From Stutzerimonas stutzeri (GTDB lineage: Bacteria; Pseudomonadota; Gammaproteobacteria; Pseudomonadales; Pseudomonadaceae), in NCBI RefSeq assembly GCF_000219605.1, contig NC_015740.1:2108001-2172000 (forward strand): a DNA stretch of 64,000 bases, written 5' to 3'. This document shows positions 1-64,000 of this stretch, one piece after another (positions within the stretch are counted from its first letter, which is position 1; every line of letters starts with the position of its first letter). The notes under the pieces were generated by a model that did no database searches, had not been told where the DNA came from, and saw only the letters and a program-made list of their open reading frames with translations. The position numbers and the translations under genes were made by a program.

Positions 1-105
1 CGCGAAGTGCCGCGCGCGACCGCCATCGCCTGCGTCCAGGCGCTTCGCCCCAAGGCTATCCAGCATCCGGCGCATGTCGGCTGGATCGAACGCTTCGGCG
101 CATGA
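1..105 (+). CDS. C-terminal fragment of an unidentified protein
   Basis: An open frame enters from the left edge and stops at TGA 103-105, giving 34 residues that end in GWIERFGA. It lies 10 bp before the YnfA-like gene on the same strand, so it may belong to the same arsenic-linked transcript. I do not recognise the family from this tail. Reading frame and codon use fit a real gene end, but no motif is visible. Confidence 0.5.
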
Positions 106-115
106 CGGGCCTCTC

Positions 116-442
116 ATGCTGAATACGCTCGGCTTGTTCGTCATTACCGCGATAGCGGAGATCGTTGGCTGTTATCTGCCGTACCTCTGGCTGAAACAAG
201 GCAAGAGTATCTGGTTGCTGGTTCCGGCGGCGCTTTCCCTGGCGCTGTTCGCCTGGCTGCTGTCACTGCACCCCACCGCCGCCGGGCGGGTCTACGCCGC
301 CTACGGTGGCGTTTACGTCGCTGTCGCACTGGTCTGGCTGTGGCTGGTCGACGGGGTTCGCCCCACCGGGTGGGACCTGCTCGGCTGCGCCGTGGCGTTG
401 CTGGGCATGGCGATCATCATGTTCGCGCCGCGCAATCTCTGA
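116..442 (+). CDS. YnfA family small membrane protein
   Basis: 108 residues, the usual YnfA/UPF0060 length. Four hydrophobic helices are visible, with family blocks [13 protein letters not shown] near the N-terminus, AAYGGVYVA in the middle and [19 protein letters not shown] at the C-terminus. YnfA proteins resemble small multidrug resistance (SMR) transporters of the inner membrane. The ATG at 116 is chosen because homologues start just before the first helix; an in-frame ATG at 74 would overlap the preceding gene. It sits 26 bp upstream of the ars-type GAPDH gene, so co-transcription with gap-arsJ is likely. A role in arsenic export is inferred only from this position. Confidence 0.85.
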
Positions 443-468
443 TCCATCATTTCAGGAGCGAGTCATCC

Positions 469-1479
469 ATGAGCATAAAAGTAGGCATCAACGGTTTCGG
501 CCGCATCGGTCGCCTGGCCCTGCGTGCGGCCTGGGATTGGCCGGAGCTGGATTTCGTGCAGATCAACGATCCGGCCGGCGATGCGGCCGCCCATGCGCAC
601 CTGCTCAATTTCGACTCTGTGCATGGCCGCTGGCAGCACGAGGCGAGCGCCGACGGCGACTGCCTGGTCATCAACGGCCAGCGTGTGAAGGTCAGCGCCA
701 ACAAGGCGATCGCCGACACCGATTGGTCGGGCTGCGATCTTGTCATCGAGGCGAGCGGCAAGATGAAGACCGTTGCGGTGCTGCAGCAGTATCTGGAGCA
801 GGGGGTCAAGCGCGTGGTGGTCAGCGCGCCGGTAAAGGAGGCGGGCGCGCTGAACGTCGTCATGGGCGTCAATGACGGCCTGTACGATCCGGCGCAGCAC
901 CGCATCGTCACCGCGGCGTCCTGCACCACCAACTGCCTGGCACCGGTGGTCAAGGTGATCCATGAGCACCTGGGCATCCGCCACGGTTCGATCACCACCA
1001 TCCATGATCTGACCAATACGCAGAGCATTCTTGATCAGCCACACAAGGATCTGCGCCGCGCCCGCGCCTCGGGCATGAGTCTGATCCCCACCACCACCGG
1101 CTCGGCCACGGCGATCGCCGAGATATTTCCCGAGCTGCGCGGCAAGCTGAACGGCCATGCCGTGCGCGTGCCGCTGGCCAATGCCTCGCTCACCGACTGC
1201 GTGTTCGAAGTGGAGCGCGCTACCGATGCCGCCGAGGTGAACCGGCTGCTCAAGGCCGCCGCAGAGGGCGAGCTGAAAGGCATCCTCGGGTATGAGGAGC
1301 GGCCGCTGGTTTCCATCGATTACCGCACCGACCCGCGCTCGTCGATCATCGATGCGCTGTCGACCATGGTGGTCAACGGCACGCAGGTGAAGATCTACGC
1401 GTGGTACGACAACGAGTGGGGCTACGCCAACCGCACCGTTGAACTGGCGCGCAAGGTCGGGCTCGTCGACGTCCGGTAG
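469..1479 (+). CDS. gap: ArsJ-associated glyceraldehyde-3-phosphate dehydrogenase
   Basis: 336-residue type I GAPDH. The N-terminal Rossmann motif is INGFGRIGR (residues 7-15) and the active-site SCTTNC places the catalytic Cys at 152. An AGGAG ribosome site lies 10 bp before ATG 469. Because arsJ follows directly, this is most likely the arsenate-dedicated paralogue. In that pathway the enzyme uses arsenate in place of phosphate to form unstable 1-arseno-3-phosphoglycerate, which ArsJ exports. The pathway is established for such gap-arsJ pairs; its operation here is inferred from gene order. A housekeeping glycolytic role is the alternative, but the family-specific neighbour argues against it. 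Confidence 0.92.
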
Positions 1480-1493
1480 GGCAGGTTACATCC

Positions 1494-1523
1494 CCTTAGG
1501 GAGGGTTGCAGCCCGCCCTGAGG
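1494..1523 (+). other. Intercistronic hairpin between gap and arsJ
   Basis: Arms CCTTAGGG (1494-1501) and CCCTGAGG (1516-1523) pair over 8 bp with one G-T wobble and a 14-nt loop. No T-run follows, so it is not a classical terminator. It may stabilise the upstream message or lower arsJ expression relative to gap. Confidence 0.35.
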
Positions 1524-1569
1524 GTTCGCGCCTGTATCAGTGATCCGTACACATCTTCGAGCCGCCGCC

Positions 1570-2784
1570 ATGCACGCTCTCCAACGTCTCGCGCCGGAAA
1601 TCCGCCAGTACCTGGTGGTGACCGGTAACTACTGGGCCTTCACACTCACCGACGGCGCATTGCGCATGTTGGTAGTGCTGCACTTCCATGCGCTGGGCTA
1701 CTCGCCCTTGCAGATCGCCGCGCTGTTCCTGTTCTACGAAATATTCGGCGTCGTCACCAACCTGATTGGCGGGTACCTCGGCGCGCGGCTTGGTCTGAAC
1801 CGGACGATGAACCTCGGCTTGGCGCTGCAGGTCGCGGCCCTGCTGATGCTCACCGTACCGGCCTCATGGCTGACCGTGCCCTGGGTAATGGGTGCGCAGG
1901 CGCTTTCCGGCATCGCCAAAGACCTGAACAAGATGTCCGCCAAGAGCTCGATCAAGCTGTTGGTACCCGACAGCCAGCAGGGCACGCTCTATAAGTGGGT
2001 CGCGATTCTCACCGGCTCGAAGAATGCCCTCAAGGGCGTAGGTTTCTTCCTTGGCGGCGCGCTTCTTACGCTGCTGGGGTTCGCCGGTGCGGTTCTCTCG
2101 ATGGCTGCCGTACTGGCGCTGGTCTGGCTGGCCAGTCTGGTGCTGCTGAAAAAGGATCTCGGCAAGGCCAAGGCCAAGCCCAAGTTTCGCGACATCCTGT
2201 CCAAGAGTCGCGCGATCAATGTGTTGTCCGCGGCGCGCCTGTTCCTGTTCGGCGCGCGAGACGTGTGGTTCGTGGTGGCCTTGCCGGTGTATCTGAGCGC
2301 GGTTTTCGGCTGGGACTTCTGGATGGTCGGCGGCTTCCTTGCGTGCTGGATCATCGGTTACGGCATTGTCCAGTCGGTCGCACCGGCGATCACCGGCAAA
2401 CGCAGTGGCAAGGTCCCGGATGGTCGGGCGGCATGCCTATGGGCAGCTTCGCTGGCGGCATTGCCTGCGGCAATTGCGATCGGGCTGGCGACGGCTGCGT
2501 CGCCACAGTGGGTGCTGATCGGAGGATTGATGTTGTTTGGCATGCTGTTTGCGGTGAATTCATCGCTGCACAGCTATCTGATCGTCAGCTACGCCAAGGA
2601 GGACGGTGTCTCACTGGACGTGGGTTTCTACTACATGTCCAACGCCCTGGGGCGGCTGGTGGGCACGCTGCTCTCGGGTTGGGTGTTCCAGGCCTACGGC
2701 CTGCAGGCTTGCCTGTGGGTGTCGTCCCTTTTCGTAGTGCTCGCCGCGCTTATCTCTCTGTGGTTGCCGCGACACGACGGCTAG
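1570..2784 (+). CDS. arsJ: Organoarsenical efflux MFS transporter ArsJ
   Basis: 404 residues with about twelve hydrophobic segments. The N-terminal block EIRQYLVVTGNYWAFTLTDG, the downstream ALRMLVVLHFHALGY and the loop KDLNKMSAKSSIKLL are characteristic of ArsJ. It exports 1-arseno-3-phosphoglycerate made by the adjacent GAPDH, giving arsenate resistance without reduction to arsenite. The start is uncertain: ATG 1570 matches the expected N-terminus, while an in-frame GTG at 1540 would add ten residues; neither has a strong ribosome site. The gene ends 34 bp from the convergent porin gene. Confidence 0.92.
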   Translation: MHALQRLAPEIRQYLVVTGNYWAFTLTDGALRMLVVLHFHALGYSPLQIAALFLFYEIFGVVTNLIGGYLGARLGLNRTMNLGLALQVAALLMLTVPASWLTVPWVMGAQALSGIAKDLNKMSAKSSIKLLVPDSQQGTLYKWVAILTGSKNALKGVGFFLGGALLTLLGFAGAVLSMAAVLALVWLASLVLLKKDLGKAKAKPKFRDILSKSRAINVLSAARLFLFGARDVWFVVALPVYLSAVFGWDFWMVGGFLACWIIGYGIVQSVAPAITGKRSGKVPDGRAACLWAASLAALPAAIAIGLATAASPQWVLIGGLMLFGMLFAVNSSLHSYLIVSYAKEDGVSLDVGFYYMSNALGRLVGTLLSGWVFQAYGLQACLWVSSLFVVLAALISLWLPRHDG

Positions 2785-2818
2785 GGCAGGGCGGGCGCCG
2801 AGCACCCGCCTGACATGA

Positions 2819-4072
2819 TCAATAGCTGTACTGCAGCTGCGCCCAGAGCTTCTCGGTATCCACCGAGTAATCATCGGCGTCGTAGCCGGCGTACTTGACG
2901 GTGGCCACCAGTCCTTTGGCCAGCGGGATGGCATGGCTGTAGGCGACGTTGATCTCCTCGCCGTATTGCTGGCTGCCGCGTTCGGCGCGGAAATCGTGGT
3001 ACCAGGCCTGCAGCGTTCCACCGAACAAAGGCAGAGTGCCGCCGAGATAGACATCCTGCACACCGTCCGCAGGCGTCAGCAGGAAGGCATCGGCCCAGCC
3101 CTGAAAGGCGTGCTTGGTAGCCAATGGCGTCTGGAAGGCCCGATTGCCCGGCCCCGAGTCGCCACCCAGGACTTCCACGCCCGCTTTCAGAGTCGCACCC
3201 TTGAGGGCATAGCCCAGTTCGGCCAGGTAGTACTCACTGCTCAGCTCCTGAGGATTGCCGGCGTAGTCCTGCTGGCGTGCATATTCAAGCGCATAGCTGA
3301 TGCCGTGGAGGGCACCATTCAGACGCAGGCCGGTGGTCTTGCTGGACAGGGTGCCGAGCGCGGCGGTGGGTGCGCTAGCGATGTTGTCCAGTCCCAGCAG
3401 ATAGCTGTAGGCGGTGGCCGTCAGCTCCGGTGAGTGCGCGTAGCGGGCGTTGAACAGATGGCTGTGGCCTTCGATATTGGCCGGGTTGGCGCGATTGTCG
3501 AAACGGTTGTCGTCCGGGCCGAAGATCGTGTTGATGTTATCGATGTAGGCGTAGGTCAGCATCAGCTTGTCGAGCGGTTGCAGCTGGCCCAGCACGCCGT
3601 CGTAGGTCTGCTCGTTCTGGCGCCAGGCGACACCACCAACGAAGCGTTGATTGTCCAGATTGATCCGCTGCCGCCCGACCACAGCATTGCCGAGCGCATG
3701 GTCGTACCGCAGCAGCGCCTGATTGATCTCGCTGCCGTCGGGGTCCGGAACGGTCGAATAGTCGGTCTGGCCGTTGCGTGTGCTGTTGTACGCCGCGTCG
3801 CCCAGGCGGCTGACGTTGTCGGCCTCGACCAGCGCGGACAGGCCATACCACTGACCGGTCTGGAAGCCGATGCGGGTGCGCAGCGTCTGCGCATTGGCAT
3901 GTTTCAGCGCGTTGTCCTGGTCGATGTGCTCGTAGCGATAGCGCAGATCCAGAATCGGCTTGGCATCGGTGAACAGATCGCTGAAGTTCTCGCCGGCGAG
4001 GATCGCCGGACTGCAGAACAGCCCGACGCTAAGCAGGCAGGGTGTCAGATGATGTGGACGCAGCTTTCTCAT
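2819..4072 (-). CDS. Outer-membrane porin, alginate-export-like
   Basis: 417 residues. The signal peptide ends near residue 26 (AILAGENFSD). The rest is alternating amphipathic beta-strands with many Tyr and Asn, and it ends in the aromatic signature LWAQLQYSY typical of beta-barrels recognised by BamA. Segments such as LRYRYEHIDQDN, GRQRINLDNQRFVGGVAWRQNEQTYDG and YAYIDNIN are typical of the alginate_exp (AlgE-like) porin family widespread in Pseudomonas outside alginate clusters. Substrate unknown; alginate itself is unlikely because no alg genes are nearby. The start has AGGGAG about 8 bp upstream on the minus strand. Confidence 0.85.
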   Translation of the reverse strand: MRKLRPHHLTPCLLSVGLFCSPAILAGENFSDLFTDAKPILDLRYRYEHIDQDNALKHANAQTLRTRIGFQTGQWYGLSALVEADNVSRLGDAAYNSTRNGQTDYSTVPDPDGSEINQALLRYDHALGNAVVGRQRINLDNQRFVGGVAWRQNEQTYDGVLGQLQPLDKLMLTYAYIDNINTIFGPDDNRFDNRANPANIEGHSHLFNARYAHSPELTATAYSYLLGLDNIASAPTAALGTLSSKTTGLRLNGALHGISYALEYARQQDYAGNPQELSSEYYLAELGYALKGATLKAGVEVLGGDSGPGNRAFQTPLATKHAFQGWADAFLLTPADGVQDVYLGGTLPLFGGTLQAWYHDFRAERGSQQYGEEINVAYSHAIPLAKGLVATVKYAGYDADDYSVDTEKLWAQLQYSY

Positions 4073-4213
4073 GTGTTGCTCCCTTGGTTGGCATCGGAGC
4101 GAACGATAGGCTGCTTACTATTTTTGCCACAGCAGTCAAGGCTGAAAAAATGCTCTGCCGCGGGCATTGCAGCCCGCTTCGGGCTGCATGTGGCTCAGAA
4201 GTCAGCGTTTCGC

Positions 4214-4393
4214 TTAATGCGCAATGGCAGCTTTCAACATGCCGATATCGGTTGCGGCACGCTGGATCAGCGCCGCAGCGTTCGGCCCCGTTTTTTCCTG
4301 CCCGCTGCGACGACCACGACGCCAGTGCGCCATCGGCTGCAGTGCGCTGATATCCGAACGGGTTACCAGTTCTTCGAGTGATCGCTTGCTCAT
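4214..4393 (-). CDS. Small hypothetical protein (59 aa)
   Basis: A short minus-strand frame begins MSKRSLEELVTRSDISALQP and ends MLKAAIAH, preceded by a well spaced GAGGA ribosome site. It is basic (WRRGRRSGQEK in the centre) with flanking helical segments and no membrane segment or signal peptide. I do not recognise a family. It lies between the porin and the RES toxin, in the toxin's direction but 133 bp downstream of its stop. The ribosome site and balanced composition favour a real gene; the short length keeps confidence moderate. Confidence 0.5.
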   Translation of the reverse strand: MSKRSLEELVTRSDISALQPMAHWRRGRRSGQEKTGPNAAALIQRAATDIGMLKAAIAH

Positions 4394-4526
4394 CGTCGCG
4401 TCCTCACATCGTCTGTTCGGGGGAGCGTCCGTGCGCCGTGGGGGAGTCCTTGAGCAAAGGATGCGCGGCGTTTGTTACAGCTGGTTGGCAGTGCCGCACG
4501 TGCGGACGAGCGGCGCCGGGGTGGGC

Positions 4527-5225
4527 CTACGGCGAAACCTCGCCGATGGCGCTCACACTGGTAATGCCGGCGTTCCAGATCATCTCGTAATGAGCGGTCT
4601 GGACAATGGAGAGCACATTGCGCGGCGTCATGAGCGCCCAGCAATGCTGGCCAGGCTTGCGCACCGAGCGGTAGCGCAGACCTGCAAAGCCGTCCTGCCG
4701 GAGCTGACGACCGAACTGGCGCGCCGCGGAATAATCGCTCGGATCGTAGATCGGGTCGGTCAGCGCGACGGTCGTGGCATCCAGCAGGCCTGCCTCGTCG
4801 AATTGGCACGACAATCCGCGAAAGACGAAGCGCTCGAAGTTCAGACCCACCACGCCGGACCAGTACAGTTCCTGGTGATGGCGCACTTCGGCCAGGGCCG
4901 TTTCCATGCTGTCGGCCAGGTAGAGCACGCCGTAACTGCCATCGCTGAAACGCGAGCCTGAGGGATTCACATGGGTGAACGGAGCGGTGGCATAGGAGCA
5001 GCCGGGAATGCCGAACGGGATCTCGTCGCGGGGAATCAGCTCGAGTCGGCCGGTCTCGTTGTGCAGGCGCGGGTTCGTCAGGGCCTGGAGCTGATAAAGC
5101 ATGTCGAACTCATCGGCGTCGGCCACGTCATCGAACAGCTCGATGGGCGGAAACTTCGAGTTCACCAATCGATACGCCTGCAGCTTCGCCGGTGGCCGAA
5201 TCGGCAGCCGCTTCGGCACTACCAC
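4527..5225 (-). CDS. RES-domain toxin (NAD+-degrading family)
   Basis: 232 residues. The RES fold is seen from YRLVNSKFPP near the N-terminus through RFSDGSYGVLYLADSMETALAEVRHH in the middle to GLRYRSVRKPGQHCWALM near the C-terminus. These segments carry the conserved Arg, Glu and Ser that name the family. RES toxins of RES-Xre pairs degrade NAD+ and cause growth arrest. The gene overlaps the upstream antitoxin by 7 bp, giving the antitoxin-first order typical of these modules. Length is normal and no disruption is visible, so the system looks intact. Confidence 0.9.
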   Translation of the reverse strand: MVVPKRLPIRPPAKLQAYRLVNSKFPPIELFDDVADADEFDMLYQLQALTNPRLHNETGRLELIPRDEIPFGIPGCSYATAPFTHVNPSGSRFSDGSYGVLYLADSMETALAEVRHHQELYWSGVVGLNFERFVFRGLSCQFDEAGLLDATTVALTDPIYDPSDYSAARQFGRQLRQDGFAGLRYRSVRKPGQHCWALMTPRNVLSIVQTAHYEMIWNAGITSVSAIGEVSP

Positions 5226-5623
5226 TGCGCGCCCCGCAGGCTGTCGATCCGCCGAAATGTCTCGTACAGCGAAATCATGTCGCCCTGCGCCATGACCGCC
5301 AGCGGTGAACGGCCGTTGAAGAACTCGTTGTGATTGGGCATTCCAGGGAAACCGTAGGTGTTCTCCGGATTATCGAAGATCAGTCGCAGAGCGGCGTGGA
5401 TATTGAGGATGAAACTGATGCGCTGCATCTGATCCGGATCCAGGCTCACCGACCAGTCGGCATTACGCAACTTGGCGCGCGCATGAGTGCTGCGGGAGAT
5501 ACGCAGAATTCGACAGGCCTGTTCAGTCGTGGCCTGCCATTTGTCCAGAATATTCACCGCAGCGCGCAATCCAGTTGTGCATTGATCCTTGGAAAAAGCG
5601 GCTACTTGAAGGCTGGCTGACAT
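5219..5623 (-). CDS. Xre/MbcA/ParS-type antitoxin
   Basis: 134 residues. The N-terminal half contains a helix-turn-helix-like region (TEQACRILRISRSTHARAKL). The C-terminal half is the DUF2384 toxin-binding domain (LIFDNPENTYGFPGMPNHNEFFNGRSPLAVM, split around the Gly-Arg-Ser-Pro-Leu core). It neutralises the RES toxin and should repress its own promoter through the inverted repeat just upstream. It is the first gene of the pair, and the toxin start lies inside its last codons, implying translational coupling. Confidence 0.9.
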   Translation of the reverse strand: MSASLQVAAFSKDQCTTGLRAAVNILDKWQATTEQACRILRISRSTHARAKLRNADWSVSLDPDQMQRISFILNIHAALRLIFDNPENTYGFPGMPNHNEFFNGRSPLAVMAQGDMISLYETFRRIDSLRGAQW

Positions 5624-5646
5624 CGCAATGGTTCCGACAGTTTGTT

Positions 5647-5714
5647 TCTGTAGATACAGATTAGCACAAATTTATTCTACAGATTTATAGAGACGCCGAT
5701 ATTGTCCGCAACTT
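5647..5714 (-). promoter_or_regulatory. Promoter and operator-like inverted repeat of the RES/Xre module
   Basis: The AT-rich gap before the antitoxin contains a perfect 8-bp inverted repeat, TCTGTAGA (5647-5654) and TCTACAGA (5676-5683). A further imperfect palindrome CTGTAGATACAG lies at 5648-5659. On the minus strand a TTGCGG / 16 bp / TATAAA promoter ends at about 5684, with an overlapping TAGAAT. The repeat covers the likely transcription start, as expected for autorepression by the Xre antitoxin. The inverted repeat is seen; the promoter and its regulation are inferred. Confidence 0.5.
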
Positions 5715-5847
5715 AACGCCCAACAAACGTGAAGGGCTTGAAGTACGCACAATCGAGCGCAACCGATCTTTGAGCGGCTGATGGGATATACAGGAGGGAT
5801 ATTCGAATGGGCTGCGCCGGCGCCAGTTGCTGGAACCAACGGAAGTT

Positions 5848-5934
5848 TGGTGCCCGGAGCGGGGGTCGAACCCGCATACCCTTTCGGATGAGGGATTTTA
5901 AGTCCCTTGCGTATACCAATTTCGCCATCCGGGC
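5848..5934 (-). tRNA. tRNA-Leu (anticodon TAA)
   Basis: The minus strand reads as an 87-nt class II tRNA. The acceptor stem is GCCCGGA paired with TCCGGGC and CCA is encoded. The anticodon arm is AGGGA-CTTAAAA-TCCCT with anticodon TAA. A variable arm with paired ends and a TTCGACC T-loop are also present. It decodes UUA/UUG leucine codons. No integrase or duplicated 3' end was seen beside it, so it does not appear to be an occupied attachment site. Confidence 0.96.
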
Positions 5935-6023
5935 GTAGGCTGCGTCGCAGCGCGCCGATGGGGAATCGGCGGCGCAGGACTATAACCAGCCTCCGAGGCC
6001 CACGCAACCAGAACGACCGGCGT

Positions 6024-8303
6024 TCAACCACCAGAACTGCCAGACAAGGCCCACCACCCGGGCAGCAGGCGACGCACCTGCGGACGGCCAAAACGATCGT
6101 CGATCAGATGCACGACGCCCTCGTCCTGCTGTGTGCGGATCACTCGGCCGGCGGCCTGCACGACCTTTTGCAAACCAGGGTAGAGATAGGTGTAGTCGTA
6201 ACCGTGGCCGCGCCCGAACAGCTCGTCGAGCCGTATCTTGAATTGTTCGTTGACCGGGTTGACCTGCGGCAGGCCAAGGGTCGCGACGAAGGCACCGATC
6301 AGGCGCTGGCCGGGCAGGTCGATACCTTCGGCGAAGGCGCCGCCAAGCACGGCGAAACCGATGCCTTCGCTGTGTTCGGTGAAGCGATCGAGAAAGGCAT
6401 TGCGCGCCGCTTCCTGCATGCCGCGGGTCTGCTCCCAGAAGGGTACGTCCGGGCATTGCTCGCGCAGCAGCGCGGCGACCTGTTGCAGGTAATCGAAGCT
6501 GCTGAAGAAGGCCAGGTAGTTGCCGGGCCGCTCGCGGTACTGACGGGCAATCAGTTCGACCACGGCGCCCAGCGAGGCCTGCCGGTGCTGATAACGGGTC
6601 GAGACATGCTCGGCCAGGCAGACGCGCAGTTGCCGGCTTTGGAACGGCGACTCGACATCGATCCAGGCACTGCCGGCGGGCAGGCCCAGCATGTCGGCGT
6701 GGAACCTGCGCGGGCTCAGCGTGGCGGAGAACAGCACGCTGGAACGCGCCTGCGCCAGGCGGGGAGCCAGAAAGGGGGCGGGAACCACATTGCGCAGGCA
6801 AAGGATCGAACGACGGGCCTTGCTGCGAGCAGTCGCCGGCAACAGGCTGATGTCGAACAGAGAGTGTTCACCGAACAGCTCGGCGACACGGCAGAAATGC
6901 ATGGCGTCGAAATAGGCCCGTTGCAGTTCCGCATCCAGCCCTGCGGGTTGCTCGCCCAGATAGTCGGTGATGGCGCTGACCGCCTGTTGCAGCGCGCCCA
7001 GCAGCTTGAGCGGCAACTCCGGTTGCACCTGGTAGTCCGCCAGCTGCTCGCGATGCAGCTCGTTCCAGCAGCGCTGCACGCGCCCCAGCGGCCGCTTCAA
7101 GGGTGCTGGCGCCTGGCTGGCGAGGCCGGCGAAGGCGCGCTGATCGAGCTCGGCGCTGTACATGCCACGTGCCCGGTCAATCAGGTTGTGCGCCTCGTCC
7201 ACCAGCAGGCAGATGCGCCAGTCGTTGGCCAGCGCCAGGCCGTGGAGGAGGGCGCTGCTATCGAAGTAGTAGTTGTAGTCACCGACCACCACGTCCGCCC
7301 AGCGTGCCAGCTCCTGGCTGAGGTAATAGGGACAGACCTGATGGGCAAGCGCCGCTTCGCGCAGGGCCGCCTGGTCGAGCAGGGCCTGCCCCAGCGCGGC
7401 GGCCCGCGCCGCGGGCAGGCGGTCGTAAAAGCCGCGGGCGAGCGGGCAGGATTCGCCATGACAGGCCTTGTCCGGGTGTTCGCAGGTCTTTTCGCGCGCC
7501 ACCAGCTCCAGTACCCGCAGTCCATGGTTGGCGTTGCGTTGCAGCGTCTGCAGCGCATCCAGTGCCAGGCGTCGACCGGACGTCTTGGCGGCCAGAAAGA
7601 ACAGCTTGTCCAGCCGCTGCCCCGGAAATGCCTTGAGCTGCGGGAACAGGGTGCCAAGCGTCTTGCCGATGCCGGTAGGCGCCTGCGCCATGAGCGTGGT
7701 GCCCGTGCAGGCAGCCTTGTACACCGCCTCGGCCAGTTGCCGCTGGCCGGTACGAAAGTCGTCGTGGGGAAAGCGCAGGGCGGAAAGTGCCTGGTCGCGC
7801 GCAGCGCGGTGGGCCATTTCCTGTGCGGCCCAATCGATGAACGCCTGACACTGGGTCTCGAAGAACACGCGCAGCTGTGCTGCGGTGTGACGCTCGACGA
7901 ACAGCGTTTCCTTGTGGCTGGTGACGTCGAAATAGACCAGTGCCAGTTCGAGTTCATCGAGCCCGCGTGTCTGACACAGCAGCCAGCCATAGATCTTCGC
8001 CTGCGCCCAGTGCAACTGGCGATGATTGGCGGGCTGGCGTTCCAGGTCGCCGCGAAAGGTCTTGATCTCTTCCAGGCGATTGCGCGCCGGGTCGTAGCCA
8101 TCGGCACGGCCGCGCACGCTCAGTTGCCCGTATTGCCCCTCCAGGGCGATCTCGCGCTCGTAGCCATCGCCACGCCTGGCGGTGACCTGGGCGTGCCCGG
8201 CGATGCCTTCCAGCGCGGTGGGCGAGGGCGTGAAGCGCAGATCCAGATCGCCGACCTTGGCCGTGAATTCGCAGAGCGCGCGCACCGCGACCCGATAGCT
8301 CAC
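6024..8303 (-). CDS. XPD/DinG-like Fe-S helicase with N-terminal RecB-like nuclease motifs
   Basis: 759 residues from the GTG at 8303, which overlaps the upstream FAN1 stop in a GTGA. Walker A is APTGIGKT (208-215) and the DEAH box is VDEAH (368-372). Four cysteines (274, 281, 286, 324) between them fit the 4Fe-4S cluster of XPD/DinG superfamily 2 helicases, and the C-terminal motif VQAAGRVIRT is motif VI. The first 110 residues resemble a RecB/Cas4-type PD-(D/E)XK domain: GRADGYD (65-71), EEIKT (78-82) and a QxxxY motif (QAKIY, 101-105). It probably unwinds and trims damaged DNA together with FAN1. The nuclease assignment is inferred from motif spacing only. Confidence 0.88.
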   Translation of the reverse strand: MSYRVAVRALCEFTAKVGDLDLRFTPSPTALEGIAGHAQVTARRGDGYEREIALEGQYGQLSVRGRADGYDPARNRLEEIKTFRGDLERQPANHRQLHWAQAKIYGWLLCQTRGLDELELALVYFDVTSHKETLFVERHTAAQLRVFFETQCQAFIDWAAQEMAHRAARDQALSALRFPHDDFRTGQRQLAEAVYKAACTGTTLMAQAPTGIGKTLGTLFPQLKAFPGQRLDKLFFLAAKTSGRRLALDALQTLQRNANHGLRVLELVAREKTCEHPDKACHGESCPLARGFYDRLPAARAAALGQALLDQAALREAALAHQVCPYYLSQELARWADVVVGDYNYYFDSSALLHGLALANDWRICLLVDEAHNLIDRARGMYSAELDQRAFAGLASQAPAPLKRPLGRVQRCWNELHREQLADYQVQPELPLKLLGALQQAVSAITDYLGEQPAGLDAELQRAYFDAMHFCRVAELFGEHSLFDISLLPATARSKARRSILCLRNVVPAPFLAPRLAQARSSVLFSATLSPRRFHADMLGLPAGSAWIDVESPFQSRQLRVCLAEHVSTRYQHRQASLGAVVELIARQYRERPGNYLAFFSSFDYLQQVAALLREQCPDVPFWEQTRGMQEAARNAFLDRFTEHSEGIGFAVLGGAFAEGIDLPGQRLIGAFVATLGLPQVNPVNEQFKIRLDELFGRGHGYDYTYLYPGLQKVVQAAGRVIRTQQDEGVVHLIDDRFGRPQVRRLLPGWWALSGSSGG

Positions 8304-9937
8304 GCCATGGCCTCGGCCCACTGGACATGGCAGACCGCAATGGGCAGACCGTGCTGATGGGCGTAGTCGATCCAGCGCTTCTGGTTGTCCTGCAGGCGAT
8401 CGCCCGGGCCCTTCACTTCGATCATGCGATAGCGGCGCGCTTCCGGCCACAGCTGGATCAGATCCGGCAGGCCGGTGCGATTGCCAGTGACGTCCGCCAG
8501 GATGCGCTGGAACAGCAGCTTCAGGTGCGCGGCGGGAATGCAGTCCAGCGCCTGCGCCAACAGTTGTTCGTCGAGCAGGCCCCAGGTGACGAACGCGTTA
8601 TGAATGCCGAGCTTCGCCTGGAAGGTGCGCCAGATGCAGTCACGGTAGTCGTCGCTGTCGAGGCAGGCCAGGCAGGCGGCGAACAGATCGGCGCGGCGCT
8701 GGTGGAAGTCCGCGCGGTTCAGGTCGGCCGGCGCCCAGTGGAACGGGTGAAAGAACGCGCCCGGCAACGGCGCGAAGATCGCGTCCCAGCAGAGTAGGCC
8801 GAACAGCGAGCCGACCAGGGCGTTCTCCACGTAATACACCGGCGCATCCGGCCTCGTCAGATGCTCGCGCACCGCCTGCTCGACGCTGCAGGTAGGCCTC
8901 GGCAGGACCAGATCGAGCTGTTCCGGCTTGCGGCTGCGTGCACGTTCGGTCGGAATGCCCAGGCTGCGCTGCAGACGTGGGAGGATGCGCTGCAGCTGCT
9001 GCACTTCATGTTCGCTTTCCGGCGCGGCCCGGGCCTGAAGCAACAGATCCAGCGCGGCCGCTGGCTGGCCGCCGCGCTCCAATACACGAATTGCCCGCTC
9101 ACGCGCACCGGGATAACCGTTGGACGCGTGCACGCGCAAGGCGTCGTCGAGCTGGCCGAGCCGTTCGAACTGCTGACCGATGCGCAGCAGCAGTTTGCCG
9201 CGGCGGCTTTCCAGCCAGGCATTGCCGAACGGCGCGGCCGGTACAGCCGCCAGTATCTCCGCCAGCGGCTCGCCGGCATCGAAGCGCTCGCGACAGCGAT
9301 GCAGATGCAGGTAGGCGTCCAGCTCGGCACGCGAACTGAACGCTCGTGAGGCGGGGGAAAAGGACACCTGCTCGTAGCGATAAACGCCCAGATCAGCCAG
9401 CACGAACTCCGACCAGTCCTGATGGATATTGCCGAAGAACAGCAGGCGCAGCCGCTCGCAGAGTTCGTCGATGCACAGGCTGTACACCGCGTCCTCGGAG
9501 CCCGCCCACCATTGCCCGAAGGGCTTGGCCAAGTCATGGTCGGCGCGCAGCCTTTCGAACAGCTCGGCCTTGCGCAGGCCGGCCGAGTTCGTGACGCCGA
9601 ACAGCTGCAGCAGTTCGCCCTTGGTCAGCAGGCCGAACAGCTGTTCCAGCGTCAGCTCACGCTCGGCATCGATCCAGCCCTGCTCGATCAATGGCGCTGC
9701 CGCCCGACGTGGACAGCCGATCTCCCCGTAGTGCAGTTTGCTGGCGCGGAACAGCGCGCCCTTGCGCATCACCATGCGCACCAGCAATGCCTGGGACGCC
9801 TGCGGCAACAGAGCGAAACGCCCGATGAAGGCGCGTTCGGCGTCGTCCAGCAGGTCGCCATGATGCTGGTCCACCCAGGCCAGGACCTGCTGAAAGTTGT
9901 CGAGATAGTAGAAGGAGTTTTCCAGGGCCTGACGCAT
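8300..9937 (-). CDS. fan1: FAN1-type VRR-NUC structure-specific nuclease
   Basis: 545 residues, the length of bacterial FAN1. The C-terminal VRR-NUC domain starts near residue 489 and carries the catalytic pattern PD (491-492), a spacer, and EVK (507-509), followed by GPGDRLQDNQ. The N-terminal half has SAP-like and helical DNA-binding segments. Pseudomonas FAN1 is established as a 5'-flap nuclease able to unhook DNA interstrand cross-links. The stop overlaps the helicase GTG by 4 bp, so the two proteins are made from one message and very likely act in the same repair reaction. Confidence 0.92.
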   Translation of the reverse strand: MRQALENSFYYLDNFQQVLAWVDQHHGDLLDDAERAFIGRFALLPQASQALLVRMVMRKGALFRASKLHYGEIGCPRRAAAPLIEQGWIDAERELTLEQLFGLLTKGELLQLFGVTNSAGLRKAELFERLRADHDLAKPFGQWWAGSEDAVYSLCIDELCERLRLLFFGNIHQDWSEFVLADLGVYRYEQVSFSPASRAFSSRAELDAYLHLHRCRERFDAGEPLAEILAAVPAAPFGNAWLESRRGKLLLRIGQQFERLGQLDDALRVHASNGYPGARERAIRVLERGGQPAAALDLLLQARAAPESEHEVQQLQRILPRLQRSLGIPTERARSRKPEQLDLVLPRPTCSVEQAVREHLTRPDAPVYYVENALVGSLFGLLCWDAIFAPLPGAFFHPFHWAPADLNRADFHQRRADLFAACLACLDSDDYRDCIWRTFQAKLGIHNAFVTWGLLDEQLLAQALDCIPAAHLKLLFQRILADVTGNRTGLPDLIQLWPEARRYRMIEVKGPGDRLQDNQKRWIDYAHQHGLPIAVCHVQWAEAMA

Positions 9938-10072
9938 CGCACATCCGGTAAAACTGGGGCGCGGGCGGCCCGCTCGAAAGCTGGCTATTTATACAGTTCG
10001 AGCGGTATTTGGCAATGGCCGGTGATCAGCGGAAGGGGCGGCGTGGGCGTCGCCCCGGACGCGATGGAAGGA

Positions 10073-11461
10073 TCAGACGGTGCGCGAGAAGCGCCCGCGC
10101 TGCTCGCCACCGAGATAGGCATCGAAAGCCATGGCGACGTTGCGCATCATCAGCTGCCCCTGCGGCAGCAGAATCAGCGCATCGTCGCGCAGCTCCACCA
10201 GACCATCGGCGACCGGCTCGGCCAGTTTGGCCAGCGAGTCGGCAAAATAGCTGCGGAAGTCGATGCCGTGCTTCTGTTCGATCTGCCGGTAATCGATACG
10301 CCCATGGCACATCAACGAGACGATCACATCGCGGCGCAGCCGATCGTCGTCGCTCAGCTTGTAACCACGGTGCACCGGCAGCATGCCGTCGTTCAGTCGC
10401 GCGTAGTACTGCGAGAGCTCCTTGACGTTCTGGCTGTAGCTGTCGGCGACCTTGCCGATGGAGGAAATGCCCAGCCCGATCAGGTCGCAGTCGGCATGGG
10501 TGGAGTAGCCCTGGAAGTTGCGCTGCAGAGTGCCGTTGGCGCGGGCCAGGGTCAGCTCGTCCTCGGGTAGCGAGAAGTGGTCCATGCCGATGTAGACGTA
10601 GCCAGCCGCGGTCAGGCGCTGAATGGTCAGCTCCAGCAGTTCCAGTTTGCGCTCGGGCGGCGGCATGTCCTCGGGGCGAATCAGCTTCTGCGCGCGCACC
10701 AGATCCGGCAGGTGCGCGTAGCTGTACGCGGCGATGCGGTCCGGGCGGATGTCGATGATCTTGCTCAGCGTGGCATCGAAGCTGGCGACGGTCTGCAGGG
10801 GCAGGCCGTAGATCAGGTCGACGCTGACCGACTTGAAGCGCGCATCACGGGCGGCCTGGACCAGTTCGCGGGTCTGCTCCTCGGTCTGGATGCGGTTGAC
10901 GGCGATCTGCACCTGCTCGTCGAAGTCCTGCACGCCGAAGCTCAGGCGGTTGAAGCCGAGCTTGCGCAAGCCGTGGATCTGCTCCGGGGTGACGGTGCGC
11001 GGGTCCACCTCAAGGGAGAACTCGTGGCTGTCGCTGTCATCCATGTTGAACGCCTGATGCAGGCTCGCCATCAGGTCGGCCAGCTGTTCGCTGGTGAAAT
11101 AGGTCGGTGTGCCACCGCCCAGGTGCAGCTGGGTCAGCTTGCGCGAGCGGTCGAACAGCGCACCCTGCATGGCGATCTCGCGCTTGAGGTACTCGAGGTA
11201 CTCGACGGCGCGCTCGGTCTTGTGGGTGATGATCTTGTTGCAGGCGCAGTAGTAGCACAGGCTCTTGCAGAACGGGATGTGGATGTACACCGACAGCGGC
11301 TTGGGCGGCTGCGCCTGATTGCTGCGCGCAGCGGCAGCGCGGTAGTCGTCCTCGGCGAAGGCCTGATGGAACTGCGGGGCAGTAGGGTAGGACGTGTAGC
11401 GTGGACCGGGACGGTCGTATTTCTCGACCAGGGCCCGGTTGAAGCTCGGCAGTTGGTCCAT
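10073..11461 (-). CDS. hemN: Oxygen-independent coproporphyrinogen III oxidase
   Basis: 462 residues from ATG 11461, preceded by AGGTGA. It is a radical-SAM enzyme: HIPFCKSLCYYCAC gives the CxxxCxxC cluster ligands Cys65, Cys69 and Cys72, followed by LHLGGGTPTYF. It converts coproporphyrinogen III to protoporphyrinogen IX in the cytosol under anaerobic or microaerobic conditions, supporting haem synthesis for respiration or denitrification. A GTG four codons upstream is an alternative start with poorer spacing. Only a half-match to an Anr box (ATCAA at 11592-11596) is visible upstream, so anaerobic control cannot be claimed from sequence. Confidence 0.95.
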   Translation of the reverse strand: MDQLPSFNRALVEKYDRPGPRYTSYPTAPQFHQAFAEDDYRAAAARSNQAQPPKPLSVYIHIPFCKSLCYYCACNKIITHKTERAVEYLEYLKREIAMQGALFDRSRKLTQLHLGGGTPTYFTSEQLADLMASLHQAFNMDDSDSHEFSLEVDPRTVTPEQIHGLRKLGFNRLSFGVQDFDEQVQIAVNRIQTEEQTRELVQAARDARFKSVSVDLIYGLPLQTVASFDATLSKIIDIRPDRIAAYSYAHLPDLVRAQKLIRPEDMPPPERKLELLELTIQRLTAAGYVYIGMDHFSLPEDELTLARANGTLQRNFQGYSTHADCDLIGLGISSIGKVADSYSQNVKELSQYYARLNDGMLPVHRGYKLSDDDRLRRDVIVSLMCHGRIDYRQIEQKHGIDFRSYFADSLAKLAEPVADGLVELRDDALILLPQGQLMMRNVAMAFDAYLGGEQRGRFSRTV

Positions 11462-11676
11462 TGTTCGTTTCACCTAAGGGTTGAATTCGGAGCCGGAAGC
11501 GGAACGCGGTGCCACCCTCGGGTGTTTCCGGCTCAGGCAGGTCATGGGCGCGAATTATGGACGATCAGGCCTCATGCGCCGACTGTCTCAGATCAAGAAT
11601 AGCGCCCCGCACCGCACCGCTGGGCGGGATGCAGGGCGCAGAAGACGCGAGACCGCGGCTGGCCTCGCGTGCGTGC

Positions 11677-13296
11677 TCAGAGCTTGAACTGGCCGACCAG
11701 ACGGTTCAGTTCGGTAGCCAGGCGCACCAGTTCATCGCTGATCTGCGAGGTTTGTGCCGCGTCGGCCGAGGTGGTGTCGGCAATGCGGCTGATGGTGGTG
11801 ATGTTGCGGTTGATCTCCTCGGCCACCGCACTCTGCTGTTCGGCAGCCGTGGCGATCTGGGTGTTCATCTCGTTGATGGTGCCCACTTCGTTGGCAATCA
11901 CGCTCAGGCTCTGTGCGGCTTTCTCGACGCACTGCGAGCCGGAACGCGCACGCAGCTGCGCCTCCTTCATCGCCTGTACCGCGTTGCGCACGCCGCTTTG
12001 CAGCTGCTCGATCATGGCCTGAATTTCTTCGGTGGACTTCTGCGTGCGCGAGGCGAGGGTACGCACCTCGTCAGCCACCACCGCGAAGCCGCGGCCCTGT
12101 TCGCCGGCGCGGGCTGCTTCGATCGCGGCGTTCAGCGCCAGCAGGTTGGTCTGCTCGGCGATGCCGTTGATCACGCCGAGCACCATGTCGATGCTGGCGC
12201 TGTCGCTCTCGACCCGCTGGATCACCTCGGCGGCCTTTTCGATTTCGGCGATCAGCACTTCGATACCATCCAGCGCTTCGCTGGCGACCTTCACGCCGGC
12301 CTTCGATTCATTGTCCGCTCCGGTGGAAGCAGTTGCCGTATGGCTGGCGTTGCGCGCCACTTCCTGCACGGTGGCACTCATCTCGTTCATCGCCGAGGCG
12401 ACCAGATCGGTCTCGCTGCGCTGGTCGTTGACCGCGGCCAGGGTCTTTTCCGCGACATGGGAGACGCGTTCGGACACATCGGTGAGCTGGTGCGTGACCC
12501 CGGCGACTGCTTCCAGGCTATGGCGGAACTTGCCGATCATGCGGTTGAAGGCATCGCCCATGGCGCCGATTTCATCCTTTGCACCGACCGCGACACTGCG
12601 GCTGAGGTCCTCGTCTTCGGCCATGCTGTCCATGGTGTGGCGCATGGCGTTGATACGACGCAGGATCACATGGCGGACGGTCATGCACATCACCACCACG
12701 CCGACAATCAGCAACAACAACTGGATCGCGCCGCTGACGAGGATATTGCGGTCGACCTCCTGATCCAGCGCCTTGAGGTCGTAGCTGATGCGCACGGCGC
12801 CCATGACGGCGTTCTCGGCGACCTGGTGGCAGGTCAGGCAGTTGGTTCCGCGGTAGTCGGCATGGGCAAGGATCGGGTTGATCACGGTCAGCACCCGGCC
12901 GCCATCCTTCTTGTCGACCTGAATGATCGACTCGCCCGTCAACGCCTGACGATCGAGCGCGTCGGCAGGCGCCTGATGCGCGTAACCGGGACCGAACACC
13001 TTGGTCACTTCATCGCCTCGGATGATGCGCGCATCGATGACGCCGGGGCGTGCCAGGATCTTGTTTCGCAGCACCTCGCGCTGCGCCATGGTACCGGTCA
13101 GCATCATGGTGTTGATGCTGTCGAAGTACGAGTCGGCGGCATCCTTGGTCTGCTGCTCGACCACCTGCAGAACCAGCCGCTTCTCCGTGCTGGCAGCGAT
13201 GAACAGCGAGGCCGACATGATCGCCACCAGCACCAGCACCAGCGCCAGGTTGATCTTCGTCTGCACGGACATTTGTCGAGGGGCGGAGTTGTTCAT
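11677..13296 (-). CDS. Methyl-accepting chemotaxis protein with periplasmic c-type haem motif
   Basis: 539 residues from the ATG at 13296 with AGGA 8 bp upstream. Membrane helices lie near 15-35 and 185-208. The periplasmic sensor between them contains CLTCH (153-157), a single c-type haem attachment motif, in a context ([19 protein letters not shown]) like Tll0287/DUF3365-type haem PAS-like sensors. A HAMP domain follows, and the cytoplasmic signalling tip is typical ([26 protein letters not shown], split here from its flanks). It probably senses redox state, oxygen or NO and signals to CheA. Haem binding is inferred from the motif and needs the cytochrome c maturation machinery. Confidence 0.93.
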
Positions 13297-13899
13297 GGTT
13301 TTCCTTAGTACTACTGCCACGCGGAAGGTAGCTGTCACTGCACTCTTGTTTTATTGGTTTCCCATGACGACGCAGCAACGAGCTGGGCGATCTGAAGCTC
13401 GTATCGGCTAGTAGCGTGGATTCTTGAAACTTCGAAGCCGGTGCTAGCCTTGCGCCATTATGGCGCGCGCTATGGTATTGCTTTCCGAAGAATGTGAACC
13501 ACGTCGCTCGACCAATGACGGAGCAAATGCAGCTTTCACTGACTCAGGTCATGATTTCGAGGGCAGGGGCGGCGGTCCTAGTTGGCATCTTGCTGTAACC
13601 GCGCACTGCTAAAGAACAGAAGCGGCGTCATGCATCACGCCGGTGCAAACGGGCATGAGACATAGCGCCGCTTTACAGAATGGCAAAGCGATATTAGCGT
13701 TGCCGACCCGTCTGGCAGGCGTTTGGAAAAGACGTCAGTGAACGGGCATCTTTTCTGCATTCCTCCGTTGCGTTCGCTGCGAACCCCTTATGAAAACGAT
13801 GGTCGTAGGCTCTACGCCGGCAAGACCGGGCAACACCGCAAGGCAGCTGCTGTTCCTACAAGCAGTGCATCGATTGGAACCTTCATTTCAAGGACTCAC
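13297..13899 (+). other. 603-bp intergenic region between the chemoreceptor and galU
   Basis: This divergent gap contains no convincing gene on either strand. It should hold the promoters of both flanking genes, but I could not fix a strong -35/-10 pair. Two items stand out: a GGGCAGGG octamer at 13561-13568 oriented towards dif, and a perfect short palindrome GTTCGC-T-GCGAAC at 13772-13784, which could be an operator or a remnant repeat. Confidence 0.4.
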
Positions 13900-14739
13900 A
13901 TGATCAAGAAATGCCTTTTTCCCGCTGCCGGATATGGCACCCGTTTTCTCCCCGCAACCAAGGCCATGCCCAAGGAAATGCTGCCGGTGGTGAACAAGCC
14001 GCTGATCCAGTACGGGGTAGAGGAGGCGCTGGCGGCAGGGCTCACGCAGATCGCCATGGTCACCGGGCGCGGCAAGCGCTCGCTCGAAGACCACTTCGAT
14101 ATCAGCTATGAGCTCGAGCATCAGATTCGCAACACCGACAAGGAAAAGTACCTCGTCGGTATTCGTCGCCTGATCGACGAGTGCAGCTTTTCCTACACCC
14201 GTCAGGTGGAAATGAAGGGGCTGGGCCACGCGATTCTCAGCGGCCGTCCGCTGATCGGTGACGAGCCGTTCGCCGTGGTGCTGGCAGACGACCTGTGCAT
14301 CAACCTCGATGGCGACCCGGTGCTGGCGCAGATGGTCAAACTGTACAACCAGTTCCGCTGCTCGATCGTGGCGATCCAGGAAGTACCGCCGGAAGAAACC
14401 AGCAAGTACGGCGTGATTGCCGGCGAGATGATTCGCGACGACATCTTCCGCGTCAGCCACATGGTCGAAAAGCCCAAGCCGGAAGACGCCCCGTCGAACC
14501 TGGCGATCATCGGCCGTTACATCCTAACCCCGGACATCTTCGAGCTGATCGAGCAGACCGAGCCGGGCAAGGGCGGTGAAATCCAGATCACCGACGCGCT
14601 GATGAAGCAGGCAAAGGACGGTTGCGTGCTGGCCTACAAATTCAAAGGACAGCGTTTCGACTGCGGTAGCGCCGAGGGTTACATCGAGGCGACCAACTTC
14701 TGCTACGAGAACTTCTACCTCACCGGTAAGGCGTTCTGA
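13900..14739 (+). CDS. galU: UTP-glucose-1-phosphate uridylyltransferase
   Basis: 279 residues. The nucleotidyltransferase signature AAGYGTRFLPATKAMPKEML is at the N-terminus, followed by NKPLIQYGVEEALAAG and the GEIQITDALM block near the C-terminus. It makes UDP-glucose from glucose-1-phosphate and UTP for lipopolysaccharide and exopolysaccharide. The start ATG at 13900 has AGGA 6 bp upstream; the frame stays open further 5' but that part is not gene-like. The gene is followed by a clear terminator. Confidence 0.95.
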   Translation: MIKKCLFPAAGYGTRFLPATKAMPKEMLPVVNKPLIQYGVEEALAAGLTQIAMVTGRGKRSLEDHFDISYELEHQIRNTDKEKYLVGIRRLIDECSFSYTRQVEMKGLGHAILSGRPLIGDEPFAVVLADDLCINLDGDPVLAQMVKLYNQFRCSIVAIQEVPPEETSKYGVIAGEMIRDDIFRVSHMVEKPKPEDAPSNLAIIGRYILTPDIFELIEQTEPGKGGEIQITDALMKQAKDGCVLAYKFKGQRFDCGSAEGYIEATNFCYENFYLTGKAF

Positions 14740-14744
14740 TCCAG

Positions 14745-14776
14745 TCGGGCCACCTCAGGGTGGCCCGATCGTTTTA
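14745..14776 (+). terminator. Rho-independent terminator of galU
   Basis: Stem TCGGGCCACC (14745-14754) pairs with GGTGGCCCGA (14759-14768) around a short CTCA loop, followed by TCGTTTTAT. It lies 5 bp after the galU stop and reaches the stop of the convergent glyoxalase-fold gene, so it may act for both. Confidence 0.85.
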
Positions 14777-15196
14777 TGGCGTGGGCAATTCCTCGGCGCC
14801 CGGCCCGAGCGGCTGGCCATAGCTGAACTCCACATAATTGCCCGCCGGGTCGCGTACCCCACAGTAGTAGCCCACCGGATAGGGCTCGTCGCGCGGCTCC
14901 CAGATCAAGCAGCCATCCGCGCGCGCCAATTCGGCTACCATATCCACTTCCTCCCGACTGGCCATGGCGAAACCGAAATGGCTGTAGTCGTTCTCCGCCA
15001 GCGAGCGATCCATGCCGCCCGGCATGATCACGAAGATGAACTCACGCTCCTTGCCGGGCTCGGCCATCCAGACGATGCGTGAGCCTTTGCCCGGGCGCTC
15101 GTGGAACACCCGCATTCCGCAAAACCGCGTGTAGAAGGCGATACAGGCGTCCAGGTCTGGCACATGCAGCGCCAGGTGGGTGAGGGTGGGGCGCAT
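14774..15196 (-). CDS. VOC (glyoxalase/bleomycin-resistance) family protein
   Basis: 140 residues forming a vicinal-oxygen-chelate domain. [23 protein letters not shown] is the first beta-alpha-beta half (His7 is a likely metal ligand). The second half has SHFGFAM and ends [14 protein letters not shown], where the Glu is the usual last ligand. It resembles lactoylglutathione lyases, so glutathione-dependent aldehyde detoxification is plausible. It is transcribed divergently from glutathione reductase 71 bp away, which fits a glutathione link. AGGAG precedes the start. The exact substrate cannot be read from the sequence. Confidence 0.88.
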
Positions 15197-15267
15197 GGGG
15201 CACTCCTTCGGTGAATCAGGCGCAAAGCCTGGGTTATGCTGTTCGCTACAGAAGGAGACAACTCTAC

Positions 15268-16626
15268 ATGGCTTACGACTTCGATCTATTCGTCATCGGT
15301 GCGGGTTCCGGTGGCGTACGTGCGGCGCGCTTCGCTGCAGGCTTTGGCGCGAAAGTGGCCGTCGCCGAGAGCCGCTACCTGGGCGGCACCTGCGTCAACG
15401 TCGGCTGTGTGCCGAAGAAGCTGCTGGTCTACGGTGCGCACTACGCTGAGGACATCGGCCAGGCGCAGGGCTACGGCTGGACCATCGACGGCGCGACCTT
15501 CGACTGGAAGACCCTGATCGCCAACAAGGATCGCGAGATTCAGCGCCTGAACGGCATCTATCGCAGCATCCTGGTGGACAGCGGCGTGACCCTGCTGCAG
15601 GCGCGTGCGCAACTGGTCGATGCACATACCGTCGAAGTCGAAGGCAAGCGCTACAGCGCCGAACATATCCTGATCGCTACCGGCGGCTGGCCGCACGTGC
15701 CGGAAATCCCGGGCCGCGAGCACGCCATCACCTCCAACGAAGCCTTCTATCTGGACGCCTTGCCGCGGCGGGTCCTGGTGGTTGGCGGCGGTTATATCGC
15801 GGTGGAGTTCGCCTCGATCTTCCATGGCTGCGGCGCCGACACCAAGCTGCTCTACCGTGGCGAGCTGTTCCTGCGTGGTTTCGATGGCTCGCTGCGCGAC
15901 CATCTGAAGGACGAGATGATCAAGAAGGGCGTGGACCTGCAGTTCAACGCCGACGTCGTCCATATCGACAAGCTTGCCGACGGCAGCCTGCTTGCCACCC
16001 TGGAAGACGGCCGCACCCTGGAAGCGGACTGCATCTTCTATGCAACCGGCCGCCGGCCGATGATCGACGGCCTGGGGCTCGAAGCGGCCGGCGTGGCACT
16101 GGATGCCCGTGGCTTCATTGCGGTGGATGACGAGTACCGCACCTCGGTGCCTTCGATTCTGGCGATCGGAGACGTGATCGGTCGCGTCCAGCTGACGCCC
16201 GTTGCGCTGGCCGAAGGCATGGCGGTGGCGCGGCGCCTGTTCAAACCGGAGCAGTATCGCAAGGTCGACTACTCGACCATCCCTACAGCGGTGTTCAGCC
16301 TGCCTAACATGGCAACCGTCGGGCTGACCGAGGAGCAGGCGCGGGAGCAGGGCTACAAGGTCACGCTCTTCGAAAGTCGCTTCCGTCCCATGAAGCTGAC
16401 CATGACCGACAGCCTCGAACGAAGCCTGATGAAGCTGGTAGTGGATGCGCATACCGACCGCGTGCTGGGCTGCCATATGGCCGGGCCGGACGCCGGCGAA
16501 ATCATGCAGGGGCTGGCCGTGGCGCTGAAGGCCGGGGCGACCAAGCAGGTCTTCGACGAGACCCTGGGCATCCACCCGACGGCGGCCGAAGAGTTCGTCA
16601 CCATGCGCACGCCCGCCGCTATCTGA
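15268..16626 (+). CDS. gor: Glutathione-disulfide reductase
   Basis: 452 residues. The FAD-binding [11 protein letters not shown] is at 11-21 and the redox-active disulfide is [13 protein letters not shown] with Cys42 and Cys47. The NADPH-binding [10 protein letters not shown] is central, and the C-terminal [12 protein letters not shown] carries the catalytic His-Glu pair. It reduces GSSG to GSH in the cytosol. GAAGGAG lies 9 bp before ATG 15268. The divergent VOC gene probably uses glutathione. Confidence 0.96.
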
Positions 16627-16635
16627 GGGCAGACA

Positions 16636-16665
16636 GGCGTGCCGCCTTGCGCGGCGCGGCACGCC
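16636..16665. terminator. Bidirectional hairpin between convergent gor and PCu(A)C genes
   Basis: A perfect 10-bp stem, GGCGTGCCGC (16636-16645) with GCGGCACGCC (16656-16665), has a 10-nt loop and lies between two convergent stops. There is no T-run on either side, so termination efficiency is uncertain. Confidence 0.5.
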
Positions 16666-16672
16666 GCTCAGC

Positions 16673-17176
16673 TCAGTGATGATGGCCGGTTGCGGTATTC
16701 CCGGATGCCGGCGCATCGACCTCGATGCTCACTTCGGTGGTGATCTCGCTACCGCTTTCGAACTGCAGGGTGACCGGAAAACTTTCTCCGGCCACCAGTG
16801 GCTGCTTGAGGCCGAAAAGCATCACGTGATTGCCTCCCGGTTTGAATTCCACCTTGCCCGCCGCCGGCACCTCCACCGAATCGATCTGCTGCATCTTCAT
16901 CATGTCGCCCTGATGCACATGGGTATGCAGCTCGGTCTTTTCCGCGCGCGGCGTCTGCGCACCGATCAGTCGCTGCGAATGCTCGCCACGATTTTCCAGA
17001 ACGAAATACACCGCACCGGTGGGCGCACTCGGCGGCATCGCGCGCGACCAGGCCTGGCTGACAGCCAGCTCCCCGGCGACTGCGGGTGCTGCTGCGTGAT
17101 GATCGTGGTGGTCCTGCGCGAAGGCAGGCATGCAAAGCATGGTGAAAGCGCCTGCGGCCAGTAAGCGAAGCAGCAT
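16673..17176 (-). CDS. Periplasmic copper chaperone PCu(A)C
   Basis: 167 residues with a Sec signal peptide cleaved after AFA (about residue 20). The mature protein begins QDHHDHH and ends GHHH. The core shows the PCu(A)C copper-binding arrangement: HTHVHQGDMMKM followed about 20 residues later by GGNHVMLF (the H(M)x10M-x21-HxM pattern). These proteins carry Cu(I) to cytochrome oxidase Cu(A)/Cu(B) sites in the periplasm. The His-rich ends may add Cu(II) binding. It stands alone here, without the senC/sco gene that often accompanies it. Confidence 0.9.
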   Translation of the reverse strand: MLLRLLAAGAFTMLCMPAFAQDHHDHHAAAPAVAGELAVSQAWSRAMPPSAPTGAVYFVLENRGEHSQRLIGAQTPRAEKTELHTHVHQGDMMKMQQIDSVEVPAAGKVEFKPGGNHVMLFGLKQPLVAGESFPVTLQFESGSEITTEVSIEVDAPASGNTATGHHH

Positions 17177-17495
17177 GGAAAACTCCGATTATCGTGTGAA
17201 GAATGGCGCCATCTTACGCCGCTTGGCGCCAGGCGCTACGTTCGGTTGCATGACGGCCTCCGGGACGTTGATTCCGATCAAACACAAGCCGTCGATGCCG
17301 GACAAATCGGCTGGGGACTGCACGCAAGGATGCACGTCATGAACCTCACGAAGCCGCTGTTCCTGGTGCCGCGCGCGAGAGGGTATTGCACGGCGCCAAT
17401 CGACTTACCGAAACGAACCGCAACATCCACGGCTCCGAGTGCACTGCCAGCACGAAGGTAGTCAAGAAATGCATGCAGACCGAGCAAGCGACCAA
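17177..17495 (-). other. 319-bp intergenic region, no gene seen
   Basis: Lies between the PCu(A)C start and the PRPP synthetase stop. It should contain the PCu(A)C promoter. No convincing frame, repeat or strong hairpin was found on either strand. Confidence 0.4.
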
Positions 17496-18449
17496 TCAAC
17501 CGTACTCGCTCTTCAGCGCGGCGGCGACCATAGCGCTTGAGTCGAGCACCGTGAGGCGCCGGCTGACCAGCTCAGAGGGAAGACGGAACGGCGGAACGGT
17601 GTCGGTGATCACCAACTGGTCGAATACCGGGCTCTCCAGGATTTCCGGCCCGCCGGTGAACAGGCCGTGGGCCGCCGCTGCGTGGACCTGCCGCGCGCCG
17701 GCCTTGCGGCAGGCCTCGCCGGCGCGTAACAGAGTGCCGCCGGTGCTGATCAGATCATCGACGATGATCGCGATCCGCTCGTGAACGTCGCCGACCAGCA
17801 TCGTTCCGGTCACGATGTCGTTGCTGCGGTACTTCTCCATGTAGGCGCTGCCAACCGCGCGCCCGATATGCCGCTCCAGCGCCCGGCGAAAGGATTCCGC
17901 ACGCTTGGCGCCGCCGGCATCGGGCGAGACCGCTACCAGATCGACATCACCAGGCAGCTGCGTAAAGTGCGCGGCGAACAGCTCGGCGCTCTCGATATGC
18001 CGCGTGGGGATGCGGAACGCATTGTCGAACGCAGCCAGGTTGTGCACCTCGAAGGTCGTCAGGCGATCCACCCGACAGGCCTCGAACAGCGCCGCCACGT
18101 AGCGGGTGATGATCGGGTCCTGGAACTGGGTACGACGCTCCTTGCGTGCATAGCAGAGATAGGGTGCGACCACCTCAACGTGGCGGGCACCGGCGTCCTT
18201 CAGGGCGCCGCAGAAGAACAACAGGCGGCAGAGCTTGTCGTTCACGCTGCGCTCGTCATCGCCGTACAACGCATGGAAGACGACGGCGTTGCGGCTTTCC
18301 ACAGACGTCAGGGCGCGGGTCTTGTGCTCGCCGTCTTCGAAGGCGCGCTCTTCGAGTTCGGCCAGCTCGAGCGCCATGTGTCGGGCGACACGAGCGGCAT
18401 ATTCCTGGGTGCCATGCAGCGCGAACAACAGAGGAGGGCGGGTGTTCAT
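17496..18449 (-). CDS. Divergent ribose-phosphate diphosphokinase (PRPP synthetase paralogue)
   Basis: 317 residues, normal for the family. The C-terminal PRPP-binding loop DDLISTGGT is intact, as are VSPDAGGAKRAE and the PYLCYARKERRTQFQDPI catalytic region (usually PYARQDRK). The canonical DLHxxQIQGFF metal site is replaced by EVHNLAAFDNAF, so this is a specialised paralogue and not the housekeeping Prs. It would make PRPP from ribose-5-phosphate and ATP. It overlaps the upstream kinase gene by 4 bp (ATGA), suggesting a joint role, perhaps in pentose or nucleoside salvage; that is inference. Confidence 0.88.
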   Translation of the reverse strand: MNTRPPLLFALHGTQEYAARVARHMALELAELEERAFEDGEHKTRALTSVESRNAVVFHALYGDDERSVNDKLCRLLFFCGALKDAGARHVEVVAPYLCYARKERRTQFQDPIITRYVAALFEACRVDRLTTFEVHNLAAFDNAFRIPTRHIESAELFAAHFTQLPGDVDLVAVSPDAGGAKRAESFRRALERHIGRAVGSAYMEKYRSNDIVTGTMLVGDVHERIAIIVDDLISTGGTLLRAGEACRKAGARQVHAAAAHGLFTGGPEILESPVFDQLVITDTVPPFRLPSELVSRRLTVLDSSAMVAAALKSEYG

Positions 18450-19513
18450 GGATGACTCCTGCTTGGACGGGGACGAGTGGACGCGAGCTGCAGGTAGCCC
18501 AGGCCCAGTGCCTGGTGATCGAGCAGATAGAGGCGTGACTGTCGCAGCAACGCACGTGCCTGTTCAGCCTTGGCCTGGGCAGCTTCGGCTGTGGCCTGGC
18601 GCTGGGCGCTGCCGGCCAGGGTGAAGCTGCGAGTCGCCGCGCGAACCGATAGGAACAGCGGCAACGGTGCACACTTTTCGGCCTCGCCACTCTCATCCAG
18701 ATAGGCTCGCAAAACAGTCGGCGCCAGATCAGCCAACTGGTGGTGCTGCAGATCCATCAGCACGAAGGCGAGGTCATGCAGGACATCGATACAGGCAATC
18801 TCGTCGCTGAACTCGATGCCGTCGAACAGGGTAGGCCGCCCTTCGAACAGGCAGATGTTCGCCAATCGCATATCGCCATGGCAGCGCCGCACGCATCCAT
18901 CGCGGCGCCGCCGGTCCAGCTCTGCCGACAGCTGATCGAGCAGGGCCAACTGGTCCCGGTAGAGTGCCTGCACCGCGTTTCCATCGAGCAATGCGCACTG
19001 GCGGCGCAGCTCCTGATGATTGGTCTCGATGGATCGGCGTATGCCAGCGCTGCCACCAAAGGCCGGCGTTCGCTCGGCACCGGCATGAAAACGAGCGATC
19101 TCGACGCCCAAGGTCTGCATCAGCGAGGTCGTCAGCTCGCCGGCCAGGGCCATGTGATCGAACAATGCGGACTGCGGAAAGCGGCGCATCACCACGCCCC
19201 AATCCAGCACCTCGCCGTCCGCGTCGAAGGCCAGCACGCCAGCGCGATCCCGGGTGATCGCGCTCACCCTGAGGTAAAGGCCAGGTGCCGTGCGCCGGTT
19301 CAGCCGCAGCTCGGCATGGCAGGCGCGCTCGCGCTTTTCCAGCGTGAGAAAATCCAGCGACGCATAGGCGATCTCGCGCTTGAGCTTGTAGACGCGTTCG
19401 CCACACAGAAAGATCAGCGAGCCATGGGTCTCGATACGCTCGACCGTACCGCCCGGGCAGCCGTAGCTGTCAGCGCGGGAAAGAAAGCCGATGACCTCGT
19501 GCTGACCGCTCAT
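18446..19513 (-). CDS. Aminoglycoside-phosphotransferase-like kinase (COG2187 type)
   Basis: 355 residues. The catalytic loop is CHGDMRLANICLFEG (HGD-x4-N) followed by the metal-binding FDGIEF. Upstream are a glycine-rich start (HGSLIFLCGERVYKLKR) and VMRRFPQSALFDHM. This is the N-terminal half of COG2187 proteins, which in many bacteria are fused to a second P-loop kinase domain; here that domain is missing. The substrate is unknown and antibiotic resistance is not implied. ATG 19513 has AAGGGA close upstream; a GTG at 19537 is possible. It is first in the operon with the PRPP synthetase. Confidence 0.8.
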   Translation of the reverse strand: MSGQHEVIGFLSRADSYGCPGGTVERIETHGSLIFLCGERVYKLKREIAYASLDFLTLEKRERACHAELRLNRRTAPGLYLRVSAITRDRAGVLAFDADGEVLDWGVVMRRFPQSALFDHMALAGELTTSLMQTLGVEIARFHAGAERTPAFGGSAGIRRSIETNHQELRRQCALLDGNAVQALYRDQLALLDQLSAELDRRRRDGCVRRCHGDMRLANICLFEGRPTLFDGIEFSDEIACIDVLHDLAFVLMDLQHHQLADLAPTVLRAYLDESGEAEKCAPLPLFLSVRAATRSFTLAGSAQRQATAEAAQAKAEQARALLRQSRLYLLDHQALGLGYLQLASTRPRPSRSHP

Positions 19514-19868
19514 CTGTCCCTTAGGATTCTTCGGCACGGTAGGCCCCTTGGGCGCCGTCGGCGCGAAACAAGGGGCAGCTGTCTGCGAGTCTAGCTGCGC
19601 GACGGCAGGCTGCTCGACGCATCGCTGATGAAACGCGGGACCGCCTCGCGGTTAGTGAAAAACGAAAGAGAAGCGAGGGTGGTAGCAATCAGGAAAGTAG
19701 AGGAAGCAAGCGCCGAGGATACGGAGCTGGCAGACGCAACCTATATCCAATTTAACATAATATAGATTATGCGAAATCACATGATATTCCTGCAGGTGCT
19801 CGGCTAGTCACTTTTATCGCTCGTCGACCCTGCAGTTGACGCGCCGATTGCACCCGCCTCAATTGCAT
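19514..19868. other. 355-bp intergenic region carrying dif
   Basis: No gene is seen. The centre (about 19738-19795) is strikingly AT-rich against a GC-rich background and contains the XerCD site annotated separately. The left part should hold the promoter of the kinase/PRPP synthetase operon. Confidence 0.6.
19750..19777 (-). other. dif: dif site (XerCD chromosome dimer resolution site)
   Basis: The 28-bp sequence has the two-arm, six-base-spacer design of dif. On the plus strand it reads ATTTAACATAA (19750-19760), TATAGA (19761-19766), TTATGCGAAAT (19767-19777). The complement gives XerC arm ATTTCGCATAA and XerD arm TTATGTTAAAT. The XerD arm is identical to that of Escherichia coli dif, and the XerC arm shares CGCATAA. 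XerC/XerD recombine sister chromosomes here under FtsK control. Nine GGGNAGGG octamers (KOPS-like) in the window all point to it: plus strand at 2784 and 13561; minus strand at 24063, 28930, 29625, 37287, 39512, 48040 and 53998. The sites were found by reading, not by a program. Confidence 0.93.
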
Positions 19869-20753
19869 TCACGCTCGTCCGCGGAATGCTGCGCGAAATT
19901 CGCTGGGTTTGAGGCCAGCCTGCTTTCTGAAGAATCGGCTGAAATACGCAGCGTCGGCGTAGCCCAGGTCATGGGCGATCTGCTGGATGTCCAATGCGGT
20001 ATATGCAAGCTGTCGTTGTGCTTCGCGCACGATGCGTTCGTTGATGACGGCTGTCGGCGATTCGCCGAGTTCTTCGCGGCAGGCTCTGCCCAGCGTGGCC
20101 GGCGTGATGCCCAGCGCTTCGGCATACAGCGCGAGCGGCCAATGCTGCTTGAAGTGCTGATCGATCAGTTCGCGGAATTGACCGAGCAATGCCGAGCGTC
20201 TGCCGTTGGCCGGCCTTGCGGTCAGGGTCGGCTGATTGAGCCGTGTGATCTGTACCAGCAAGGCGATCAGCAAGGCATGGCCGGCCGCCACGTTGTCGCG
20301 TTCCTGGCCTTGCGCTTCGTTCTGAATCAGCTGAATCAGTGGCCAGATGGGTTCCGTGCCATCCGCAATCCAAGGCAAGGGAATCACCACCGGACGCTGC
20401 ATCATTGCCAGCAGATCGCTGGAGAGAATACGTGCCATGGACTCCAGCGGCCGTTGCGCTGCCGTGATGACCGGACCATCGGTCTCCGCGCTATAGCGAA
20501 ACGCATGCACGGTGCGTTGCGGCAGCAGGATCAGGCACGGCGCATGGAAAGCCATGCGACTGTTCTCCAGCGATACCTCGCCCTGGCCGTTGCGCACGTA
20601 GACGACCTGCAGCAACGCATCGTGCTGATGGGGCCGGATTTCGCGCTGATGCATGTCGCCGCGGTCACTGATCCACTCCAGATGCAGCAAATCCTGCCAC
20701 GCCGGCAACGCGGCCTGGCCGTAAAGCGCGTAATTGGGAATGCGTCTGCTCAT
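19869..20753 (-). CDS. AraC family transcriptional regulator (PobR-like)
   Basis: 294 residues from ATG 20753. An N-terminal cupin-like sensor (RPHQHDALLQVVYVRNGQGEV) is followed by two helix-turn-helix motifs at the C-terminus, with the family signature IQQIAHDLGYADAAYFSRFFRKQAGLKPSEFR. The opening RIPNYALYGQ and layout resemble PobR-type regulators that respond to aromatic acids. It is divergent from the FUSC/HlyD efflux operon (149 bp between starts), and AaeAB-like pumps export hydroxybenzoic acids, so it probably controls that operon with an aromatic-acid inducer. The regulatory link is inferred from position. Confidence 0.88.
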   Translation of the reverse strand: MSRRIPNYALYGQAALPAWQDLLHLEWISDRGDMHQREIRPHQHDALLQVVYVRNGQGEVSLENSRMAFHAPCLILLPQRTVHAFRYSAETDGPVITAAQRPLESMARILSSDLLAMMQRPVVIPLPWIADGTEPIWPLIQLIQNEAQGQERDNVAAGHALLIALLVQITRLNQPTLTARPANGRRSALLGQFRELIDQHFKQHWPLALYAEALGITPATLGRACREELGESPTAVINERIVREAQRQLAYTALDIQQIAHDLGYADAAYFSRFFRKQAGLKPSEFRAAFRGRA

Positions 20754-20901
20754 GGGCGGCCCAGAACTCGAAACAACGAAAGTGCGCTGATTGTCCTGTT
20801 GCTTGTTCAATTTGTCACAGGTGGATGTCGTTAAATGTCACGTCAACGCGTGCCGGCCGCCCTCTCCCGCCCTTGGCCCACGTCTCTCGAACAATACGCC
20901 T

Positions 20902-22941
20902 ATGACCATGCCAACCTGGCGCGAATGGCTGTTCTCGGCCAAGGCGCTGATTGCCGCCCTGACGGCGCTGTACATCGCACTGGCGATACCACTGGACAAC
21001 CCGTACTGGGCGATGGCCTCCGTATATGTCGTGTCGCACCCGTTGTCCGGCGCGACACGCTCGAAGGGGATCTACCGAGCCCTGGGCACGCTGCTCGGCG
21101 CCGCCGCGTCGGTCGTGCTGCTCCCAGCCTTTGCCCAACAGCCGATCATGCTGAGCCTGACGATGCCGCTGTGGATCGGCGCCCTGCTCTACCTGTCGCT
21201 GCTGGATCGCTCGCCGCGCAGCTACATCTTTCTGCTGGCGGCCTACACGGTGCCGCTGATCAGCCTGGCCGAGGTCAATCATCCCGCGACCATCTTCGAT
21301 GTCGCGCTCGCACGCTCCGAGGAAATCCTGCTCGGCATCGTTTGCGCCAGCGTCGTCAATTCGGTGCTGTTTCCCAGCCGTATCGCGCCGACGCTGAGTG
21401 CAAAGATGGACGCGCTGCTGCGCGACGGCCGAGCCGCGGCCAGCCGCATGCTCAACGCGCGGCATTTGGGCGAAGCCGACCAGCGCGCGCTGAACGCGCT
21501 GCTGGTAGACGTCATGGGTCTGGACGGCATGCTCACGCACCTCGACTACGACAGCCGCAGCTACAGCTCGACGGTCCAGGCGCGTGAATTCCGTGCACGC
21601 ATGGCCATGCTGATGCCGCAGCTGATTTCCACCGCGGACTCGCTGCACCGGTTGCAGCGGGAGCCGCACGGCCTGCTGCCGGAGCTGGAGGAATACCTGC
21701 AGACGGTGGATCGCTGGATTCAGGGCGATGCGCCGTCCAGCGATGCCGACCAGTTGCGTGAGCGCAGCCTGCAGCTAGGCACGTGGCTGAGTGCGGCCCA
21801 TCCGACACAGGCGCTGGCCATCGACGGCGCCTTGCGCCAACTGCGCGCGCTGCTCGACCTCTGGCAGGACTGCCTGGCGCTGCGGCAGCAATTTGCCGCC
21901 GAGCGTGCCGACAGGCTCCCGGCGCTGCGCTATCACGCCCAGCAGCTGGCCGGCGGCCGGCGCCATCATGATTACGGCCTGCAGGGGTTCACCGCTGCTT
22001 CCGTGGCGCTGTCGGTGTTCTGCCTGAGCATGCTGTGGTTCGTTTCCGGCTGGCAGCACGGCTACAGCGGCGTGTTCATTGCCGCCGTGGCGGGTTGCTT
22101 CTTCGCCAGTCAGGACAACCCGGCGCCATTCATCAGGTCGTTTCTGGCCGCCACACTGGTCTCAATCAGCGCCGCCGGCATCTACCTGTTCGCGCTGATG
22201 CCCAACGTGCACGACTTCGGCAGCCTGGCCACGCTGCTCGCCGGACCGTTGCTGCTGCTCGGTACGCTCGCCGGTCGTCCGCAGCATGCCGGAACGGTGA
22301 TCCTGGTGGCGGTCCAGACGATCTCCAGCATCACCATCCAGAGTGCCTACCAGGCGGATTTTCAACTGTTCGCCGATATTGCCCTGTCCACTGCCTTGGG
22401 CGTGGTGTTCGCCCTGGTCTGGGCGCGGTTGACCCGCCCGTTCGGCACGCTCTGGGCCGCGCGTCGGCTGGTACGCCACGGCTGGCAGAATCTGGCGCAA
22501 CTCGCGGACCTGAGCCGCGGCGCCAATACGGTCGCCAGCGCATCGGCGTTCGTCGATCGTATCGCTCAGCTGCTGCCTCGACTGACACAACTCGGTGACC
22601 AGGGCCTGGCGCTGAACGATGTCACCCGCGAGCTGCGGGTCTGCTTTCGCTTGCTGGAATTACGCGAGCTACGCCCAAGCGGCCTCCTGCGCCGACAGCT
22701 GACGCCGGTGCTGATGATGATTCAGACCTATTTTCGCGATTGCGCCACGGCGCAGCGTGAACTGCCGCCCCCGGCCGCCCTGCGCCATGCCTTGGAAAGC
22801 ACCGTTGTGCGTCTGCAGCAGGAGGCCCCGCAGGCGGCGCAAGCCCTCCACGGCCTGCGGCTGGCCCTGTTCCCGGACGCGCCGGCCAGCGTGCCGTGTG
22901 GACCATCCGCCGGGCCCGCTGACGCAGGTGCCTTCGCATGA
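20902..22941 (+). CDS. FUSC family inner-membrane efflux protein (AaeB-like)
   Basis: 679 residues. An N-terminal block of about six membrane helices (from ALIAALTALYIALAIPLDNPYW) is followed by a cytosolic stretch to about residue 385, then a second membrane block (ASVALSVFCLSMLWFVSGW to LALVWARLTRPFG) and a cytosolic tail. This is the AaeB/FusC design for pumping aromatic carboxylic acids or similar toxic compounds. ATG 20902 is the first gene-like start; ATG 20908 is equally possible. It is the first gene of the pump operon and overlaps the DUF1656 gene by 4 bp. Confidence 0.9.
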   Translation: MTMPTWREWLFSAKALIAALTALYIALAIPLDNPYWAMASVYVVSHPLSGATRSKGIYRALGTLLGAAASVVLLPAFAQQPIMLSLTMPLWIGALLYLSLLDRSPRSYIFLLAAYTVPLISLAEVNHPATIFDVALARSEEILLGIVCASVVNSVLFPSRIAPTLSAKMDALLRDGRAAASRMLNARHLGEADQRALNALLVDVMGLDGMLTHLDYDSRSYSSTVQAREFRARMAMLMPQLISTADSLHRLQREPHGLLPELEEYLQTVDRWIQGDAPSSDADQLRERSLQLGTWLSAAHPTQALAIDGALRQLRALLDLWQDCLALRQQFAAERADRLPALRYHAQQLAGGRRHHDYGLQGFTAASVALSVFCLSMLWFVSGWQHGYSGVFIAAVAGCFFASQDNPAPFIRSFLAATLVSISAAGIYLFALMPNVHDFGSLATLLAGPLLLLGTLAGRPQHAGTVILVAVQTISSITIQSAYQADFQLFADIALSTALGVVFALVWARLTRPFGTLWAARRLVRHGWQNLAQLADLSRGANTVASASAFVDRIAQLLPRLTQLGDQGLALNDVTRELRVCFRLLELRELRPSGLLRRQLTPVLMMIQTYFRDCATAQRELPPPAALRHALESTVVRLQQEAPQAAQALHGLRLALFPDAPASVPCGPSAGPADAGAFA

Positions 22942-23141
22942 CGGGCCATCTCAATCTCTACGGCGTCTATGTGCCGGTCCTGCTGGTGAAAATGCTGGCG
23001 GCCTATGGCCTGAAGAGCCTATTGGCCGCGCTGTTGCAGCGTGTCGGCTTCTACCGCTGGGTCTGGCACCCGCCGCTGTTCAATCTCGCCCTGTACATCA
23101 TCGTGCTCGGCGCCCTGTTCTATTTCGTAGCGCGGATTTGA
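22938..23141 (+). CDS. DUF1656 small membrane protein
   Basis: 67 residues with two hydrophobic helices (VPVLLVKMLAAYGLKSLLAALL and LFNLALYIIVLGALFYFVA). The opening NLYGVYVP and the central WHPPLFNLAL are DUF1656 hallmarks. These proteins, like AaeX, are always encoded between an AaeB-like pump and its membrane-fusion partner; their function is not established. ATGA overlap with the FUSC gene implies coupled translation. Confidence 0.93.
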   Translation: MTGHLNLYGVYVPVLLVKMLAAYGLKSLLAALLQRVGFYRWVWHPPLFNLALYIIVLGALFYFVARI

Positions 23142-23144
23142 ATC

Positions 23145-24044
23145 GTGAAGAACTGGATACCCACCGCCGGCTCGGTACTGCTGACCCTGCTGGCTTTAGC
23201 CATCGCCACCGTCGTCAGCCTGCACCTGTGGGTTTACTACATGGAAGCGCCCTGGACCCGTGATGGGCATGTACATGCCGATATCGTCCAGGTCGCGCCG
23301 GATGTGTCCGGGCTGGTCACCGAACTGCGGGTGCGCGACAACCAGCGTGTCACGCGTGGCCAGGTGCTGTTCGTGATCGATCGGGCGCGCTTCCAGCTGG
23401 CCGTCGACGAAGCGCAGGCCACCGTGCTGGAGCGCCGCGCACAGCTGGAGCAGGCGCAGCGCGAAGCCCGACGCAACCGCGTGCTGAAGGATCTGATCGC
23501 CGCCGAGACGGTGGAAATCGGCGACACCCAGGTCAAGCGGGCCGAAGCGGCACTGGCAACCGCCGAGGCGGCCCTTGGCGTGGCGCAGCTGGACCTGGAG
23601 CGCACCAGCGTACTCAGTCCCGTGGACGGCTATCTGGGCGACCAGACCATGCGGGTCGGCGACTACGTGAAAACCGGCACGCCGGTGCTGTCCATCGTCG
23701 ACACCAACTCCCTGCGCGTCGAAGGCTACTTCGAGGAAACCAAGCTGCACGCCATCGGGATCGGCCAGCCGGTAGACATCCACGTCATGGGCGAAACGCA
23801 GCACCTGCGTGGCCACGTGCAGAGCATCGCCGCCGGTATCGAGGATCGTGACCGGGTCCGCGGCAACTCGCTGCTGCCCAATATCGACCCGAGTTTCAAC
23901 TGGGTGCGGCTGGCCCAGCGGATTCCGGTGCGGGTGGTGCTCGACGAAGGCCAGCCGAGCGACATCCGCCTCGTGGTCGGCCGCACGGCTACCCTCTCGG
24001 TGCTGCCGTGGCCGGTCGCCGACGCGAGCAGCGCGACACCATGA
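23145..24044 (+). CDS. HlyD/AaeA-type periplasmic adaptor protein
   Basis: 299 residues starting at a GTG 3 bp after the DUF1656 stop. One N-terminal membrane helix (SVLLTLLALAIATVVSLHLWV) is followed by TRDGHVHADIVQVAPDVSGLV, the biotinyl-lipoyl half, then a coiled-coil hairpin rich in Ala/Glu/Arg (about residues 85-145). The second lipoyl half is LSPVDGYLGDQTMRVGDYV. It bridges the FUSC pump and the NodT outer-membrane channel. Its stop overlaps the next ATG. Confidence 0.94.
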   Translation: MKNWIPTAGSVLLTLLALAIATVVSLHLWVYYMEAPWTRDGHVHADIVQVAPDVSGLVTELRVRDNQRVTRGQVLFVIDRARFQLAVDEAQATVLERRAQLEQAQREARRNRVLKDLIAAETVEIGDTQVKRAEAALATAEAALGVAQLDLERTSVLSPVDGYLGDQTMRVGDYVKTGTPVLSIVDTNSLRVEGYFEETKLHAIGIGQPVDIHVMGETQHLRGHVQSIAAGIEDRDRVRGNSLLPNIDPSFNWVRLAQRIPVRVVLDEGQPSDIRLVVGRTATLSVLPWPVADASSATP

Positions 24045-25495
24045 GCCGCTACCTGTACCCCGCCCTGCCCCTGCTCGTCACGCTGCTCGCCGCTTGCAGT
24101 GCGGTCGGCCCGGACTACCGCGTACCGGACCAGGCCGTGGTGCGCCAGGCTGCAGCGCAGGCGCCATTCGATACGCTCGGCAATCGAGAAGTCGAACAGA
24201 CGCCGCTGCCGGACGGCTGGTGGCAGCTGTACGACGATCCCCTGCTCGACAGGCTGGTGCGCGAGGCGCTGGCGGGCAACCGTGACATACGCCAGGCCCA
24301 TCACAACCTGCGTCAGGCCTATCAGGGCTTCCAGATGGCCCATCACGCCCAGGAAGTGGTGGTGGGTGGCGACGGTTCACTGGCGCGCGGCCAGCTGTCC
24401 AGCGAGGCGCTGGCGCTGGAAGAGAAGCTGCCGGTGATGAACCTGGCCGATGCCGGCCTCGCCGTGAGCTATCAGCTGGACCTGTTCGGCCAGCTGCGGC
24501 GCGGCGCCGAAGCCGCCGGTGCGACAGCCGACGCCAGTGCGTCGCTGCTCGAGGCGGCACGCATCAGTGCGGTAGCCGGGGTCGTGCGCAGCTACATGAC
24601 GGCCTGCCATGCCGGCGAAGAGCTGGCCATCGCCGAACACTCGCTGGCGATCCAGCAGCGCCAGCTTGAGGTGGCCTCCCGCCTGCTCGCTGGCGGCCGC
24701 GGCAATGAAGTGGATGTTGCCCGCGCCCGAGCGCAGGTCGAAACCCTGCGCGCCGAGCTGCCTCCCTTCGAGGCGAAGAAGGCCGCGGCGCTGTATCGGC
24801 TCGCCGCCCTGCTCGGTCACACACCGGGCGAGCTGCCTGAAGCCGCCGCGGCCTGCAACCACGCCCCACAGCTGAGTCAGCCGATTCCGCTTGGTGACGG
24901 CGCCGCCCTGCTCCGCCGACGCCCCGACATTCGCGCAGCCGAACGAAGCCTGGCCGCGGCCACGGCACAGATCGGCGTGGCCACGGCGATGATGTACCCA
25001 CAGATCAGTCTCGGCGGCACGGCAGGCTACACCGGCATGCTCGAACACCTCGGAGATGCGGTGACGCAGCGCTGGGCATTCGGCCCTTCGATCAGCTGGC
25101 ACTTTCCAACCCAGGTCGATCGCGCCCGGGTGCGTGCCATGGAAGCTGGAGCAGACGCCGCCCTAGCCCGCTTCGACGGTGTGGTGCTGGAGGCACTGAG
25201 GGAAACCCAGACCCTGCTCAGCCGCTACGCGCATGATCTGCAGCGCGACCAGGCGTTGCACGAGGCGCGTGACGCGGCTCGCAACGCCGCCGATCACACC
25301 CGCCGGCTGTACCAGGAGGGTCGCCTGGGTTATCTCGACAGCCTGGACGCCGAGCGCACCCTGGCCACCGCCCAGGCCGCGCTGGCCGCCTCGCAGGCGC
25401 AGCTTTCACTGGATCAGGTCGATCTGTCCCTTGCCCTAGGTGGAGGCTGGCGCACGAGCCAGCCGCCCGCCGCCAGCCAGGAGGACGACGGTTGA
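24041..25495 (+). CDS. NodT family outer-membrane efflux lipoprotein
   Basis: 484 residues with a lipoprotein signal peptide, lipobox LLAAC with Cys19 as the acylation site. Two TolC/OEP repeats follow, including GNRDIRQAHHNLRQAYQG in the first and RRRPDIRAAERSLAAATAQIG in the second. It is the outer-membrane exit duct of the tripartite pump. ATGA overlap with the adaptor gene; its stop overlaps the LysR start (TGATG). Confidence 0.94.
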   Translation: MSRYLYPALPLLVTLLAACSAVGPDYRVPDQAVVRQAAAQAPFDTLGNREVEQTPLPDGWWQLYDDPLLDRLVREALAGNRDIRQAHHNLRQAYQGFQMAHHAQEVVVGGDGSLARGQLSSEALALEEKLPVMNLADAGLAVSYQLDLFGQLRRGAEAAGATADASASLLEAARISAVAGVVRSYMTACHAGEELAIAEHSLAIQQRQLEVASRLLAGGRGNEVDVARARAQVETLRAELPPFEAKKAAALYRLAALLGHTPGELPEAAAACNHAPQLSQPIPLGDGAALLRRRPDIRAAERSLAAATAQIGVATAMMYPQISLGGTAGYTGMLEHLGDAVTQRWAFGPSISWHFPTQVDRARVRAMEAGADAALARFDGVVLEALRETQTLLSRYAHDLQRDQALHEARDAARNAADHTRRLYQEGRLGYLDSLDAERTLATAQAALAASQAQLSLDQVDLSLALGGGWRTSQPPAASQEDDG

Positions 25496-26430
25496 TGGAC
25501 ATGCTGCATGCGATGCGCGCCTTCGTCCGGGTCGTCGACACCGGTAGCTTCACCGCGGCAGCCAGGCAGACCGACACCTCCACGGCGCAGGTGTCGCGCC
25601 TGGTCAGCGAGCTGGAGAACCATCTGCACGCCCGCCTGCTGCAGCGCACCACCCGGCGTCTGGCGCTGACCGAGGTCGGTGCACGCTTTCTCGAGCGTTC
25701 CCGCGAGATACTGGCGCAGCTCGATGACGCCCGGCAGGAAGCCTGTGGCGCGCACCTCATGCCGCGCGGTCGCCTGCGGGTGCACTCCACCACCGGCCTC
25801 GGCATCCAGCTCCTGTCCGGCCTCGCCGGGCACTACTGCGAGCGCTATCCGGAGGTCAGCCTCGATCTGAGCCTGTCCCAACGCCAACCGGACCTGCTGG
25901 AAGCCGGGCTGGACGTGATCATCACCCTGTCTCGTGACCTGCCCGACTCGGAACTGATCGCCCAGCGGCTCGGGCCGGTGTTTCACGTCGTCTGCGCCGC
26001 ACCGACCTATCTCCAGCGGCATGGCGTGCCGCGACGGCCGACCGATCTGCATGACCACCGCTGCCTGCGGCTGCTCGATCCGGTGTTCGCCGACGACTGG
26101 CACTTCGTCGGCGACGGCGTCGAAGAGGTCATCCGCCCCGGCGAGACGTTCAAGGTGAATGTCGCCGAAGCCATGGCCAGCGCCGCCGAAGCCGGCATGG
26201 GTATCTGCCTGCTGCCTGACTACGTGGCGGCGCCGGCGCTGCAGCGCGGGACGCTGTTGCGCCTGCTGCCGCAGTACCGCCTGCAGGAAAAGCAGATTCA
26301 TGCGCTCTACCCCTCCCGCCGCTTTCTCGACGCGAAGATCAGGACCTGGCTGGACTTTCTCGCTCAGGCACTGCCGCGCGCCTTCAACGACTATCACCGG
26401 GTGCTGCGGGACGAGACGCATTGGGCCTGA
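25495..26430 (+). CDS. LysR family regulator at the end of the efflux operon
   Basis: 311 residues. The N-terminal winged helix (MRAFVRVVDTGSFTAAARQT, then VSRLVSELENHLHARLLQRTTRRLALTEVG) is typical of the LysR branch with single-gene local regulators, and a substrate-binding domain follows. The ATG overlaps the NodT stop and GAGGA lies inside the NodT end, so the regulator is made with the pump. LysR genes are usually divergent from their targets; here it is last in the operon, implying feedback control or an unlinked target. AraC at the other end is a second candidate regulator. Confidence 0.9.
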   Translation: MDMLHAMRAFVRVVDTGSFTAAARQTDTSTAQVSRLVSELENHLHARLLQRTTRRLALTEVGARFLERSREILAQLDDARQEACGAHLMPRGRLRVHSTTGLGIQLLSGLAGHYCERYPEVSLDLSLSQRQPDLLEAGLDVIITLSRDLPDSELIAQRLGPVFHVVCAAPTYLQRHGVPRRPTDLHDHRCLRLLDPVFADDWHFVGDGVEEVIRPGETFKVNVAEAMASAAEAGMGICLLPDYVAAPALQRGTLLRLLPQYRLQEKQIHALYPSRRFLDAKIRTWLDFLAQALPRAFNDYHRVLRDETHWA

Positions 26431-26585
26431 ACGATTGTTGCGCGCTCGGTAAAGGTGTTTCACCGGCGGCGCGGTTTTTCCGGCCCAGCGCGCTTCCTAG
26501 AATTGGCGGGTGGCAGCGGACGGGCAACCCTCAGTTCCGCGTTGCTGGCCGAATCGCTCCGTCGGCCAGCCGTCCGGCCACCTTC

Positions 26586-26644
26586 AGGCTGCTCCCCTCG
26601 TGGCAGCCTCGTTTATTCCTGACGCCCGCTGCTCGGCGGGCGTC
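26586..26644 (+). terminator. Two hairpins after the efflux operon
   Basis: The first hairpin pairs AGGCTGC (26586-26592) with GCAGCCT (26603-26609) and is followed by CGTTTATT, a weak intrinsic terminator for the upstream operon. The second is a perfect 9-bp stem, GACGCCCGC (26621-26629) with GCGGGCGTC (26636-26644), with a 6-nt loop and no T-run. It may shape the leader of the DUF2790 gene. Confidence 0.5.
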
Positions 26645-26709
26645 GCTTGCAAGACCTGCCAATGCCCGTCGAAGCGTCTCGGGCGTGCAGGCGTTTCTGG
26701 AGGTTACCC

Positions 26710-26946
26710 GTGAAAAGACTGATCTGGATCGCCGCCCTGGCTTTCAGCGCCCAGCTGGCGCATGCCGCCGACGAGCCCAAGCCCTACCAGTACGGCGACA
26801 AGCTCGACATCGCCAAGGTCGTCTCGATGGACGTGCCCGCAGGCGGCTGCGAGATCGTGCAGGCCAGGATGACGTACGTGGACTCCAAAGGCGAAACCCA
26901 CGAAACCACCTACCTGCGTCAGGGTCCGGACTGCATGGACCACTGA
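26710..26946 (+). CDS. DUF2790 small periplasmic protein
   Basis: 78 residues with a signal peptide cleaved after AHA (residue 19 or 20). The mature part contains the family core YQYGDKLDIAKVVSM and ends GPDCMDH, with two cysteines that could form a disulfide. DUF2790 proteins are common in Pseudomonas, often copper-inducible, but their role is unknown. The start is a GTG with GGAGG 7 bp upstream. No metal-regulatory genes are adjacent. Confidence 0.88.
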   Translation: MKRLIWIAALAFSAQLAHAADEPKPYQYGDKLDIAKVVSMDVPAGGCEIVQARMTYVDSKGETHETTYLRQGPDCMDH

Positions 26947-26994
26947 AAACGAAGTGCGACCGCCGACCGCCAATCGGTTGCGCCCGCTGACGCC

Positions 26995-28044
26995 TCAATA
27001 ACGCTGTGTGATCGACGCGCTATTGCCGGTGCCGTTCTGGATGATGGCCGTGGCGGGCACCGGGAATTCGAACTGTGTCGTCTGATTCAGCAGCGCGACG
27101 TTGCCATCGCCAGTCTGGGCGATTGACACGGTGCTGTAGGGAGTATGCTGCACCACATCGATTTCGTTGGCCGAACCGTTCTGGGCGATGTCGAGCACCG
27201 GGCTGTCATAGCTCTGGTCGATATTGACGCGGTTGTCGTTGCCAACCGTATTGCCTCGAATGATCCCGTCACGGGTCGCCTGCCGGGCGTTCAGTTCGTT
27301 GCCGCTACCCTCCTGGGTGAAGGTGAGGCTACTGAAACCGGCCCATTGCGTTACCTGCGCGCGGTTAGCGCTACCGAGCTGTCTCAACTCGACCTGGCCG
27401 ACGTAGTAGCGCCCGCCTTGCTGGTTGACCGCCGCTTCATTCGAGCCGCCGTCCTGATACACCGAGACCAATCCGCCATAAGGCAGGAAACCCTGCTCGA
27501 TCGTGATCCGGTTGTTGTTGCCGAGCTGGTCGGTACGGGCGCTGCCGGCCCACTCCTGACTGATCTCGGTCAGGTTGTTCGTGCCAGCGGAGCGGCTGTC
27601 GGCCTCGTTCATGTAATACAGCTGCGTAACCCGGTGAACATTGCCCGCTCCCTCTTGGTGAATGTTCGCCTGTGCGCCATTGCCATCCATCTGACTGACC
27701 TCGGCGAGGTTGTCCGTCCCGAGCTGAACGATGGATGCCGAATGTCCGGAGTAGATATCTCCGATTTGAATGACGCTTGCCTGGTTGGACGATCCGTTCT
27801 GCACCACTTCAGTCCAATTGTCGAGATTGAGCTGGTTCGTCTGCACCCGATTGTCACCGCCGTCCTGCCTGACCCGCGAATAATTGCGATCCCCCTGCTG
27901 CACCTGGCTTGCCGAGTTCCAGCCGTTCTGCTCGAGAATGATTTCGTTGTCATTTCCGGTCTGGGTGGCGGCGGTCTGTGCCAGCGCCAGTGCCGGCAGC
28001 GAGCCGAATAGAAAGCACGCGATCAGCGGTTTATGCGAGAACAT
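26995..28044 (-). CDS. Orphan curlin-repeat amyloid-like secreted protein
   Basis: 349 residues. The signal peptide is cleaved near ALALAQ (about residue 23). The rest is about 15 curlin-type units of roughly 14 residues following Q-x-G-x-x-N-x-x-x-(I/V)-x-Q, for example QTGNDNEIILEQ, QLGNNNRITIEQ, QEGSGNELNARQ and QNGTGNSASITQ, spaced near 22 residues. CsgA-like proteins are secreted and form extracellular amyloid fibres. This one is more than twice the length of CsgA (about 150), and no csgB, E, F or G genes lie in the window. ATG 28044 has AGGAG 8 bp upstream. Confidence 0.9.
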   Translation of the reverse strand: MFSHKPLIACFLFGSLPALALAQTAATQTGNDNEIILEQNGWNSASQVQQGDRNYSRVRQDGGDNRVQTNQLNLDNWTEVVQNGSSNQASVIQIGDIYSGHSASIVQLGTDNLAEVSQMDGNGAQANIHQEGAGNVHRVTQLYYMNEADSRSAGTNNLTEISQEWAGSARTDQLGNNNRITIEQGFLPYGGLVSVYQDGGSNEAAVNQQGGRYYVGQVELRQLGSANRAQVTQWAGFSSLTFTQEGSGNELNARQATRDGIIRGNTVGNDNRVNIDQSYDSPVLDIAQNGSANEIDVVQHTPYSTVSIAQTGDGNVALLNQTTQFEFPVPATAIIQNGTGNSASITQRY

Positions 28045-28460
28045 AGGGAACACTCCTTTGAAAGTCGTCGTCGGCCGACATCATGCTGACCCTGTCTGGC
28101 GTGTCCCTGCCGCTGCCACTCCCTGAACGCGCCGACTGTTTTGCCTGGCGCCGCGGAGCAAGTATTGCCTGTTCGGTGCAGACGAAGCGGCGTTCGGACG
28201 GATGGCGGCTTAATCCTGTGCATGTTCGGTCCCCAACGCGCGCGACGCCCAATCCCTTACAGATTCCATCAGGTTGCGCTCCGTCCGCGGGGCACCTTTT
28301 TGCGGGCGAACCCATTGCGCTTGAGCGGTCGGCGCACCGTCGCGCTCTCCCGGGCACGCGCCGGTGACGGCGGTGCCTCGATCGCCAACCGCCCGATGGT
28401 CGGAACCCGGTCGGGCAGGTCCGCTCTACAGCCTATGCCACCCGTGAGGAGGACCCGCCA
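28045..28460. other. 416-bp divergent intergenic region, no gene seen
   Basis: Lies between the divergent starts of the curlin-like and FAD/Rieske genes and must carry both promoters. No frame with a ribosome site, no repeat and no clear consensus promoter was found. Confidence 0.4.
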
Positions 28461-29924
28461 ATGCCTGCCCTATCCGCAACCCCTGATTGCTGCTGGAGCG
28501 CCAGCGCGCCGCGTGGCGACTTTCCGCGCAGCGAATGCGACGTGGTGGTGGTCGGCGCCGGCATCGTCGGGCTGAGCGCCGCCATGACGCTATGCGAAGC
28601 CGGCAAGTCCGTCGTGGTGCTCGAAGCCCGCGAGGTCGGCGGACAGGTCACCGGGCGCTCCACCGCAAAGGTCACCACCCAGCATGCGCTGATCTATCGC
28701 TACCTGATCGATACCTTCGGCCAGGAACTGGCGCAGTGCTACGCCGACGCCAACCGCGAAGCCGTGGAGCGTATTCGTCACTGGGTCACCGAGCACGCCA
28801 TCGATTGCGACTACCAGCGTCAGTCCGCCTACGCCTATGCGTGCTCGGCGGACTGGCGCCGAGCCATCGACGATGAAGCCGAAGCGGCGCGCCGCCTGGG
28901 CTTCGCGGCACGGGTCATCGACCAGCCGCCCCTGCCCTTCGCCACCGCCGGCGCACTGGAATTTCCGGATCAGGCCCAGTTCAACCCGACACGCTATCTG
29001 ATCGGCCTGGCCAACTCGCTGCACGCCCGCGGCGGGCGCATCCATCAGCACACCCGCGCGACGAGCTTCGAGCGCCAGGGGCGCTGGCAGGTTGGCTTCG
29101 ATGGCGGAAGTGCGGAAGCCGATCAGGTCATCCTCGCTACGCACATGCCGGTGGAAACGCCGGTCGACCTCGTCAGCCCAACCCAGCCACGTTGCCACGT
29201 GGCCATGGCCTTTCGTCCGCAGGACGGCGCGCATCTGGACGGCATGTTCATCGGCGTCGACGAGCCGACTCATTCCATCCGCATGGGCCGTGATGACCGG
29301 GGGGCGCTGTTCATCGTACTCGGTCCGCGCTTCAGGACCGGCCAGGACGCAGACGTCGCCAGGCGGTTCGTCGAACTCGAACACTGGGCACGCGGCCACC
29401 TGTCAGTGGGTGAGGCCGTCTGGCGCTGGTGCAACGAGGATTACGACACCGCCGACCGAGTCGCCTATGCCGGCGAGCCGGACCCGGAACAATCCCCCGG
29501 CCTGTTCGTGGCCACCGGGTTCAACGGCTGGGGTATCAGCAACGGCACCGCCGTCGGGCTGGGCATGGCCCGCCAGATCATCACCGGCCGCCGCCCGTGG
29601 AAGCAGCTCTACGACCCCAACCGTCCCTCCCCTGATGACTTCAATCAGAGCAGCGATAGCCAGACCAGGGTCGACGACCTCGATGCCATCGGCCCGGGCG
29701 AAGGCGGCGTGATCACCCGCGGCGATGAACAGCTCGCGGTGTGGCGCGACGATGCCGGCGGCCTGCACGCGGTGTCCGCGGCCTGCACCCACATGGGTTG
29801 CAGCGTGACCTGGAACAACGCCGACCGGACCTGGGACTGCCCCTGCCACGGCTCTATCTTCCAGGCGGACGGCGAAGTCATCCACGGCCCCGCCATCGAA
29901 CCGCTGGCCGCCCGCTCGCTTTGA
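28461..29924 (+). CDS. FAD-dependent oxidoreductase with C-terminal Rieske domain
   Basis: 487 residues. The DAO-type FAD-binding motif VVVVGAGIVGLSAA is at about 28-41, followed by GRSTAKVTTQH. The C-terminal 110 residues form a Rieske [2Fe-2S] domain with CTHMGC and CPCHGSIF, giving two Cys and two His ligands. Such fusions are found in general-stress clusters of Pseudomonas and rhizobia; the substrate is not known. GAGGAGGA lies 8 bp before the start. It lies upstream of the SDR gene on the same strand with a 152-bp gap. Confidence 0.92.
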   Translation: MPALSATPDCCWSASAPRGDFPRSECDVVVVGAGIVGLSAAMTLCEAGKSVVVLEAREVGGQVTGRSTAKVTTQHALIYRYLIDTFGQELAQCYADANREAVERIRHWVTEHAIDCDYQRQSAYAYACSADWRRAIDDEAEAARRLGFAARVIDQPPLPFATAGALEFPDQAQFNPTRYLIGLANSLHARGGRIHQHTRATSFERQGRWQVGFDGGSAEADQVILATHMPVETPVDLVSPTQPRCHVAMAFRPQDGAHLDGMFIGVDEPTHSIRMGRDDRGALFIVLGPRFRTGQDADVARRFVELEHWARGHLSVGEAVWRWCNEDYDTADRVAYAGEPDPEQSPGLFVATGFNGWGISNGTAVGLGMARQIITGRRPWKQLYDPNRPSPDDFNQSSDSQTRVDDLDAIGPGEGGVITRGDEQLAVWRDDAGGLHAVSAACTHMGCSVTWNNADRTWDCPCHGSIFQADGEVIHGPAIEPLAARSL

Positions 29925-30076
29925 GCCTTTCTGCGGGGCACCGCACTGGCGGATCCCTGCGTAACGCACGTGGCATGCCGCCCAGGGACGCCGTCGGCCT
30001 AATTCAACGCGAGCCTCGACCGATGGACGGCCAACGCCGCAACACGCTGCAGGATTTCCCATGCATTCCGACGACC

Positions 30077-30934
30077 ATGACAGCTCCCGACGCAAGCGAC
30101 AAGCAGTCGCAGCCCTGGCCCGGCCTTGCGCGGGACATGCAGCCACCGCCGGATCATGGCGAAAAGAGCTACCGCGGCTCCAACCGGCTTGCCGGGCGCA
30201 AGGCGCTGATCACCGGCGGAGATTCGGGAATCGGGCGTGCCGCAGCGATCGCCTTTGCCCGCGAAGGCGCCGATGTCGCCATCGGTTACCTGCCGGACGA
30301 GGAGCCGGATGCACAGGCAGTCGTGGCGCTGATCCGCGACGTCGGACGCAAGGCGGTGGCGCTGCCCGGTGACATCCGCGATGAGGCCTTCTGTCGTTCG
30401 ATGGTTCAGAAGGCGGTGGAGGAACTGGGCGAGCTGGACATTCTGGTCAACAACGCCGCGCGACAGAGCAGCGAGCAATCGATCCTCGACATTTCCAACG
30501 AGGCGTTCGATTGGACGCTCAAGACCAACCTCTATGCCATGTTCTGGATCACCAAGGCCGCCGTGCCGCATATGCCGGCGGGCGCTTCGATCATTAACAC
30601 CTCCTCGGTCACCACCTACGACCCACCTGCCAACCTGCTGGATTACTCACTGACCAAGGCGGCAATCACCAATTTCAGCAAGGGGCTGGCCAAGCAGCTG
30701 ATCGACAAAGGCATCCGGGTGAATGCCGTGGCGCCCGGACCGTTCTGGACGCCCCTGCAGGTCAGCGGTGGGCAGACCATGGAGAACCTGCAGCGCTTCG
30801 GCGGCGATACGCCCATGAGCCGCCCGGGCCAGCCGGCCGAAATCGCCCCGCTGTACGTGCTGTTGGCGTCCACCGAGGCCAGCTACGTAACCGGCCAGGT
30901 GTTCGGCGCCTCCGGCGGCGACGGTCAGCCCTAG
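30077..30934 (+). CDS. SDR family oxidoreductase (general-stress type)
   Basis: 285 residues. The N-terminal tail (QPWPGLARDMQPPPDHGEKSY, shown in part) is typical of YdaD/YhdF-like stress dehydrogenases. The cofactor motif is GGDSGIGRAAA, followed by NNAARQ and the catalytic YSLTK. It probably reduces or oxidises an aldehyde or sugar with NAD(P). The ATG at 30077 gives the usual family length but has no good ribosome site; an upstream in-frame ATG near 30023 is possible. It converges on the TPP enzyme gene. Confidence 0.88.
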   Translation: MTAPDASDKQSQPWPGLARDMQPPPDHGEKSYRGSNRLAGRKALITGGDSGIGRAAAIAFAREGADVAIGYLPDEEPDAQAVVALIRDVGRKAVALPGDIRDEAFCRSMVQKAVEELGELDILVNNAARQSSEQSILDISNEAFDWTLKTNLYAMFWITKAAVPHMPAGASIINTSSVTTYDPPANLLDYSLTKAAITNFSKGLAKQLIDKGIRVNAVAPGPFWTPLQVSGGQTMENLQRFGGDTPMSRPGQPAEIAPLYVLLASTEASYVTGQVFGASGGDGQP

Positions 30935-30946
30935 CGCCGGGCCTGT

Positions 30947-30965
30947 GCCGCCTGCTGAAGGCGGC
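30947..30965. terminator. Hairpin between convergent SDR and TPP-enzyme genes
   Basis: A perfect 7-bp stem, GCCGCCT (30947-30953) with AGGCGGC (30959-30965), has a GCTGA loop. It sits in the 32-bp gap between two stops. There is no T-run, so it is a weak or bidirectional terminator candidate. Confidence 0.4.
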
Positions 30966-30966
30966 T

Positions 30967-32769
30967 TCAGCGCTTGTCCTTGCGGTGTCCTGGCAGGATC
31001 GCGCCGAGCACCTGCTTGGCGGTCTGCTTGATGATGCCGGCCTGGTCCGGATCGCCATGCAGCAGCACCGAGGCGTAGGCCTTGGCCTGCTCCAGCTTGA
31101 TGTGCGGCGGCAGCGGCGGCACGTTGGGATCGGTACGAAACTCCAGCAGCACCGGGCGATCGGCGGCCAGTGCCTGCTCCCAGGCGGCGGCCACCTGGTC
31201 CTCGCGGTCGCAGAAGATGCCCTGCAGCCCGATCAGCTCGGCGAAGCGGTGATACGGCACGTCGGGCAGATTCTGCGAAGCCTCGAATTTCGGGTCGCCC
31301 TCCATCACGCGCTGCTCCCAGGTCACCTGGTTGAGGTCCTGGTTGTTGAACACGCAGCAGATCCACTGGTGGTTCTGCCACTGGCTCCAGTACTTGGCCA
31401 CCGTGATCAGCTCGGCCATGTTGTTCATCTGCATGGCGCCGTCGCCGACCAAAGCCACCACCGGGCGGTCCGGATGGGCGAACTTCGCGGCGATGGCATA
31501 GGGCACCGCGGCGCCCATGGAGGCCAGCCCGCCGGACAGGGACCCCATCATTCCACGCCGCATTCGGATATCGCGGGCATACCAGTTGGCGCAGGAGCCG
31601 GAGTCGCTGGTGATGATGGCCCGTTCGGGCAAGCGGGGCGACAGTTCCCAGGCCACACGCTGCGGGTTGATCGGGTCGGCCGCCGCCATTGCCCGCTCCT
31701 TCAGCGTGCGGTCCCAATCGGCGCGCCATGCTTCGACCTGTTGCTGCCAGCTACGATTGATCTTCTTCTCCAGCAGCGGCAAGAGCGCGCGCAACGTTTC
31801 GCCGGCCTCGCCGTGCAGATTCACCTCCATGGGGTAACGGATGCTCAGCATGTCGGGCTTGAGATCGATCTGCACACCCCTGGCCTGGCCTTCCTCCGGC
31901 AGGAACTCGGAATAGGGAAAGCCCGAGCCGATCATCAGCAGCGTGTCGCATTCATTCATCAGCTTGTAGCTGGGCTCGGTGCCCAGCAGGCCGATGGCAC
32001 CGGTGACCCAGGGCAGATCGTCGGGCACTGCCGCCTTGCCCAGCAGCGCCTTGGCCACGCCGGCGCCCAGCGTCTCGGCCACGGCAATGACCTCGTCGGT
32101 GGCCTGCAGCGCGCCGGCGCCGACCAGGATGGCGACCTTGCTGCCGGCGTTGAGCACCTCGGCGGCGCGCTGCAGGTCCGCGTCATAGGGAACGATCTTC
32201 GGCCGGCTGTAGCCGATACCGGAAAGCACGGCACCGTGAGTCCTCGGCGGCTCGCTGTAGGGAGCCTCCTGCAGGTCGTTGGGCAGGATGATGGCGGCGA
32301 CCTTGCGCTCGCCGATTGCGCTGCGAATGGCCCGATCCACCAGATGGCGTACCTGTGCCGGCGCGCTGGCCTGCTGGACGAAGGCGCCCGCGACATCCTT
32401 GAACATCGCCGGCAGGTCGATCTCCTGCTGATAGTGCGCGCCCAGCGCGGTGCGGGCCTGTTGCCCGGCGATCGCGAGCACCGGCACATGATCCAGACGC
32501 GCGTCGTACAGCCCGGTCAGCAGGTGTGAGGCGCCCGGCCCCGACGTGGAAAGGCAGACTCCCAACCCACCGCCGAACTTGGCATCGGCCGAGGCCATGA
32601 AGGCGGCCATCTCCTCGTGCCGAGCCTGAATGAAGCGAATCTTGCCGCCCGCCCGGTTCAGCGCACCGAGCACGCCGTTGATGCCGTCGCCGGGATAACC
32701 ATAGATGCGCCGCACGCCCCACTGGTAAAGCCGCTCGACCAGGTAATCTCCGACTGTCATGTCACTCAT
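30967..32769 (-). CDS. Thiamine-pyrophosphate enzyme, pyruvate-oxidase-like
   Basis: 600 residues with the three-domain TPP layout. RHEEMAAFMA holds the catalytic Glu (about residue 52), and the central domain has GAGALQATDEVI. The C-terminal cofactor motif GDGAMQMNN is followed about 26 residues later by FNNQDLNQ. It resembles YdaP/PoxB-type enzymes that decarboxylate pyruvate to acetate or acetyl phosphate. Such genes are general-stress controlled in many bacteria. GAGGAGG lies 4 bp before ATG. It is followed downstream (plus strand) only by the convergent SDR gene and lies 61 bp from the end of ligD on the same strand. Confidence 0.9.
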   Translation of the reverse strand: MSDMTVGDYLVERLYQWGVRRIYGYPGDGINGVLGALNRAGGKIRFIQARHEEMAAFMASADAKFGGGLGVCLSTSGPGASHLLTGLYDARLDHVPVLAIAGQQARTALGAHYQQEIDLPAMFKDVAGAFVQQASAPAQVRHLVDRAIRSAIGERKVAAIILPNDLQEAPYSEPPRTHGAVLSGIGYSRPKIVPYDADLQRAAEVLNAGSKVAILVGAGALQATDEVIAVAETLGAGVAKALLGKAAVPDDLPWVTGAIGLLGTEPSYKLMNECDTLLMIGSGFPYSEFLPEEGQARGVQIDLKPDMLSIRYPMEVNLHGEAGETLRALLPLLEKKINRSWQQQVEAWRADWDRTLKERAMAAADPINPQRVAWELSPRLPERAIITSDSGSCANWYARDIRMRRGMMGSLSGGLASMGAAVPYAIAAKFAHPDRPVVALVGDGAMQMNNMAELITVAKYWSQWQNHQWICCVFNNQDLNQVTWEQRVMEGDPKFEASQNLPDVPYHRFAELIGLQGIFCDREDQVAAAWEQALAADRPVLLEFRTDPNVPPLPPHIKLEQAKAYASVLLHGDPDQAGIIKQTAKQVLGAILPGHRKDKR

Positions 32770-32830
32770 GCTGCCTCCTCTGATAGTTGCGTGCGCACTG
32801 GCGGGATGCCGATGCGAGCCAGTCGCCGCA

Positions 32831-35386
32831 TCAGGCGTTCAGGCGGTCGCGAATCTTTCTGGTCAGGCGCTGGCGGGTCTTGCCGATGGACGCCCAGGGG
32901 TCGTCGCCACCGAGTTCCTGCAGGCGTTCCAGCAGGTTGCGCACCGTCCACAGGTTGGCGCCCTTGAGGTCCGCCAACTCGTCGCGGTGGATGGGTACGG
33001 AAACCGGCAGCCCCTCGCGGGCGCGTACCGAGTACGGCGCGACGGTGCTGGCGCCACGGCTGTTGCGCAGGTAGTCGATGAAGATGCGCCCGACCCGGTT
33101 CTTCGGCCCGCTGACCGCGGAGAAATGGGACGGCAGGAGTTTTGCCAGGTGCCTGGCAATCGCCTGGCTGAAGGATTTCACCTCGCTCCAGTCATGCACA
33201 GGGTCGAGCGGTACGACGATGTGCAGCCCCTTGCCGCCGCTGGTCTTGAGAAACGATGCCAGGCCGATCTCGTCCAGCAGCGTCTGGGTCAGCTGGGTCG
33301 CCTCGAGCATGCGCTTCCACGGCAGAGCCGGATCGGGGTCGAGGTCCAGCACGAAGCGGTCAGGGTGCTCGAGATTGGGCGCCACGGCGTTCCAGCTGTG
33401 CAGCTCGATAGTGCCCATCTGCGCGGCGCCGACCAGCGCCTCGGCGCTGTCGATCACCAGCAGCGCGCCGTGCTTGGGATCGAGCGCCGGGTCCAGCTGG
33501 GTGATATGCGGGATGGCCAGCTTGTCGGCGTGCTTCTGGAAGAACAGCTCGCTAGTGATGCCTTCAGGCGCGCGGACCAGCGCCAGCGGCCGGTTCTGCA
33601 ATTGCGGCAGCGCCCAGGGGGCGATCTGCGCGTAGAAGCGGGCCAGTTCGATCTTGGTGATGCCGCTGCTGGGGTCGATGACCCGTTCGGGGTTGGAAAT
33701 CTTGATCCGACCGCTGCCGAGGGCATCGGCCTTGTCGGCGACGTTCGGCTTTGCCCTGGCGACTGGTTTGGCCCGCTCGTGGGTGATGGCCTCGGCCGGC
33801 TTGTCGGTTCGCAGGCCGTGGAACACCGAGTGGCGCACCACACCCTGTCGGGTCATTTCGGCATAGGCGACTTCGCACATCAGCTCCGGCTTGAGCCACT
33901 GCGCGCCACGTGCATCGGCTGCTGGGGGTGCCTTTGCCAGCGGGCTTTTATCGGTTTCCAGCTTCTTCAGCTTCTTGTGCAGGCTCTGCAGCGTTGCATG
34001 GTTGAAGCCGGTGCCGACCTTGCCGGCGTAACGCAGCTCGCCGTTGTCGTCGTGCAGGCCGAGCAGCAGCGCGCCGAAACCGGTGCGGGTACCCTTTGGC
34101 TGGGTATAGCCGACGATGATGAATTCCTGCCGATTGCTGCATTTGATCTTCACCCAGCTGCTACTGCGTCGCGAGGTGTAGGTGCTGCCAGCGCGCTTGC
34201 CGATCAGCCCTTCGAGTTTCATCTGGCAGGCGCTTTCCAGAATGCTGTCCGGCTGCTCGGTGAAGTCCTCGGAGAAGCGCAGCAGCTCGCTGTCACTGCG
34301 CTCCAGCACCTCGCGCAGCGCTGCGCGGCGCTGCTCCAACGCCACCTCGCGCAGGTCCATGCCGTTCAGGTAAGGCATGTCGAACAGGTAATAGAGAATG
34401 CTGCCGCTGCGCCCCGCCTCGAAAGCGTTCTGCAAGGCCTGGAAGTCCGGCGTGCCCTCCTCGTTCGGCACCACCACCTCGCCATCCAGCCACCCGGACT
34501 CGAGCCCGAGCCCCGCAAGCGCCGCGGCCTGCTGGGGCATCTTCGCCGTCCAGTCGTGGCCGTTGCGGGTAAACAGCCTGACCTCGCCGGAGTCGATGCG
34601 CGCGAGCATCCGGTAGCCGTCGAACTTGATTTCGTACCGCCAGTCCCCGCCCGGTACCGTATCGACCAGGGTGGCCAGCTGCGGTTTGAAATGCTCCGGT
34701 AGCTCGGCCGGAACCGCCCCCTCGAGCGCGACCTTTGCCTTTCGCCTGACCGGTGTCCGCTTCTTGGCGGGCGCCTTGACTGGCGCAGGCGGGGTTTCGG
34801 CCACGCGGGCCTTCGCGCCGCGCTTGCGCGGCACCAGAGTGCGGTCACTGAGCACGCTGTCGGGCTCGGCGGTGACGATGTCGTACTCGCTCTCCTCGCG
34901 CGCCGCCTCGTCACGGGATTTGATGAGGAACCACTGCTCCTTCTTCCCGTCCATCTGCGTGCGCACCAGGTTCCAGCTGCCGGCAAGCTTCTCGCCTTCC
35001 AGGCTGAACTTGAGCTTGCCCTTGCGATAGCCCTCCTGCGGGTCGCCCTGGGGTGTCCACACGCCACGGTCCCAGACGATCACGTCGCCGGCACCGTAAT
35101 GCCCTTCGGGGATGTTCCCTTCAAAGGTGGCGTACTCCAGCGGGTGGTCTTCCACGTGAACGGCCAGCCGGCGCACGCCGGGGTCCAGGCTTGGCCCCTT
35201 GGGAATCGCCCAGCTCTTCAGGGTGCCGTCCAGTTCCAGGCGGAAGTCGTAATGCAGACGCGTGGCGTCGTGCTTCTGGATGCAGTACTGCAGCGCCTGG
35301 CTCTTGCGGGACTTCGGCCGTGCCTTGCCGGCGGGTTCCGGCGTGGCGGCGAAGTCACGCATGCGTTGGTAATCTTCGAGCGCCAT
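32831..35386 (-). CDS. ligD: Multifunctional DNA ligase D (non-homologous end joining)
   Basis: 851 residues in the Pseudomonas order. The N-terminal 3'-phosphoesterase has KHDATRLHYDFRLELDG. A basic Ala/Pro/Lys linker lies near 185-225. The ATP-dependent ligase has nucleotidylated Lys in YEIKFDGYR. The C-terminal primase-polymerase has metal-binding FVLDLDPDP. It works with Ku to seal double-strand breaks in stationary phase; no ku gene is in the window. ATG 35386 with GGAGG 7 bp upstream is preferred to TTG 35392. Confidence 0.96.
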   Translation of the reverse strand: MALEDYQRMRDFAATPEPAGKARPKSRKSQALQYCIQKHDATRLHYDFRLELDGTLKSWAIPKGPSLDPGVRRLAVHVEDHPLEYATFEGNIPEGHYGAGDVIVWDRGVWTPQGDPQEGYRKGKLKFSLEGEKLAGSWNLVRTQMDGKKEQWFLIKSRDEAAREESEYDIVTAEPDSVLSDRTLVPRKRGAKARVAETPPAPVKAPAKKRTPVRRKAKVALEGAVPAELPEHFKPQLATLVDTVPGGDWRYEIKFDGYRMLARIDSGEVRLFTRNGHDWTAKMPQQAAALAGLGLESGWLDGEVVVPNEEGTPDFQALQNAFEAGRSGSILYYLFDMPYLNGMDLREVALEQRRAALREVLERSDSELLRFSEDFTEQPDSILESACQMKLEGLIGKRAGSTYTSRRSSSWVKIKCSNRQEFIIVGYTQPKGTRTGFGALLLGLHDDNGELRYAGKVGTGFNHATLQSLHKKLKKLETDKSPLAKAPPAADARGAQWLKPELMCEVAYAEMTRQGVVRHSVFHGLRTDKPAEAITHERAKPVARAKPNVADKADALGSGRIKISNPERVIDPSSGITKIELARFYAQIAPWALPQLQNRPLALVRAPEGITSELFFQKHADKLAIPHITQLDPALDPKHGALLVIDSAEALVGAAQMGTIELHSWNAVAPNLEHPDRFVLDLDPDPALPWKRMLEATQLTQTLLDEIGLASFLKTSGGKGLHIVVPLDPVHDWSEVKSFSQAIARHLAKLLPSHFSAVSGPKNRVGRIFIDYLRNSRGASTVAPYSVRAREGLPVSVPIHRDELADLKGANLWTVRNLLERLQELGGDDPWASIGKTRQRLTRKIRDRLNA

Positions 35387-35414
35387 GGCCAACCTCCGCG
35401 AGCTATGCCGGCGG

Positions 35415-35711
35415 CTATTCCAGCTTGCCGGCGTCGGTGGAAGTGTCGTTGGGGCCGCCCGGCGCCGAATGCCGGTCCGGATCGGTTGAAGGTTCCTCGC
35501 TGCCCGGCTGTGGCGCCACCAGCTGGCCGTCTTCGGTCACGGTACGGCCCTTGTGATCCTTGCGGGTTTCCACTTCTTCCTGCGGCGTGGGGTTGCCCAT
35601 CGGGCTCGGACGTGACCCGGTATCGTCACGCGGAGTGCCGGCGGGAAACTGCGCCATCGCAGGCGCCGCAACCATTGCACTGAGCATTGCGCTGAGCAGC
35701 AGTCTTTTCAT
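35415..35711 (-). CDS. Small secreted hypothetical protein
   Basis: 98 residues. The signal peptide MKRLLLSAMLSAMVAAPAMA is followed by a hydrophilic, Pro/Gly/Asp-rich mature part with no predicted fold (GNPTPQEEVETRKDHKGRTV, DRHSAPGGPNDTSTDAG). GGAG precedes the start. It lies 28 bp upstream of ligD on the same strand, so the two may be co-transcribed. I do not recognise the family; composition suggests a disordered periplasmic stress protein. Confidence 0.75.
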   Translation of the reverse strand: MKRLLLSAMLSAMVAAPAMAQFPAGTPRDDTGSRPSPMGNPTPQEEVETRKDHKGRTVTEDGQLVAPQPGSEEPSTDPDRHSAPGGPNDTSTDAGKLE

Positions 35712-35976
35712 GTGGGATCTCCGCGTAGGCTGGGTAGTCATGGCTGTTACTTAATTTGGTCATCCCCCGCTGGTATGAGTTCAGGGGGGCGGCGACCGGT
35801 CCGCCCGACGGGTTCCGATAAGCGGCACTGGTCTGAAAAGGCTAGCTAGAGCGCCTGGGCGACTTAATCCGCTCAATGGACATATCGCCGCATTTACAAG
35901 GCGAACAGTGCTGCTACGGTTGAAGGACGTCGGAACGCCAGGGGTGCGCAGCGGATGCTGTACTGCGCTTTAGTCA

Positions 35977-35994
35977 CCTCCTTTGCTAGGGAGG
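35977..35994 (+). promoter_or_regulatory. Hairpin sequestering the DUF1652 ribosome site
   Basis: CCTCC (35977-35981) can pair with GGAGG (35990-35994), the ribosome site of the gene starting at 35999, across an 8-nt loop. This would mask the full Shine-Dalgarno core. Control by temperature, a small RNA or RsmA is possible but not shown. Confidence 0.4.
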
Positions 35995-35998
35995 ATTT

Positions 35999-36274
35999 AT
36001 GAATACGCGTCTTCCTCTGTTCAAGATCGAAGCCATCCTGCACACCTACCTACGGCCGTTTCAGTGTGAATGCCGCGATGCTTCCGACAGTTCGCTCAGC
36101 GTGCGCCTCTACCATGAACCGCCAGATGAGGAACTGACTGTTCTCGGCATCTCCTACGACCAATGCCGCGACGCGGCCAATTTGGTGCGTCTGGCTCAGG
36201 AACTGCGCATCGAAATGTGCGCCACCCGCAGCACGCTGCCCGCCGAAACGAATCGGAGCGTGCGCACGGAGTGA
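35999..36274 (+). CDS. DUF1652 protein
   Basis: 91 residues. The family pattern is clear: FKIEAILHTYLRPFQCECR at the start, then SLSVRLYHEPPDEELTVLGI and LVRLAQELRIEM. DUF1652 proteins are Pseudomonas-specific small cytosolic proteins of unknown function. GGGAGGATTT gives a strong ribosome site, possibly masked by the hairpin just upstream. It converges on the DUF2061 gene with a 6-bp gap. Confidence 0.85.
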   Translation: MNTRLPLFKIEAILHTYLRPFQCECRDASDSSLSVRLYHEPPDEELTVLGISYDQCRDAANLVRLAQELRIEMCATRSTLPAETNRSVRTE

Positions 36275-36280
36275 CCCGGC

Positions 36281-36565
36281 TCAGCGCGGCGTACGCGCGG
36301 CCCGGCCCCCGGCGGCCTGCCCCCGGCCCATGTACTTGAGGAACACATCGTGGCCGTAGCTGTGGGAGTGGGTCGCCTTCTGCCGGCCGAATCGCTGCCA
36401 GGCGCGTTCGTGCAGGTAGAACACCACGGTGTTGCACAGCGGCTCGATCAAGGCGACGGCGCCACCGATGACGGCGCTTCCGGTCAACGCATAAACGACG
36501 ATGAAAGCCGTGGCGAAGTGCAGCACGGCGAAGGTCAGGGTCTTGACGAGCGGTCGTGGTCTCAT
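36281..36565 (-). CDS. DUF2061 membrane protein
   Basis: 94 residues with two hydrophobic helices (FAVLHFATAFIVVYALTGSAV and GGAVALIEPLCNTVVFYLHE). The family signature TG...E...FYLHERAWQRFGR is intact. The C-terminal tail is basic. Function is not established for DUF2061; it occurs in general-stress clusters. GGGAG precedes the ATG at 36565. Confidence 0.85.
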   Translation of the reverse strand: MRPRPLVKTLTFAVLHFATAFIVVYALTGSAVIGGAVALIEPLCNTVVFYLHERAWQRFGRQKATHSHSYGHDVFLKYMGRGQAAGGRAARTPR

Positions 36566-36672
36566 GGACGGCTCCCGACGGACAGGCACGGCCGTTTGCG
36601 GTCCCGCAACGGCCCTGCGAAAGAGAATGGGGAAGGCCCGGCCGAGATGGCCGGGCAATCAGGCAAGCCGTC

Positions 36673-37203
36673 TCAGCGCTTGGCTTCGACGTTGGGTTCC
36701 AGCGCGCGGGTCAGGTAGGCCTGGGTCAGCTCCGCCAGGTGGTCGCGCAGCCAGTCGGCCATGGCGACCTCTTCTACCAGGATGCGCTCGCAGACTTCCT
36801 TGGTCTGCATGTCGCCGACCGCTTCGGCAGCGGCAATCAGGATCTTGTAGGAGGCGATTTCGAGATTCTCGAAGACGTAGCCCATCTGCGCGCCTTTGAC
36901 GATCTCGTCATTGACCATCATGCCGCCCATGGCCTGCCCCATCGCCATCATCTTGCCGCCGAGGTCCTTGAGGCCGGAATAGGACTTGTCGTAGCGCTGC
37001 AGGCAGCCTTCGATCAGCTTGGCCTGGTTCTGCGTCTCGGTGATGTGCTGCTCGATCCGCGCCTTGAGTTCGGGGTAATGCTCGATACGGCTTGCCTGCT
37101 TGTTCAGCATGGTCTCCGCCTGCGCTTCCATAGCATGCGCATCGCGCAGCCACTCGATGAGGCGTTCGGTACGGACGTCATTGCCGGTCTGTGCACTTTG
37201 CAT
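36673..37203 (-). CDS. DUF892 (YciE/YciF) ferritin-like protein
   Basis: 176 residues, almost entirely helical. The DUF892 four-helix pattern is visible: RLIEWLRDAHAMEAQAETML, HYPELKARIEQHITETQNQA, then YVFENLEIASYKILIAAAEA and EILVEEVAMADWLRDHL-like final helix (ILVEEVAMADWL). Conserved Glu/His positions fit a di-iron ferritin-like site. The family is induced by osmotic and general stress; the activity is not well defined. GAGGAG lies 6 bp before ATG 37203. An AlgU-like promoter candidate lies upstream. Confidence 0.88.
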   Translation of the reverse strand: MQSAQTGNDVRTERLIEWLRDAHAMEAQAETMLNKQASRIEHYPELKARIEQHITETQNQAKLIEGCLQRYDKSYSGLKDLGGKMMAMGQAMGGMMVNDEIVKGAQMGYVFENLEIASYKILIAAAEAVGDMQTKEVCERILVEEVAMADWLRDHLAELTQAYLTRALEPNVEAKR

Positions 37204-37258
37204 GGGATCACTCCTCAGGTCTGGAAAAGTCGGGGGTCGAATGTGGCCCGCTTGGTTT

Positions 37259-37285
37259 TGTGAGAGACCCCGCCAGCAAGAGTTC
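37259..37285 (-). promoter_or_regulatory. Candidate AlgU-like promoter of the DUF892 gene
   Basis: On the minus strand GAACTC (37285-37280), a 16-bp spacer and TCACA (37263-37259) approximate the extracytoplasmic-stress consensus GAACTT-N16/17-TCTGA or TCAAA. It is about 55 bp upstream of the start codon. The -10 match is partial. Confidence 0.3.
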
Positions 37286-37323
37286 CCCCTACCCGACCGG
37301 CGCGCCCCCAGGCGCAACGGCCT

Positions 37324-37351
37324 GAACTTTTGCCAGACACAGCCTGTCACT
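37324..37351 (+). promoter_or_regulatory. Candidate AlgU-like promoter of the MscS gene
   Basis: GAACTT (37324-37329) matches the AlgU -35 exactly; after 17 bp comes TCACT (37347-37351), a partial -10. It lies 30-60 bp before the possible start codons of the mechanosensitive channel, and is divergent from a similar site for the DUF892 gene. Confidence 0.35.
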
Positions 37352-37406
37352 GGCCCTGACGAACGGTTAACCGGAGCCCCACGCCATCGAACTGCCCGCC
37401 TATCTC

Positions 37407-38519
37407 TTGCAATGGGACCAGTACATCAGCCAGCCAGCGCTGCGCACGCTCGCTGCAGCCTTGTTCGTGGTGCTTATCCTCAGTCTGTTCGGCCGTCTGC
37501 TGACCGCTCTGATGCTGCGCCTGGCGCGGGCCTTCCTGTTCACCCGCGAGCTGTCCGAACAGCTGGAAAAGCCCATCCGCGTGCTGCTGCCACTGATGGG
37601 CCTGCAGGGCGTCTGGACCTCGGCGCCTGATGACCTGCTGCTGATCGGCGGCGCGCGGCATGTGACCACGCTTCTGATCATCGGCACCCTGACCTGGCTG
37701 GTGATGCGCCTGCTGCGCGGCCTTCAGCAGTTCATCCAGCTGCGCAACCCGGTGGATGTGGTCGACAACCTGCGTGCCCGGCAGATCCAGACGCAATCTC
37801 GAGTATTGCTGCGGACCCTGGCGTTCTTCGTTCTGCTGATCGGTGCCGCGGCGATGCTGATGACCTTCCCCGGCGCACGCCAGTTCGGTGCCAGCCTGCT
37901 GGCTTCGGCGGGGCTTGCGGGTCTTGCGGTGGGCTTTGCCGCGAGGCCGGTACTGGCCAACCTGATCGCCGGACTGCAGATCGCCATGACCCAGCCGATC
38001 CGCCTGGATGACGTTGTGATCGTCGAGAACGAATGGGGCCGCATCGAGGAAATCACCGGCACTTACGTGGTGGTGCGGATCTGGGACGACCGCCGGCTGG
38101 TCGTGCCGCTGCAGTACTTCATCGAAAAGCCTTTCCAGAACTGGACCCGTCGTGGCTCGAGCCTGATCGGCACGGTGTTTCTCTGGGCCGACTACAGCCT
38201 GCCTCTGGAGCCGCTGCGCGAGGAGCTGCGGCGGCTCTGCAAGGACGTTCCCGAACTGTGGGACGGCCGGGTCTGCGTGCTGCAGGTGACCGATGCCAGC
38301 GAGAAGTCCATCCAGCTGCGCGCCCTGGTCAGCTCCCTGGACTCTTCACGCAACTGGGACCTGCGCTGCCACATCCGCGAGAACCTGCTGGGCTTCATCC
38401 AGCGGCAGTACCCGCATTCGCTGCCGCAGGTCCGGGCCGATCTGAGCGTCGGACACAAGCAGCGCGTCGATATGTCGCAGCCGGAGCACGTCGAGCCGGA
38501 ACGCCAGCCTCCGGTGTAG
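37407..38519 (+). CDS. MscS-type mechanosensitive ion channel
   Basis: At least 370 residues. N-terminal membrane helices lead to the pore-lining TM3 and beta domain: LLASAGLAGLAVGFAARPVL, NLIAGLQIAMTQPIRLDDVV, then the C-terminal cytosolic vestibule. It relieves turgor on osmotic downshift. The start is unusual: the in-frame codons after the stop at 37368 offer only ATC 37386, CTG 37392 and TTG 37407. GGAG at 37373-37376 is ideally spaced from ATC 37386, which would add IELPAYL; TTG 37407 is given here as the conventional choice. Confidence 0.9.
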   Translation: MQWDQYISQPALRTLAAALFVVLILSLFGRLLTALMLRLARAFLFTRELSEQLEKPIRVLLPLMGLQGVWTSAPDDLLLIGGARHVTTLLIIGTLTWLVMRLLRGLQQFIQLRNPVDVVDNLRARQIQTQSRVLLRTLAFFVLLIGAAAMLMTFPGARQFGASLLASAGLAGLAVGFAARPVLANLIAGLQIAMTQPIRLDDVVIVENEWGRIEEITGTYVVVRIWDDRRLVVPLQYFIEKPFQNWTRRGSSLIGTVFLWADYSLPLEPLREELRRLCKDVPELWDGRVCVLQVTDASEKSIQLRALVSSLDSSRNWDLRCHIRENLLGFIQRQYPHSLPQVRADLSVGHKQRVDMSQPEHVEPERQPPV

Positions 38520-38522
38520 GCG

Positions 38523-39029
38523 TCAGGTGCCTTCACCCTGCTCGAGCTTCTCCACCAGCTGCGCATACTTGTTTTCCAGCTGGGTCAGGCCGTGCCGCGC
38601 CGCCTGCTTGCGAATCTCGACGCGGTCGCCGTCGAACTGCACCGTTTCGCTCACCACCACCTGTCGCTCGCCCCGCATCAGTGCATAGGCGTAGCACTGC
38701 GTGCCGCCTTCATCCTCCTGATCGTCGTCGGCCACGCCGGTATTGGCCACTGCCAGCGTGGCGACACTGGCGTTCAGCGCACCGATGGCCATCTCGCGGG
38801 CCACCTCTTCGCTGGTCAGGCCGAATTTCTCGATAGTCTCGAAATCCACGTTGAGCAGGCGGTTCTTGGCTTTCGGCGAGTAGACGACGAACCCGCTGTC
38901 GAGCACCTGGCCGCAACCCGGGATGTCTCCCAGCAGCGAGGCCATCAAACCGCAGGTACAGGATTCAGCAGTGGTCAGCTTGAGTTCCTCGCGCTGCAGG
39001 AATGCCACGACTCGTTCGATCTCTTGCAT
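38523..39029 (-). CDS. CinA C-terminal domain family protein (PncC-like amidohydrolase)
   Basis: 168 residues equal to one CinA_C domain. The catalytic block is TTAESCTCGLMASLLGDIPG, with YSPKAKNRLL and MAIGALNASVATLAVANTGVA following. The usual ESCTGG reads ESCTCG here. Stand-alone CinA_C proteins deamidate nicotinamide mononucleotide in NAD salvage, but this stress-island paralogue differs from the standard pncC and its activity is uncertain. It converges on mscS with a 3-bp gap. Confidence 0.85.
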   Translation of the reverse strand: MQEIERVVAFLQREELKLTTAESCTCGLMASLLGDIPGCGQVLDSGFVVYSPKAKNRLLNVDFETIEKFGLTSEEVAREMAIGALNASVATLAVANTGVADDDQEDEGGTQCYAYALMRGERQVVVSETVQFDGDRVEIRKQAARHGLTQLENKYAQLVEKLEQGEGT

Positions 39030-39133
39030 GTTTTTTGCTCCGCCACAAATGGGCCTTCAGGTTCGTGTTCTGAATTCGGAGCGGGTTGGCCTGGCGCGAG
39101 TTCCGACCGCGGTCGTCTGTTCTAGTTTTTTAA

Positions 39134-39160
39134 GAACTTCTACCGCGACATCGGGTCTGG
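39134..39160 (+). promoter_or_regulatory. AlgU (sigma-22)-type promoter of glgA
   Basis: GAACTT (39134-39139), a 16-bp spacer and TCTGG (39156-39160) match 10 of 11 positions of the Pseudomonas AlgU consensus GAACTT-N16/17-TCTGA. Transcription would start near 39167, leaving a leader of about 160 nt before glgA. This would place the whole glgA-treZ-malQ-treY operon under envelope/osmotic stress control. Confidence 0.6.
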
Positions 39161-39327
39161 TTTTTGGTAGGGCCGGCGCAGCTCTACCTGCCCTCGCGGC
39201 AGCTCCTAACAATCGTTTTTGCCTGGTCGTGTTCATGGTATGTGGCGGTCATCAGATCGTTGCATGGGAGAAATATGCTCGTAGCTGGCACCGGCACCTG
39301 GAACGCCGGGGCTCTGGGGAGATCGTG

Positions 39328-40878
39328 ATGAGTATTGCCGCTGTGAACGCCCGGCCTCTCGGACTACCGAAGGCCCAACCCGCTGTGCCCCCGGTTACTC
39401 GCCCTGCTCTGCAGATTCGCAGTAGCCACGATGACAAACGCAAGATCCTGTTCGTGACCTCCGAGCTGACTGACCTGGTCAAGACCGGCGGGCTCGCCGA
39501 CGTGTCCGCCGCCCTGCCCCGAGCACTTGGCGCACGCCACGATGTGCGTGTGCTGATTCCCGGTTATTCGCAAGTGATCAACAGCGGCCACCCTATCCGC
39601 ATTGTCGGCTCGCTGAGCGGATACGCCGAGGTACCCGGCTGCCGCATCGGCCGCATCGACATGCCGGATGGCCTGATCATCTATGTGCTGATCAGCCCTG
39701 AACTCTACGAGCGCGATGGTTCACCCTACGTCGACGGACACGGCAACGACTGGCTGGACAACCCGGTCCGCTTCGCCCGCCTCGGCCTGGCCGCTGCCGA
39801 GATCGCCGCCGGCACCGCCTGCATCAGCTGGGCGCCAGAGCTGGTCCACGCCCATGACTGGCCGGCAGGTCTGGCACCGGCGTACATGCACTGGCGCGGA
39901 CTGTCGACGCCCAGCGTGTTCACCATCCACAACCTCGCCTATCAGGGCAACATCGACATGTCCCAGCGGCGTCAGCTGGGCATTCCCGGCGAGGCCTGCG
40001 ACCCGGAGCGCATGGAGTTCTACGGCAAGCTGTCGCTGCTCAAGGCCGGCATCGCCTATGCCAATCACGTCACCACCGTGAGCTCGACCTACGCCAGGGA
40101 GATCACCACGCCGGAGTTCGGCTGCGGCATGGAAGGGTTCCTCAGCATGAAGGCCCGCCAGGGCCTGCTCAGCGGCTTGCTCAACGGCATCGACGATAGC
40201 TGGGAGCCGGAAAGCGACCCTTACCTCGTCAGCGGCTTCAGTGCCCGTGACTGGGCCGGCAAGCAGGCTAATGCCGCCTATGTGCGGGACGCGTTCGGGC
40301 TGGAGAAGCGCGACGCTCCGCTGTTCGCCGTGGTCTCGCGCCTGGTGCATCAGAAAGGCGTGGACCTGACCCTCGATGTGGCCCATGCCATCGTCGAAGG
40401 CGGCGGTCAGCTGGCCATTCTCGGCCAGGGCGAGAGCCAGATCGAAGCGCAGGTCCGTCAGCTGGCCGAGCAGTATCCCGGACAGGTCGGAGCGCACATC
40501 GGCTTCAACGAGACCGACGCGCGCCGTCTGTTCGCCGGCAGCGACTTCCTGCTCATGCCGTCACGCTACGAGCCCTGCGGCCTGAGCCAGATGTACGCCC
40601 AGCGCTACGCCTCGCTGCCCATCGCCCGGCGTACCGGCGGGCTTGCGGACTCCATCGAGGACGGCATCACCGGGTTCCTGTTCGACGCACCCGACGCGGC
40701 CAGCTATCGCCAGGCCGTACAGCGCGCCCTGGCGGTGCATCACCACCCTGAACTGCTCGGCGCCATGCGCTGCCGGGCCATGGCGGCCGGATTCTTCTGG
40801 CGCCATGCCATCGAACCCTATGACGCGCTCTACCAGCAGCTGCTCGGGGAGCGCCGCGAGGTTCGTCTTTTAATCTGA
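39328..40878 (+). CDS. glgA: Glycogen synthase
   Basis: 516 residues, GT5 family. The N-terminal sugar-nucleotide loop is KTGGLADVSAALPRAL, the middle has VHAHDWPAG, and the C-terminal retaining motif is EPCGLSQMYAQRYASLPI followed by RRTGGLADS. It extends alpha-1,4-glucan from ADP- or UDP-glucose. No glgC is in the window, so the donor supply is unclear. An N-terminal extension of about 38 residues precedes the usual start. GGGGAG precedes ATG 39328. It opens the glucan/trehalose operon. Confidence 0.95.
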   Translation: MSIAAVNARPLGLPKAQPAVPPVTRPALQIRSSHDDKRKILFVTSELTDLVKTGGLADVSAALPRALGARHDVRVLIPGYSQVINSGHPIRIVGSLSGYAEVPGCRIGRIDMPDGLIIYVLISPELYERDGSPYVDGHGNDWLDNPVRFARLGLAAAEIAAGTACISWAPELVHAHDWPAGLAPAYMHWRGLSTPSVFTIHNLAYQGNIDMSQRRQLGIPGEACDPERMEFYGKLSLLKAGIAYANHVTTVSSTYAREITTPEFGCGMEGFLSMKARQGLLSGLLNGIDDSWEPESDPYLVSGFSARDWAGKQANAAYVRDAFGLEKRDAPLFAVVSRLVHQKGVDLTLDVAHAIVEGGGQLAILGQGESQIEAQVRQLAEQYPGQVGAHIGFNETDARRLFAGSDFLLMPSRYEPCGLSQMYAQRYASLPIARRTGGLADSIEDGITGFLFDAPDAASYRQAVQRALAVHHHPELLGAMRCRAMAAGFFWRHAIEPYDALYQQLLGERREVRLLI

Positions 40879-40890
40879 AGAGGCTATTCA

Positions 40891-42663
40891 ATGCACAAGC
40901 AGCGTGCCTTTATCGGGCATCACGGTCCGGAACTGCTGGATGACGGGACCACCCGCTTCAGGATCTGGGCGCCCGATGCGCAAAACGTCAGTCTGATCGT
41001 GGTTGGCGCCCAAACGCTGCCGATGACCCCCAACGAAGATGGCTGGTACAGCATCGATGCCCCTTACGGAGCCGGCACCCTCTACCGCTTTCTCATCGAC
41101 GATGAGTTACAGGTGCCGGACCCCGCCTCCCGCGCCCAGGCCGGCGACGTGCACGCGCCCAGCCTGGTCGTCGACACCAGCAGCAACTATCTGTGGCGCA
41201 ACCCGAACTGGCTGGGTCGTCCCTGGGAGGAAACCGTCCTCTACGAGATGCACGTCGGGCTGTACGGCGGCTTCGCCGCCATGGAGCAACACCTCGCCGA
41301 CCTGGCGGAGCTTGGCGTTACCGCCATCGAGCTGATGCCGATCGCTGAATTCCCCGGCGATCGCAACTGGGGCTACGACGGCGTCCTGCCCTATGCGCCG
41401 GAAGCCGCCTACGGAAGCCCGGAAGAACTCAAGCACCTGATCGACACCGCCCACGGGCTGGGCCTGATGGTCTTTCTCGACGTGGTCTACAACCACTTCG
41501 GGCCGGACGGCAACTACCTGGGCCGCTATGCCAAGCACTTCTTCCGCCACGACCAGCAGACGCCCTGGGGCGACGGCATCGATTTCCGCCGCCGCGAAGT
41601 GCGCGACTTCTTCATCGACAACACCCTGATGTGGCTGTTGGACTACCGCTTCGACGGGCTGCGCTTCGACGCCGTGCATGCGATTCCCGACCGCAGTTTC
41701 CTCACCGAGCTGGCCGAGCGCGTGCACGCCAGCGTCGAGCCTGGCCGCCACGTGCACCTGGTACTGGAAAACGAGGACAACCGCGCTAGCCTGCTGACCG
41801 CCGGCTTCACTGCGCAGTGGAACGACGACGGCCACAACGTGCTGCATGCCCTGCTCACCGACGAGAGTCAGGGCTACTACGCCGACTATCACCAGGACGC
41901 CACGACCAAGCTGGCGCGTTTCCTCGGTGAAGGCTTCATCTACCAGGGGCAGAACAATCGTCGCGGTGAAGCACGTGGCGAGCCCAGCGGCCATCTGCCG
42001 CCGACCTCCTTCGTGCTGTTCCTGCAGAACCATGATCAGACCGGCAACCGCGCCTTCGGCGAGCGCCTGGTCAGCCTGGCCGATGCCGACGCATTGCGTG
42101 CTGCTACCGCCGTGCTGCTGCTGTCGCCCATGGTGCCTCTGTTGTTCATGGGCGAGGAATGGGGGGCGCGCCAACCATTCCTGTTCTTCACCAGCCACCA
42201 CGGCGAACTGGCCGATGCAGTGCGCGAAGGGCGGCGCAACGAGTTCGCCGAGTTTGCCGAGTTCGCCGACGAAGCCACCCGCGAGCGCATTCCCGACCCC
42301 AACGCGGTTTCCACCTTCGAAAATTCGCGCCCGGATTTCAGCGCCCGCCAGGAACCTGGGCATGCCGAATGGTATGCGCTGTATCGCGAGTTGCTGGGCA
42401 TCCGCCACCGGGAGATCGTGCCGCGCCTGCAGGGTGCGCGCTTTCTCGAATCCCGTGTGCTGGCGCAAGCGGCGGTGCTCTCCCGCTGGCAGCTCGGCGA
42501 TGGCAGCCGGCTGCGTCTGGAGCTCAACCTTGGCACCCAGGCCGCACCCCTTCCGACGGCATCGATCAGCGGCGAGCTGCTGTTCGCCAGCCGCGAGGCC
42601 ACGCATGCGCATGACCAGTTGGCACCTCGTATGGCCAGGCTGTATCTGGAGAAAGCCACATGA
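40891..42663 (+). CDS. treZ: Malto-oligosyltrehalose trehalohydrolase
   Basis: 590 residues, GH13. An N-terminal CBM48 domain (TRFRIWAPDAQNVSLIV) is followed by the catalytic barrel. Active-site segments are FDGLRFDAVHAI (nucleophile Asp), VHLVLENEDN (Glu) and FLQNHDQTGNRAFG (Asp). It releases trehalose from maltooligosyl-trehalose made by TreY. It lies 12 bp after glgA and overlaps malQ by 4 bp. Confidence 0.95.
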   Translation: MHKQRAFIGHHGPELLDDGTTRFRIWAPDAQNVSLIVVGAQTLPMTPNEDGWYSIDAPYGAGTLYRFLIDDELQVPDPASRAQAGDVHAPSLVVDTSSNYLWRNPNWLGRPWEETVLYEMHVGLYGGFAAMEQHLADLAELGVTAIELMPIAEFPGDRNWGYDGVLPYAPEAAYGSPEELKHLIDTAHGLGLMVFLDVVYNHFGPDGNYLGRYAKHFFRHDQQTPWGDGIDFRRREVRDFFIDNTLMWLLDYRFDGLRFDAVHAIPDRSFLTELAERVHASVEPGRHVHLVLENEDNRASLLTAGFTAQWNDDGHNVLHALLTDESQGYYADYHQDATTKLARFLGEGFIYQGQNNRRGEARGEPSGHLPPTSFVLFLQNHDQTGNRAFGERLVSLADADALRAATAVLLLSPMVPLLFMGEEWGARQPFLFFTSHHGELADAVREGRRNEFAEFAEFADEATRERIPDPNAVSTFENSRPDFSARQEPGHAEWYALYRELLGIRHREIVPRLQGARFLESRVLAQAAVLSRWQLGDGSRLRLELNLGTQAAPLPTASISGELLFASREATHAHDQLAPRMARLYLEKAT

Positions 42664-44731
42664 GTGACGAAGCCCTGATCCGCCTGGCTGACGCAGCCGG
42701 GTTGTCCATCGACTGGGTGGACGCCGACAACCGTCAGCAGCGGGTGGAGCCGCAAGTACTGCGTGAAGTGCTCGGTTGCCTCGGACTCGAGGCAGATACC
42801 GATCAGCAGATCGAAGCCAGCCTGAAAGTCATCGCGCATCAGAACAACCACGGCGGTGTACCGCCGCTGCTGACCTGCGACCAGAACGCCGTGCTGGAGC
42901 TGGCGGCCTACTTCCCGCCGTCCAGCCGTTACGAACTGGTGGCCGAACAGGGCGACGTGCTGCACGGCACGCTGGACGACCAGGCACGGCTGCATGTGCC
43001 GGACACCCCGGGCTATCACCGCCTGAGGATCGACGAGACCGAACTGATCGTGGCGGTCGCGCCGCCCTCGTGCCCCACGGTTGCGCAGCTCGCAGGCCCG
43101 AACGCCTGGGGGCTGACGGCCCAGCTGTACAGCCTGCGCCGACCAGGCGACGGCGGGCTGGGCGACACCCAGGCGCTGGAAGCCCTGGTGCGCAATGCCG
43201 GTGCCCATGGAGCCGACGTGCTAGGCATCAGCCCGGTGCATGCCATGTTCGGTGCGCATATCAATCAGTACAGTCCCTACTCGCCCTCCAGCCGCCTGTT
43301 TTACAACGTGCTGCACGCAGCGCCGGGCTCCATTCTCGGCGAATGGCCGGTGCGTCAGGCCATCGAGGCGTGCAGACTCGGCGAGGAGCTGGAGCGCCTC
43401 GAGCGACTGGACCTGATCGACTGGCCTGCCGTGGCGCAATCGCGTCAGCGCCTGCTGCGCCAGCTGTTCGACGACTTCAGCCAGGGCGAGAACCCGCAAC
43501 AGGCCGATTTCGACAGTTTTCGCGCCAATGGCGGCGAAGCGCTGGAGAACCATTGCCGTTTCGAGGCGCTGCACCAGCATCTGCGTGACGCCGAAGGCCA
43601 TCCGCAGCATTGGCGCAACTGGCCGCAGGACTACCGCGACCCGGCCAGCCCGGCAGTGGAACGCTTCGCCCGCGAACATGCCGACGAGGTCAGCTATCAC
43701 GCCTTCGGCCAGTGGCTGATGGCGCGCGGGCTCGAGCGCGCACAGGTTGCCGCACGCAGCGCAGGCATGCGCATCGGTCTGGTCTCCGACCTTGCCGTCG
43801 GCGCCGACGGCGGTGGCAGCCAGGCCTGGAGCCGCCAGGGCGAACTGCTCGCTTCGCTGAGCGTCGGCGCACCGCCGGACGTGATGAACCGCGACGGACA
43901 GAACTGGGGCATCTCCGCGTTCTCGCCCTGGGGCCTGCGTCAGCATGGCTTCCGAGCCTATATCGAAATGCTGCGCGCCAATCTCGCCCACGCCGGCGGC
44001 ATGCGCATCGACCACGTGCTGGGCCTCAAGCGCCTGTGGGTGGTGCCGGCCGGCGCCGACCCCAAGCGCGGCGTGTACCTCAACTTCCCCTTCGACGACA
44101 TGCTGCGCCTGCTCTGCCTGGAGGCCTGGCGGCATCAGGCGGTGATCCTCGGCGAGGATCTCGGCACCATTCCCCACGGGTTTCGTGACGTGCTCGCCGC
44201 CAAGGGCATCCTCGGCATGCGGGTACTGCTGTTCGAACAGCACGACGGCCATTTCCAGCGTGCCGACCAGTATTCCGACCAGGCCCTGGCGACCAGTACC
44301 ACCCACGACATCCCGACCCTGAGGGGCTGGTGGAACGGCCATGACATCGACTGGCGCATCAAGGTCGGTCAGGTGCAGGAAGCCGATCGCGATCAGCAAT
44401 GGCGTTCCCGCGAACATGAGCGCGCCGGGCTCAACCGTGCGCTCTGCGAGGATGGCGGAAAAGATCCTCATCATCTGCTGAGCGCCGAACAAGCCGTCGA
44501 TGCCGCCGCCTGTTTTCTCGGCCACACCCGCGCGCCGCTGGTGCTGTTTCCGGTCGAGGACGCCCTCGGCCTGGAGGAACAGACCAACATGCCGGGCATC
44601 GTCGAAACCCACCCCAACTGGCGTCGCCGCTATCCCGGCGACAGTGCAACGCTGCTCGACGGCGAAGCCAGCCGCCGGCGCCTGGAATGCCTGGCGCAGG
44701 CACGCCGCAACCATCGTGGAGCTGCGCATCG

Positions 44732-44735
<4 letters not shown>
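42660..44735 (+). CDS. malQ: 4-alpha-glucanotransferase
   Basis: 691 residues, GH77. Catalytic segments are MRIDHVLGLKRLW (nucleophile Asp), ILGEDLGTIP (acid/base Glu) and STTHDIPTLRGWW (stabilising Asp). The N-terminal 100 residues form the beta-rich domain seen in MalQ. It disproportionates short maltodextrins left by TreY/TreZ and debranching. Start and stop both overlap their neighbours by ATGA. Confidence 0.95.
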
Positions 44736-47538
<2,803 letters not shown>

Positions 47539-47542
<4 letters not shown>

Positions 47543-47877
47543 GTGCAGAAGAAAAACGTATCCGCGAGTTCGCCTACCAGATCTGGCAGTCCGAAGGCTG
47601 CCCGCACGGCGAGGAAGAGCGTCACTGGGAGATGGCTCGCAAGCTGGTCGAGGCCGAAAAAGGGGCCCCCGTGGCCAAACCGGCGACCCGCGCGCGCAAA
47701 ACCGCCACCAAGCCCACCGATGCCACACCGAAGGTCAAGGAAGCGCCGGCTGCGAAGCCCCGCGCGAGCCGTGCCAGTGCCAAGGCTGATACCGCCAAGG
47801 CGGACACCGACGCCAAGGCCGGCACACCGGAAACCATCAAGAAGACCCGTACCCCGCGCGCAAAGAAGGAAAGCTGA
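47539..47877 (+). CDS. DUF2934 small protein with basic tail
   Basis: 112 residues. The N-terminal DUF2934 helix pair (RIREFAYQIWQSEGCPHGEE, RHWEMARKLVEAE) is followed by an Ala/Lys/Thr-rich disordered tail (ATKPTDATPKVKEAP, RASRASAKADTAK). The tail resembles DNA- or polyanion-binding tails. Function unknown, but this small gene is typically found inside treY-glgX clusters of Pseudomonas. ATGA overlap with treY; 99 bp separate it from glgX. Confidence 0.88.
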
Positions 47878-47976
47878 CCGGCGGCAGGCAATCTTGTCGG
47901 CGTCGGTTCGGTCCAATGACCGTCCGCGCCGACAGGCGCTTCGCTGTGCCTTCCTGAATCCGTCCTTGGAGTTTTC

Positions 47977-50127
47977 ATGAGTAAGAAAAAGCCCCACGCG
48001 CCACAGGTCATGACCCCTTCCAGGATTCGCGAGGGCCTGCCCTTCCCTCTCGGGGCGACCTGGGACGGCTTGGGCGTGAATTTCGCCATCTTTTCCGCAC
48101 ACGCCACCAAAGTGGAGCTGTGCCTGTTCGATGCCAGCGGTGAAACCGAGATCGAGCGCATCGAACTGCCCGAGTACACCGACGAGATCTGGCACGGCTA
48201 CCTGCCCGACGCCCACCCCGGACAGATCTATGGCTATCGCGTGCACGGGCCCTACGACCCGGAGAACGGTCATCGCTTCAACCCCAACAAGCTGCTGATC
48301 GACCCCTACGCCAAACAACTGGTGGGCGAGCTGAAATGGTCGGAAGCGCTGTTCGGCTACACCATCGGCCATCCCGACGGCGATCTCAGCTTCGACGAGC
48401 GCGACAGCGCGCCCTTCGTGCCCAAGTGCAAGATCATCGACCCGGCCTTCACCTGGGGCCGCGACCATCCGGTGCAGGTGCCTTGGGACAAGACGATCAT
48501 CTACGAGACCCACGTGCGCGGTTACACCATGCGCCACCCGTCCGTGGCCGATGACGTCCGCGGCACCTTCGCCGGCTTCAAGACGCCGGAGGTCATCGAC
48601 TACATCCGCAAGCTCGGCGTCTCTTCCATCGAGTTCCTGCCCATTCATGCCTTCGTCCAGGACCAGCATCTGCTGGAAAAGGGCATGAGCAACTACTGGG
48701 GCTACAACAGCATCGCCTTCTTCGCACCGCATCCGAAGTATCTGGCCAGCGGCAAGATCACCGAATTCAAGGAAATGGTCGCGCACCTGCACAATGCCGA
48801 CCTCGAGGTGATCCTCGACGTGGTCTACAACCACACGGCCGAAGGCAACGAGCTGGGCCCGACGCTGTCCATGCGCGGCATCGACAATGCCTCCTACTAT
48901 CGCCTGATGCCGGATGACAAGCGCTACTACATCAACGATTCCGGCACCGGCAATACGCTGGACATGAGCCACCCCTGCGTACTGCAGATGGTCACCGATT
49001 CGCTGCGCTACTGGGCCACCGAGATGCACGTGGACGGCTTCCGCTTCGACCTGGCGACCATTCTCGGTCGCGAGCACTACGGCTTCGACGAGCGTCACGG
49101 CTTCCTCGTCGCCTGTCGCCAGGACCCGGTGCTGGCCAAGACCAAGCTGATCGCCGAACCTTGGGACTGCGGCCCCGGCGGCTATCAGGTCGGTGGCTTC
49201 CCACCGGGCTGGGCCGAGTGGAACGACCAGTTCCGCGACACCGTGCGGTCGTTCTGGAAAGGGGATGACGGCCAGCTGGCCGACTTCGCCAGCCGCCTGA
49301 CCGGCTCCGGCGACCTCTACAACCAGCGCGGGCGTCGGCCGTTCAGCTCGGTCAACTTCGTCACCGCCCACGACGGCTTCACCCTCAAGGACCTGGTGTC
49401 GTACAACCACAAGCACAACGAGGACAACGACGAGGACAACCGCGACGGCAGCGACAACAACCTGTCCTGGAACCACGGCGTGGAAGGCCACACCGACGAT
49501 CCGGAGATCAACGAGCTGCGCTATCGGCAGATGCGCAACTTCCTCGCCACGCTGCTGTTCTCCCAGGGCACCCCGATGATCGTCGCCGGTGACGAGTTCG
49601 CCCGGACCCAGCACGGCAACAACAACGCCTATTGCCAGGACAGCGAGATCGGCTGGGTGAACTGGGACATCAGCGAGGACAGCTACGGCCTGCTGGGCTT
49701 CGCCCGCAAGCTGATCCGCCTGCGTCAGCGCTTCCCGATGCTGCGCCGCAGCCGTTTCCTGGTCGGCGCCTACAACGAGGAACTGGGGGTCAAGGATGTC
49801 ACCTGGCTGGCGCCGAATGCCGAAGAGATGACCATCGAGCAGTGGGAAGATGCACACAACCGCTGCATGGGCATGCTCCTCGACGGCCGTGCCCAGCCGA
49901 CCGGCATCCGCCGCGCCGGTTCGGATGCGACGCTGCTGATCATCGTCAACTCGCACCACGACCTGGTGAATTTCACGCTGCCCGAGGTGCCCCAGGGCAT
50001 CTACTGGAACCGCCTGATCGACACCAACCACCCCACCGCGCGGCCGGAACGTTTCGACTTTAACGACGAGTACGCCGTCACCGGCCGCTCGCTGTTGCTG
50101 CTGGAACTGATCAAGGCTGACGAGTGA
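47977..50127 (+). CDS. glgX: Glycogen debranching enzyme
   Basis: 716 residues, GH13_11. An N-terminal CBM48 (GLGVNFAIFSAHATKVELCL) is followed by the catalytic barrel with DGFRFDLATILGRE (Asp), LIAEPWDCGPGG (Glu) and FVTAHDGFTLKDLVSYNHKH (Asp). It hydrolyses alpha-1,6 branches to give linear chains for TreY and MalQ. The start has GGAG upstream. The 99-bp leader contains an 8-bp inverted repeat, TGTCGGCG (47895-47902) and CGCCGACA (47927-47934). Confidence 0.95.
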   Translation: MSKKKPHAPQVMTPSRIREGLPFPLGATWDGLGVNFAIFSAHATKVELCLFDASGETEIERIELPEYTDEIWHGYLPDAHPGQIYGYRVHGPYDPENGHRFNPNKLLIDPYAKQLVGELKWSEALFGYTIGHPDGDLSFDERDSAPFVPKCKIIDPAFTWGRDHPVQVPWDKTIIYETHVRGYTMRHPSVADDVRGTFAGFKTPEVIDYIRKLGVSSIEFLPIHAFVQDQHLLEKGMSNYWGYNSIAFFAPHPKYLASGKITEFKEMVAHLHNADLEVILDVVYNHTAEGNELGPTLSMRGIDNASYYRLMPDDKRYYINDSGTGNTLDMSHPCVLQMVTDSLRYWATEMHVDGFRFDLATILGREHYGFDERHGFLVACRQDPVLAKTKLIAEPWDCGPGGYQVGGFPPGWAEWNDQFRDTVRSFWKGDDGQLADFASRLTGSGDLYNQRGRRPFSSVNFVTAHDGFTLKDLVSYNHKHNEDNDEDNRDGSDNNLSWNHGVEGHTDDPEINELRYRQMRNFLATLLFSQGTPMIVAGDEFARTQHGNNNAYCQDSEIGWVNWDISEDSYGLLGFARKLIRLRQRFPMLRRSRFLVGAYNEELGVKDVTWLAPNAEEMTIEQWEDAHNRCMGMLLDGRAQPTGIRRAGSDATLLIIVNSHHDLVNFTLPEVPQGIYWNRLIDTNHPTARPERFDFNDEYAVTGRSLLLLELIKADE

Positions 50128-50414
50128 TGAAGCGCCCCGGACCGTGACGGGTTCGGGGCGGCGTCGCCGGGCCCGTCGCGTTCTGACGTTGTCGGCTGCC
50201 CACACCGCTGGGCGTGGGCTCCCGCTTCGGCCGGCCGAGGCGTTCCATCCGCAGTTCTCGCAACGAAAAAATCCACCTGGAATAAACGACATGCGGCAGT
50301 GAACCTCGCCGCATGACGCCAGTCCCAAAATCCAGCGCGGCCCCCTTAAACAACCAACGGATTCGTTCTGCTCGTCGCCGGCAGTCTTGTCTTTTCCGTG
50401 ATGGATCACACGTC

Positions 50415-51263
50415 ATGCTCTCTCTGCGACCGCTCATCTATCCCCTTCTGCTGCTGATCGGGCTGGCTCCGCTGGCTCCCAGCTTCGCCTCCAGCAAGCA
50501 AGCGAAAGCAACCGACAAACCGGGCTCGGTACGGCTGCTCATCAACCGTGCCGGCAGCGGCAAGGCCATGGATGTCAGCAATACCCTGGAGGTACCGGTG
50601 GAGGTGACGCTGCGCCTGACGCGCATGGTCAACGTGGCGGGCGTCGGCAACGGCGTGATCCGCAAGACGGTGCCGGCCAACAGCCGGGTACGCGTCGCCA
50701 CGCTGAGCAAGCGTCAGGCGGGCGGGCCGATCATGTTCAAGCACTCGTTCAGCTATGCGCTGATCTTCTCGCCGGAGCCGGATCAGCCTGGTGTCGTCGA
50801 TGGCCCGGCCTACGCGCTGCCGTGGCAAGGAGGGCCGTTCCGGATCTCCCAGGGCGCCGGCGGCGACTTCAGTCACAACTCGCCGAGCGGCCGTTATGCG
50901 GTGGATATCGCGATGCCGGTGGGCACGCCCATCGTCGCGGCCCGCGCCGGGACCGTGGTGAAGGTTCGCGACGGCCAGGGCGGGCGGCTGCCCGACCCGG
51001 CCGGCAACCATGTCCGCATCGAGCACGACGACGGCACCCACAGCGCCTATCTGCACCTGAGCCGGGGCTCGGTGCGGGTCGAGCCGGGCCAGCGCGTGGA
51101 AGTCGGCACACTGCTCGGCAAGTCCGGCAATACGGGCCGCAGTACCGGCCCGCACCTGCATTTCGTGGTACAGAAGCCCTACGGCGCGGCGATGGTGTCG
51201 ATCCCCTTCCGCTTCAACCAGCCGGTGGAATCGCTGCCCAACTTCGCGTTGAGCAGCCAGTGA
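50415..51263 (+). CDS. M23 family metallopeptidase (LytM)
   Basis: 282 residues with a signal peptide ending near SFASS. A beta-rich N-terminal region (about 40-150) precedes the LytM domain. Zinc ligands are seen in FSHNSPSGRYAVDIAMP (His, Asp) and the HLHF motif near the C-terminus, with SAYLHLSRGS between. It should cut peptidoglycan cross-bridges in the periplasm. There is a 287-bp gap after glgX with no terminator of standard form, so it is probably a separate unit. Confidence 0.9.
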   Translation: MLSLRPLIYPLLLLIGLAPLAPSFASSKQAKATDKPGSVRLLINRAGSGKAMDVSNTLEVPVEVTLRLTRMVNVAGVGNGVIRKTVPANSRVRVATLSKRQAGGPIMFKHSFSYALIFSPEPDQPGVVDGPAYALPWQGGPFRISQGAGGDFSHNSPSGRYAVDIAMPVGTPIVAARAGTVVKVRDGQGGRLPDPAGNHVRIEHDDGTHSAYLHLSRGSVRVEPGQRVEVGTLLGKSGNTGRSTGPHLHFVVQKPYGAAMVSIPFRFNQPVESLPNFALSSQ

Positions 51264-51267
51264 TGAA

Positions 51268-52107
51268 CTAGAGCATGCGCTGCATGATGTCGTCGCGCTT
51301 CACCAGCCGGTGATACAGCGCAGCGCCGATATGCCCGATCACCAGCAGTACGGTCAGCCAGGCCAGCGGCGAGTGCAGACCACCGATCGAGGCCGCCCAG
51401 GCGATCTCAGGCCCCTTCTCCACCAGCTGCTGGCCGAACACCTTCAGACCGTAGCCATTGCCGACCAGATAGAGCACGCCGGTGATCGGCATCGCCACCA
51501 TGCAGACATACAGCGCCAGGTGCCCAGCCTTGACCAGCCAGGCCGTGGCCGGGTCGTGCAGCGGCCGTCGGCTCAGCTGGCTGGCCGACCAGAAGATGCG
51601 CAGCAGCACCAGAACCAGCAGCACGGCCCCCAGGGAAACGTGCCAGGGCACCAGCGTCTGCCCGACCCAGTGCTCCCCCTCTTCGATGCGGTCACCCAGC
51701 TTGAGGAACTGCCAGACGATCAGCAGTGCCATCAGCCAGTGGAATACCCGCGAAACGGTGCCATAGCGGCTTCTGGAATCCAGCGCGCGGTTTTCGGCCG
51801 GCTGTGCGGCTGGCTCGGCACCGGTTTCGGTCTGCCAGGCGATGCCAAGCGGCTCGTCGCCGGCCATCCGCGCCAGGTGATCGGCGACCACCTTCTGCAA
51901 CTGCTGCAGCTGTGCCCGATCGGTGGACTCCAATTTTGCGTCCAGCACGCCCTCATTGCCGCGCAGGCTGCAGCGGCCGAGCGGCAGTTCGATGTCGCCG
52001 CCCTGCTCGTCCAGCTGCACGGGAAACTTGTGCCGCCAGTGATTGCACAGGCGCTTGATCAGGCGCGACAGATTGCTCGCCGTGATTCGGCTTTGTGATC
52101 GGTACAT
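51268..52107 (-). CDS. DUF2218-cytochrome b561 fusion protein
   Basis: 279 residues. Residues 1 to about 95 match DUF2218 (ASNLSRLIKRLCNHWRHKFPV, IELPLGRCSL, VVADHLARM), usually a free-standing cytosolic protein near siderophore or redox genes. The rest is a four-helix cytochrome b561 with haem-ligand His in SRVFHWLMALL, VPWHVSLGAV, KAGHLALYV and IGHIGAALYHRL. It would move electrons across or within the inner membrane, with the DUF2218 part in the cytosol. It ends 4 bp from the convergent M23 stop. Confidence 0.9.
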   Translation of the reverse strand: MYRSQSRITASNLSRLIKRLCNHWRHKFPVQLDEQGGDIELPLGRCSLRGNEGVLDAKLESTDRAQLQQLQKVVADHLARMAGDEPLGIAWQTETGAEPAAQPAENRALDSRSRYGTVSRVFHWLMALLIVWQFLKLGDRIEEGEHWVGQTLVPWHVSLGAVLLVLVLLRIFWSASQLSRRPLHDPATAWLVKAGHLALYVCMVAMPITGVLYLVGNGYGLKVFGQQLVEKGPEIAWAASIGGLHSPLAWLTVLLVIGHIGAALYHRLVKRDDIMQRML

Positions 52108-52134
52108 GGTGTTCCCCTCGATGAAATGTGCGCG

Positions 52135-52926
52135 TCAGCCAAAACGGTAGGCTGACAGCGTGGTGTGCATGACGCGGTCGCTGAAGACCTTGCGTCCGTT
52201 CGAATCGCCCGCTGCGCCGGCAGCCACCAGCAGCGGGATCAGATGTTCCTCGGCCCTCGGCGGGTGACACAGGCGCGCCGCCGGAGCATCTTCCCAGCGC
52301 TGCAGCGCCCGGTCTCGCTCGCCGGGCGGCAGTTCGACCGCAGCGGTGAGCCAATGATCGAATTCGTCCGAAATCGGAGCGAAACGCGGGTCGCCATAGC
52401 CGCGCATGTTGTGAAAGCTCATGCCGCTGCCGACGATCAGCACGTCCTCGCCGCGCAACGCCTGCAGCGCGTGACCGGCCTCGATGTGTGCCCGCGGGTC
52501 GAGGTCGCTGCGCAACGAGAGTTGCACCACCGGGATGTCCGCGTCCGGGAACATCAGCTTCAGCGGGATGAACATGCCGTGGTCGAAGCCACGCTGGGCA
52601 TCCTCACGACCGCCAAGTGCCGCACCGTCGAGCAAGCCGGCGATTCGGCTGGCCAGTGCCGGATCGCCCGGTGCCGGGTAGCGCAGTTCGTAGGTGTGCG
52701 GCGGAAAGCCGTGATAGTCGTAAATCAGCGTGGGGCGTGCGGCCGTGGTCACGCTGAAGGTCGGCTGCAGCCAGTGGCCGGAAACCAGGACGATGGCGGT
52801 CGGCCTCGCCGGCAAGGTCGCGGCGATGCCCTTTAGGAAGTCCGCCATGGCATTCCAGGCGGTTGGCGGGTTCCAGTCCATGAAGAAACAAGGGCCGGCA
52901 CCGTGCGGTACGAACAGGGTCGGCAT
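52135..52926 (-). CDS. YgiD-type class III extradiol dioxygenase
   Basis: 263 residues of the LigB superfamily. Metal-binding His are in LFVPHGAGPCFF and VLVSGHWLQP, with FDHGMFIPLKLMFPDADIPV and VGSGMSFHNMRGYG following. Homologues are annotated as 4,5-DOPA-extradiol dioxygenase or aromatic ring-opening enzymes; the natural substrate is unknown. No clear ribosome site precedes ATG 52926; a GCCCGAC heptamer repeated three times lies there instead. A divergent LysR gene is the likely regulator. Confidence 0.87.
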   Translation of the reverse strand: MPTLFVPHGAGPCFFMDWNPPTAWNAMADFLKGIAATLPARPTAIVLVSGHWLQPTFSVTTAARPTLIYDYHGFPPHTYELRYPAPGDPALASRIAGLLDGAALGGREDAQRGFDHGMFIPLKLMFPDADIPVVQLSLRSDLDPRAHIEAGHALQALRGEDVLIVGSGMSFHNMRGYGDPRFAPISDEFDHWLTAAVELPPGERDRALQRWEDAPAARLCHPPRAEEHLIPLLVAAGAAGDSNGRKVFSDRVMHTTLSAYRFG

Positions 52927-53073
52927 GGTCTGCCCGACGCCCGACGCCCGACGAGCTGAAAGAGGTCATCGCATGAACTCCCGGAACGGATATGCGGGCA
53001 TCATGGCTTACACTCAGAGGTGCGAGAACCTGGCATTACAAGGCGACACCTTTTACTGATAGTGAGAAATTCC

Positions 53074-53994
53074 ATGCTCGATCGCATCACCGGCATGCGT
53101 GTGTTCGTTCGCGCTGCCAGCGCTGGAAGCCTGTCGGCAGCAGCGCGGCACCTGGACATGTCCCCGGCCATGGCCAGCAAGCACGTGGATGCGCTGGAAC
53201 GCCGCCTGGGCGTCAAGCTGTTCCATCGCAGCACCCGCCGCCTGAGCCTGACCGAGGCAGGCGGCAACTATCTGGAGGCTTGCCAGCGCATCCTCCCCGA
53301 GATCGACGAGGCGGAAGCCAGCGTCGCCTCCCAGCGGGTGGAAGCCACCGGACTGCTACGGATGAACGTGCCCCTGACCTTCGGCACGCAGTTCATCGCC
53401 CCGCTGATCCCCGAATTCAGCCGCCGCCATCCGGCGGTAAAGGTGGAGCTGGGCCTGACCGACAGTCAGGTCGACCTGCTCGATGGTGGCTGGGACATGG
53501 CCGTGCGCATCGGCCGACTCGAGGACAGTCCCTTGCAGGCCAGGCGTCTGACGGATTGCCCGTTGCTGGTGTGCGCCGCGCCGAGCTATCTGGACCAGCG
53601 GGGCGTACCGCGCGCTGTCGCTGACCTCGGTCAGCACAACTGCCTGGGCTACAGCCTTTCGGCGCTGGCGGGGGGCAAGCACTGGGCCTTCGGCGAGCAC
53701 GCCGAGCTGCGCGTCGCCGTCAGCGGCGACCTGCTCGCCAACAACGGCGAGGCGCTGGTGGCGGCGGCCGTGGGCGGCCAGGGGGTGATCTATCAGCCGC
53801 AGTTCATCGTCGCCTCCGCCCTGCGCAGCGGCGAGCTGGTGGCGCTGGAGCTGGACCAGCCGTGCATGGGGCTGGGTGGCATTCATGTGGTCTACCCGCC
53901 TGACCGGCGGCCGCCGGCCAAGGTCCGGGTCATGATCGATTACCTGGTCGACGCCTTTGCCGGCGAGCTGCCCTGGAGCCTGCCGCCCGCCTGA
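53074..53994 (+). CDS. LysR family transcriptional regulator
   Basis: 306 residues. The winged helix is MRVFVRAASAGSLSAAARHL, then ASKHVDALERRLGVKLFHRS and TRRLSLTEAGGNYLE; a LysR substrate-binding domain follows (NGEALVAAAVGGQGVIYQPQ). It is divergent from the YgiD-type dioxygenase gene, the standard layout for a regulator and its target. Start ATG 53074 follows a weak GTGAG; GGGNAGGG on the minus strand at 53998 is just past the stop. Confidence 0.9.
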   Translation: MLDRITGMRVFVRAASAGSLSAAARHLDMSPAMASKHVDALERRLGVKLFHRSTRRLSLTEAGGNYLEACQRILPEIDEAEASVASQRVEATGLLRMNVPLTFGTQFIAPLIPEFSRRHPAVKVELGLTDSQVDLLDGGWDMAVRIGRLEDSPLQARRLTDCPLLVCAAPSYLDQRGVPRAVADLGQHNCLGYSLSALAGGKHWAFGEHAELRVAVSGDLLANNGEALVAAAVGGQGVIYQPQFIVASALRSGELVALELDQPCMGLGGIHVVYPPDRRPPAKVRVMIDYLVDAFAGELPWSLPPA

Positions 53995-54290
53995 CCGCCC
54001 TTCCCGCCTTTCAGCCGGTCACCCTAGTCGTCCGCAGCAGCCTTACCCCCCTAGAAAGCGGCGAGCCCACGTCGCATCGAACTCGCCGCACCAGAAAAAG
54101 ATGAACCGCCAACGCCGGGAAAAGTCGGAACAGATGTGCCCGGCGAATCCCGTCGTGCGCGCGAGTATTCCAGTACCCCGCGGAGCCTTCGATCCGAACA
54201 TTCGCGCCGGTCTTCTTTCCCGCCGTGCAGCCTGCTCGTCCGCTCCGCCAGCATCCGTCCCGGTCCGCGAGCCGGGCCAATGGAGTGACC

Positions 54291-55544
54291 ATGAAAGCTG
54301 TTGTCTACCACGCCGTTGGCGATATCCGTTTCGAAGACGTGCCGGAACCACGCATCCTGGCGCCCACCGATGCCATTGTGCGCATCACCGCATCGGCGAT
54401 CTGCGGCACCGACCTGCACTTCGTGAGGGGCACCGTCAGCGGCATGCAGCCGGGCACCATTCTCGGCCACGAAGGTGTCGGCATCGTCGAAGCCCTGGGC
54501 GCCGATGTGCGCAACCTGCAGATCGGTGATCGGGTCGTCATCCCCTCCACCATCGCCTGTGGCAACTGTTCCTATTGCCGGGCCGGCTACTTCGCCCAGT
54601 GCGATGGCGCCAACCCGAACGGCAAGGAGGCCGGCACCTCGTTCTATGGCGGTCCGCAGACCACCGGACCATTCCATGGTCTGCAGGCTGAGAAGGCCCG
54701 TATCCCGTTCGCCAACATCGGGCTGGTCAAACTGCCACCGGAGATCAGCGACGATCAGGCGATTCTGCTCTCTGACATCTTCCCCACCGGCTACTTCGGC
54801 GCCGAGATGGCCGAGGTGGGCAGCGGCGACACCGTGGCGGTGTTCGGGTGCGGCCCGGTGGGCCAGTTCGCCATTGCCAGCGCCAAGCTGCTGGGCGCTG
54901 GCCGGGTGTTCGCCATCGACCGCCATGACGATCGTCTGCGCATGGCGCAGCGCCAGGGCGCGGAGGCGATCAACTTCGATCGCGAAGACCCCGTCGAGAC
55001 GCTCAAGCGGCTCACCGGCGGTATCGGTGTGGACCGGGTGATCGATGCCGTGGGTGTGGATGCCGAACATGGTTGCTGCGGCGCCGCGGCGACCTCCAGC
55101 TCGGCTCAGGGTCAGCTCTGGCAGCCCGGCGATGCTCCCTCCCAGGCGCTGGAATGGGCGGTGCAGAGCATCGCCAAGGCCGGCACGCTATCGATCATAG
55201 GCGTCTACCCGCCAGATGCGATGACCTTCCCCATCGGCATGGCGATGAACAAGAACATCACCATCAACATGGGCAACTGCCACCACCGCAAGTACATCCC
55301 GCGGCTGATCGAGATGGTCCAGGCGCGGCGTATCGACCCGGCGAAGATCCTCACCCAGGTGAAGCCGATGACCGACGTGATCGCGGCCTTCGAGTCGTTC
55401 GATCGACGGCAGAACGGCTGGATCAAGGTTGAACTGCAGCCACAACGCAGCGATGCGCGCGGCAGCGAAGAGCGGGTGCTGGATGAGGCGGTGGCCGAAA
55501 CCTTCCCCGCCAGCGACCCGACCAGCATGCAGAATCCACGCTGA
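54291..55544 (+). CDS. Zinc-dependent alcohol dehydrogenase with TFPASDP tail
   Basis: 417 residues, MDR family. Catalytic zinc ligands are in ICGTDLHF and GHEGVG; the structural zinc has CGNCSYCRAGYFAQC. The cofactor fold is VFGCGPVGQFAIA. It resembles glutathione-independent formaldehyde dehydrogenase-like enzymes, NAD-dependent. The last 25 residues (LDEAVAETFPASDPTS) are a separate peptide motif seen at the ends of many small proteobacterial stress proteins and are not part of the dehydrogenase fold. GGAG precedes ATG. First of an operon with DUF72, ybhP, clsB and ybhN. Confidence 0.9.
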   Translation: MKAVVYHAVGDIRFEDVPEPRILAPTDAIVRITASAICGTDLHFVRGTVSGMQPGTILGHEGVGIVEALGADVRNLQIGDRVVIPSTIACGNCSYCRAGYFAQCDGANPNGKEAGTSFYGGPQTTGPFHGLQAEKARIPFANIGLVKLPPEISDDQAILLSDIFPTGYFGAEMAEVGSGDTVAVFGCGPVGQFAIASAKLLGAGRVFAIDRHDDRLRMAQRQGAEAINFDREDPVETLKRLTGGIGVDRVIDAVGVDAEHGCCGAAATSSSAQGQLWQPGDAPSQALEWAVQSIAKAGTLSIIGVYPPDAMTFPIGMAMNKNITINMGNCHHRKYIPRLIEMVQARRIDPAKILTQVKPMTDVIAAFESFDRRQNGWIKVELQPQRSDARGSEERVLDEAVAETFPASDPTSMQNPR

Positions 55545-55558
55545 CCCGAGGGCAGGCC

Positions 55559-56476
55559 ATGGCGGGTATCCACATCGGCATCTCCGGCTGGCGTTACGCG
55601 CCCTGGCGCGGCGACTTCTACCCCAAGGGGCTGACGCAGAAAAAGGAGCTGCGTTTCGCCTCGCGGGCGGTGAGCAGCATCGAGATCAACGGTTCGTTCT
55701 ATTCACTGCAGACCCCGGAGCGCTACGCGGACTGGTACGAGGACACGCCCGAGGGCTTCGTATTCAGCATCAAGGGGCCGCGCTACATCACCCACATCCG
55801 CCGGCTCAACGAGGTGGAAAAGCCGCTGGCCAACTTCTTCGCCTCGGGCATCTTCCAGCTCAAGGAAAAGATGGGGCCGATCCTCTGGCAGTTCCCACCC
55901 TCGTTCAAGTTCGATCCCGAGCTGTTCGAATCCTTCCTCCGCCAGCTGCCCCACGACAGCGAAGCGGCGCTGGCTATCGCCAAGGGTTGCGAACCACGCA
56001 TGGAAGGTCGCAGCTACCTGGCCATCGACCGCAAGCGCCCCATGCGCCATGCGGTGGAGATCCGCCACACGAGCTTCGTCGATCCCGTCTTCGTCGACCT
56101 GCTGCGCAAGTACCGGGTCGCCCTGGTGGTGGCCGATACCGCAGGCAAATGGCCGCACCAGGAAGACCTCACCAGCGACTTCGTCTACATCCGCCTGCAC
56201 GGTGCCGAGGAGCTCTACACCAGCGGCTACACCGATGCCGCACTGGATGACTGGTGTCAGCGGATCAGACGCTGGAGCGAGGGCAGCCAGCCCGACGACG
56301 CACGGCTGATCAGCGAGAAGAAACCGCGGGCCCGGCGTTCGCGGGACGTGTACTGCTATTTCGACAACGACGTGAAGGTCCGCGCGCCCTACGACGCGCG
56401 GCAACTGCTGCGCCGGCTCGGCCTGGACGAACAGCTGCAGGCCACGCCCGGTCAACTAGAAGGAGCAATGGTTTGA
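55559..56476 (+). CDS. DUF72 family protein (YecE-like)
   Basis: 305 residues with the TIM-barrel DUF72 pattern: HIGISGWRYAPWRGDFYP at the start, EINGSFYSLQTPERYADWYE, GPILWQFPPSFKFD, then VEIRHTSF and DFVYIRLHGAEELY. The molecular function of DUF72 is unknown. It lies 14 bp after adh; its stop overlaps the TTG start of the next gene. Confidence 0.92.
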   Translation: MAGIHIGISGWRYAPWRGDFYPKGLTQKKELRFASRAVSSIEINGSFYSLQTPERYADWYEDTPEGFVFSIKGPRYITHIRRLNEVEKPLANFFASGIFQLKEKMGPILWQFPPSFKFDPELFESFLRQLPHDSEAALAIAKGCEPRMEGRSYLAIDRKRPMRHAVEIRHTSFVDPVFVDLLRKYRVALVVADTAGKWPHQEDLTSDFVYIRLHGAEELYTSGYTDAALDDWCQRIRRWSEGSQPDDARLISEKKPRARRSRDVYCYFDNDVKVRAPYDARQLLRRLGLDEQLQATPGQLEGAMV

Positions 56477-57276
56477 CCCTGGACAAAGACCATCCCATCG
56501 AAAGCGCCGATCTCGATGCCCACATGGCCACTGCGGTCAATTCGATCCGCATCCTCACGGTGAACACCCACAAGGGCTTCACCGCCCTCAACCGCCGCTT
56601 CATCCTGCCCGAGCTGCGCGAAGCGGTGCGCAGCGTGTCAGCGGACGTGGTGTTCCTGCAGGAAGTGCTGGGCACCCACGAAAAGCACGCGATGCGCTTT
56701 CACAACTGGCCGAAGACGCCCCAGTACGAGTTTCTCGCCGACAGCATCTGGACCGATTTCGCCTACGGGCGCAATGCGGTCTATCCCGACGGCGACCATG
56801 GCAACGCCCTGCTCTCGAAATTTCCCATCATCCGCTACGAGAACCTCGACATCTCCATCGCCGGCCCCGAGCGTCGCGGCCTGCTGCACAGCGTGCTGCA
56901 AGTGCCGGGGCACGAGGAGTTCCATGCCATCTGCGTGCACCTGGGGTTGCGTGAGCCGCATCGCGCGCAACAGCTGGAGCTGCTCTGCAACCTGCTCGAC
57001 TCGCTGCCCCAGGGTGCCCCGGTGGTGGTGGCCGGTGACTTCAACGACTGGCGGCTACGGGCTACGCACACCCTGGACCGCTGCGCCGGCCTGCACGAAG
57101 TGTTCGCCGTCGCCCATGGCCAGGTGGCCAAGACCTTCCCCGCGCGCTGGCCGATGCTGCGCCTGGACCGCATCTATGTGCGCAATGCCACCAGTCACAA
57201 GCCGCGAATACTTGGTAACAAACCCTGGACGCACTTGTCCGATCATCTGCCCCTAGCGGTGGAGATACATCTATGA
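56473..57276 (+). CDS. Endonuclease/exonuclease/phosphatase family protein (YbhP-like)
   Basis: 267 residues from a TTG at 56473, chosen because AAGGAG lies 7 bp upstream and the TTGA overlaps the DUF72 stop; ATG 56524 is the alternative. The EEP fold shows VNTHKGF, FLQEVLGTH (metal Glu), AICVHLGL, VVAGDFNDW (Asp, Asn) and a final LSDHLPL (catalytic His). In Escherichia coli the order ybhP-clsB-ybhN is conserved, suggesting a role near cardiolipin synthesis, but its substrate is unknown. Confidence 0.9.
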   Translation: MTLDKDHPIESADLDAHMATAVNSIRILTVNTHKGFTALNRRFILPELREAVRSVSADVVFLQEVLGTHEKHAMRFHNWPKTPQYEFLADSIWTDFAYGRNAVYPDGDHGNALLSKFPIIRYENLDISIAGPERRGLLHSVLQVPGHEEFHAICVHLGLREPHRAQQLELLCNLLDSLPQGAPVVVAGDFNDWRLRATHTLDRCAGLHEVFAVAHGQVAKTFPARWPMLRLDRIYVRNATSHKPRILGNKPWTHLSDHLPLAVEIHL

Positions 57277-58517
57277 GTTACCACTGGAGAGACGGGAATC
57301 GCCTTCAGTTACTGGAAAACGGCGAAGAGTTCTTTCCTCGAGTGTTCGAGGTCATCGCCCAGGCCAAGAAAGAGGTGTTGCTGGAAACCTTCATCCTGTT
57401 TCAGGACAAGGTCGGCAACGAGTTGCAGAAAGCTCTGATCGCTGCGGCAGAGAATGGCGCCAGCGTCGACGTCACGGTCGACGGCTACGGCTCGGCCGAC
57501 CTGCATGGCGAGTTCGTCACGGCCATGACCCGTGTGGGCGTACGCATCCACATGTTCGACCCCGGCAAGCGTCTGCTCGGCCGCCGGCTCAACGTGTTCC
57601 GCCGTATGCACCGCAAGATCGTGGTGGTCGATGGCGAGGTTGCCTTCATCGGCGGCATCAACTACTCCGCCGATCACCTCGGTGACTTCGGCCCTGCTGC
57701 CAAGCAGGACTACGCCCTACAGGTGGAAGGCCCGGTGGTGCGCGACATCCATCACTTCGCCCTGAGCCAGATCGCCCCGAACAAGCCGCCGCAGCACCGC
57801 TGGTGCCGACGCCGCGGGCGCCAGCAGACGCCGGGCTACGGCGGCATCAGCCGCGGCGAGGCACGCGCACTGTTCGTCGTTCGCGACAACGATCAGCACC
57901 GCAACGACATCGAAGAGCACTACCTGCAAGCGATTCGAGATGCCCGCTCCAGGTTATTGATTGCAAACGCTTATTTCTTTCCCGGATACCGCGTACTGCG
58001 GGAAATCCGCAACGCTGCGCGACGTGGCGTACGGGTGCGGCTGATCCTCCAGGGCGAGCCGGACATGCCCATCGCCAAGTTTGGCGCGCGCATGCTCTAC
58101 AACTACCTGATGCGCGACGGCGTTGAAATCCACGAATACTGCCGCCGACCGTTGCACGGCAAGGTGGCGCTGGCCGACTACGAATGGTCGACGGTGGGTT
58201 CGAGCAACCTCGACCCGCTGAGCCTGTCGCTGAATCTGGAAGCCAACCTGATCATCCGCGACCACGTGTTCAACCGACATCTGCACGAGCGGCTCGATCA
58301 TCTGCTGCAGACCGACTGCCGGCGCATCCCCCTTGAACGGATCATCCGCGGCTTCTGGTGGCGCGCACCGCTGGCGTTTCTGATCTTCCATTTCCTGCGG
58401 CACTTCCCCGGACTGGTGAACCTGTTCCCCGAGCACAAGCCGCGCCTGGAGCTGATCGACGCCGACGCATCGCCACTCGATACCGTGCCCGCCCCCATTC
58501 AGCGAGAACAACGATGA
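57273..58517 (+). CDS. clsB: Cardiolipin synthase B
   Basis: 414 residues, phospholipase D superfamily. Two HKD motifs are present: MHRKIVVVDGEVAFIGG (about 111-127) and LHGKVALADYEWSTVGSSN (about 291-309). It joins phosphatidylglycerol molecules (or PG with another phospholipid) to make cardiolipin at the inner membrane. A hydrophobic segment near the C-terminus (WRAPLAFLIFHFLRHFPGL) may anchor it. ATGA overlaps on both sides. Confidence 0.94.
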   Translation: MSYHWRDGNRLQLLENGEEFFPRVFEVIAQAKKEVLLETFILFQDKVGNELQKALIAAAENGASVDVTVDGYGSADLHGEFVTAMTRVGVRIHMFDPGKRLLGRRLNVFRRMHRKIVVVDGEVAFIGGINYSADHLGDFGPAAKQDYALQVEGPVVRDIHHFALSQIAPNKPPQHRWCRRRGRQQTPGYGGISRGEARALFVVRDNDQHRNDIEEHYLQAIRDARSRLLIANAYFFPGYRVLREIRNAARRGVRVRLILQGEPDMPIAKFGARMLYNYLMRDGVEIHEYCRRPLHGKVALADYEWSTVGSSNLDPLSLSLNLEANLIIRDHVFNRHLHERLDHLLQTDCRRIPLERIIRGFWWRAPLAFLIFHFLRHFPGLVNLFPEHKPRLELIDADASPLDTVPAPIQREQR

Positions 58518-59521
58518 GCGAGACCACCCAGGGCGAGGCGAAGAGCGGCTGGCGCCGTCGCTGGCCGCTGATCAAGAAGATCCTGACGTACGTCTTCTTC
58601 GCGCTGGTTGCCGGCCTGCTGATCGGCCTGGCGCGCAACCTCGACTGGCAAGAGGTCTACAACACCTTGCGCAACTACCAGGCGAAGACCCTGTGGATGG
58701 CGGGAGCGGCGGCATTCGGCAGCTACGTCGTGTACTGCTTCTTCGATGTGCTGGGTAAACGCTATGCGCGCCACGACCTGCCGGTCCGGCAGATCCTTCC
58801 GGTGACCTTCGTCTGCTATGCCTTCAATCTCAACCTGAGCGCCTGGGTGGGCGGCATCGCCCTGCGCTTTCGCCTGTACTCGCGCCTTGGCCTGAAGCCC
58901 GCGCAGATCACCCGGGTGTTCACCATGAGCATCCTGACCAACTGGCTGGGCTACATGTGGCTGGCAGGACTCATCTTCGCCATGGGCTGGATCGAGCCGC
59001 CGGCCAGCTGGGAGATCGGCTTCACCGCCCTGCGCGTGGTAGGCGGTGGCCTGTTGGTGGCGTGCGTGGTGTACCTGGGCCTGTGCGGCTTTTCCAGACG
59101 GCGTTCGTGGACCATCCGCGGCCACGAGATCCAGCTGCCATCGCTGCGCCTGGCGCTGATCCAGCTGGTCCTCGGGGCGGCCAACTGGTCGCTGATGGCG
59201 CTGGTGGTCTATTACATGCTGTCGCAGCAGGCGGACTATCCCGAGGTGCTGGGCATCCTGATGATCAGCAGCATCGCCGGCGTGGTCGCCCACATTCCCG
59301 CCGGGCTCGGGGTGATCGAGGCGGTGTTCGTCGCCATGCTCGCCGACGAGATGAGCAAGGGCGCCATCGTCGGCGGCCTGATCGGATATCGGGTGATCTA
59401 CTTCCTGATCCCGCTGCTGTTCGCCACGCTGGTCTACGTGGTGCTCGAAGCGCGGGCGAAGAAGCTGCGCAGCAGCAACCAGGCCGGTGACCAGGAGCCG
59501 GTTTCCCAGGAAACGGGCTGA
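58514..59521 (+). CDS. ybhN: YbhN/UPF0104 family membrane protein
   Basis: 335 residues with about eight membrane helices and the lysylphosphatidylglycerol-synthase-like membrane domain: LNLSAWVGGIALRFRLYSRL and AHIPAGLGVIEAVFVAMLA are the signature loops. A substrate-flipping role in lipid metabolism is proposed for relatives; not established. It ends the adh-DUF72-ybhP-clsB-ybhN operon. Confidence 0.92.
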   Translation: MSETTQGEAKSGWRRRWPLIKKILTYVFFALVAGLLIGLARNLDWQEVYNTLRNYQAKTLWMAGAAAFGSYVVYCFFDVLGKRYARHDLPVRQILPVTFVCYAFNLNLSAWVGGIALRFRLYSRLGLKPAQITRVFTMSILTNWLGYMWLAGLIFAMGWIEPPASWEIGFTALRVVGGGLLVACVVYLGLCGFSRRRSWTIRGHEIQLPSLRLALIQLVLGAANWSLMALVVYYMLSQQADYPEVLGILMISSIAGVVAHIPAGLGVIEAVFVAMLADEMSKGAIVGGLIGYRVIYFLIPLLFATLVYVVLEARAKKLRSSNQAGDQEPVSQETG

Positions 59522-59610
59522 GGGACCGCAGCATCTGTGGGACGCGGTCTTGATCACGCATCTCGCTGTGCAGTCCGCCGCCACGCGTTAACAAGCTGTT
59601 GAATTCACCT

Positions 59611-59643
59611 AAAAAAACGCCGCTCAGGTTGCCCCGAGCGGCG
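59611..59643 (-). terminator. Rho-independent terminator of glgB
   Basis: On the minus strand the stem GAGCGGCG... reads as CGCCGCTC (59635-59642) with GAGCGGCG (59618-59625) and a 10-nt loop, followed by seven T (A-run at 59611-59617). It lies 20 bp after the glgB stop. Confidence 0.92.
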
Positions 59644-59662
59644 CTTGTCATCGCTGTAGCCT

Positions 59663-61876
59663 TCAGACCTGCGGTCGCATTACCAGCACGCCCAGTGGCG
59701 GCAGGGTCAGCGACAGCGAAACCTTCTCGCCGTGACTCTCCACCGGCTCGGCCAGCATGCCGCCGCCGTTGCCGGTGTTGGAACCGCCGTAGCATTCGGC
59801 GTCGCTGTTGAACACCTCCAGCCACCTGGCATCCACCGGCACACCGATGCGATAACCCTCGCGCACCACCGGGGTGAAGTTGCCGATCACCAGCAGCGGA
59901 TGGCCGGTCGAACTCTTGCGCAGCCAGGCGAACACGCTGTTGGCGCGATCGTCGCCGATCAGCCACTGGAAACCGCGCGGGTCGCTGTCCAGTTCGTGCA
60001 GCGCCGGCTCCTGGCTATACAGGCGGTTAAGGTCGCGCACCAGGTTCTGCACGCCACGGTGATCGGCGTCTTCCAGCAGATGCCAATCCAGCTCGCGGTC
60101 GTGGTTCCACTCGCGCCACTGACCGAACTCGCTGCCCATGAACAGCAGCTTCTTGCCCGGGTGGGTCCACATGAATGACAGGTAGGCGCGCAGGTTGGCG
60201 AACTTCTGCCAGCGGTCGCCCGGCATCTTGTCGATCAGCGAGCCCTTGCCGTGCACCACCTCGTCATGGGAGATCGGCAGCACGAAATGCTCGGAATAGG
60301 CGTAGACCATGCCGAAGGTCAGCTTGTCGTGATGGTACTGCCGGTGGATCGGATCTTCCTGGATGTACTTGAGCGTGTCGTGCATCCAGCCCATGTTCCA
60401 CTTGTAGGAAAAGCCCAGCCCACCTTCACTGGTCGGCTTGCTGACGCCGGGAAAGGCGGTGGACTCCTCGGCGATCACCAGCGCGCCGGGGGTCTCGGTG
60501 GCCACCACATCGTTCAGGTGACGAAGGAAATCGATCGCCTCCAGGTTCTCGCGCCCGCCATGGCGGTTGGGAATCCATTCGCCGTCCTTGCGCGAATAAT
60601 CCCGGTAGAGCATCGAGGCCACCGCATCCACGCGCAGCGCATCGACGTGGAACTCGCGCAGCCAATGCAGCGCCGAGGCCAGCATGAAGCCGTGCACCTC
60701 GGTGCGGCCGAGGTTGTAGATGTAGGTATCCCAGTCCTGGTGGAAGCCCTCGAACGGGTGGGCGTACTCGTACAGCGCAGTGCCATCGAACTCGCCCAGG
60801 CCATGAGCGTCGGTGGGGAAATGCGCCGGCACCCAGTCGAGGATCACGCCGATACCGGCGTTATGGCAGGCGTCGACGAACTCGGCGAAGTCGTGGGCGT
60901 TACCGTAGCGCGCGCTGGGAGCGAACTGCGAAAGCAGCTGGTAGCCCCAGGAGCCGCCGAACGGGTGCTCCATGATCGGCATCAGCTCGATATGGGTGAA
61001 GCCCATGTCCACCACGTAAGGGATCAGCCGCTCGGCCAGCTCGTGCCAGTTGTACATTCGCCCGTCGTCGCCACCCTCGCGTCGCCACGACCCGGCATGC
61101 AGCTCGTAGATGCTCATCGGCGCCTCGAGTGACTGGCGCGCGGACCGCTGTTGCAGCCAGGCCTGGTCCTTCCACTGATAATCCAGTGGCCGGGCGATGA
61201 CCGATGCGGTTCCCGGCGGATGCTCGGTGGCGAGTGCGACGGGATCAGCCTTCAGCGGCAGGATGCCGTTGGGGCCGAGAATCTCGTACTTGTAGGTATC
61301 GCCGGGCTGCAGGCGCGGAATGAACAGCTCCCATACGCCAGACGGAAAGCGCAGCCGCATCGGGTGTCGGCGTCCGTCCCAGCCATTGAAGCTGCCGACT
61401 ACCGAGACGCGCCGCGCATTGGGTGCCCAGACGGCGAAACGCACACCCTGCACGCCGTCGACCTCGATCACTTGGGAACCGAACACCCGGCCGATCTGCC
61501 GATGGTTGCCCTCGGAGAACAGATGCATGTCCAGCTCGCCCAGCTGCGGACCGAAGCTGTACGGGTCTTCAGTGATCTGCTCACCACCGGCCCAGCGGAT
61601 GCGCAGCAGGTAAGGTTGCTGGTGAGTCAGACGGGCGACGAAGAAGCCGGGCACCTGGCCCTGCTCCATCACCGTCAGCAATTGCTGGTTGCGGTCCAGC
61701 ACTTCCGCGCCCAATGCGTTGGGCAGGTAGGCGCGCACCACCATTGCTTCGCCATCGGGGTGCGGCCCGAGAATGGAGAACGGGTTGCCATGCTCGGCTC
61801 GCACCAGAGCATCTACATCGGCGTCACTAGGCATCAGGGTCTCCCCTGGCATGGTCAGGGCCGGGCGATCAGTCAT
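59663..61876 (-). CDS. glgB: 1,4-alpha-glucan branching enzyme
   Basis: 737 residues, GH13_9. An N-terminal domain and CBM48 ([20 protein letters not shown]) precede the barrel. Catalytic segments are [13 protein letters not shown] (Asp), [13 protein letters not shown] (Glu) and [13 protein letters not shown] (His-Asp). It adds alpha-1,6 branches to glucan from GlgA or GlgE. ATG 61876 has GGAG 6 bp upstream and overlaps the TreS-maltokinase stop by 8 bp; an ATG at 61888 is also in frame. Confidence 0.96.
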
Positions 61877-64000
61877 TGGAATCTCCATCGAAAAGCTGTT
61901 GTGCCAGGGCCATCAGCCCCTGTAGCGGGACGGGCAACCAGGTCGGACGGTTCTCCGCTTCGTAAACGATCTCGTACGCGCATTTCTCCAGGCTGAACAG
62001 CAGCAGTGCAGCATTCGCGCCATCCTGCTCCTGCCAGGCATGTGGCAGCTCCCGGGTGGCATCGCGGTACGCATCGAGGAAGGCTTGTTGTGCGCTGCGC
62101 TGGTAGCTCGCGGCAATGCGCTGGCGAGCCTGATCGGCCTCCGGCGTGCTGTCGCTGACCTGTGCACCACGAATGGTCATGGCCGCGGCGTATTCGAACG
62201 AGCGCAGCAAGCCTGAGACATCCTTGAACGGGCTGTGTTTCGCCCGTCGTTCATCCAGCGAACGGGCCGGCTCGCCCTCGAAGTCGATGAAATACGCATC
62301 GCCCTGCACCACCAGAACCTGCCCGAGGTGCAGGTCGCCATGCACGCGGGTGCGCACGCCCCCCACCGTTCTAGCGGCCAGACGTTTCACTTGTGCGAGC
62401 AGCTGATCGCGGCGCTGGAGCAGCTGCCCCACCGCGGCGGCATCCCTGCGCTCGAGAGTGGAACGGTGTTCGTCGATCCGCTGCAGTGCCTGCTCAAGCT
62501 GGGCGCTGATGCTCTGCGCCCACTGCTCGACGTTCGCCGCGCTGGTGATTTCGTAGGCAAATGCGGCATCGTCGGTGTCCGCTGCCAGGGCCATGTGCAT
62601 CTCGCCCAGACGCTGCCCGAGCAGCCGGTTGAAGGCCTGCAACTCGTCGAGGGCACTGAACTGGTTCTCGTGCATCGATACACCGCCGGCGATTTCGTCG
62701 CGTACGGCGCGGTCGAGGTTGTTCAGCGTCCAGACCCAGGCGTCACCCTGGCTGTCGAGGAAGTGCTGGATCACCATCAGCGCCACCGGCTCGCCCTGCT
62801 TGTTGATCCGGCTGACCTGCCCGAGCATGCCGGAAATATGGGCGAAACCGCGCGCGGTGAGGAACCCGCCCATTTCCAGTTCAGGGTGAATCCCCGCTGC
62901 CACGCGACGGAGCAGCTTGATCATCACCTTGTTGTCAATGATCGCCGAACTGTTGGACTGCTCTGCCGAAATGAAGCGTACCTCGGGCTGCTCCGGCAAC
63001 TGCAGATCGTCCAGTTGCGGCATCGGCACGAAGCGGATTTCACCGTCGCTGCACGGCAACACCAGCTCGTCGCGCAGTCCCTGGATCACAGCGGCGCTGA
63101 ACTGCTCGAGGGCGAAGGCATCGGTCATCAACCCCACCTGCGGGCCGCGGCGTACTCTGGCCAATGCCAGCTGCTGGGGCAGCGCGGTGCCGAAATCAGA
63201 CTCGTCGAGGAAGCCCAGCGGCAACTGGTAGAGGTCGCTGCGCCCGGCCGACTCCACGCAGAGTTCGCTGAGCAGCACCGGCCGGTTCGGGTCGCCGAAC
63301 GGTATGCAGTAGCTGATGCGGATCGAGTCGATTGCCACATCCTTGGCCGCGAACCAGCGCCGCTTCGGCAGATAGGCCGGCAGAGACTCGGCTTCCAGCG
63401 TGCGTCGATTGGCGGCGGTCAGGGTGTCGAGGCGCTTGAGTACCAGGGTCTGGAAGTCCGGCATGGTCTCCACCGGCTCCTGATGCCAGCTGGGCATCTG
63501 GTTGGTGGGCGCCAGCTGGAACCAGTAGAACCCGTAGGGCGGCAGTGTCAGCAGGTAGGGCAGCTGGCCGATGGGTGGAAAGGCGCTGCCGCCGACCATC
63601 TCCACCGGGACCATGCCGGCGTACTGCGACATTTCCAGTTCCGCCGCCTGGGCCGAACGCGAGACATTGGCCACGCAGAAGATGATCTCGGTCTGGCCAT
63701 CCGCCCCGGTGAATTCGCGCAGATAGGCCAGGATGCGCCGGTTGCTCGGCGCCAGCATCTTCAGCGTGCCGCGGCCGAAGGCCTTGAACTGCTTGCGGAT
63801 GGTGAGCATCCGCCGTGTCCAGTTCAGCAGCGAATGCGGGTCGCGCTGCTGCGCCTCCACGTTGATGGTGTAGTAGCCGTAGAGCGGGTCCATCACCGGC
63901 GGCAGCACCAGGTTCGGCGGGTCGGCGCGGGAGAAACCGCCGTTGCGGTCCACTGACCACTGCATGGGGGTGCGCACACCGTCGCGATCGCCGAGGAAGA
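61869..64000 (-). CDS. treS: Trehalose synthase-maltokinase fusion (TreS-Pep2), 5' end missing
   Basis: About 710 residues of a larger protein; the frame is open through the right edge ([13 protein letters not shown]), so GTG 63977 is not the start. The first part is the C-terminal end of the GH13 TreS domain. The remainder is maltokinase with catalytic loop [14 protein letters not shown] and YFIDFEGEP. TreS interconverts trehalose and maltose and Pep2 phosphorylates maltose to maltose-1-phosphate, the donor for GlgE. In Pseudomonas glgE usually lies just upstream, outside this window. Confidence 0.95.

Follow-up and report, generated by a model that had tools for sequence, protein, structure and literature searches.

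A canonical dif site at the switch of GC skew and octamer polarity in Stutzerimonas stutzeri, and putative CTXphi-like prophages at the dif of related genomes

Is the 28-bp two-arm sequence in this part of the Stutzerimonas stutzeri chromosome the site at which chromosome dimers are resolved, and in what sense does it mark a terminus? The window analysed here is the whole 64,000-nt stretch, i.e., positions 2,108,001-2,172,000 of a one-contig genome of 4,547,930 bp. By sequence match, the 28-mer occupies genome positions 2127750-2127777 on the minus strand (Table 1); on the plus strand it reads ATTTAACATAA TATAGA TTATGCGAAAT. The initial annotation had described a two-arm site with a 6-bp spacer in an AT-rich island between genes, and its coordinates proved right: the site lies between the two ORFs listed in Table 1, and only 5 of its 28 bases are G or C, well under the genome G+C content. 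It is a palindrome with two mismatches per arm. The 26-base two-arm pattern with up to three mismatches had one match in the window (mean of 0.00 in 100 shuffles), and the 28-mer itself had one match in the 4,547,930 bp of the genome at the same threshold, compared to none for its reversed control. A second 28-mer of this type, which the annotation had considered a possible objection, is thus absent at up to three mismatches. A scan of positions 19500-19900 with promoter and terminator consensus sequences found nothing.

Table 1. Positions of dif, its neighbouring genes and the KOPS-type octamers in the 64-kb window.
Feature	Position in window	Strand	Description
dif, 28 bp	19750..19777	-	XerC arm ATTTCGCATAA, spacer TCTATA, XerD arm TTATGTTAAAT; one genomic copy at up to 3 mismatches
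XerD-binding arm	19750..19760	-	TTATGTTAAAT; same as the XerD arm of PAO1 dif (PMC2731167, in part)
Central hexamer	19761..19766	-	TCTATA; one base off PAO1 TGTATA (PMC2731167, in part)
XerC-binding arm	19767..19777	-	ATTTCGCATAA; from the sequence
Phosphotransferase-family (APH) ORF	18446..19537	-	XerD side; Pfam APH 3.8e-08
AraC-family regulator	19869..20810	-	XerC side, 92 bp off dif; Pfam HTH_18 5.5e-24
KOPS-type octamer	2784..2791	+	GGGNAGGG, directed at dif
KOPS-type octamer	13561..13568	+	GGGNAGGG, directed at dif
KOPS-type octamer	24063..24070	-	GGGNAGGG, directed at dif
KOPS-type octamer	28930..28937	-	GGGNAGGG, directed at dif
KOPS-type octamer	29625..29632	-	GGGNAGGG, directed at dif
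KOPS-type octamer	37287..37294	-	GGGNAGGG, directed at dif
KOPS-type octamer	39512..39519	-	GGGNAGGG, directed at dif
KOPS-type octamer	48040..48047	-	GGGNAGGG, directed at dif
KOPS-type octamer	53998..54005	-	GGGNAGGG, directed at dif

Intergenic location, proximity to the GC skew maximum, palindromic structure, low G+C content, and a conserved XerD arm are the hallmarks of dif named in PMC2731167 (in part). All of them are found in the 28-mer, which therefore belongs to the canonical dif class. We assign a probability of about 0.97 to its being the chromosomal dif in a pseudomonad of the Stutzerimonas group, and as such it is an ordinary, canonical γ-proteobacterial dif. The Pseudomonas aeruginosa PAO1 site GATTCGCATAATGTATATTATGTTAAAT differs from it by three substitutions, two in the outer bases of the XerC arm and one in the spacer (TCTATA versus TGTATA), whereas the arms are otherwise equal and the spacer is likewise 6 bp long (PMC2731167, in part). 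PAO1 dif is also intergenic and near the skew maximum (PMC2731167, in part), and KOPS converge on it (PMC6199493, in part). Three features are common to the site studied here and the E. coli dif/XerCD/FtsK-KOPS system, i.e., the KOPS motif GGGNAGGG, the FtsK gamma domain (PMC5357621, in part), and, according to the initial annotation, the XerD arm; in contrast to E. coli, no Tus and no MatP homologue was found in the genome.

The corresponding recombination machinery is encoded in the genome. Out of 16 matches to the phage integrase family, five were scanned with NCBIfam profiles, which assigned XerD (1,163,308-1,164,204; TIGR02225, 383.9 bits, cut-off 329.6) and XerC (595,036-595,935; TIGR02224, 346.4 bits, cut-off 335.15). 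The FtsK gamma domain was found at 2,332,820-2,333,002 (94.7 bits) inside an 860-aa frame. A 565-aa FtsK piece in locus L131, cut by the locus end, scores 753.8 bits with the full-length FtsK profile, under the cut-off of 1566. By analogy with E. coli and P. aeruginosa, FtsK at the septum would read the octamers and move both sister termini toward dif, where it would contact XerD on the synapsed dif sites and trigger strand exchange, by which a chromosome dimer would be resolved into two monomers. The XerD arm of the window is presumably identical to that of E. coli dif, as the initial annotation had it.

The GC skew was followed in the window and in sixty 20-kb genome stretches, of which 20 form one contiguous block with it; together they cover about 1.26 of 4.55 Mb. 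The maximum of the cumulative skew over 464 contiguous kb is at 2,128,551, 788 bp off the dif centre, and positions within 60 units of the peak extend from 2,119,396 to 2,130,331. The expected sign, positive to the left of dif and negative to the right, was observed in 38 of the 40 further stretches; the exceptions are the stretch at 4,305,001 (+0.0017) and the final 20 kb of the contig, beside dnaA (+0.017). The prediction that the skew switches at this site thus stood on the part of the chromosome covered, with a switch 0.8 kb from dif, compared to about 15 kb in PAO1 (PMC2731167, in part).

The nine GGGNAGGG octamers reported earlier are all present at the places and on the strands given, each of them directed at dif, and there is no wrongly oriented copy in the 64-kb window; their number is not above chance (9 versus 10.2, sd 3.4, in shuffles). 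The perfect polarity claimed for them holds within the window, whereas beyond it the polarity is strong only. Over 464 contiguous kb, 20 of 24 copies to the left of dif are on the plus strand and 44 of 46 to the right are on the minus strand (64/70 in total, 6/70 misoriented). The best polarity split in this region is 2,121,561-2,132,063, between the two octamers that flank dif, so that the change of strand bias anticipated by the annotation does include dif on the part of the chromosome covered. Between dif and the geometric midpoint of the chromosome (2,273,965), 23 of 25 octamers are directed at dif and two at the midpoint. For 844 kb oriented by chromosome arm, 96 copies are on the leading strand and 10 on the lagging strand (96/106) without the 20-kb dnaA stretch, or 96/109 with it: the three copies in this first 20 kb of the left arm are all on the minus strand and none on the plus strand, against the expected polarity.

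Two variants of the octamer were listed in full genome-wide, and 112 of their 143 copies are directed at dif (31/143 misoriented), with 52/71 for GGGAAGGG and 60/72 for GGGTAGGG. The first 100 of the 530 genomic GGGNAGGG places are all on the plus strand and were not used as a measure of polarity. From 3.86 Mb to the contig end (3860001-4547930), these two variants are without polarity (10 plus, 11 minus). For all four variants of GGGNAGGG beyond 3.86 Mb, 32 of 40 copies are directed at dif (18 stretches of 20 kb, two overlapping by 2 kb). A sign change of the octamers near the origin was rejected, since the four variants jointly keep their polarity and the skew is negative in 16 of the 18 stretches there.

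The arm pattern CGYATAA-N6-TTATGTTAAA is present in 40 of 59 genomes of the family, that of the window included; 38 of them have exactly one match and two have two. The remaining 19 genomes have no match; their XerC arm may be a different one, and a missing dif does not follow from this. Within the genus, all six members match the pattern, and five of the six have the TCTATA spacer (own genome included). In another genus (g12; G011, G027, G037, G047, G056), four of five genomes are without a canonical arm match and the fifth has the odd spacer CACACC; a different XerC arm may be in use there. Second dif-like sites with different spacers were observed besides the usual dif in two genomes of the family (G032:C36:3503, locus L117; G036:C70:5625) and are possibly plasmid or element sites. 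The 26-mer with the TCTATA spacer was found in 69 contig stretches, with many from Stutzerimonas, Massilia, and Xenorhabdus among them. The nearest flank belongs to a MAG labelled Pseudomonas sp. (L109; 98.3% identity over 4,305 bp). The UBA9188 MAG has two dif contigs (L078, L109) with differing flanks. A two-dif chromosome was rejected in this case, as the AraC neighbour occurs there in two versions, which share 99 and 84% identity with the window gene, and UBA9188 is probably a mixed MAG.

In relatives without an insertion, alignments to the AraC gene start about 80-150 bp off dif. On the XerD side of the window, a ribose-phosphate pyrophosphokinase-like gene and the APH-family ORF overlap by 4 bases (17496-19537, minus strand); in L059, about 5 kb separates the matching upstream stretch from dif, versus 2.5 kb in the window. 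Among eight loci (L051, L059, L072, L075, L078, L087, L099, L107), the XerD-side flank is conserved to within 15 bp of dif and the XerC side differs. The distance from dif to the start of the AraC alignment is 2.0 kb in L051, from a MAG with the label Pseudomonas sp., 2.3 kb in S. chloritidismutans (L072), and, in S. kunmingensis, about 9.4 kb in L099/L145 and about 12.3 kb in L087/L144. At the far end of these four insertions, the XerC arm is kept and the XerD arm has diverged. A 1.8-kb insertion between dif and the AraC gene in L067 was not counted as an element, because it is without an XerC half-site.

At 8 of 87 dif places (91 loci), the XerC side has a further exact ATTATGCGAA oriented the same way; removal of two re-fetched loci leaves six such places, four of which are Stutzerimonas-group insertion loci. 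On the XerD side it was found at 1 of 87 places, and about 0.3 per side would be expected by chance (an estimate that assumes uniform bases). The extra copies in L062, L095, and L128 may be due to chance.

The two large insertions are putative CTXphi-like filamentous prophages at dif (L144:274-12488 and L145:415-9727) with an inverted, foldable attP pair. Each codes for a minor coat protein, a protein of the Zot/pI family, and a replication protein of the G2P type; in L145 the latter two are present as partial frames only. Further XerC half-sites are located inside both insertions, between units. A second, inverted half-site precedes the far-end and unit-boundary sites by 63-81 bp. Three of these half-site pairs (L144, L145), folded as single-stranded DNA, gave z-scores of -3.2, -5.5, and -3.1, compared to -0.7 for the window dif. 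An extra XerC half-site also occurs 185 bp past dif in L144 (274-486), ahead of the phage genes. L144 ends in two tandem 1,461-bp units that are 99.8% identical. Three ORFs of these units had no match in PHROGs, and neither a replication nor a coat gene was recognised among them; in Pfam, which was searched with two of the ORFs, one gave a ribbon-helix-helix match below the threshold. The same locus has a tandem duplication (L144:4221-8915; 99.96% identity over 2,351 bp) of a 2,344-bp module that comprises the replication gene and a regulator resembling a repressor; its two copies are not separated by an XerC half-site. What the small elements of L051 (1.85 kb) and L072 (2.17 kb) share with the phages is mainly the attP end, together with some 300-800 bp of further sequence; the L072 element keeps a fragment of a replication gene, and no replication gene was found among the three ORFs searched in L051. 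Both mini-elements are possible helper-dependent satellites.

These elements resemble CTXphi-type IMEX in four respects, namely a kept XerC half-site beside a diverged XerD arm, two inverted dif-like attP sites able to pair as single-stranded DNA, filamentous-phage genes, and arrays beside small elements (PMC4246890 and PMC5357621, each in part). They differ in their Stutzerimonas-group host and in a smallest unit of 1,461 bp without a recognised replication gene. None of the literature titles listed is on such dif elements in Stutzerimonas, and a search for Stutzerimonas, inovirus, and dif together found no paper. The position of the relatives' dif core at the junction of Xer-type insertions suggests that this core would be competent for recombination.

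How much of this assignment depends on the octamers? The initial annotation had put the chance of perfect polarity at 2 in 512, which is the wrong null, as it assumes an unbiased coin; this figure overstates the octamer case because G-rich octamers lean to the leading strand anyway. Among 56 octamer patterns of six G, one A, and one N (some mutually equivalent), the median leading-strand fraction in the 844 kb is about 0.74, and a nine-of-nine outcome has a chance of about 7% under the general G-skew and of 41% at the GGGNAGGG fraction of 0.906. The bias of GGGNAGGG is equalled by that of AGGNGGGG (41 leading versus 4 lagging, 0.91), and polarity alone is therefore no proof of reading by FtsK. 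The octamers could accordingly be a mere by-product of the leading-strand G excess and guide nothing, as the lack of their enrichment in the window and of enrichment of GGGTAGGG genome-wide (72 versus 80 for its reversed control) would also allow; GGGAAGGG reads identically backwards and so has no such control. Against this, GGGNAGGG ranks second of the 56 patterns in bias (96/106) and third in leading-strand count, and is about twice as frequent genome-wide as the reversed pattern (236 plus and 294 minus, 530 in total, versus 135 and 139, 274 in total), with the excess, by subtraction, in the C and G variants. Moreover, the genome encodes the FtsK gamma domain, and KOPS of P. aeruginosa are distributed likewise (PMC6199493, in part). 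We consider it improbable that the octamers guide nothing, and the finding is carried in any case by the 28-mer's identity and by where the switch falls, rather than by the nine-of-nine count.

The insertions in relatives raise the question of whether the window 28-mer could be an attL/attR junction, or its remnant, of an XerCD-using element rather than chromosomal dif. Elements do sit at dif in L051, L072, L087/L144, and L099/L145, and the window has two one-mismatch matches to the XerC core (4207 and 31254). Both are 11-16 kb off, at chance level (about 4 per 64 kb on both strands, by a 10-mer estimate), whereas no exact XerC half-site exists in the window besides dif, the AraC neighbour is as close to dif as in the uninserted relatives, only the 26-bp dif core is common to the window and the elements, and no Zot/pI-family match was found in the genome at E 0.001. 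A junction origin is hardly credible on these grounds; occupation of the site by an IMEX was likewise rejected, given the lack of an exact second half-site in the window and of a Zot/pI-family match in the genome, and the dif of the window looks empty. A limit concerns the word terminus, since the annotation had placed the replication terminus in the window. The contig starts with dnaA-dnaN-recF-gyrB, which puts the point opposite dnaA at about 2.274 Mb, and dif falls 146 kb (3.2% of the genome) short of it; in PAO1-UW the distance from dif to the midpoint is a far larger share of the genome. That the forks truly end at dif is favoured by the switch of skew there, but it is a rather doubtful reading in view of this distance and of the lack of a Tus homologue. 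Neither Tus (PF05472) nor MatP (PF06303) has a homologue in the genome, the E. coli positive controls having been matched, and a Tus/Ter or MatP/matS terminus was rejected for this reason. In PAO1-UW too the skew switches at dif: replication ends opposite oriC, and the switch of skew and KOPS and the end of segregation are at dif (PMC6199493, in part). On average over the chromosomes analysed there, the skew switch is separated from dif by 13 kb and from the predicted replication terminus by 71 kb (PMC6199493, in part). The present genome fits the PAO1-UW picture as far as that part of PMC6199493 describes it. The claim of a terminus therefore stands for the region of dimer resolution and skew switch and not for replication itself, whose forks may meet as far as 146 kb right of dif, outside the window.

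Taken as the chromosomal dif, the 28-mer defines where segregation ends on this chromosome. In the wider field this counts as routine annotation; it adds one further case in which skew and KOPS track dif rather than the point opposite oriC. With respect to the Stutzerimonas group, the evidence is about evenly balanced on a broader proposal, namely that its dif also serves as a landing pad for CTXphi-type filamentous phages that integrate as single strands and for helper-dependent mini-elements down to 1,461 bp, which retain hardly more than a folded attP pair with some small ORFs, while the window strain has an empty site and a skew and KOPS geometry whose centre has stayed within about 1 kb of dif, even though its forks probably meet elsewhere. 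The empty dif of the window provides the reference for reading phage and satellite insertions at Stutzerimonas-group dif sites.
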